IMG/VR virus record: IMGVR_UViG_3300021440_000097
Span: 1-28,330 of that record
Reading direction: 5' to 3' (one strand)
Length of the DNA stretch: 28,330 nt
DNA from: a virus
The position numbers and the translations under genes are program-made. Shown here one piece after another: positions 1-28,330 of this stretch (its first letter is position 1; each line of letters starts with the position of its first letter). The notes beneath the pieces are model-generated. The model was not told the origin of the DNA. It saw only the letters and a list, made by a program, of their open reading frames with translations, and did not search any database.

Positions 1-16
1 CCAAAGATTGACCGGA

Positions 17-484
17 TCATAACCATGTCCCCGCAGTTAAAACATCTATGATTTTTGCTTTTTGAGCAGCCCGCGCAGCATCCCCCGCATCCCCCGCAGC
101 AGCCCCCGCAGCATCCCACGCAGCCCACGCAGCCCACGCAGCATCCCACGCAGCAGCCCCCGCAGCAGCCAGCTCACTATCAGTTATAAGTCCTTCTGAG
201 TGATTCCATGCAGCATCAAGCGCATCTTTACTTCGCTGATCCGTCATAAGGTGCTCAACTTGTCGGGCGCACCACACGGCATATTTACGCCAGATATTAT
301 TGTGTTCTGGCAGGCATCGCAGACACCATAGGAGGTCGTCCAGCGAATTTGAGTCCAGTAAATCAGTTAGCGGAAATTCGGCAGAGAACTCTGCTTTTAT
401 GCCGCCTTTTGACTTCAGAAGATTCTTCCATCCTTCTCGGCATGGGCCAGCATCTTTAATTTTTTGCAATGTTATCGTGATCAT
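17..484 (-). CDS. Ala/Trp-repeat phage protein, possibly Imm-5-like
   Basis: 155-aa cytosolic protein. The N-terminal half (about 1-95) is ordinary globular sequence, with a Leu/Trp/Cys-rich stretch near 41-60 (LLDSNSLDDLLWCLRCLP). Residues about 104-142 are almost pure Ala with Trp, Asp and Gly (AAWDAAWAAWAAWDAAG), most likely a long helix or helical repeat. From memory, this arrangement matches short proteins common in phages and annotated as putative immunity protein (Imm-5-like); function is unproven. The ATG overlaps the stop of the upstream gene (ATGA, 481-484), implying translational coupling at the distal end of the leftward operon. The Ala/Trp part is encoded by GC-rich imprecise DNA repeats. 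Confidence 0.75.
   Translation of the reverse strand: MITITLQKIKDAGPCREGWKNLLKSKGGIKAEFSAEFPLTDLLDSNSLDDLLWCLRCLPEHNNIWRKYAVWCARQVEHLMTDQRSKDALDAAWNHSEGLITDSELAAAGAAAWDAAWAAWAAWDAAGAAAGDAGDAARAAQKAKIIDVLTAGTWL
65..176. repeat. GC-rich degenerate tandem repeat inside the Ala/Trp gene
   Basis: The plus strand shows repeated GCAGC, CCCGCAGC and CATCCCACGCAGC units. On the coding strand these give GCTGCG/GCTGGG/GATGC blocks encoding AAWDAA-type sequence. Unit lengths are multiples of three, so copy-number change would keep the frame. The array is clearly more GC-rich than its surroundings. Confidence 0.7.
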
Positions 485-672
485 AACCCCTCCACTTTCA
501 CGTTACGTTTATCAAGCCAAGCGATAAGAGCAAGCAGAGCCTCTTGATTACGAGATATTCCATCTTCGTTCGCTAGGGTATCAATCCCATCCCAAACGGT
601 TACAGGGAGCCTCAGCGAGCGCGTGGCGGTAGCTGGCCGGTACTTACGGCCTTTGGTGTGTGATTTTTTCAT
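481..672 (-). CDS. small ribbon-helix-helix-like DNA-binding protein
   Basis: 63 aa from the ATG at 672, chosen because GAGGA lies just upstream; a longer reading to 699 lacks this support. A basic N-terminal tail (KKSHTKGRKYRP) precedes TRSLRLPVTVWDGIDTLA, a strand-plus-amphipathic-helix pattern, then a turn with SRNQEA and a second hydrophobic helix (LLALIAWLDK). This order fits the Arc/MetJ-type ribbon-helix-helix fold of small phage regulators. A role as a transcriptional regulator of the early genes is inferred. The stop overlaps the next start by ATGA. Confidence 0.6.
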   Translation of the reverse strand: MKKSHTKGRKYRPATATRSLRLPVTVWDGIDTLANEDGISRNQEALLALIAWLDKRNVKVEGL

Positions 673-713
673 TCTGCATCCTCTTCTCTCCTCGCCCAAG
701 GGCGTAGAATGGG

Positions 714-890
714 TTATCCAAGAAGGGCCAATAACCGGATTTGGCTGGTCGTATCAGATTTGCGAATACCCATAGCAATCCAAGCGCGTTCTGGCGATTT
801 GGCTTTATAGCGCAGCATGACTTCGGCCTTGCGCAACCGGTAAAATGCCCGGTCAATGGCTTCTTCATATTTCTGCTGTTTGGTTTTCAT
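714..890 (-). CDS. hypothetical 58-aa protein
   Basis: The reading frame starts at ATG 890 (MKTKQQKYEEAIDRAFYRLR) and ends at TAA 714-716. AAGGAG lies about nine bases upstream of the ATG, a strong Shine-Dalgarno. The protein is basic and probably all-helical, with KYEEAIDRAFYRLRKAEVML followed by a helix around ERAWIAMGI. I recognise no family. An overlapping reading in another frame (644-868) has Cys/Pro-rich sequence and no binding site, and is rejected. It sits in series with its neighbours in the leftward operon. Confidence 0.65.
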   Translation of the reverse strand: MKTKQQKYEEAIDRAFYRLRKAEVMLRYKAKSPERAWIAMGIRKSDTTSQIRLLALLG

Positions 891-922
891 TTTCTGTTAC
901 TCCTTGGTCTGCGGTGGTAGAA

Positions 923-1099
923 TTAGGCTGCTAATCTGAATCGAAATTCAGGGAATTTGGTGGAGAGTATATGCAAAATGCCTGCATTCCCGGTTCTCGC
1001 GGCCCATGAATGAATGGTTGGATCAATATCCCCGCTCGCATCTAAAACAGCCCGCGAAACATATACCCAGCCATAACCTTTATTAACTTGGATTTTCAT
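923..1099 (-). CDS. hypothetical 58-aa protein
   Basis: The start is placed at ATG 1099 (MKIQVNKGYGWVYVSRAVLD), with AGAGGATAAGAGA upstream. A longer form to 1147 would run into the preceding gene and lacks a site. The sequence alternates short strands and one helix (IHSWAARTGNAGILHILSTK) and ends EFRFRLAA. It has no Cys, signal peptide or membrane segment. No family is recognised. Its position in a run of similar-sized genes suggests an early accessory role against the host, which is inference. Confidence 0.6.
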   Translation of the reverse strand: MKIQVNKGYGWVYVSRAVLDASGDIDPTIHSWAARTGNAGILHILSTKFPEFRFRLAA

Positions 1100-1124
1100 T
1101 CTCTTATCCTCTATGGATTGTGGG

Positions 1125-1331
1125 TTAGGCTTGAATCCGGACTTCATTGTTTAACGTGTAGAGCCTATTGCTACCAAATGGGCCATGTTCGCGCTGTACT
1201 GCCTGCCAGCTAATATTGCTGGTTTTCAGGGCGCGGAACCCTTTGCGGAAAGAGCCATGGAAGAGCTTGTTCTCAGTGGTGGCGAAAAATGCGCCATCTT
1301 CAAGCAGGGCGATTATTTGGGTTTTATTCAT
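1125..1331 (-). CDS. hypothetical 68-aa protein
   Basis: Starts at ATG 1331 with AGAGGAACAGGAA directly upstream. The sequence begins with an amphipathic helix (MNKTQIIALLEDGAFF) followed by mixed strand-rich sequence with several aromatics. No family is recognised. Its leader contains one copy of a 23-bp sequence also found before the preceding gene of the operon (1379-1558), so the two genes probably share a control element or come from a duplicated leader. The gap to the next gene downstream is 25 bases. Confidence 0.65.
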   Translation of the reverse strand: MNKTQIIALLEDGAFFATTENKLFHGSFRKGFRALKTSNISWQAVQREHGPFGSNRLYTLNNEVRIQA

Positions 1332-1351
1332 TTCCTGTTCCTCTGTTATCC

Positions 1352-1374
1352 CGCCCTAATTGGCTGCGATGGTT
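1352..1374. repeat. 23-bp leader repeat, copy 1
   Basis: Begins CGCCCTAATTGGCTGCGATG on the plus strand and is identical over 23 bases to 1581-1603. It lies 20 bases upstream of the start codon at 1331, just ahead of the Shine-Dalgarno region. Similarity continues imperfectly to the start codon. Confidence 0.85.
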
Positions 1375-1378
1375 AGTG

Positions 1379-1558
1379 TTAGGCTGCTGCGCAAGCTGCC
1401 ATACAGTCGCAGTCATCCATAGCGCATGCAAGGCCGGTTTCGGTGTTTTCGTAGCTGGCGACACCTTCCAGCCCGTAACGCACCGGCTTGCAGACAACCA
1501 AACGGTTTTTGGTATTCAGCAAGACCACATATCCGCTATTTTCGTAAACTTGTTTCAT
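1379..1558 (-). CDS. hypothetical 59-aa protein with Cys-rich tail
   Basis: Start placed at ATG 1558 (MKQVYENSGYVVLLNTKNRL) behind AGAGGAAAAGGAA. The upstream extension to 1693 runs into the neighbouring gene and is unlikely. Strand-rich N-terminal half (GYVVLLNTKNRLVVCKPV), then a C-terminal tail with four cysteines in its last 15 residues (ACAMDDCDCMAACAAA, a C-x4-C-x-C-x3-C pattern). Such spacing could bind Zn or Fe-S, but no known family is recognised. Its leader carries the second copy of the 23-bp repeat. Confidence 0.65.
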   Translation of the reverse strand: MKQVYENSGYVVLLNTKNRLVVCKPVRYGLEGVASYENTETGLACAMDDCDCMAACAAA

Positions 1559-1580
1559 TTCCTTTTCCTCTTTTGTTCGC

Positions 1581-1603
1581 CGCCCTAATTGGCTGCGATG
1601 GTT
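1581..1603. repeat. 23-bp leader repeat, copy 2
   Basis: Exact second copy of 1352-1374, placed 22 bases upstream of the ATG at 1558, and so in nearly the same position relative to its gene as copy 1. It ends a few bases from the stop codon of the 135-aa gene. Confidence 0.85.
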
Positions 1604-1607
1604 TAAG

Positions 1608-2015
1608 TTAAACTGCAATAACTTCAAATTCGCGGCAGACTTCTTCCATCGCATACCATGCCAGCGCGTTGTAGATGGTTTGGACTGCATCACCCCTGCC
1701 GGTATAGATGGCTTGGCCTATTTCATCAACGCTATAGTCAGCGCCCACGCACCTGAATGACTGCACAAACTCAAGCACGGGTTGGCCTATTTCTTGTGCC
1801 ATGTTGTTGATAGACTCCATGATTGAGGCTTTGTGCTTTTTGGTGAATGCAAGGGTTTCAGCGTAGTAGATAAAGCCGGAGAAGCCTGCATCGGCACCGT
1901 GGCTTGTAACATCCTGAGCTGATTCGCTGAAGTTATCCCAGCCGCCCAATTGATTGATTACTGCGCGAGCCATTGCTGGGGTTGCTGATTGATTGATGAA
2001 AGTGGTTTTATTCAT
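1608..2015 (-). CDS. conserved phage accessory protein, possibly DUF7222-like
   Basis: 135 aa from ATG 2015 (MNKTTFINQSATPAMARAVI), preceded by AAAGGAG. The longer reading to 2078 crosses the promoter-like region. Helical protein with an N-terminal helix (AMARAVINQLGGWDNF), a central aromatic stretch (SHGADAGFSGFIYYAETLAF), and a C-terminal Trp-rich helix (AVQTIYNALAWYAMEEVCRE). I recall this pattern from a domain of unknown function widespread in phages (DUF7222), but could not check. First gene of the leftward operon, so probably expressed from the 2016-2100 control region. No enzymatic motif is seen. Confidence 0.7.
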   Translation of the reverse strand: MNKTTFINQSATPAMARAVINQLGGWDNFSESAQDVTSHGADAGFSGFIYYAETLAFTKKHKASIMESINNMAQEIGQPVLEFVQSFRCVGADYSVDEIGQAIYTGRGDAVQTIYNALAWYAMEEVCREFEVIAV

Positions 2016-2072
2016 AAAGTGCGCTCCTTTGTTGTGATGTTTTACTGCGATGGGTGTAATGTAATAGACGTA

Positions 2073-2086
2073 TTGCAACGTTGCAA
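2073..2086. promoter_or_regulatory. 14-bp perfect palindrome, candidate operator
   Basis: TTGCAACGTTGCAA reads the same on both strands and is made of two TTGCAA half-sites with a CG centre. It lies between divergent genes, overlapping the candidate rightward -35, a typical place for a dimeric repressor to bind. Which protein binds it is unknown; the ribbon-helix-helix-like product of 481-672 is one candidate. Confidence 0.55.
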
Positions 2087-2100
2087 CATATATTTATAGT
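2073..2100 (+). promoter_or_regulatory. candidate rightward promoter
   Basis: -35 TTGCAA (2073-2078), 16-base spacer, -10 TATAGT (2095-2100). The match to sigma-70 consensus is moderate. It would transcribe the micro-ORF and terS. The -35 lies in the palindrome, so repression by occlusion is plausible. Confidence 0.4.
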
Positions 2101-2180
2101 TGTTACGCATAAATTACGCGAAAGAGCAGTGACACAATTAGAATGTCAAAAGAATCAACAATTTAGAAAATGGGCATACA

Positions 2181-2342
2181 ATGAAAAAACAGGCGAACAA
2201 CACAAAAAAGACAAAACACAAAGTAGACAAAAACAAAAAAAGAGAGCAGGACAAGATCAAGGCCATACAACAAGGCGCTCTCAAAATCAAAGAAAAATTA
2301 CAGCGTGTCTCTGTACACACACCAAAAAACATGATAGCTTGA
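2181..2342 (+). CDS. Lys-rich 53-aa micro-protein
   Basis: ATG 2181 to TGA 2342. The first part is very basic (MKKQANNTKKTKHKVDKNKK), then a likely helix (IKAIQQGALKIKEKLQRV). There are 15 lysines in 53 residues. There is no clear Shine-Dalgarno before the ATG, which lowers confidence. Alternative frames over the same DNA read poorly: one gives an odd His/Gln/Cys-rich protein, the antisense frame a low-complexity hydrophobic one. Placed just before terS, it may be a small nucleic-acid-binding protein; this is inference from charge only. Confidence 0.45.
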   Translation: MKKQANNTKKTKHKVDKNKKREQDKIKAIQQGALKIKEKLQRVSVHTPKNMIA

Positions 2343-2400
2343 AGCCATAGCAGCGACAGTCCATAGCAAGCAAATCTATCCATTGGTCAGGAGTTAAAAA

Positions 2401-2781
2401 ATGGCTATCCCCTACACTGAAGAACAACGACAAGCCATTATCGAACAGGTCACTACTCGGCTAGTCGCCGGTGAGTCAATGCGTAAAATCTGCCTGGATA
2501 AGGACATGCCAGATAGAGTCACAATGCTGAGATGGTTTAATGATGATTCTGAGCTTGCATCCATTATTGCGCGTGCACGAGATATTCAAGCCGATGCGCT
2601 GATGGATGATATGAGTGACATATGCGCGAAAATGGAAGGCGGCCAGCTTGATCCTAATGCCGGGAAAGCGATTATCTGGGCTAAACAGTGGCAGGCTAGC
2701 AAGATGCGCCCTAAGAAGTACGGCGATCGTTTAGACCTTGGCAATGCCGATTCCAAGCCCTTTGAAGTCATTATTAAGTAA
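2401..2781 (+). CDS. terS: terminase small subunit
   Basis: 126 aa. Binds the packaging site on concatemeric phage DNA and recruits the large subunit. The N-terminal part (about 8-50) is a helix-turn-helix-like region (EQVTTRLVAGESMRKICLDK, then RVTMLRWF), as in small terminases. A central acidic helix (ARARDIQADALMDDMSDICA, 57-76) and the C-terminal segment WQASKMRPKKYGDRLDL are typical of this family. AGGAG lies upstream of the ATG. A 297-bp gap, not an overlap, separates it from terL. Confidence 0.9.
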   Translation: MAIPYTEEQRQAIIEQVTTRLVAGESMRKICLDKDMPDRVTMLRWFNDDSELASIIARARDIQADALMDDMSDICAKMEGGQLDPNAGKAIIWAKQWQASKMRPKKYGDRLDLGNADSKPFEVIIK

Positions 2782-2872
2782 CTCGTATAGCCCCATAGAG
2801 CAACGATAGCCTGTATCCAATACCCTAGTAGCGCCTCGTTTTGTTTTGATTGTGCGCTGTCTGGAGTGGATA

Positions 2873-2889
2873 GTTAGTACTTACTAACC
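2873..2889. repeat. inverted repeat containing the TACTTACTAACC motif
   Basis: GTTAGTA (2873-2879), two bases, TACTAAC (2882-2888): a seven-base perfect inverted repeat. The overlapping 12-mer TACTTACTAACC (2878-2889) recurs as 11 of 12 at 3066-3077, and exactly, inverted, at 8182-8193. Confidence 0.7.
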
Positions 2890-3016
2890 ACGGGGGGGGG
2901 TGGATACCGGAACGTGATTGAGCGGCTGACACCCCTATAGCCCCCATTACTCCCAGCCCTATCTAGAAATTGGCTTTGCCCCTATATTCCCCGGCTCTAT
3001 TTGAAATGTTTCCTGC

Positions 3017-3045
3017 TTGTGCTTGTTGTGTGGTGTGGTGATAAT
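3017..3045 (+). promoter_or_regulatory. candidate promoter before terL
   Basis: -35 TTGTGC (3017-3022), 17-base spacer, -10 GATAAT (3040-3045, five of six to consensus). It starts 57 bases before the terL ATG and would drive the main late operon. Confidence 0.45.
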
Positions 3046-3065
3046 TTGAGAATTGAAAAGGTGAG

Positions 3066-3077
3066 TGCTTACTAACC
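3066..3077 (+). promoter_or_regulatory. TGCTTACTAACC motif in the terL leader
   Basis: 11 of 12 match to TACTTACTAACC, ending one base before the terL ATG. The only purine-rich site, AAGGTGAG (3057-3064), is about 14 bases from the ATG, an unusually long spacing for a Shine-Dalgarno. Confidence 0.5.
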
Positions 3078-3078
3078 T

Positions 3079-4569
3079 ATGGCTGGTATAACGATTCCGC
3101 ATAATTGGACTCCGCGCTGGTATCAGCAGAATTTATGGGAGTATTTAACGGGAGCGCCGTTTGGTGCTGGTGGTGTTGATCCTCGGGCTTCGGACAGGAA
3201 GCACGCGGAGGTTATCTGGCACCGTAGGGCGGGGAAGGACGATGTGTGTCTTCATTTTGCTGCGAGGGAGATGTTTTTAAACCCTGCTAACTACTGGCAT
3301 ATGTTGCCTCAGGCGAATCAGGTCAGGAAGGCGATTTGGGAGGCGGTGAATCCTCATACGGGGAGGAGGAGGATTGATGAGGCGTTTCCTGAGGAGGTGT
3401 TTGAGCAGAGGCAGTCCGACATGATGGTGAGGTGTCGGGCTAATTCGGCTACTTGGCAGTGTTTGGGATCGGATAACTTCCAAGGGGCGATTGGTTCTAC
3501 GCCGAGGGGTATTGTGTATTCTGAGTGGGCTTTGGCGAATCCATCTGCGAGGGGGTATTTGAGGCCGATTCTTCTTGAGAACAAGGGGTGGCAGTTGTTT
3601 ATTACGACTCCGAGAGGGAGGAATCATGCGTATTCTACTTATCGGGGGGCTAGGGAGAATCCTGACCAATTTGCAGAGCTTCTGACTGTTTACGACACTC
3701 AGGCATTAAGTCATGGGGATTTGGTAAGGGAGTTGAAGGAGTATATCAATACTTATGGGGAGTCGATGGGGATAGCTCTTTTCGACCAAGAGTATTTATG
3801 TTCTTTTGATGCGGCTATTTTGGGTGCTATTTACGGGGAGGAAATGCGGTTTATTCGGGGGAATGATCGTGTAACGACTGTTCCTCATGATGATAGATAT
3901 CCTGTTCATATCGGGATGGACATTGGCAGGACTGATGACTTTTCTGCATGGTTCTTTCAGGTTATCGGGAATGAAATTCGGTTCATTGATCACTTTTCAG
4001 GGGCGGGGAAAGACCCTGATGAGGTGTGTTCTCTTATTTTAGGGAGGAAGGTAGCAATTAACCTGATACGGAGGGGGGATAATACGGAAATTGTTGTTGA
4101 GTTGGGGGTAGATATACCCGGACTTGAGGGGAGAAGGGCTTATCGAATTGGCCATATAGGAATTCCGCATGATGGGCAGGCAAAGACTTTTGTTGCGAAG
4201 GGCAAATCGGTTGAGGAGCAATTTGCATCGGTCTTTGGATGGAGTAAGATAACCCGCGTTCCTCGATTGAGCGTTCAAGATGGCATTCAGGCGACTCGAA
4301 AAGCGTTGAGAAGGGCTGTTTTTGACAAGAAATGTGAAAATGGACTGGAATCTTTGGAAAATTACCATCGAGAATGGGATGATGACAAAAAGATGTTCAA
4401 AGATACCCCGGCACATGATTTTTCATCCCACGATTCTGATTCGATGCGCTATTGTTCTGTGATGTGGGAGTTTGAGCCTTCTTTAAGAGTGGATGAGGAG
4501 GTTAGGATGGGGAGGAGTTTCAATGAAATGCTGGAGTTAAACAGAATGCGGAGACTGGCAAGTGACTGA
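3079..4569 (+). CDS. terL: terminase large subunit
   Basis: 496 aa: ATPase motor plus headful nuclease that packages DNA through the portal. Visible motifs: Walker A-like RRAGKDD (49-55), Walker B IVYSEW with catalytic Glu149, coupling motif TTPRG (176-180). The RNase H-like nuclease begins at GMDIGRTDD (Asp281), with PHDGQ (Asp365) and HDSDSMRY (Asp452/454) as later acidic positions. Length is normal. The gene uses at least 19 AGG Arg codons and many GGG/GAG codons, unlike the capsid gene, and its sense strand is very G-rich up to about 4100. The stop overlaps the next start. Confidence 0.95.
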   Translation: MAGITIPHNWTPRWYQQNLWEYLTGAPFGAGGVDPRASDRKHAEVIWHRRAGKDDVCLHFAAREMFLNPANYWHMLPQANQVRKAIWEAVNPHTGRRRIDEAFPEEVFEQRQSDMMVRCRANSATWQCLGSDNFQGAIGSTPRGIVYSEWALANPSARGYLRPILLENKGWQLFITTPRGRNHAYSTYRGARENPDQFAELLTVYDTQALSHGDLVRELKEYINTYGESMGIALFDQEYLCSFDAAILGAIYGEEMRFIRGNDRVTTVPHDDRYPVHIGMDIGRTDDFSAWFFQVIGNEIRFIDHFSGAGKDPDEVCSLILGRKVAINLIRRGDNTEIVVELGVDIPGLEGRRAYRIGHIGIPHDGQAKTFVAKGKSVEEQFASVFGWSKITRVPRLSVQDGIQATRKALRRAVFDKKCENGLESLENYHREWDDDKKMFKDTPAHDFSSHDSDSMRYCSVMWEFEPSLRVDEEVRMGRSFNEMLELNRMRRLASD

Positions 4570-4846
4570 ATGGCGGTATGCCTCTGTTGACCTTTCTAAT
4601 GACGTAACAACGATTACGGCAGTTCCCTGTCTTGTCTTGGGAGCTAAAGTCACCACCACCATGTCTGCCCATGTCTGTCCCATCAAAGATGATACGGCTA
4701 CTGTCTTTTCAATTCCCGCTTCTTCCGTAGTCGGATATTCCGATAGCGTAGAAGGGACTCGATTCGAAACCAGCCTTGTTGTTGATCCTGATAACGCCGC
4801 AACCGGGGTGATTACTGTATTCTATAAGGTATTGGGCCGACCATGA
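4562..4846 (+). CDS. hypothetical small structural-type protein
   Basis: 94 aa with a GTG start at 4562, overlapping the terL stop by eight bases; CGGAGACTGGCAA provides a binding site. Strand-rich, Val/Thr-rich sequence without motifs, ending in an apparent strand (GVITVFYKVLG). Proteins of this size and composition are common between terminase and portal in short-tailed phages. A virion accessory role is inferred from position and composition only. Confidence 0.7.
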   Translation: MTEWRYASVDLSNDVTTITAVPCLVLGAKVTTTMSAHVCPIKDDTATVFSIPASSVVGYSDSVEGTRFETSLVVDPDNAATGVITVFYKVLGRP

Positions 4847-5031
4847 TTACCACTACTAAAGGGATAATGGATGAATCCTTACTACTCAAGAAAACCGGAG
4901 TCGACGAAGACGACCGCGCCCGGAGTGAATGGGTGGAGTATTGGGACGGTGAGGAATTGGTGCATCGGTCAGTGGCGATAGCCATTAAAAAGGGCATGGT
5001 GCTTAATATAGTTCAAGAGAAATTGGGGTAG
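4843..5031 (+). CDS. hypothetical 62-aa protein
   Basis: ATGA overlap with the previous gene, so probably translationally coupled. Acidic, charged sequence (VDEDDRARSEWVEYWDGEEL) ending with a helix (KKGMVLNIVQEKLG). No family is recognised. It has no membrane segment or signal. Confidence 0.65.
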   Translation: MITTTKGIMDESLLLKKTGVDEDDRARSEWVEYWDGEELVHRSVAIAIKKGMVLNIVQEKLG

Positions 5032-5034
5032 AAA

Positions 5035-5457
5035 ATGGCCAATACGCAAGCGATTAGCGGGATCATGAAGCAGGTTGCTTTAGGCGCTGTTGTAGACGGC
5101 AAAACCTTAAAGGCGGCTTTGTACCTTGCCTCTGCCACGACTAACGGCACGAATACTGTTTACACTGCTACGGGTGAAGTCTCAGGTTCAGGCTATAGTG
5201 CTGGCGGGGTATCGGTAACGAATGCGAACACGGCGGGGCTGACGAGCACAACGGCCTATTGGACGCCTTCTGCTTCGATTGCCTTTGGTACTGTCACCTT
5301 GGCGACTGCTTTTGACGCAGTGATGATTTACAGCACGACAGATACGAACAGAAACATTGGCGTGTTTACGTTCGGCAGCCAAGTAGTGACCGCGGGGACA
5401 GTCACCCTTCAAATGCCTGTGAATGACTCATCCACTGGGCTTGTCAGGTTTGCATAA
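5035..5457 (+). CDS. putative virion structural protein
   Basis: 140 aa, starting three bases after the upstream stop. Low in charge, rich in Thr/Ser/Gly/Ala and probably all-beta. Segments such as KAALYLASATTNGTNTVY, TGEVSGSGYSAGGVSV and TAYWTPSASIAFG belong to a pattern I recall in phage head-associated proteins of unknown role. The C-terminus reads GLVRFA, and its last codons plus the TAATGG that follows recur at the end of the neighbouring endonuclease gene. Assignment to the virion is by composition and context. Confidence 0.7.
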   Translation: MANTQAISGIMKQVALGAVVDGKTLKAALYLASATTNGTNTVYTATGEVSGSGYSAGGVSVTNANTAGLTSTTAYWTPSASIAFGTVTLATAFDAVMIYSTTDTNRNIGVFTFGSQVVTAGTVTLQMPVNDSSTGLVRFA

Positions 5458-5460
5458 TGG
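5444..5460 (+). repeat. gene-end repeat flanking the homing endonuclease, left copy
   Basis: TCAGGTTTGCATAATGG matches 6067-6083 at 14 of 17 bases. It encodes the end of the 140-aa protein (RFA stop) and contains the next start codon in TAATG. Confidence 0.75.
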
Positions 5461-6080
5461 TTACTGGAATTTACAAAATAGAAAATCTTAGCAACGGCAA
5501 AGTTTATATTGGGTCGTCTATTTCTATCCAAAAACGTTGGGGCGCGCATAAAAACTCCCTTCGCCGCCAAGTGCATGAAAATAGGCATTTGCAGAACGCT
5601 TGGAATAAGTATGGGCCTGATGGGTTTAAATGGGATGTATTATTGCAATGTCGTCCTTCAGACCGACTTTTTTATGAGCAGCGGGCATTGGACGCCTATC
5701 AATCTGCAAGTGTGGGATATAACAAACACCCATCTGCTGGCAGTGGGGCCGGGCTGGTTTTGTCGGCAGAGGCTAGGGCCAAAATATCTGCTGCGCGGAA
5801 GGGAAAACCTCTATCAGAAGAGCATAGGGCAGCTATAAGTGCTGGCGGATTAGGAACAAAAAGAGCGCCTAGATCAGAAGAATGGAGGCGAAAGTTATCC
5901 ATAGCTCAAACTGGGAAAAAGCTTTCAGAGGCTCAGAAAGCAAAGATTGGCGCTGCTCATATAGGTAAAAAGAAACCAGCCCAGTCTGCTGCATTAATGG
6001 GCAGGAAACTATCTGAATCGCATCGCGCAGCAATTTCGGCTGGGCACCAAAGAAGGCTGGCAAAAATGAGGTTCGCCTAA
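5457..6080 (+). CDS. GIY-YIG homing endonuclease with NUMOD3 repeats
   Basis: 207 aa. A free-standing endonuclease that would cut endonuclease-less alleles and spread by repair copying. GIY at 4-6, YIG at 17-19, catalytic Arg27, Glu74 in LFYEQRALDAY, and Asn89 are all present, so the domain looks intact. The C-terminal half has three DNA-binding NUMOD3-like units (SAEARAKISAARKGKPLSEE near 103-122, SEEWRRKLSIAQTGKKLSEA near 140-159, LSESHRAAISAG near 185-196). It shares TAATG with both neighbours, sits between two structural genes, and its end duplicates the end of the upstream gene. Confidence 0.93.
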   Translation: MVTGIYKIENLSNGKVYIGSSISIQKRWGAHKNSLRRQVHENRHLQNAWNKYGPDGFKWDVLLQCRPSDRLFYEQRALDAYQSASVGYNKHPSAGSGAGLVLSAEARAKISAARKGKPLSEEHRAAISAGGLGTKRAPRSEEWRRKLSIAQTGKKLSEAQKAKIGAAHIGKKKPAQSAALMGRKLSESHRAAISAGHQRRLAKMRFA

Positions 6081-6083
6081 TGG
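6067..6083 (+). repeat. gene-end repeat flanking the homing endonuclease, right copy
   Basis: TGAGGTTCGCCTAATGG. Coding for RFA-stop plus start, as in 5444-5460. Two of the three differences are synonymous third positions (TTT/TTC, GCA/GCC). Confidence 0.75.
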
Positions 6084-6829
6084 CTGACAATACAATCCTA
6101 AATACCAACACTACTACCGGCGATACAATCCGGGATATTGACCGCTCCGGGGTTAAGTCTCAGGTGGTTGTTCTCGATGCGGGGGGTTCGGCGGGAGAGT
6201 CACTTGTCACTCTCACTAATCCAATGCCGGTACAGCCAGCGGCCTCGTATTTCGTTGCTGGAACGGGTAATACTTCTTCAACTCAGTTAGCGGCTGGCGC
6301 TACTTTTACAGGAACGATTGAGAGCACGATCAACCAACCAGCGGCGTCTATTCTTATTTCGTCAGACCAGCCTATTTTGTTGACTCTGAATGAGTACATT
6401 GACGCGGCGGGGACTTACCTTGCTAATACGGTGTCATACACTATTTTGCGTAATAACGGGTACTCTAAAAGCGTTACATTGAATGCCAACTATTTCCAGT
6501 TGTCTGCTAAGAATTTGGGCGGATCACCAACGACCACGCTTAACATCAATACTTACTACGGAACTATCTTCCCTGCGGGACAGACTACTTCTGATCATTC
6601 CATTCCTGTGGTGATGGCTTCTGATCATGCAGCGGTACCAGTCAAGGCAAGTGCTACACTCCCTTCGCAGGAGTTAAATCCGCAAATCCTTGAAGTGCTC
6701 AGATTGGTATTGATTGAAATGCGCATTAACAATCAGCTTTTGAATGATGGACTCTTGCCCGGAAGGGCTAACCAGAACCTCGACCTTCTTCGGAATGATG
6801 AGGACTTTTTACTACAACTGAACGGGTAA
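6080..6829 (+). CDS. putative virion structural protein
   Basis: 249 aa, beta-rich and Thr/Asn/Ser-rich. It contains DHSIPVVMASDHAAVPVKAS (about 175-195), a motif of the IPVVxASD type seen repeatedly in phage structural proteins. The C-terminal 50 residues switch to a charged helical region (EVLRLVLIEMRINNQLLNDG), suggesting oligomerisation. The start shares TAATG with the endonuclease stop; before the endonuclease gene arrived it probably abutted the 140-aa gene in the same way. Confidence 0.7.
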   Translation: MADNTILNTNTTTGDTIRDIDRSGVKSQVVVLDAGGSAGESLVTLTNPMPVQPAASYFVAGTGNTSSTQLAAGATFTGTIESTINQPAASILISSDQPILLTLNEYIDAAGTYLANTVSYTILRNNGYSKSVTLNANYFQLSAKNLGGSPTTTLNINTYYGTIFPAGQTTSDHSIPVVMASDHAAVPVKASATLPSQELNPQILEVLRLVLIEMRINNQLLNDGLLPGRANQNLDLLRNDEDFLLQLNG

Positions 6830-6832
6830 TTT

Positions 6833-7534
6833 ATGGCAACGAACCAAACTCAGACAGGTATACAGAACAACCCCGATGGCGTGCTTGTAACGGCGCGTGC
6901 GGGTAAGCAGGGGGATTCGATTGTCTCCGAGCTCCACGGGCGTTTCTACGAACAGAACTACCGTGGCAGCGTCTTCCGTGCTGGTATGACACTGACCTCA
7001 ATCAGTAACGCTACCTTTACTTCAGCGACTACTGGCGCAACAGCCACGCCGATTGTTGGGTTGTACAATCCAATTACTTCAGGCGTGAACTGTGTAATTC
7101 TTCAGGCGACTCTCGGAGTAACAGTCACAGCCCTGCAAGCCACTGGCGCTGGCCCCTTTGTGTGGATGGTAGGCACGCTTCAAAGCGCTATTTCGACTGG
7201 CTCGGCTCCGTTTAACGCAAGATCATTGTCTACTACTTCAGGCGGTATTAACGGCTCCGGCTCGGTGGTTAAGAACGTATCTGGTGTTGCTCTGACGGGT
7301 TTGAGCGGTGCGATTGCCGTGGCTTTTGGTTCAGCTTTGGGTGGCGGCTCTTATTCTAACGCGGCTCTGCTGGGTACGGCTGCGGGTTTTCAAACGGGGA
7401 TGATAGGCACAGTCGAGAACTTTGACGGCTCTTTGATTGTTCCTCCGGGTGGTGTGATTGCTTTGATGGCGACAACGACTCCGGTAGCACACTCTGCTGC
7501 CTCTGGCTTGATTTGGGAAGAAGTGCCCGTCTGA
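6833..7534 (+). CDS. putative virion structural protein
   Basis: 233 aa. Polar N-terminal region with DGVLVTARAGKQGDSIVSEL, then Ala/Gly/Thr/Ser-rich beta sequence with VGLYNPITSGVNCVILQATL, a pattern I recall from conserved phage proteins of unknown function. It has no catalytic motif. The junction before it (CGGGTAATTTATGGC, 6823-6837) is identical to that at 20291-20305. Head or neck accessory role inferred from place between terL and portal. Confidence 0.65.
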   Translation: MATNQTQTGIQNNPDGVLVTARAGKQGDSIVSELHGRFYEQNYRGSVFRAGMTLTSISNATFTSATTGATATPIVGLYNPITSGVNCVILQATLGVTVTALQATGAGPFVWMVGTLQSAISTGSAPFNARSLSTTSGGINGSGSVVKNVSGVALTGLSGAIAVAFGSALGGGSYSNAALLGTAAGFQTGMIGTVENFDGSLIVPPGGVIALMATTTPVAHSAASGLIWEEVPV

Positions 7535-7552
7535 CCTTAATGGGGGTGTAGA

Positions 7553-8164
7553 GTGCTACTCCCTCTACAGATTTTAATTAACCTCCGCGCAAGCGGGGGT
7601 GGCGTAACAGTTGCACTCACTGGTCAATCAGTAACGGTCAGTGCGGGGACTTTGGGCTATTCCAATAGCCTAGCGTTAAGCGGTACGGCAGTAACGGGAT
7701 CGGCAGGGACAATTTCCTACAGTTTAGGACTGCCCCTTGTTGGTTCAGCGGTAACGGTAAGTGCTGGCACTCTGTCGTATTCTGTTAGTTACGCTTTAAG
7801 TGGCGCGGCAGTAACAGGAAGTGCAGGGACTCTGGTTTATAACCTTGGCCTTGCACAGACTGGTATAGCGATAACGAGTTCGGCAGGAGCATTAGGGTAT
7901 ACGCTGTCACTTCCGATAACAGGTAGTGGAGTAACAGTAAGCGCTGGGACAATAAGTTATTCGTTTTCGAAGTCATTATCTGGGAGCGCAGTAACAGCAA
8001 GTGCAGGATCAGTATCTTATGTGCTCACTATCCCTCTGAATGGGGTAAGCGTTTCGGTAGATGCTGGGACGGTATTGGTAGATGGGGTAGTAGTAGTTAC
8101 TTCCACACGAAGGCATAGGTTATTATATTTGAACGGCGCAGGTGTATTCGGGAAAGGGTTGTAA
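7553..8164 (+). CDS. 20-residue beta-repeat structural protein
   Basis: 203 aa with a GTG start at 7553 behind GGGGGTGTAGA; no upstream start is open. After a short N-terminus (MLLPLQILINLRASGGG) come eight consecutive 20-residue units from Gly24 to about 183, each close to G-x-x-V-T-x-S-A-G-T-x-x-Y-x-x-x-L-x-L-x. Regular spacing suggests a beta-solenoid or stacked beta-hairpin fibre. The last unit is degenerate, and a short basic/hydrophobic end follows (STRRHRLLYLNGAGVFGKGL). Probably a virion surface or fibrous component; function unknown. Confidence 0.75.
   Translation: MLLPLQILINLRASGGGVTVALTGQSVTVSAGTLGYSNSLALSGTAVTGSAGTISYSLGLPLVGSAVTVSAGTLSYSVSYALSGAAVTGSAGTLVYNLGLAQTGIAITSSAGALGYTLSLPITGSGVTVSAGTISYSFSKSLSGSAVTASAGSVSYVLTIPLNGVSVSVDAGTVLVDGVVVVTSTRRHRLLYLNGAGVFGKGL
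7622..8101 (+). repeat. eight 60-bp coding tandem repeats
   Basis: Units begin with Gly codons every 60 bases. Cores read VTVSAGT in units 1, 3 and 6, VTGSAGT in 2 and 4, and related forms in the rest, so the first four show a 120-bp alternating super-period. DNA copies are diverged, which points to old duplication kept at the protein level. Confidence 0.8.
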
Positions 8165-8181
8165 TTTTTTTTGGCCTATCA

Positions 8182-8193
8182 GGTTAGTAAGTA
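8182..8193 (-). promoter_or_regulatory. inverted TACTTACTAACC motif before the portal gene
   Basis: GGTTAGTAAGTA on the plus strand is the exact reverse complement of 2878-2889. It lies six bases before the portal ATG, whose leader has no proper Shine-Dalgarno. It follows a run of eight T (8165-8172). Confidence 0.55.
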
Positions 8194-8199
8194 ATCACT

Positions 8200-10353
8200 A
8201 TGAATCAGACGGAAACCGAAGATAAAACCCCATCAGCAGAAGTATCCGACTGGCTGGACAGGATTGACTATGCGCTAGAAAAAGAAAAAGACTGGCGCAA
8301 AGATGGTGAGCAGGTTTTCAAAATCTACCGATCTGAGTCGAAAGGATCATCAAAAAAAGACCGCTTCAATATCTTGTGGACAAATACTGAGATCAAGCGG
8401 CAATCGTTAATTAACGCGACTCCAATCCCTGATATTCGACGCAGGTTCAACGATCCCGACCCTGTTGGCGCGGAAGCCTGTGAAGTACTCAAGCGAGGGA
8501 TTTCCTACACGCTTGATTGTCAGGATGGGCTTAACAAATTATTCCTCTGCGCTAACGATATGCTCTTGCCCGGCAGGGGGGTAATCCGAGTTAGGTATAA
8601 GGGATACATGAATGAGTCAGACGACGTAAATGAGCACGTTGACTCCGATCAAGAAACGACTGTTCCCGAGGTTTCCTATGAAGAAGCTCAGCTAGAGCAC
8701 GTTCAATGGGATAAGTTCATTCATTCTACAGGGGATGAGTGGGCCGATATTGAAAAGGATGGATGGGTAGGATTCATTCATGACATTACGAAAGAAGAAG
8801 CGAAGGAAAGATGGCCAGAAAAATATAACTCACTTTCTTATGACTCCAATGAGAAAGATGCTAAAAAAGAAGAAAATGCCGAGTATAAAACCACTACGGT
8901 TTATGAGATTTGGGATAAAGACGAGAAAAAAGTCTACTGGATAGGAAAGGACTACAAAGATGACTTCCTTGATATTATTGATGATCCAATGGAGCTTAAG
9001 GGGTTTTTCCCTGTTCCGCGCCCAGCCTATGCAATAGAAGACTCTACCAGTCTTGTTCCTATTATTGAGTATTCTCAATATGAAGTATTGGCGAAAGAGC
9101 TTGAGGATTTAACCAATCGCATCGGAAAACTGATTAACGCTTGTCGTGCGCGTGGCGCTTATGATGCGCGCATTTCCGAAATGGAAAAGCTCTTTTCCGC
9201 TGATGATAACGAGTTCATTCCACTACAGAACGCAGTCGCTGTTATGGAAACGGGCGGACTTGAAAAGAATATCTATTTCATGCCGCTTGAAATAATCATT
9301 AACGCGATTACAGTGTTAAACAATCAGCGTATAGCGGTTAAGCAGCAGATTGAAGAAATCACAGGAATGTCTGACATTATTCGGGGAACTACCAACCCGA
9401 ATGAAACCGCTACAGCGCAGAGAATTAAGGCAAACTTTGCCTCTGCCCGTCTTGATCGACAAAAGCAAACCTTCCAAGTTTTTGCTCGGGATTTAATCCG
9501 GATTATTGCTGATGTTATCTCTCAGTTCTCAAGAGATACGATTTCAGTAATGACCGGGCTTACTTACCAGACCGAACAAGAAAAACAAATGATGCAAGCG
9601 CAGCTCCAGATGATCCAGCAGCAAATGCAGCCTCAGATGCCGGGGATGCCTCCTCAACAGCCTAATCCTCAAATGGCCCAGCAAGCGCAGCAATTGCAAG
9701 CCGAACTTCAAAAACCATCATGGGAGCAAGTCTCTGCAATTCTCAAGTCTGACATGACGAGAGAATACAAAATAGACATTGAGACTGACTCAACAATCGC
9801 TGCCGATAAACAAGCGATGCAAGAGACTCTTTCAACTTTCATGCAGGCTATTGCCCAGTTCACAACGATGGCGGCAAATGGCGAGCAGGCAGGAGTCCTT
9901 ACTCAAGCCGCCGCCAAGGAAATGATGAAGGAGTTTGTAAGAGGGTTCGGGCTTTCTAAAAACATTGAAGAAGCCTTGGACAAACAAGACCCGCCAAAAC
10001 AAGACCCTGAAGCGGCCAAAATGCAAGCTGAAATGCAGATGCAGCAACAACAGCACCAAATGGATATGCAAGCGCAGCAACAGAAAGCGCAAAGTGAGCA
10101 GCAGAAAATGCAGCTTGAACTTCAAGTAAAGCAGCAAGAGGCTCAGATTGAAATACAGAAAATGCAGATGGAGCTTCAGATAGAAAAAGAAAAGCTCGCC
10201 ATGCAAAGAGAACAGATGCAGATGGATCAACAGGCGAATGTGCTGAAAATGGCAATGGATGCCAAAAATATGCAAATGAAGAATGAACATGATATGCAAA
10301 CCCACCACATGAAAATGGAGGCAATGAGTGAGCAAAAACCCGATAACGGGTGA
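8200..10353 (+). CDS. portal protein
   Basis: 717 aa, close to the P22 portal length. Forms the dodecameric ring at one capsid vertex through which DNA enters and leaves. The N-terminal region WLDRIDYALEKEKDWRKDGE and FNILWTNTEIKRQSLINATP, and the central YEVLAKELEDLTNRIGKLIN and TTNPNETATAQRIKANFASA segments, are typical of P22-type portals. Residues about 462-505 and 598-713 are extremely Gln/Met-rich with predicted coiled coil, as in long C-terminal barrels. Its end overlaps the next gene by 26 bases. The leader has a weak binding site. Confidence 0.92.
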   Translation: MNQTETEDKTPSAEVSDWLDRIDYALEKEKDWRKDGEQVFKIYRSESKGSSKKDRFNILWTNTEIKRQSLINATPIPDIRRRFNDPDPVGAEACEVLKRGISYTLDCQDGLNKLFLCANDMLLPGRGVIRVRYKGYMNESDDVNEHVDSDQETTVPEVSYEEAQLEHVQWDKFIHSTGDEWADIEKDGWVGFIHDITKEEAKERWPEKYNSLSYDSNEKDAKKEENAEYKTTTVYEIWDKDEKKVYWIGKDYKDDFLDIIDDPMELKGFFPVPRPAYAIEDSTSLVPIIEYSQYEVLAKELEDLTNRIGKLINACRARGAYDARISEMEKLFSADDNEFIPLQNAVAVMETGGLEKNIYFMPLEIIINAITVLNNQRIAVKQQIEEITGMSDIIRGTTNPNETATAQRIKANFASARLDRQKQTFQVFARDLIRIIADVISQFSRDTISVMTGLTYQTEQEKQMMQAQLQMIQQQMQPQMPGMPPQQPNPQMAQQAQQLQAELQKPSWEQVSAILKSDMTREYKIDIETDSTIAADKQAMQETLSTFMQAIAQFTTMAANGEQAGVLTQAAAKEMMKEFVRGFGLSKNIEEALDKQDPPKQDPEAAKMQAEMQMQQQQHQMDMQAQQQKAQSEQQKMQLELQVKQQEAQIEIQKMQMELQIEKEKLAMQREQMQMDQQANVLKMAMDAKNMQMKNEHDMQTHHMKMEAMSEQKPDNG

Positions 10354-10753
10354 TGACATTCGGACAAAGGCGAACACTGAACAGTACCGCCAGAACATCA
10401 CGCGTATCTTTGGTAATAAAAAGACAGAACGAGGCCGATGGATTCAGCATCCCGAAACGGGCGAGCTGATTCTGGCGTCTGACTATCATCGCGAACAATC
10501 CAAGCTGGATATATTTATAGACCGCTTTGAGGCGTATGAATCTCCCATTACAGGTGAGGTTATAAACAACCGCAGAAAGCGTGACTACGATCTGAAATCC
10601 AGCGACTCCCGCCCCTATGAAGGCCGCCATATTGAGCAACAAGAAGCGGATAAATGGCACGCTGAAAAGGAGCGGAAGTTATCTGAAGGGATCAGAGAAA
10701 CCGCGCAGAGAACACTGTACGAAATCCAACATGGCTATCGGAGGCCACAATGA
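10328..10753 (+). CDS. conserved small protein between portal and scaffold
   Basis: 141 aa. GTG start at 10328 with GGAGG six bases upstream, inside the end of the portal gene. Charged and soluble; contains RGRWIQHPETGELILASDYH and FEAYESPITGEVINNRRKRD, a two-part pattern I recall from small proteins lying next to portal or scaffold genes in short-tailed phages. The C-terminal half is helical. Probably needed for head assembly, by position. Ends in an ATGA overlap with the scaffold gene. Confidence 0.65.
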   Translation: MSKNPITGDDIRTKANTEQYRQNITRIFGNKKTERGRWIQHPETGELILASDYHREQSKLDIFIDRFEAYESPITGEVINNRRKRDYDLKSSDSRPYEGRHIEQQEADKWHAEKERKLSEGIRETAQRTLYEIQHGYRRPQ

Positions 10754-11778
10754 GCGATGAAGAATTAAGCATTAAAGAATCCATTACGAATTCAATCAAG
10801 GAAATTCGTGATCGTGAGGAACCTGAAGCAGAAAAACCTGTAGTGGACGATCCTCCCGAAGAAAAGCCTGTTGAGGAAGAACAGGAAGAATCTTCAGACC
10901 CGCCAGTAGAAGAAGAACAAGAACCCACTGAAGAAGCCCCCCTAGCCCCTAAAGTAGAGGCTGACCGCACTTTAATTAACCCTCCATCTACATGGACGGC
11001 AAGGGGTAAGTCTTTATGGGCAGCGCTCCCGGAAGATGCTCGGAAAGAAGTTTTACGCCGAGAAGGGAATATCAAAAAGGGCATTGAACAGTACAAAACC
11101 AAAGCAGAGTTTGGGGAAAGGCTGGAAAGAACAATGACCCCCTACCAGCCGTTCCTGAAAGCCAAGGGAGCATCGGCTGAGCGAGTCATAGAAGACGCGC
11201 TAAATCTAGCTTATCAACTAGAGACTTCCAATCCAGAGCAAAAAGCGTTAATCTTGAAGAAGATAGGCCAGCAATATGGCGCTGACTTCAGGGTTTTTAC
11301 TGAACAGCAAGACCCTGAGCAGGATAAACTCCTGCAAGCTATCAGCCCATTGCAGCAGAAGATTGAAGCATTAGAGCGTGAAAGGCAGAACAGCCTTTTC
11401 GCTAACAAGCAACAGCAAAGCGCCCAATTGGAGCGTACAGTTGAAGACTTTGCTAGTGCTACCGATGACACAGGCCGTCTTAAGCATCCGTATTTTGATG
11501 ATGTGAAAGACTTAATGGCCTCACTCCTCGAAAGTAATCGGGTTCAGACACTCGATGCCGCGTACCAGTTAGCTGTACAGGCCGACCCGGAAATCTCAAA
11601 ACTGGCAAGAGTCAGTTCATCACAACAGATTTCCTCTGAAGCCAAGGCCAGAGCGGATAAAGCCAAGCGTAACGAGCAAGTTGCGCCAAGCAAAAAGCCG
11701 ACTCAGGTAAGTTCAGCTCAATCAGGATCAATACGCGACACTATAAACGCGAGACTCAAACAAATCCGAGCAACTTAA
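10750..11778 (+). CDS. scaffolding protein
   Basis: 342 aa. Guides coat assembly and leaves the procapsid. The N-terminal 70 residues are highly acidic and Pro-rich (PVEEEQEPTEEAPLAP) and probably disordered. A conserved segment follows (NPPSTWTARGKSLWAALPED, about 77-96), then long helices (110-300) and a basic C-terminal tail ending in a helix (RDTINARLKQIRAT), as in scaffolds that grip the coat through a basic C-terminus. Placed immediately before the capsid gene, eleven bases away. Start in ATGA with the previous gene. Confidence 0.82.
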   Translation: MSDEELSIKESITNSIKEIRDREEPEAEKPVVDDPPEEKPVEEEQEESSDPPVEEEQEPTEEAPLAPKVEADRTLINPPSTWTARGKSLWAALPEDARKEVLRREGNIKKGIEQYKTKAEFGERLERTMTPYQPFLKAKGASAERVIEDALNLAYQLETSNPEQKALILKKIGQQYGADFRVFTEQQDPEQDKLLQAISPLQQKIEALERERQNSLFANKQQQSAQLERTVEDFASATDDTGRLKHPYFDDVKDLMASLLESNRVQTLDAAYQLAVQADPEISKLARVSSSQQISSEAKARADKAKRNEQVAPSKKPTQVSSAQSGSIRDTINARLKQIRAT

Positions 11779-11789
11779 CGAGGTAACTC

Positions 11790-12776
11790 ATGACAAGTCC
11801 CAATTCAACCTTTACGGAGCTGGTTACTACGACTCTCCGTAGCCACAGAAAGGGTATCGTAGACAACATTTCCAAACACAACGCTCTTTTGCGTCGCCTT
11901 GATCAAAAAGGCCGCAAAGTCACAGTTGACGGCGGTTTGACTATCGCCGCTGGCCATGACTACGCGGAAAACGGCACTTTCCAACGCTTCTCGGGCTATG
12001 ATACGTTGAATATCAACGCATCAGACGTTCTGACAGCCGCGGAATATAACTGGAAGAACATGGCTATTCATGTGGTAGCTTCCGGCGAAGAAATCCGCAA
12101 AAACTCCGGCAGCGATGTTCGACTGGCCAATCTGGTCGAAGAACGCATTAACAACGCCGTCCGTACTGCCAAAAACAACCTTTCAAGTGATATTTACTCG
12201 AATGGTACTGCGTCCAACCAGATCAATGGGCTTCAGGCAATTGCGCCTGATACCGCTGGCGGTACGCTTGGTGGTATTAACGGCACAACCTATAGCTACT
12301 GGCGTGCAGTAGTTCAGTCGGCAGCTTCTCCAATTACTGGCTCGGCAATTACTTTGTCTGAGTCAACTTTCGAGAAGTTTATCCGCCAACTGTACATTGC
12401 GCTGACTCGTGGCGACGACAAGCCTGACTTGCTGATTCTGTCTAATGACTACTACGAGCTGTTTGAAGGCTCTCAAGTAAGTCTGAAGCAGTACACGGCG
12501 AATACTACTACTGGTGCAAATAACGGTAATGGGGGGTTTGTTTCGTTGAAATACAAGTCTTGCGATGTATTCCACGATGGCAACTCGGGTATTTCAACTG
12601 CGCACGGGTATATGTTGAATACTGACTACCTGAAACTTGCTGTGCATCCCGATGCAGACTGGACTACGGTAGAAGACCAGCGACCAATCAATCAGGACGC
12701 AGTTGTTGTCCCGATGATCTGGATGGGTAATTTGATCTGCTCGAACCGCGCCCTTCAAGGCGTGGCTAAGGCTTGA
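11790..12776 (+). CDS. major capsid protein
   Basis: 328 aa, presumed HK97-fold coat subunit. Characteristic segments: LVTTTLRSHRKGIVDNISKH near the N-terminus, SGYDTLNINASDVLTAAEYN, VVASGEEIRKNSG, a central SDIYSNGTASNQINGLQAIA loop, and the end NLICSNRALQGVAKA. Good GAGGTAACTC binding site. Codon use is rich in CGT/CGC for Arg and lacks AGG, as expected for the most expressed gene and in contrast to terL. Follows the scaffold directly. Confidence 0.92.
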   Translation: MTSPNSTFTELVTTTLRSHRKGIVDNISKHNALLRRLDQKGRKVTVDGGLTIAAGHDYAENGTFQRFSGYDTLNINASDVLTAAEYNWKNMAIHVVASGEEIRKNSGSDVRLANLVEERINNAVRTAKNNLSSDIYSNGTASNQINGLQAIAPDTAGGTLGGINGTTYSYWRAVVQSAASPITGSAITLSESTFEKFIRQLYIALTRGDDKPDLLILSNDYYELFEGSQVSLKQYTANTTTGANNGNGGFVSLKYKSCDVFHDGNSGISTAHGYMLNTDYLKLAVHPDADWTTVEDQRPINQDAVVVPMIWMGNLICSNRALQGVAKA

Positions 12777-12784
12777 GGTGAACT

Positions 12785-13279
12785 ATGGCTACTAAAATTG
12801 TTGCGTCATTCGTAACTCCTCCGTTCAACTACAACAACAACGTCGCTGTTGTTCCGTTGGGCACTCGTGTCAACCTTGATGATGGTGGTGTTGCTATCTT
12901 CTGTCAGGCAGCTAGTGATGTATCTCAATATGCCGCTGTTGCTATTGGCGTGGGATATACCGCTGTGAATGCGACAACTACTGCGATTACGCAGGATACT
13001 GGTACTGGCCGTCAGTTGGGCTGGGTGCAGACTTCTATTGCATCCTCTAACTACTGCTGGGTTCAGGTATCTGGCCGACCAGTAGCGATGCTTGCTGCTA
13101 ACTGTGCCGACCGCGTCCAGTTGTTCACTACCGCCACTGCCGGGGTATTGGATGATGCGACGGTATCTACTGCTGAAGTATTGGGTGTCGTAGCGAAAAC
13201 ATCCATCTCTAACGCAACCGCTGTGACCTTGATGGTTCCATCGGCTGCTTATGTGGCTAACTTCGCACAACAGGCCTAA
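12785..13279 (+). CDS. putative head decoration protein
   Basis: 164 aa, nearly uncharged, Ala/Thr/Val-rich, all-beta in appearance, starting eight bases after the capsid stop behind GAGGTGAACT. Size, composition and place directly after the capsid gene fit a decoration or cementing protein. No Cys pattern or signal. Rich in Ser/Thr, hence a conceivable acceptor for the sugar-modification genes that follow with a TAATG overlap. Confidence 0.65.
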   Translation: MATKIVASFVTPPFNYNNNVAVVPLGTRVNLDDGGVAIFCQAASDVSQYAAVAIGVGYTAVNATTTAITQDTGTGRQLGWVQTSIASSNYCWVQVSGRPVAMLAANCADRVQLFTTATAGVLDDATVSTAEVLGVVAKTSISNATAVTLMVPSAAYVANFAQQA

Positions 13280-14046
13280 TGAAGTCGCTTAAGATAGATG
13301 TAAGACAATACGGAGGCTTCGGGGAGGTAGAGGGGAATATCCTTCACTCTACTTCCTTGGGGATTCCTGAACTTGAATTAAATCTTGATCCTCATGATGG
13401 GGTATTTGTCATTTGTGGTTCAGGGCCATCTATCAGCGATAACGTAGAGAAAATCAGGTCAGATAAGGAATCAGGTCATACTATTTGCGCGGTGAAGGAT
13501 GCTTATGACTTCTTGCGCACTAACGATCTAATCCCCGATCTTTATCTGTCCGTTGAGCCTCGGCACAAGCCGGTAAGGAATCCTCACAAGGGATCAACCT
13601 TTCTGCTTGCGTCGAGGTGTCATAAACAGATGTTTGAAGATTTGAAAGACTATCCTGTAAAACTCTGGCATTCATGGAGCGAGCAGGAGGATATGGAAAT
13701 ACTCAAAGACAGGCCGAGAATTGGAGGTGGTACAACTTCAGGACTCCGGGCGGTGAATGTTGCCTACTGTCTAGGATATAGAAAGTTCAAAATGTACGGC
13801 ATGGATTCTTCATTAGGAGTTCGTGGCGAGAAACGAGTGGGGCAAGATACGCTAGGCGACCATGTGACAAAGATGGACGTGATTGTGGATAATGTGTCCT
13901 ACATTACTAATATGGCGATGGCTGCCCAAGCGCAGGATTTCCAGAGTATCTACGACGTGATGCCTGATATATCGGTCGAAATGATAGGAACTGGACTTAT
14001 CCCTGCTATTTGGCAAGCTCGTAAACAAAGAGGGCTTAGATGCTGA
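13279..14046 (+). CDS. MptE-like / DUF115 domain protein (putative glycan transfer)
   Basis: 255 aa. Family marks: VFVICGSGPSISDN with CGSGPS at 46-51, PDLYLSVEPR at 86-95, GGGTTSGLRAVNVAYCLGYR at 149-168 and YGMDSS at 173-178. The same fold occurs in archaeal MptE (hydroxymethylpterin diphosphokinase) and in Maf proteins linked to flagellin glycosylation. Next to two glycosyltransferases, a Maf-like sugar-transfer role is more likely than pterin synthesis; this is inference. Starts in TAATG with the decoration gene and overlaps the next gene by seven bases. Confidence 0.75.
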   Translation: MKSLKIDVRQYGGFGEVEGNILHSTSLGIPELELNLDPHDGVFVICGSGPSISDNVEKIRSDKESGHTICAVKDAYDFLRTNDLIPDLYLSVEPRHKPVRNPHKGSTFLLASRCHKQMFEDLKDYPVKLWHSWSEQEDMEILKDRPRIGGGTTSGLRAVNVAYCLGYRKFKMYGMDSSLGVRGEKRVGQDTLGDHVTKMDVIVDNVSYITNMAMAAQAQDFQSIYDVMPDISVEMIGTGLIPAIWQARKQRGLRC

Positions 14047-14702
14047 ATATAGCAATTGGGTATGACCCCAACGAGTCAGTAGCATTTCATACGCTCGTGC
14101 AATCATTGATGGACAACAGTAGTAAGCCGCTTAATATCATGCCGCTTAATCTGAAAAACCTGCCTTTCAAGCGTGAGCGAAACCCGCTCCAATCCACTGA
14201 ATTCTCATTCTCCCGATTCCTTGTTCCTTATCTAAACAGCTTTAATGGTCTGTGTCTTTTTATGGACTGTGACATTCTCTGCGTTGGGGATGTGGCTGAG
14301 TTATTTGCCAGTTTTGATTACTGGAATGCCGTTCAGGTGGTCAAACACAACTATGAGCCTAAAACAAAATCAAAGTTTCTAGGGAATGTTCAAACTTCCT
14401 ACGCAAAGAAAAACTGGTCGAGTGTGATGCTGTTTAATTGCTCTCACTATGACTGTCAGAGACTGACCCTTGATTATGTAGAAAAAGCCTCCGGTTTGGA
14501 GTTGCATCAGTTCCACTGGACAGACAGAGTAGGTGAGTTAAATCCACAATGGAACTATCTGGTTGGCGAAAATCAGAAGGTAAAAGACCCCAAGCTGATT
14601 CACTACACATTGGGGGGGCCGTATTTCAATGATTACCGGGATTGTGAGTTTTCTAAAGAGTGGTTCGATACCAAGGCGAGGATGCTTCGATGCAAACAGT
14701 AA
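14040..14702 (+). CDS. GT8-like glycosyltransferase
   Basis: 220 aa. GT-A fold marks: N-terminal strand-helix IAIGYDPNESVAFHTLVQSL, then TEFSFSRFLVPYL (53-65) and the metal/nucleotide-sugar binding DxD motif in LFMDCDILC (Asp76, Asp78). NWSSVMLFNC follows mid-protein. This family uses nucleotide-sugar donors; donor and acceptor here are unknown. It is a single cytosolic domain without membrane anchor. Overlaps both neighbours, so made with the head proteins. Confidence 0.85.
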   Translation: MLNIAIGYDPNESVAFHTLVQSLMDNSSKPLNIMPLNLKNLPFKRERNPLQSTEFSFSRFLVPYLNSFNGLCLFMDCDILCVGDVAELFASFDYWNAVQVVKHNYEPKTKSKFLGNVQTSYAKKNWSSVMLFNCSHYDCQRLTLDYVEKASGLELHQFHWTDRVGELNPQWNYLVGENQKVKDPKLIHYTLGGPYFNDYRDCEFSKEWFDTKARMLRCKQ

Positions 14703-15511
14703 GCTTTATTCACTCAGCACCAGAGCTTGCCTCTTATCGCTATCGTGCGGCGATGCCAGCAAAAGAGATAGGAGCTGAAATCAACGACTATTCCAGAGAC
14801 ATTCTGGTATTTTCAAAGCCACAAGTAGATGAACTTAATAAGGCTGAAATGCTGGTAAAACAGCTAAAGACTATTGTTCTTGATATTTGCGATGACCACT
14901 TTGGACACCAGTATATCGGGCCTATTTATAGAGACTTTCTCAAGATAGCCTCTGCTGTAAGCTGTCCTACTAAAAAGATGGCAGAAAGGATAAGGGAATT
15001 TACCAGCCTCCCTATTATAGTGATTCCTGACCCTTACGAAATGGATGAAGTAGAGCCTCATGCCGAGGGAGATAAGTTGATTTGGTTCGGGCATCAAGTA
15101 AATCTGAAAGCTATTGAGCCTCACTTAAATCTGCCTAATCTGACGATTGTAACCGGGTGTAATGCGGAATCCTCCCCCTATGTCCCCTATTCTAAAGAGC
15201 GATTAGATAAGGAAATGCGACTCGCTAATATCGCGCTATTTCCTACAATGAAAGGGCATGAGTATAAATCCCCTAATCGGGTGATTAACTCCCTGCGAAT
15301 GGGATTATTTCCCGTATGCCACAAGCATCCGTCCTATGTTGAGTTTAAAAGATTCCTGTGGGCTTCTGATGTGCGAACCGGACTCCGATGGGCTAAAGAG
15401 TTCAGAAGCGACCTGAATGGGCTTGTAAAAGAAGGGCAGGACTATATAAGAGACAGATACTCGCCTAAAACCGTAGGGGATCAGTGGAGGGACTTTCTAT
15501 GCTACGTTTAA
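14690..15511 (+). CDS. GT-B (GT4-like) glycosyltransferase
   Basis: 273 aa from ATG 14690, chosen because GAGGATGC lies just upstream; a longer form from 14660 is less likely. The N-terminal half has ELASYRYRAAMPAKEIGAEI and LDICDDHFG (64-72); the C-terminal half has LIWFGHQVNLKAIEP and the donor-binding region KSPNRVINSLRMGLFPVC (193-210), giving the two Rossmann-like domains of GT-B enzymes. Shorter than most GT4 proteins (350-400 aa), so a compact version. Overlaps the GT8-like gene by 13 bases and the methyltransferase gene by 13. Confidence 0.78.
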   Translation: MQTVSFIHSAPELASYRYRAAMPAKEIGAEINDYSRDILVFSKPQVDELNKAEMLVKQLKTIVLDICDDHFGHQYIGPIYRDFLKIASAVSCPTKKMAERIREFTSLPIIVIPDPYEMDEVEPHAEGDKLIWFGHQVNLKAIEPHLNLPNLTIVTGCNAESSPYVPYSKERLDKEMRLANIALFPTMKGHEYKSPNRVINSLRMGLFPVCHKHPSYVEFKRFLWASDVRTGLRWAKEFRSDLNGLVKEGQDYIRDRYSPKTVGDQWRDFLCYV

Positions 15512-15972
15512 ACCTTGGTTCAGGAAGGCATTACTGGCCAAATGCGGTCAATATCGACCATGACGAAAGGGCGGATATTGTAGGCTCGGTAGAGGAGCTT
15601 AACTACCCGGATGAGTCGGTAGACGAAATTTATGCAATCCATCTTTTTGAGCATATTCACCGGGTAAAAGCACCGGAAGTCTTGAAAGAGTGGTGCAGAG
15701 CGTTGAAAATGGGAGGGAAGCTGGTGATAGAGGTTCCCTGCCTGAACAAAATTGCTGCTATGATTATGGAGGGGGAAGAAAAGCCCACGCATACATTATT
15801 CGGCATATTCGGGGATGTAAGGGAGGAAAGCCCTTATATGCTCCATCGGTGGTGCTACACAGCGAAAGAGCTATCAGCACTAATGATCGAGGCGGGATTA
15901 TCGGTAGAAGTTTCCGAGCCTGTCTATCACTTTGCAAAGCGCGATATGCGCGTTACGGGAGTTAAGGTATGA
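15499..15972 (+). CDS. class I SAM-dependent methyltransferase
   Basis: 157 aa from ATG 15499 behind GGAGG; the GTG at 15484 is less favoured. Motif I LNLGSG (4-9), acidic Asp20 after the second strand, HLFEHI (48-53) and GGKLVIEVP (72-80) follow the Methyltransf_11 pattern. Substrate unknown; small methyltransferases of this type often sit in sugar-modification clusters, so methylation of a sugar is plausible. A stop/start ATGA links it to the next gene. Confidence 0.85.
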   Translation: MLRLNLGSGRHYWPNAVNIDHDERADIVGSVEELNYPDESVDEIYAIHLFEHIHRVKAPEVLKEWCRALKMGGKLVIEVPCLNKIAAMIMEGEEKPTHTLFGIFGDVREESPYMLHRWCYTAKELSALMIEAGLSVEVSEPVYHFAKRDMRVTGVKV

Positions 15973-16817
15973 GTAGAACGGCTAACTACGAAGCGAAAGA
16001 ACAATTACCAAGGATTCGATTTGAGTCTACTTCTCTCCCCGATAAAATCGCCTCGGAGCAGACCGGGCATGAGGAGTTCAAAAACGTCATCATTGCCTAC
16101 CTTTCCGCTGCGGGGGATATGAAGTGTGAAGTGCCTGAAGTTGCGGAAGATATTGGATATGAGCCTTATACCAAGCGGATAACGGTAGATAAGGAAATCA
16201 CCAAATTTCGCGAGAATAAAGAGACAAAACTTTTAGAGGAGCACACCGAAACGGTTTCCTTTGAAGAAGATCGCGTCTTTTACACCAAGTCTGTCACTAA
16301 TCCTTGGCTGGAAAAGCTGCGTGAAGCGGTACGAAACGGGTACACATCTCAGTATTACTTTGATCATTGTCTTGCTGCATTTAACGCTTACAAGAAGAAA
16401 GAAGATATGCCTATTGATGGGTATGCGCTGATTAACTGGCGCGGCATTGATCCTGCTGCGCGGGAAAAATTCCTTGCGATGGGGATTAACTCTGTTGAGA
16501 AAATTGCAGCCATGACGGAAGAAGCCATGCAGTATTACGGTATGGGTGCGCGAGCATACAAGGATAAAGCCAAGGCATTTTTGATGGCTAATGATAAACC
16601 AGAACAGGCCACGCTTCAGATTACCAAGCTTCAGAGTGAAAACACTGAGATGCGCGAAATCATGACTGCCATGCAGCAAAAGCTGGCTGAAATGGAGCGG
16701 TTAAATAATCGCAATCAGGAACTTGAAGACTTGAGAGATCAGTATCGTCGTAAATTCAACAAGGATGCTGATAAGCGATGGAAAGAGGATAAAATTCGGG
16801 AAGCTCTGGAGGCATAA
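15969..16817 (+). CDS. helix-hairpin-helix and coiled-coil virion-associated protein
   Basis: 282 aa, charged. Middle region INWRGIDPAAREKFLAMGIN followed by SVEKIAAMTEEAMQYYGMG resembles a helix-hairpin-helix; residues about 215-280 form a coiled coil (ITKLQSENTEMREIMTAMQQ). I recall similar proteins between capsid and adaptor genes in other short-tailed phages, where the role is unknown. It would follow the decoration gene directly if the sugar cassette were absent. ATGA overlap upstream, TAATG downstream. Confidence 0.65.
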   Translation: MSRTANYEAKEQLPRIRFESTSLPDKIASEQTGHEEFKNVIIAYLSAAGDMKCEVPEVAEDIGYEPYTKRITVDKEITKFRENKETKLLEEHTETVSFEEDRVFYTKSVTNPWLEKLREAVRNGYTSQYYFDHCLAAFNAYKKKEDMPIDGYALINWRGIDPAAREKFLAMGINSVEKIAAMTEEAMQYYGMGARAYKDKAKAFLMANDKPEQATLQITKLQSENTEMREIMTAMQQKLAEMERLNNRNQELEDLRDQYRRKFNKDADKRWKEDKIREALEA

Positions 16818-17527
16818 TGACCCTCTTAACGATAGTGCAAGATGCGTCAACTGCCTTGGGGCTTTCATCGCCTAGCACGGTAGTGAGCAATACTTCGCAG
16901 ACGCAAATGCTGTCTCTGGCCATTCTTGAGGGGAAAGACCTTGCTTCTCGTGCGCCGTGGAAGTCTTTGCGACGAACGAATACATGGACGCTTTCTACAT
17001 CATCCAGTAGTCAGGGGGCGATGAATAGCACTATCGTTACGGCAGGGGATTTTGACTACATCATTCAGGATACCTTCTATAACACTACTACCGCTCTCCC
17101 CATAGATGGGCCTGTCTCGGCAGAGGATGAGGAAGTAATGAATGCGGTAGGGTTTTCTGGCCCTTATCAGCAATTTTCCATCCGTAGTGATGGCGGACTT
17201 TATATCTTCCCACAACCTACATCAGCGGATTCTACTCGATTCCAGTACAAGTCTACTTTCTGGTGCAAAAGCTCTGGTGGAACTAAAAAGGCTGCGTGGA
17301 CAGTCGATACAGATATTGGTGTTTTGAGTGAATCCTTGATGACCTTGGGGCTTATCTGGCGATGGAAAAGAGCTAATGGGCTTGATTATGCTCAGGAGTT
17401 TGATATCTATGAGCGGCGCGTGCATGAGGCTATTGCGCAAGAATCAAGTGGGGCAAGAACACTCGATATGGGAGGCGGCAAAGGCGCTTCTTATGGGATA
17501 GTTGTGCCTATAGGTGGGTATGGCTAA
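16817..17527 (+). CDS. head-tail adaptor protein
   Basis: 236 aa, start TAATG with GGAGG before it. N-terminal helical part (TIVQDASTALGLSSP, AILEGKDLASRAPWKSLRR), then a mixed region and a C-terminal helix with LGLIWRWKRANGLDYAQEFD and EFDIYERRVHEAIAQE. This arrangement matches adaptor proteins that bind below the portal (P22 gp4 / T7 gp11 position). Ends Gly-rich. The call rests on pattern and on location before the tail protein. Confidence 0.72.
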   Translation: MTLLTIVQDASTALGLSSPSTVVSNTSQTQMLSLAILEGKDLASRAPWKSLRRTNTWTLSTSSSSQGAMNSTIVTAGDFDYIIQDTFYNTTTALPIDGPVSAEDEEVMNAVGFSGPYQQFSIRSDGGLYIFPQPTSADSTRFQYKSTFWCKSSGGTKKAAWTVDTDIGVLSESLMTLGLIWRWKRANGLDYAQEFDIYERRVHEAIAQESSGARTLDMGGGKGASYGIVVPIGGYG

Positions 17528-19029
17528 TGAGAAAAGCTACGACTGCAAATGGGCCAAAATTTTCTGAAGTAAGTCGGTCATTTACATTCCCCGCCCCAAC
17601 TGGTGGATTGAATACTAAAGACCCAATCCCATCAATCCCAATAACGCAAGTTCAATACATTTATAATGGGTATGCAACTGGCAGCGGTATAAAACAAGCG
17701 CCAACTCTCTATGCGTTTGCAACTCCTGCTGACTATCCTGAAACAATGATGGTTTACACTACGCAAACTGGAGCGGACACATTGTTCGTGGCGGCAGGGA
17801 CTGCATTTTATAATCAGACTGCCGGGGGTGCTTATGGAGCCGCAGTAGTATCAGGGCTTACAAATGCTCAATGGCAATGGGTTAATTTCGCCAATTCTGC
17901 TGGATCAATCTACCTGTGCGCATTTAATGGTGCTGATTCCCCTCGATATTGGGACGGCGCAACATGGACTACAGTGACGGGGGTATCTACTCCTGCGATA
18001 ACAGGGCTTACTACATCAACCATAATAAACGTCTTTGTTCATCAACGACGAATGTGGTTAATACAGAAAGATTCTCTCAAAGCATGGTACTTGCCTCCCG
18101 ACTCGGTTGGTGGGGCTGTGCAAGCTCTCGACCTTGGTGGGATAGCAACAAAGGGCGGCTATATCATGGCTGGCGGAACATGGACGATTGATGGAGGAGA
18201 TGGAGTAAATGATATGTGGGCGGTTATTACTTCCGAGGGACAAGTAGTTGTCTATCAAGGCAATGATCCCAGCTCCGCCTCTACATGGTCGCTAGTAGGG
18301 GTTTGGAATATAACTCCTCCCATAGGGAGGACTTGTGCGTATAAGTATCAAAATGACTTGTTATTCATGGTCGATGAAGGGATAGTTTCGTTACGGAAAC
18401 TTATTGGAAGTCAATATCCAATCACCATAACTGATAATGTTTTGGGGACATATAAAAGGCTAGTTTATTATGTCAGGTCGCTTGGCTACCCAAGCAGATG
18501 GCAAATAACAGAGTCGCCTGCCCAAGACATCCTTATTTTTTTACCCCAAACCGCTGGCACAGCAATGATTATGAATAGAACTACGGGGGCGTGGGGATGT
18601 TTTAGAGACCCAAATTCTACATCGGGCTATTACAGCGTCTGCTTTTTAAATGGATTTGCAATGATAGGCCAAGGGGACGCTATTTTTAAGGTAGATGAAA
18701 ATCAAACTAATGGGACGGCTACTAAAATTACTACTGCGTATTCTGACTTTGGGATAAAGCGAAAAAAAATGATAACACAAGCCAGATCGTTTCTATATTC
18801 AACTAGCGGATCAACATCTGGGGTTGGCTATACTTCCGGAGCTGACTTTCAAGCTATTTCGCCTCCATCACAATCATCACAGGGGGCCATTTTTGATGGG
18901 TCAACCCCTTGGCATCAGGACGGCATAACGGCTTCCGGAAATACAATAGCAATCAGTATATACTTTTCAGATCAGTCTCCCACCTATGGGGGGATTGAGG
19001 TTCTATATCAGGTTGGCGGGCTGATATAA
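17527..19029 (+). CDS. tail/neck protein, packaged-DNA stabilisation type (P22 gp10-like)
   Basis: 500 aa. Begins FTFPAPTGGLNTKDPIPSIP, a common start of this family, then repeated strand blocks with Trp and Asp (FVHQRRMWLIQKDSLKAWYL, GNDPSSASTWSLVGVWNITP, GRTCAYKYQNDLLFMVDEGI) consistent with a beta-propeller. P22 gp10 is of similar length and plugs the portal channel after packaging. Homology is inferred from pattern and gene order. Starts in TAATG with the adaptor. Confidence 0.72.
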   Translation: MRKATTANGPKFSEVSRSFTFPAPTGGLNTKDPIPSIPITQVQYIYNGYATGSGIKQAPTLYAFATPADYPETMMVYTTQTGADTLFVAAGTAFYNQTAGGAYGAAVVSGLTNAQWQWVNFANSAGSIYLCAFNGADSPRYWDGATWTTVTGVSTPAITGLTTSTIINVFVHQRRMWLIQKDSLKAWYLPPDSVGGAVQALDLGGIATKGGYIMAGGTWTIDGGDGVNDMWAVITSEGQVVVYQGNDPSSASTWSLVGVWNITPPIGRTCAYKYQNDLLFMVDEGIVSLRKLIGSQYPITITDNVLGTYKRLVYYVRSLGYPSRWQITESPAQDILIFLPQTAGTAMIMNRTTGAWGCFRDPNSTSGYYSVCFLNGFAMIGQGDAIFKVDENQTNGTATKITTAYSDFGIKRKKMITQARSFLYSTSGSTSGVGYTSGADFQAISPPSQSSQGAIFDGSTPWHQDGITASGNTIAISIYFSDQSPTYGGIEVLYQVGGLI

Positions 19030-19037
19030 GCGAGAAT

Positions 19038-19066
19038 TTGCATTATTCAAAGCAAGCAAGTACTAT
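19038..19066 (+). promoter_or_regulatory. candidate promoter for the ejection/fibre genes
   Basis: -35 TTGCAT (19038-19043), 17-base spacer, -10 TACTAT (19061-19066). Placed in the only sizeable gap of the second half of the late operon. Match is modest. Confidence 0.35.
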
Positions 19067-19111
19067 TTAACAATACCGCATCGCGTGCAGTAGGCTGATT
19101 CCAACATTCGG

Positions 19112-19130
19112 CCTTTTGGAAACCAAAAGG
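19112..19130 (+). promoter_or_regulatory. hairpin enclosing the ribosome binding site
   Basis: CCTTTTGG (19112-19119), AAA loop, CCAAAAGG (19123-19130): eight perfect pairs plus a possible G-U pair (19111/19131). The AAAAGG arm is the Shine-Dalgarno of the ATG at 19137. No T-run follows, so it is not a classic terminator. Confidence 0.65.
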
Positions 19131-19136
19131 TGAATC

Positions 19137-20297
19137 ATGGCTTTAACTCCTGAACAAATCCGAGCGCAAGCGGCAGACCCTACCCAGCAGCAAGGGCTGT
19201 TTAACCTTGTAAAAAGCGGCCAACTGAACATCAATGATGTCTATGGCGCTGTAGGGACTGATAGCGTTAATAACTGGCTCAGTCAGTACCATCCAGACTT
19301 TAATGCTCCTTCAACAGCTCCAACCCCTCCTGCCGTACAGACCCCAACTACTACCGTGGGCGGGAAGACTCCAGTTGTTACTGGTGGGGCCACAAATGTC
19401 GCCACGCCGGGCAATCTCGGGACTGTTACCACAAATACATCGCCCTCAAACCCAAACCCGACGAATAACCCAACGACATACCCGACGCCCATCCCTGCCG
19501 CGCCTAATTACTGGAATTCAGCCCAAGCACAAGGGGCAGAAAACCTCAACGCCGCGAAGAATACAGTCTCTCTATCCAACCCCGATATAAACGGGCCTTA
19601 TGGCTCACAGACTGTCTCTGTTGGCCCTGATGGCAGACCTGTAGTCAACCAGTCTCTCTCGGCTGACTTGCAAGCAAGACGCGATGCGCTAAACGGGATT
19701 TTACCCGGACTGACTGACCAAATATCAGCTCAGTTAGGTAAGCAACCCGGCTGGCACGTTACCCAAGGGGTAGATTCCCCTACCGTTGGCGGTGTTTCAA
19801 CGATTGCCGATGCGCTCAGAGCAAGAGAGCAGCCAAGGTTTGACAGACAACGACAACAGCAAGAGGCTCAACTTCTGGCGAGGGGATTTAACCCCGGCAC
19901 AGAAGGCTGGAAGAATGCACTTGATGATATTAACCGTCAGGAAAATGACTTTAATCTCGGATTGGTCAATGAGGCGGGTAATGAGCAGTCTCGGCTGTTT
20001 AACCTTCAATCTTCGCTCCGTGGCCAACAGACTAACGAAGAACAATTGCTCAGGACTTTGCCTATTCAGAATTATGCTCAACTTGTCCAAGCAATGCAGC
20101 CTAATGCGCCTCAATTCCAGCAATACCAAGGCGCGCAGGTGGAGGCAGCTCCTTACTTTGGCGCAACGAATGCGCAAGGGCTGTTTGACCTTGGCCGCTA
20201 TGGAACTATGATTCAAGGCGAGCTAGGGACGAGGGGAGTTGATAACGCTATTAGCAGCAATGTTAATCAAACCATAACCAAGGCTCTATTCGGGTAA
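19137..20297 (+). CDS. putative internal virion / ejection protein
   Basis: 386 aa. N-terminal helices (1-55), then a Pro/Thr/Asn linker (about 57-125, e.g. TNTSPSNPNPTNNPTTYPTP). The following segment reads GPYGSQTVSVGPDGRPVVNQ, and a Gln-rich helical core holds ADALRAREQPRFDRQRQQQE and ARGFNPGTEGWKNALDDINR. I know this pattern from phage proteins with long Gln-rich helices thought to lie inside the head or tail. First of three such genes in a row, as in P22 gp7-gp20-gp16. Its ribosome binding site lies in a hairpin. Confidence 0.65.
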   Translation: MALTPEQIRAQAADPTQQQGLFNLVKSGQLNINDVYGAVGTDSVNNWLSQYHPDFNAPSTAPTPPAVQTPTTTVGGKTPVVTGGATNVATPGNLGTVTTNTSPSNPNPTNNPTTYPTPIPAAPNYWNSAQAQGAENLNAAKNTVSLSNPDINGPYGSQTVSVGPDGRPVVNQSLSADLQARRDALNGILPGLTDQISAQLGKQPGWHVTQGVDSPTVGGVSTIADALRAREQPRFDRQRQQQEAQLLARGFNPGTEGWKNALDDINRQENDFNLGLVNEAGNEQSRLFNLQSSLRGQQTNEEQLLRTLPIQNYAQLVQAMQPNAPQFQQYQGAQVEAAPYFGATNAQGLFDLGRYGTMIQGELGTRGVDNAISSNVNQTITKALFG

Positions 20298-20300
20298 TTT

Positions 20301-21443
20301 ATGGCGTACCAAGACCCCACTTATGAAGAATCAAAGTCAAAGCAATTGCATACCCCTTATGGGACTGGGCTGGTACAAATGCTTCGTGACTATATGGGCA
20401 GCAGTCATGATGAAAAGCTTGCTGAGATAAACAAGGCTAACCAAGCTAATCGTGCTCAGGAGCTTGCCGCGCTTCTCAAAGGTGCGCAGAGTCCTGAGAT
20501 GTTGAGTCAGTCGGCATTTACTGATCCCGACATCCAGAAAATGGCTATGCAGTTGCGAATAAAGCAAGCCACAGAAAAGGGCGACTCTCTACCCGCGCCA
20601 ATTCAGCAATATGAATATGGTGAAAAACTTAGGGGCGGTCAGGATCAAAAGGCCTATGAACGCTTTATGGCTCAGATTCGCAATCCATACCTGAACGCGG
20701 GTAGAGAGTTTGTAAATCCCTATGCGTCGAATGATGCGCTACCACCAGTAGTGGGTAAAACTTTGCCGCCACAAGATGCTCCGGAAACCAGAGGAGCGCA
20801 GCAAGCCGCTGTAGAGAGGGCTAAGATTGAAGCCATACCAAGCGCGGCGGCGGCGGAGTCTCAGGCCAAACTCGCTAACGCAGGGACTATGGGCCAAGCT
20901 GCGCGTCAGGAAAAGTTAGCGGAAACTTCTACCCAAAGATCGTCTGCTCTCCAATCAAAAGGAGACCAGTTAGATTTGCTTGATTCAGTAACCGACAAGG
21001 CAATATCTCAGGCGGGAATATTCACGACTGGATTTTTTGGCAACCTTGCTAAAGGAATCGGAGGTACTGAGGCAAAGGATCTGGCATCTAATCTGGACAC
21101 AATTAAGTCTATTGTGGGCTTTGATAAGCTTGCCGAAATGAGGGCCAATTCTCCTACTGGCGGGGCTCTGGGCAATGTATCAGATCGTGAAAATGCCTTA
21201 CTGCAATCTGTATGGGGTGCATTAGAGCAGTCTCAGAGTAAGGAACAGTTCAAAGAGAATCTGGAGCGAGTACGGACTCAGGCTAAAAAAAGCTGGAGCA
21301 ATATTAGAAAAGCCTATGAGATTGATTATGGCACTCCTTACCCCGAGGCTAATCAGGCTTCCGGCTCGTCGGTACAATCCCCCGCCCAAAACAGTAGTTC
21401 CGACATAGTCAAAGAGGCTTTGCGGGTGATTCATGGCAAGTAA
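20301..21443 (+). CDS. putative internal virion / ejection protein
   Basis: 380 aa, almost entirely helical with Gln/Ala-rich stretches (NQANRAQELAALLKGAQSPE; AAVERAKIEAIPSAAAAESQ). Toward the C-terminus, VGFDKLAEMRANSPTGGALG and GALEQSQSKEQFKENLERVR form a segment I recall as widespread in phage virion proteins. Position between two similar proteins supports a role in DNA ejection across the host envelope. Overlaps the next gene by eleven bases. Confidence 0.65.
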   Translation: MAYQDPTYEESKSKQLHTPYGTGLVQMLRDYMGSSHDEKLAEINKANQANRAQELAALLKGAQSPEMLSQSAFTDPDIQKMAMQLRIKQATEKGDSLPAPIQQYEYGEKLRGGQDQKAYERFMAQIRNPYLNAGREFVNPYASNDALPPVVGKTLPPQDAPETRGAQQAAVERAKIEAIPSAAAAESQAKLANAGTMGQAARQEKLAETSTQRSSALQSKGDQLDLLDSVTDKAISQAGIFTTGFFGNLAKGIGGTEAKDLASNLDTIKSIVGFDKLAEMRANSPTGGALGNVSDRENALLQSVWGALEQSQSKEQFKENLERVRTQAKKSWSNIRKAYEIDYGTPYPEANQASGSSVQSPAQNSSSDIVKEALRVIHGK

Positions 21444-23187
21444 GGAAGATTTTGCTGGCTGGATTGTGGCGAATGCCGATAAGAAAGGCACGCCAGAGTT
21501 TGAGACAGTTAAACAAGCCTTTAATAAGCTTCTTGTTCAGGATTTAGAGGCTAAGTCTAGCGATCCTTCAAAAGTTGAAGCCGAGCAGATTAAATCAACA
21601 TATACCGAACCGCTCGCCCTTGCAGCGCAAGGAATAAATAAAGGTATCGTGGGGATGGGGGATATGATCCTTAATACTCCTACCAATCTGGGGAATTTGG
21701 GGCGTGCTGCTATTGGAATGGGACATATTTTGCAGGGCGATCCCGAACTGGCCCCACAGCTAGAAGAAAATCCTAACTATCTAACGAAGGCGCTCTACAA
21801 GGCGAAAGTATTTGATCCTGCTTTTGATCCCAAAACAGAGACTCAGCGTAATGCAGTGACGCTATTGCAGTCTGCTACCGCCGGGGCATTATCTCCGGCT
21901 GATTCTGCCCGACAAGCACTATCTAATGTTTTGTCATCTACGGCTGGCGGAGTTGGAGCTATCGGCGCTAAGAAAATGGGAGCTGATGAGAAAGGGCAGC
22001 TACTCGCTGCACTGATGGCTCAAACTGTTACACAGGGAGGAATGAATTTAGCTAATGAATCTATTGATCGTAATGCCTCATTAAAGGCTAAAAATGCTAC
22101 CCGCGATGCCAATAATGCAGATGCCAGAAAACTGGGTATTTCCTTATCTGCCGAAGATACGAACCCAACCGGGCTAACAGGTAAAATTGAAGCTTTTGCC
22201 GGAAAGCCAATAGCTCAGAAAATCCGCTCTCGTGATAATGCAGAAGTGGTAAATAGTATTGCTCGGAAAGATTTAGGACTTTCTCCTGACACCCCTCTGA
22301 ATGATACGACACTCTCTCAGGTAAGACGGCAGGCTTACCAGTCCGGGTATGAGCCTATGAAACAGTTAGGCGATATTCTGCCCGGAAAGCAATTTAAGTC
22401 TGACTTGGCTGCGATTAAAGCTAGGTACGATAGCGCGGCAGAATCCTTCCCTCAATTTGTAAAAGATGAAGTTTCTGCGCTGGTATCGTCATTGGACGAA
22501 CCGATTGTGAAAGCTGGGGGTACTGTCGAGACAATTAGAATCCTGCGAGAGGATGCCTCCAAGTCTTTCCGCAATGGCGATAATGGGCTAGGTGTGGCAC
22601 AAAAAAGTGCGGCTAAAGCATTAGAGGATATGCTGGAAAGAGCTGCGTCTAATCGAGGGGCGAATGGTGCAGAATTAGCTGCTAACTTCAAAGAAGCAAG
22701 GCAGACCATTGCCAAATCCCATACTGTTCAGGACGCCTTGAGTAAAGATGGAGTGAATGTATCGGCTCGTAGTCTTGCTCAGCAATTAAGAAATGACGTT
22801 CCTCTGAGTGGCGACTTGAAGACGGTAGCAGAAGCCGCTCGCACTTACCCAAACAGCTTTCAGCCTCCAGAACAGTTAGGCGATCTCTCTGCTAAAATAT
22901 CTTTGCGTGATGAAATCCCTGCAATGATTGGCGGTACTACGGCTGGCGTTTTATCGGGAAGCCCCACTACTGGTGCAGCAACTGCTGCCATTATGGGCGC
23001 AATCCCTATGGCTAGGCCAGCAGTTAGGTCAATGGCTACTTCCCAATGGTATCAGAATAAAATGGGAACTCCTTCATATGACCCCTCGCTGCTTGCTAGA
23101 TTGCTTTCAAATGGCAAGGTGAAAAACCCGAGCGCAAACTCAGCAATCCTTGCTTCAATTCTTAGTCAGAACGGAGAACGAAAATGA
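21433..23187 (+). CDS. putative large DNA ejection protein
   Basis: 584 aa, the largest of the trio. N-terminal EDFAGWIVANADKKGTPEFE is a short domain seen at the start of several phage internal proteins. Ala/Gly-rich stretches near 150-210 (TAGALSPADSARQALSNVLS) and 495-535 (IPAMIGGTTAGVLSGSPTTG) could insert into membranes; the rest is helical. P22 gp16 (about 609 aa) occupies the same place and forms part of the ejection conduit. No lysozyme motif seen. Confidence 0.65.
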   Translation: MASKEDFAGWIVANADKKGTPEFETVKQAFNKLLVQDLEAKSSDPSKVEAEQIKSTYTEPLALAAQGINKGIVGMGDMILNTPTNLGNLGRAAIGMGHILQGDPELAPQLEENPNYLTKALYKAKVFDPAFDPKTETQRNAVTLLQSATAGALSPADSARQALSNVLSSTAGGVGAIGAKKMGADEKGQLLAALMAQTVTQGGMNLANESIDRNASLKAKNATRDANNADARKLGISLSAEDTNPTGLTGKIEAFAGKPIAQKIRSRDNAEVVNSIARKDLGLSPDTPLNDTTLSQVRRQAYQSGYEPMKQLGDILPGKQFKSDLAAIKARYDSAAESFPQFVKDEVSALVSSLDEPIVKAGGTVETIRILREDASKSFRNGDNGLGVAQKSAAKALEDMLERAASNRGANGAELAANFKEARQTIAKSHTVQDALSKDGVNVSARSLAQQLRNDVPLSGDLKTVAEAARTYPNSFQPPEQLGDLSAKISLRDEIPAMIGGTTAGVLSGSPTTGAATAAIMGAIPMARPAVRSMATSQWYQNKMGTPSYDPSLLARLLSNGKVKNPSANSAILASILSQNGERK

Positions 23188-23543
23188 TAGATAGCAACTT
23201 TGCAGAATATAACGTCAACGGCACGGCGGTAGGATCAACGCTAACCACTACGTCGGGTGATTTGTTTGAATTGGTAGACAAGCCGCACGTTTTCGTCGGG
23301 GTTACGTTTACTGATAACAACGGCACAGCGGCAACCCCTTCGGCGGGGACTTATACAATCACTGCTGAATTGATCACTAACCCCGGCGTATTCCAGTCAA
23401 TCCAGAATGCTACCTCAGTGGATGCTACTGCTGCCTTGCAGACTTACTCTTTTGCCGGAGCAGTAAGTCGAATCAAGGTAACTCCAAGTGGTATTGGAAC
23501 TGCAACCAAATACAACGTCAAAATTACTGCGTATAAAAGCTGA
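23184..23543 (+). CDS. small beta-rich virion protein
   Basis: 119 aa, overlapping the previous stop (ATGATAG) behind GGAGAACGAAA. Thr/Val/Ala-rich with alternating hydrophobic strands (DLFELVDKPHVFVGVTFTDN; YNVKITAYKS), consistent with a beta-sandwich. Lies directly before the fibre gene and ends in TGATG with it, so it may link fibre and tail or be a head decoration; no family recognised. Confidence 0.6.
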   Translation: MIDSNFAEYNVNGTAVGSTLTTTSGDLFELVDKPHVFVGVTFTDNNGTAATPSAGTYTITAELITNPGVFQSIQNATSVDATAALQTYSFAGAVSRIKVTPSGIGTATKYNVKITAYKS

Positions 23544-24835
23544 TGCCATTACAGACTGCCTATCCTTTAGTGAATGCGACTCCGCTTGCTGGAGTGCTCC
23601 CTCCTGCTTATGGAACATCTACCTTTGCAGGCGCACTTTCTACAGCGTATGGGAATACTGAGCTTGTCATTCTTAATAAGTTTGGCAAATACGAAGGAAT
23701 AACCTACACCCAATCCGGCAATCTAACCTACTTCGACTCTACAGGTACTCTACAGACTGCTGCTGTGGATACGATGGTGCTGGACTACGACCCCTCTACG
23801 TTAGTGCTTAGGGGGTATCCGTTTTGGGAGGCGAGGACTAATGTTGAGCGCAACAATACAATGGTTGGTGCGGTACCGGGAACACCGGGCACTAATCCGA
23901 ACCTTTGGCGCACACCATCCCTTGCCGGAATTACAGTCCAAATTGTAGCGGTTAGCACCGTTAATGGGCTTAACTATATTGACTATCGTTTTAGCGGAAC
24001 TGGCGCAGGCAGTATTTTTATTGGTGGAGCGTCTGCGAACGCAGCTGCTGCCTCCCCCGGCCAGAGTTGGACAACCTCGTCATGGGTGGCCATAACGGCT
24101 GGAGGTGTAACAAATATTACCAATATCTTCATGGTGAATAACTTTGATGTAACGGGGAATATGGCTGTTGATCTTAAATCCTCCGTCAATAGCACTTTGA
24201 CCAGATATACCGTTACCGGAACCGTCCCTGCAACCAATACTGGAATTTCGGAGCCATTTTTTAACATAGTAGCAAATGGCGCAATTGACATTACTTTACG
24301 CATTGCAATGCCTCAAACCGAACTCGGTGCCTTTGCCACTCCCGTCATAAAGACCACCACAGCCGCAGTCACTCGTGCTGCACCTTCGTGTGCGATAACT
24401 GGAACTAGCTTCTCTAGCTGGTATAACCAGAGTCAGGGGACGTTTGTATCAGCCGATAGAGGGACTGCCGTATCGGGCAACATTATTGATGTGTCAGATG
24501 GAACTATCAATAATAGACTTGGAGTATTCCATAACGCCACAACATCAATAGATACATTTGCTCAAGTTGGCGGGGTTGGCCAAGTTTCAGGGTCGGTAGC
24601 TATAACGGCGGCTTCTCAAAATAAAATATCATTTGCATATCTCTTAAACGATTACGCATGGTCAGTAAATGGAGCTGCGGCTATTACCGATAATTCAGCA
24701 ACCGTTCCTTCTGTGAATAAGGCAAACATTGGCTCAAACCTATTTTTAGGAGGATATTTAAATGGCTGGATTTACTCTCTTTCCTATTACAGCGCAAGGC
24801 TCCCCAACGCCAGTCTCGTTTCACTGAGCACCTAA
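23543..24835 (+). CDS. tail fibre / receptor-binding protein with LamG-like C-terminus
   Basis: 430 aa. N-terminal region YTQSGNLTYFDSTGTLQTAA then VLDYDPSTLVLRGYPFWEAR and TNVERNN, a repeated theme in phage fibre proteins before the receptor-binding part. A middle beta region (120-275) is followed by a C-terminal domain with SWYNQSQGTFVSADRGTAVS, NNRLGVFHNATT and a final NGWIYSLSYYSARLPNASLV, the pattern of concanavalin/LamG-like carbohydrate-binding folds. Likely binds a host surface glycan. It lacks a catalytic motif I can identify. Confidence 0.78.
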   Translation: MPLQTAYPLVNATPLAGVLPPAYGTSTFAGALSTAYGNTELVILNKFGKYEGITYTQSGNLTYFDSTGTLQTAAVDTMVLDYDPSTLVLRGYPFWEARTNVERNNTMVGAVPGTPGTNPNLWRTPSLAGITVQIVAVSTVNGLNYIDYRFSGTGAGSIFIGGASANAAAASPGQSWTTSSWVAITAGGVTNITNIFMVNNFDVTGNMAVDLKSSVNSTLTRYTVTGTVPATNTGISEPFFNIVANGAIDITLRIAMPQTELGAFATPVIKTTTAAVTRAAPSCAITGTSFSSWYNQSQGTFVSADRGTAVSGNIIDVSDGTINNRLGVFHNATTSIDTFAQVGGVGQVSGSVAITAASQNKISFAYLLNDYAWSVNGAAAITDNSATVPSVNKANIGSNLFLGGYLNGWIYSLSYYSARLPNASLVSLST

Positions 24836-24836
24836 A

Positions 24837-25259
24837 ATGATCAAGCCTTATTTCCTGAGATGTAAACAATCAGACTTTAACGAGTTAGTCTCTCTTGGAA
24901 AACTTCTAGGCGTGATTGATGAACACGAAGGTCATATTTATGGAATTAACGGCTGCGATTGGGACTTAGTCTTTGGTACGGGCCAGCTATACGAAGGCAC
25001 CGGCACCTTCACCGAAGTTGACGGGGTACAAGTCGAGCAGAAAAGGCTGATTGTTGACGAAAACGGCGATGCCTATCTACATATCAACTTATTGACCAGA
25101 TTCGATTTAGGCGACAAAGCAAGGGAAATGGCTGTAGATCATCCTGAACTTGCTCAAGCACTCTCAAGCATGGGTAAATACTTTCTGCTTGATGCTGAAG
25201 GCAAGGTAAGGCGCCCGGCTAATCCGCAGTGCTCTTATGGGATATTTGAGCCTATTTGA
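24837..25259 (+). CDS. hypothetical protein following the fibre gene
   Basis: 140 aa, starting one base after the fibre stop. Mixed alpha/beta with WDLVFGTGQLYEGTGTFTEV and DGDAYLHINL-like central strand region (residues about 78-88). Similar short proteins often follow fibre genes; some help fibre folding, but no known chaperone motif is visible. It closes the rightward operon; 26 bases later the opposite-strand genes end. No stem-loop terminator is evident in the gap. Confidence 0.6.
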   Translation: MIKPYFLRCKQSDFNELVSLGKLLGVIDEHEGHIYGINGCDWDLVFGTGQLYEGTGTFTEVDGVQVEQKRLIVDENGDAYLHINLLTRFDLGDKAREMAVDHPELAQALSSMGKYFLLDAEGKVRRPANPQCSYGIFEPI

Positions 25260-25285
25260 TGTTATATGAGCCGATTTGCGACTAT

Positions 25286-25522
25286 TTAGCTACTGTAAAA
25301 GAGCTTAAACTCTCCGGAAACGGCAAAATTAGGCTCTGCCCAATAGAGCCTGTCGGCTGAAGTATGCAGGATGCCATCCTGATCCTCATAAACTAGAGTC
25401 CCAGATTGACTAAATTCAAGTGGCGGGAAGCCGTTTGTTATGGCTTGAGTGGGCCTTGGCAAATAAGGCGATGTCGCCACAACTACGGCTGATGAAAGAA
25501 AGTTCCTGCGGGTTAGTTTCAT
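25286..25522 (-). CDS. Tat-signal micro-protein with fibre-like segment
   Basis: 78 aa. Start at ATG 25522, in an ATGA overlap with the previous gene; a longer form to 25585 would put the signal inside the protein. MKLTRRNFLSSAVVVATSPY is a twin-arginine signal (Arg5-Arg6, Phe8-Leu9), with a likely cleavage after TQA (25-27). The mature part, about 51 aa, has LEFSQSGTLVYEDQDGILHT, nine of 20 identical without gaps to fibre residues 53-72. Export of a fibre-like peptide to the periplasm is implied. Function unknown. Confidence 0.7.
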   Translation of the reverse strand: MKLTRRNFLSSAVVVATSPYLPRPTQAITNGFPPLEFSQSGTLVYEDQDGILHTSADRLYWAEPNFAVSGEFKLFYSS

Positions 25523-25833
25523 GGCAAAAATCTCGCGAAGTTGATTGATACTGGCAGGCCACTTTTTAAGCCATGCGGCGCCCATCCATCTACTTCAACA
25601 GGTTCGCAAAATCGCTTGTCCTTTCTGGTATACCTGCGCATATAGAATCTTCCATGTTTGTACTTGGCCTCACATACAAACATCCCTAAAAGGCCGTCAT
25701 GACGGAATCCAGTAACAACAGCGCCTTCTTTTGGCATATTTACAAACTCCAACTCAACTTTAGGGAGTGGAAGCATAGCAGTGTTATCCGCCATTTGATC
25801 AATAACGCGATGCAATAGATAAGTAAGTTTCAT
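25519..25833 (-). CDS. hypothetical 104-aa protein
   Basis: Start at ATG 25833 (MKLTYLLHRVIDQMADNTAM) with GGAGG upstream and an ATGA overlap. Beta-rich and basic, with VELEFVNMPKEGAVVTGFRH and AKYKHGRFYMRRYTRKDKRF, then EPVEVDGWAPHGLKSGLPVS. No signal peptide, membrane segment or known motif. Placed between two exported proteins, it may work with the protease; this is only contextual. Confidence 0.65.
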   Translation of the reverse strand: MKLTYLLHRVIDQMADNTAMLPLPKVELEFVNMPKEGAVVTGFRHDGLLGMFVCEAKYKHGRFYMRRYTRKDKRFCEPVEVDGWAPHGLKSGLPVSINFARFLP

Positions 25834-26591
25834 GGTATTGCCTCCAAACCAGCCAAACTCCACACATCGCCAGAACGCTCTAGAACAGCCTTCCAGCGTT
25901 TATCAGGATACATCCTAACCGAAGGTATCACTGCCCTTCCGTTTTCAACGCTGAAGCCCTCACAAACGATAGGTGAGGCATTCGGAGTTATAGCTGCCTT
26001 CCATTTCCACTTTTCGATGAAGGTCATGTAGGCTGAATTCCCGTTGATGCTGGGGATGTAAAAGTCATAGTTCGGTAACACCTCGGCAAAACAGAAGTCT
26101 TCCTTCCCATGTGGCCAGCGGTTCAGGGGAGTAACTAGTTGCATATCGGCAAGGGTGATCACGTTGGCTTTTATAGGCCCGCTAACCATTATTGATTCCG
26201 AGTCAGGGGAGTGAACCCTAACCCCCAAAGCGTGAATCAGCTCATGCTGTAGAATCTGAGTAGTGAATACCCGATCATTCAAAAGATTAGGGCCAAAGAC
26301 AATCCCCTCTCCAGATTCCAGACAGTCGTGCTCTAAAGCGGTAATGCCCCCGAATAGCTGATACTTGGCTTTTAGCCATTCATCCACAGAGGCCCGACGA
26401 ATAGTAATAGAGTCATTCTGACAGCCTAGATGCGAAGTGTCCTTGATTGTAAAGTCAGTACCGAACCTCTGATTAACTGACCACAGAGAGCGATTAACTA
26501 CATCCCTGTCCATTACCCCCTGATCGTCGTTTAGCCAGATAGGTTGAGCTAATACTAACGAGGGGAATAACAGGATTATCCATTTAGTCAT
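25830..26591 (-). CDS. exported zincin-type metalloprotease
   Basis: 253 aa. N-terminal Sec signal (MTKWIILLFPSLVLA, cleavage likely after Ala15). The zinc site HELIHALG lies at 116-123 (His116, Glu117, His120), a third His at 127, then SPDSESIM with a Met-turn-like Met135, eight residues after His127 as in matrixins. In metzincins the third His normally follows Gly by three residues; here it is four. Four cysteines (57, 90, 167, 210) could form two disulfides. AAAGGAG precedes the ATG. Likely acts in the periplasm or outside the cell; substrate unknown. Confidence 0.82.
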   Translation of the reverse strand: MTKWIILLFPSLVLAQPIWLNDDQGVMDRDVVNRSLWSVNQRFGTDFTIKDTSHLGCQNDSITIRRASVDEWLKAKYQLFGGITALEHDCLESGEGIVFGPNLLNDRVFTTQILQHELIHALGVRVHSPDSESIMVSGPIKANVITLADMQLVTPLNRWPHGKEDFCFAEVLPNYDFYIPSINGNSAYMTFIEKWKWKAAITPNASPIVCEGFSVENGRAVIPSVRMYPDKRWKAVLERSGDVWSLAGLEAIP

Positions 26592-27001
26592 GATTGCTCC
26601 TTTAATTCGCTAAGGGCTACCTCATATTTTGCAATCGTACCAGCAAGATCGTGCTTTTCCTGAAAATACTCGCTTGCATAGCTGCCCCAATCTGAAATGT
26701 CTTGCACGGCTTCGCGCAATAGAGATTCAAGCTCCGCCACTTTCTGACGCAGGGCGGCGTTATCAGCTTCAAGGTTATTTACTTCACCCTGTAGCTGCGC
26801 CTCAAGGTTGCGCTGGATTTGGCCTGTGGCTTGCAGCCTCTCGATCTCGGCTGATTGGTGCTCTATCTGAATATCACGATGCGCAAGTTCTGCTGCGATT
26901 GCTGACTTGCTATGTAATCCTTCGCCCGTCATCGCTGACACATGATTGATGTAATGCTGACCTTGCTCGACGATATTGCGGTTGTCGTATAACTTACCCA
27001 T
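26588..27001 (-). CDS. coiled-coil phage accessory protein
   Basis: 137 aa from ATG 27001, seven bases after AAGGAG. N-terminal 50 residues mixed (MGKLYDNRNIVEQGQHYINH), then a long coiled coil (about 51-110: IQIEHQSAEIERLQATGQIQ; EVNNLEADNAALRQKVAELE) and an acidic C-terminal helix. Resembles Ea22/Ead-like accessory proteins, by coiled-coil content only. It lacks a signal or membrane anchor, so it is not a spanin. ATGA overlap with the protease gene. Confidence 0.65.
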   Translation of the reverse strand: MGKLYDNRNIVEQGQHYINHVSAMTGEGLHSKSAIAAELAHRDIQIEHQSAEIERLQATGQIQRNLEAQLQGEVNNLEADNAALRQKVAELESLLREAVQDISDWGSYASEYFQEKHDLAGTIAKYEVALSELKEQS

Positions 27002-27461
27002 TACCATTCTCCTTGGCAGCGGCGATGGCTGCACAGAATCCCATATATCGTTCACGGCTTACGCTATTAGGCTCCGCACTCGGAAGTGCGAATCCCGCCA
27101 AGTAGCGCATTTCCTCTGCCACTTCAATCGGCACCACAGCACCCCTTTGCTGCGCGCCCCACTCGGCGGCTTTGGCGTCCGGCTCGGCGCGGCTCTTGAA
27201 TGCCTTTGCCGCATCTATTGCCGCATTTTGAATCCAGTCAATCGGGCAGCGGCCTTTGAATCGTTCGTCATATGGAGGGCAATCGTCTGACCACGAATCT
27301 GTGTGGTGAAATGCTTTGCCCGCTCGTGCAACCGCGCTTAGGATCAAGTCAATCTCAAAACAGCCAGTTGGCCCAAAGCAGTAGTAATAAGCGTTGAGTT
27401 TCAGTGGCTCAGGCGAAGGCTTCAACTGTTCAGGCGTTGGGCTATCCTTTGGGGTGGTCAT
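26994..27461 (-). CDS. hypothetical phage accessory protein
   Basis: 155 aa, ATG 27461 behind CGGAGC. Pro-rich start (TPKDSPTPEQLKPSPEPLKL), then NAYYYCFGPTGCFEIDLILS with AVARAGKAFHHTDSW, a pattern I recall from small proteins of phage accessory regions. The C-terminal half is Ala-rich and helical. Several Cys and His residues (CPPYDERFKGRC) could hold a metal. Role unknown. Overlaps neighbours on both sides. Confidence 0.65.
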   Translation of the reverse strand: MTTPKDSPTPEQLKPSPEPLKLNAYYYCFGPTGCFEIDLILSAVARAGKAFHHTDSWSDDCPPYDERFKGRCPIDWIQNAAIDAAKAFKSRAEPDAKAAEWGAQQRGAVVPIEVAEEMRYLAGFALPSAEPNSVSRERYMGFCAAIAAAKENGNG

Positions 27462-27691
27462 GGTTTGCTCCGAATAACAGCAAAGTGATGAAAGTCATGT
27501 ACGACATCAAACTCGAAATTCTTGGAAAGGTAATCAATATCTTGACATTCATAATGGTTAGAGCGAACGCCGTCTTTATCCATCCAACGGAATGGCCCGC
27601 GCCATATAACCTTTTCACCATCCTCTAAAAATGGGGTTATAGCGGCGACCAGCGATTTCATCATGTCTTCTCTTTCGTATGTAAGAATCAT
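27458..27691 (-). CDS. hypothetical 77-aa protein
   Basis: Start at ATG 27691 behind GAGGAAAGT, with an ATGA overlap; a later start at 27664 (MMKSLVAAITPFLE) is possible. One amphipathic helix, then aromatic and acidic sequence (VIWRGPFRWMDKDGVRSNHY; FEFDVVHDFHHFAVI). No family recognised. Confidence 0.6.
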   Translation of the reverse strand: MILTYEREDMMKSLVAAITPFLEDGEKVIWRGPFRWMDKDGVRSNHYECQDIDYLSKNFEFDVVHDFHHFAVIRSKP

Positions 27692-27945
27692 ACTTTCCTC
27701 ACAGCCGCCAAAAGGGCGGATAAGTTGGCGATGGCATTTTCTAATTCGAGCAACTCATGGTGGTCGCTATTCCAGCCAACAAGCTCAGTTGAAACGACAA
27801 AATTGATGGCATCAATTCCGGACTGCAAAGCATCCGCGTCTATGTCAGAGGCGAGGAGGTAGGGGCCGCCTGCATCCTCAACAACTCCGCATTCTCCACG
27901 GCATATAATTTTCGTTCGCACGTCATACCGCTTTATCACACTCAT
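27688..27945 (-). CDS. hypothetical 85-aa protein
   Basis: Start at ATG 27945, in TGATG with the upstream gene; GTG 27948 is an alternative. MSVIKRYDVRTKIICRGECG opens with a strand and the pattern KRYD, frequent at the start of short phage accessory proteins; a C-terminal helix follows (HHELLELENAIANLSALLAA). Three acidic stretches, no motif. Confidence 0.6.
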   Translation of the reverse strand: MSVIKRYDVRTKIICRGECGVVEDAGGPYLLASDIDADALQSGIDAINFVVSTELVGWNSDHHELLELENAIANLSALLAAVRKV

Positions 27946-28271
27946 CACTCACCCCCTAGCTGGCGGATTGCCTCGCCCAGCTTTGCCATTTCAGGATATT
28001 TCTCGTGTAACTCGTTAGACGCAGCTTCATTCAATGACCGGACGCCATTCTCAAGATCAGACTGTAACGCATCGGCCCAAGCATCATCGGCATCCCCTAT
28101 CGCAGCCTTGTAGCCAAGCTGGAAGCCATCCCAAGCACACTGCACGTTATAGTTGTGATATGATCCCGGCCAGCCATATTTTGAAGGATCATTAGGAAAC
28201 CGCACTAAATCAAACTCAAAAGGCGATTTTGAAAACTCTTCTTCAAACCTTGCTCTCAACTTATCGCTCAT
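27945..28271 (-). CDS. hypothetical 108-aa phage accessory protein
   Basis: First gene of the leftward right-hand operon within the window; ATG 28271 behind GGAGAGAGT. N-terminal helix (DKLRARFEEEFSKSPFEFDL), a central YHNYNVQCAWDGFQLGYKAA segment that matches the Trp-rich motif of many small phage proteins (W-x-x-x-x-x-G-Y), then an acidic helix. Function unknown. No clear promoter lies in the 59 bases to the window end. Confidence 0.65.
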   Translation of the reverse strand: MSDKLRARFEEEFSKSPFEFDLVRFPNDPSKYGWPGSYHNYNVQCAWDGFQLGYKAAIGDADDAWADALQSDLENGVRSLNEAASNELHEKYPEMAKLGEAIRQLGGE

Positions 28272-28330
28272 ACTCTCTCCGTTAAGGTTATTCTGATTTA
28301 CCGGGGATATAGTTTTTTGACATCTGCCAA

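What the first reader, a model, noticed from the sequence alone, without database searches (positions are those of the whole stretch)
13279..15972. Sugar-modification cassette embedded in the head operon
Four genes with overlapping starts and stops (MptE/Maf-like DUF115, GT8-like with DCD, compact GT-B, SAM methyltransferase) sit between the decoration protein and a coiled-coil structural gene. Coexpression with capsid genes, Ser/Thr-rich neighbours and the Maf link to flagellin glycosylation suggest that the phage glycosylates its own virion with a possibly methylated sugar. Modification of host surface glycan is the rival idea, but late expression favours the virion. The DUF115 plus methyltransferase combination in a short-tailed phage seems unusual.
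Basis: partly seen in the sequence, partly recalled or inferred. Interest (0 to 1): 0.75.

Follow-up and report, generated by a model that had tools for sequence, protein, structure and literature searches.

The report
Phage cassette glycosylating its decoration protein
A virus of bacteria known only from environmental DNA carries, between its shell genes, a small set of sugar-attaching enzymes that in its relatives is nearly always found beside one particular type of shell-coating protein, suggesting that the virus sugar-coats its own particle.

Summary
At 13279-15972 four overlapping genes encode a DUF115/MptE-Maf protein, a GT8 transferase with an intact DCD motif, a GT-B transferase (AlphaFold model closest to GtfC/Gtf3, which glycosylate serine-rich adhesins) and a small SAM methyltransferase. 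They lie between a gene whose product folds like capsid decoration proteins and the p50 gene of an Mx8-like head-tail module. Relatives without the block close up here, so it is a variable slot. In a sample chosen by capsid similarity, 19 of 143 phages have DUF115 there. Short DUF115 always pairs with the window's decoration subtype (8/8); long DUF115 fusions never do (0/10). DUF115 divergence follows the decoration protein, not the capsid. Slot genes in relatives (C-methyltransferase, FdtA, FkbM, DUF115-GT2 and DUF115-methyltransferase fusions) are glycan enzymes. Best explanation: DUF115 starts O-glycosylation of the decoration protein, GT8 and GT-B extend the glycan, the methyltransferase caps it. 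Virion glycosylation is known in mycobacteriophages; this enzyme set and pairing look like a new variant. DUF115, GT-B and the decoration subtype have no tblastn match in 50,697 phage records. No glycan or activity was measured. Modification of host glycans is less likely but not excluded.

The parts
12785..13279 (+). Capsid decoration protein, 164 aa; proposed glycan acceptor; Ser84 in loop 82-89 is the best candidate site
   Evidence: AlphaFold pLDDT 85, Foldseek hits to decoration/cement proteins of HFTV1, Pam3, T1, TW1, phi29, Adjutor; pairing with DUF115; Ser84 conservation
13279..14046 (+). DUF115 / MptE-Maf protein, 255 aa; proposed initiating O-glycosyltransferase
   Evidence: PF01973 1e-14; profile hits PDB 5mu5 9.6e-5 and MptE 8sd5 3.5e-4; in slot of 19/143 capsid-seeded relatives
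14040..14702 (+). GT8-type glycosyltransferase, 220 aa, DCD (DxD) motif; proposed extending enzyme
   Evidence: PF01501 8e-6 over cut-off; DxD and late His invariant in 7 homologues; 55% identity to Pelagibacter phage Mosig
14690..15511 (+). GT-B glycosyltransferase, 273 aa, Gtf3/GtfC-like fold; proposed extending enzyme
   Evidence: AlphaFold pLDDT 95; Foldseek best hits GtfC 1e-8, TM 0.72-0.77; start from homologues
15499..15972 (+). Class I SAM methyltransferase, 157 aa; proposed glycan-capping enzyme
   Evidence: Methyltransf_11 5e-9; conserved N-terminal LN(L/V/I)G-type motif in homologues
15969..16817 (+). p50-like coiled-coil gene of Mx8-like phages, downstream border of the slot
   Evidence: Position and profile matches in relatives
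11790..12776 (+). Major capsid protein, the upstream neighbour used as unbiased seed
   Evidence: phrog_9953 5e-76; 36% identity to Mx8 head protein

Best explanation
The block is a virion-glycosylation cassette in a variable slot after the decoration gene of an Mx8-like phage. Late in infection, DUF115 (Maf-like) attaches the first sugar to a Ser/Thr of the decoration protein in the cytoplasm; Ser84 in the 82-89 loop is the best candidate. The GT-B and GT8 enzymes extend the glycan with host-supplied nucleotide sugars, and the methyltransferase methylates a sugar, giving a glycan coat on the capsid. Shown: gene identities by family or fold, decoration fold, slot conservation, and the pairing of DUF115 subtype with decoration subtype. 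Inferred: enzyme activity, order of steps, acceptor residue, donor source, late expression and biological benefit (altered surface, adsorption or recognition).
For: Family and fold identities. Same slot in relatives, closed in cassette-free phages. 78/78 and 72/72 adjacency in similarity-selected samples. In the capsid-seeded sample short DUF115 8/8 with the window's decoration subtype, long DUF115 0/10, no DUF115 3/99. Cassette phages share decoration similarity beyond capsid similarity, 2/5000 permutations. DUF115 distance tracks decoration distance given MCP and p51 (partial r 0.48, 0/2000), but not MCP (-0.02). Other slot genes are sugar enzymes and fusions: FdtA, FkbM, C-methyltransferase, GT2-DUF115, DUF115-methyltransferase. 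Best GT-B structural relatives act on protein-bound glycans (PMC5207161, PMC12809243). Maf glycosylates flagellin in the cytoplasm (PMC4065374).
Against: No glycan, activity or expression was measured. Neighbouring genes co-inherit by linkage, so correlated divergence does not prove that one acts on the other. The independent-pairs test on the capsid tree lacked power. Three cassette-free phages have a related decoration protein. PF01973 also holds a pterin kinase, MptE, which scores nearly as well as 5mu5. DUF115 here lacks the extra domains of the 666-residue protein 5mu5.
Confidence: 0.6

Rival explanations
1. The cassette alters the host's surface polysaccharide during infection, blocking superinfection or helping release, and sits in the late operon only for timing.
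For: Pelagimyophage GT8 genes were interpreted this way (PMC7029224), and the window GT8 is 55% identical to one in Pelagibacter phage Mosig.
Against: Cassette genes stay in the decoration-p50 slot; DUF115 subtype goes with decoration subtype. None of the four has a clear membrane segment by hydropathy (GT8 peaks at 1.61 over its DCD strand), so no flippase or membrane transferase of a gtr-type cassette is present.
Confidence: 0.15
2. The virion is glycosylated, but on another protein: capsid, p50, a tail fibre or the small proteins often found after DUF115 in relatives. The decoration link is only gene proximity.
For: Mycobacteriophages carry glycans on capsid and tail tube (PMC12619734). A Ser/Thr-rich small protein family lies between DUF115 and p50 in many loci and 124 of 126 loci bearing it have DUF115 (loci partly selected by DUF115).
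Against: The capsid shows no residual correlation with DUF115; the small protein is absent from the window; the 20-residue-repeat protein is not conserved.
Confidence: 0.17
3. The enzymes modify DNA or make a small molecule: DUF115 acts as an MptE-like pterin kinase or the GTs glycosylate DNA bases.
For: Phage GTs often modify DNA (general knowledge); the Pfam name of PF01973 is MptE-like.
Against: No thymidylate-synthase-family gene in 15 cassette-bearing relatives of 18-41 kb (some are fragments, and other base-modification genes were not searched). DUF115 is fused to GT2 and methyltransferases and accompanied by sugar enzymes. The cassette is in the head operon beside the decoration gene.
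Confidence: 0.04

Closest known systems
Virion glycosylation of mycobacteriophages (Che8 and relatives; Freeman et al. 2023, known here through PMC11256854, PMC12619734, PMC11652166)
   Same: Phage-encoded glycosyltransferases that glycosylate the phage's own virion proteins (proposed here, shown there)
   Different: There capsid and tail tube are the acceptors; here the decoration protein is proposed. DUF115 and GT-B have no tblastn match in any of 50,697 phage records, and GT8 none in a mycobacteriophage
Maf flagellin glycosylation (PF01973 domain; PMC4065374, PMC11339370)
   Same: DUF115/MptE-like domain; proposed cytoplasmic O-glycosylation of a surface structural protein
   Different: Phage protein is 255 aa, against 666 aa of the chain 5mu5; no nonulosonic acid genes recognised; no activity known
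Serine-rich repeat adhesin glycosylation (Gtf3/GtfC, GT113, with further GTs; PMC5207161, PMC12809243)
   Same: GT-B of the same fold as Gtf3 plus further transferases building a glycan stepwise on protein
   Different: Initiator there is GtfA/GtfB, here presumably DUF115; sequence identity to GtfC only 10-16%
Uncultivated podovirus MW202512 (ctDrO704) slot
   Same: TPR protein, methyltransferase and a GT8 47% identical to the window's lie between capsid and tail genes
   Different: None of the window-module profiles except GT8 matched it; no DUF115; its TPR protein was not identified further

Membership tests
Maf flagellin glycosyltransferase | PF01973 (MptE-like/MAF) domain | tested here: met
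   1e-14, 55.1 bits over cut-off 34.6
Maf flagellin glycosyltransferase | Full-length architecture with further domains around the central one | tested here: not met
   255 aa versus 666 aa of 5mu5, match limited to 268-415
Maf flagellin glycosyltransferase | Transfer of a nonulosonic acid to Ser/Thr of flagellin | not testable with these tools
   Needs biochemistry; works-like claim only
GT8 glycosyltransferase | Family profile and DxD motif | tested here: met
   PF01501 26.0 bits over cut-off 24.3; DCD invariant in 7 sequences
GT113 (Gtf3/GtfC) | GT-B fold of Gtf3 type | tested here: met
   TM-score 0.72-0.77, E to 1e-8
GT113 (Gtf3/GtfC) | Sequence membership | tested here: inconclusive
   10-16% identity; profile search gave 3qkw only at E 0.99; no CAZy profile at hand
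Phage virion glycosylation system | Glycosyltransferases encoded by the phage with its virion genes | tested here: met
   Slot between decoration and p50 in window and relatives
Phage virion glycosylation system | Covalent glycan on a virion protein | not testable with these tools
   Needs mass spectrometry
Serotype-converting gtr cassette | Membrane flippase and membrane-bound transferase | tested here: not met
   No clear membrane segment in the four proteins (simple hydropathy only)
Phage DNA hypermodification | Base-modifying thymidylate-synthase-type enzyme | tested here: not met
   0 of 15 relatives; fragments and other enzyme types not excluded
Mx8-like phage module | Portal, MCP, decoration, p50, p51, p52 in this order | tested here: met

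The most novel reading that the evidence does not exclude
Decoration protein and DUF115 form an acceptor-transferase pair that is swapped as a unit between phages of one capsid family, with interchangeable downstream sugar enzymes, so that phages diversify a glycan coat on the capsid independently of the capsid lineage. Ser84 would be the dedicated attachment site.
Probability: 0.4. Interest if true: 0.8.

Novelty: new variant of a known kind. Interest (0 to 1): 0.68.

Why it matters
If true, protein glycosylation of capsids reaches beyond mycobacteriophages to a family of environmental Mx8-like phages whose capsid relatives occur mostly in proteobacterial genomes. It would give a compact Maf-like enzyme with a small defined acceptor that can be tested by co-expression in E. 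coli, and it makes testable why phages sugar-coat their capsids.

Tried and rejected
Ser/Thr-rich 20-residue repeat protein as acceptor: no homologue in related cassette loci. DNA modification: no thymidylate-synthase family in 15 relatives. Phage-made donor sugar: no RmlA-type or RmlB/GMD-type enzyme in 17 relatives, so a host donor is assumed. Ordinary prophage or serotype-conversion genes: of 62 genome loci spanning the module with related capsids few carry DUF115 (5 of 80 loci in all), all five in MAGs, none in the isolate genomes; a first genome scan for DUF115 itself found none. A composition signal of recent acquisition: cassette GC 43-48% is within the range of its neighbours. Sequence search for the decoration protein in the PDB: nothing, solved by fold. 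First attempt at decoration-ORF picking had an indexing error, redone. The pairwise test on the full sample is inflated by selection, so repeats it on the capsid-seeded sample (2/5000 permutations). NCBIfam gave no useful assignment.

Full report
WHAT IS THERE. The window is a 28,330-base IMG/VR virus record. Its module, terminase - portal - scaffold-like - capsid - decoration - [block] - p50 - p51 tail - p52, matches Mx8-like phages. The block is four genes: DUF115 13279-14046, GT8 14040-14702, GT-B 14690-15511 and MTase 15499-15972, with 1-13 base overlaps including its borders. Homologues fix the GT-B and MTase starts downstream of the first possible start codon.

IDENTITIES. DUF115: PF01973 1e-14; PDB profile hits 5mu5 9.6e-5 and MptE 8sd5 3.5e-4. 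5mu5 is deposited as 'uncharacterized protein'; that it is Maf of Magnetospirillum is my own knowledge. GT8: PF01501 over cut-off with invariant DxD. GT-B: no convincing Pfam match, but the AlphaFold model (pLDDT 95) is closest to GtfC/Gtf3, the second-step enzymes of serine-rich adhesin glycosylation (PMC5207161, PMC12809243). MTase: Methyltransf_11. The upstream protein folds as a capsid decoration/cement protein: pLDDT 85; hits HFTV1, Pam3, T1, TW1, phi29 gp8.5, Adjutor. TM-scores are about 0.5 and the best E is 5e-4, so this is a fold-level, not a close, match.

EMPTY AND OCCUPIED SLOTS. Mx8, Mx9, MW202489 and a Bradyrhizobium phage have capsid, decoration-position gene(s) and p50 with no cassette. 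In a sample fetched by capsid similarity only, 143 unique capsids span the slot and 19 have DUF115 there. Contents among all loci with DUF115 and p50: no other recognised cassette gene 69, DUF115-GTB-MTase 32, with GT8 after MTase 14 or before GTB 9, with C-methyltransferase 9, with both 2 (not deduplicated). Long DUF115 proteins are fused to GT2 (L202) or methyltransferases (L173, L217), and neighbours include FdtA and FkbM.

PAIRING WITH THE DECORATION PROTEIN. In similarity-selected samples 78/78 decoration ORFs are followed by DUF115 and 72/72 DUF115 ORFs preceded by a decoration ORF, contig edges aside. Because those samples are selected towards the window, the capsid-seeded sample is the fair one: short DUF115 with the window's decoration subtype 8/8, long DUF115 0/10, no DUF115 3/99 (Fisher values ignore phylogeny). 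The subtype score came from a profile of cassette-bearing decorations, so part of this is by construction; the three exceptions (L214, L235, L243) show the fold exists without the cassette. Pairs of cassette phages share decoration similarity beyond what capsid similarity predicts (2/5000 permutations; permutation ignores phylogeny). In 27 non-redundant loci DUF115 distance follows decoration distance given MCP and p51 (partial r 0.48, 0/2000), whereas the partial correlation of MCP with DUF115 given p51 and decoration is -0.02. Linkage of neighbours remains a possible cause. Cassette presence changes at least 12 times on the capsid tree; the independent-pairs test agrees in direction but lacks power.

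CANDIDATE SITE. Ser84 is invariant in 37 cassette-bearing decorations and present in 5% of 40 cassette-free relatives; in the three nearest exceptions it is G, A and A. It lies in the loop between predicted strands 77-81 and 90-94. Thr148 (97% versus 5%) is a second candidate. This is inference from conservation; subtype-specific structural residues would look the same.

MECHANISM (inferred). DUF115 puts the first sugar on the decoration protein, as Maf does on flagellin in the cytoplasm (PMC4065374). GT-B and GT8 extend it; the methyltransferase caps it. DUF115 as initiator follows from its being the one glycan enzyme present in every cassette seen here. Donor sugars are taken to come from the host: no RmlA- or RmlB-type genes in 17 relatives' records, some of them fragments.

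RIVALS. Host surface modification has been proposed for GT8 genes in pelagimyophages (PMC7029224); against it here stand the slot, the pairing and the absence of recognised membrane parts. Another virion acceptor remains possible. DNA modification is unlikely.

NOVELTY. Virion glycosylation by phage enzymes is known in mycobacteriophages (PMC11256854, PMC12619734, PMC11652166; the primary paper, Freeman et al. 2023, was not held). No paper found in the held library linked DUF115 to phage virions (4 papers, none on this by title and abstract). DUF115, GT-B and the decoration subtype have no tblastn match in 50,697 phage records; the methyltransferase has only weak ones. I rate it a new variant of a known kind.

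Noticed in passing
L141:8773-9600 and similar places between DUF115 and p50 in many loci: A Ser/Thr-rich protein of about 275 aa (or two ORFs of about 120 aa, as in L011) follows DUF115; 124 of 126 loci with it have DUF115, with a weak sub-threshold BclA_C match. Possible second virion acceptor.
   Followed up: partly
window 7553-8164: Serine/threonine-rich (27%) protein of about 20-residue repeats between terminase and portal genes, without homologues in the relatives examined.
   Followed up: partly
L007:7254-9824: Another podovirus (MW202512) has a TPR protein, HNH endonuclease and methyltransferase before its GT8 in the head-tail region, perhaps an independent glycan cassette.
   Followed up: partly
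L228:1867-3282, L221:83-2761: Second, divergent DUF115 ORFs upstream of the capsid gene in a few cassette-bearing loci.
   Followed up: no
window 5457-6080: GIY-YIG homing endonuclease inserted among the genes between terminase and portal.
   Followed up: no
L014:3932-4642, L016:4206-5003: In some relatives the GT8 gene lies between the portal and scaffold genes while the rest of the cassette stays in place.
   Followed up: partly
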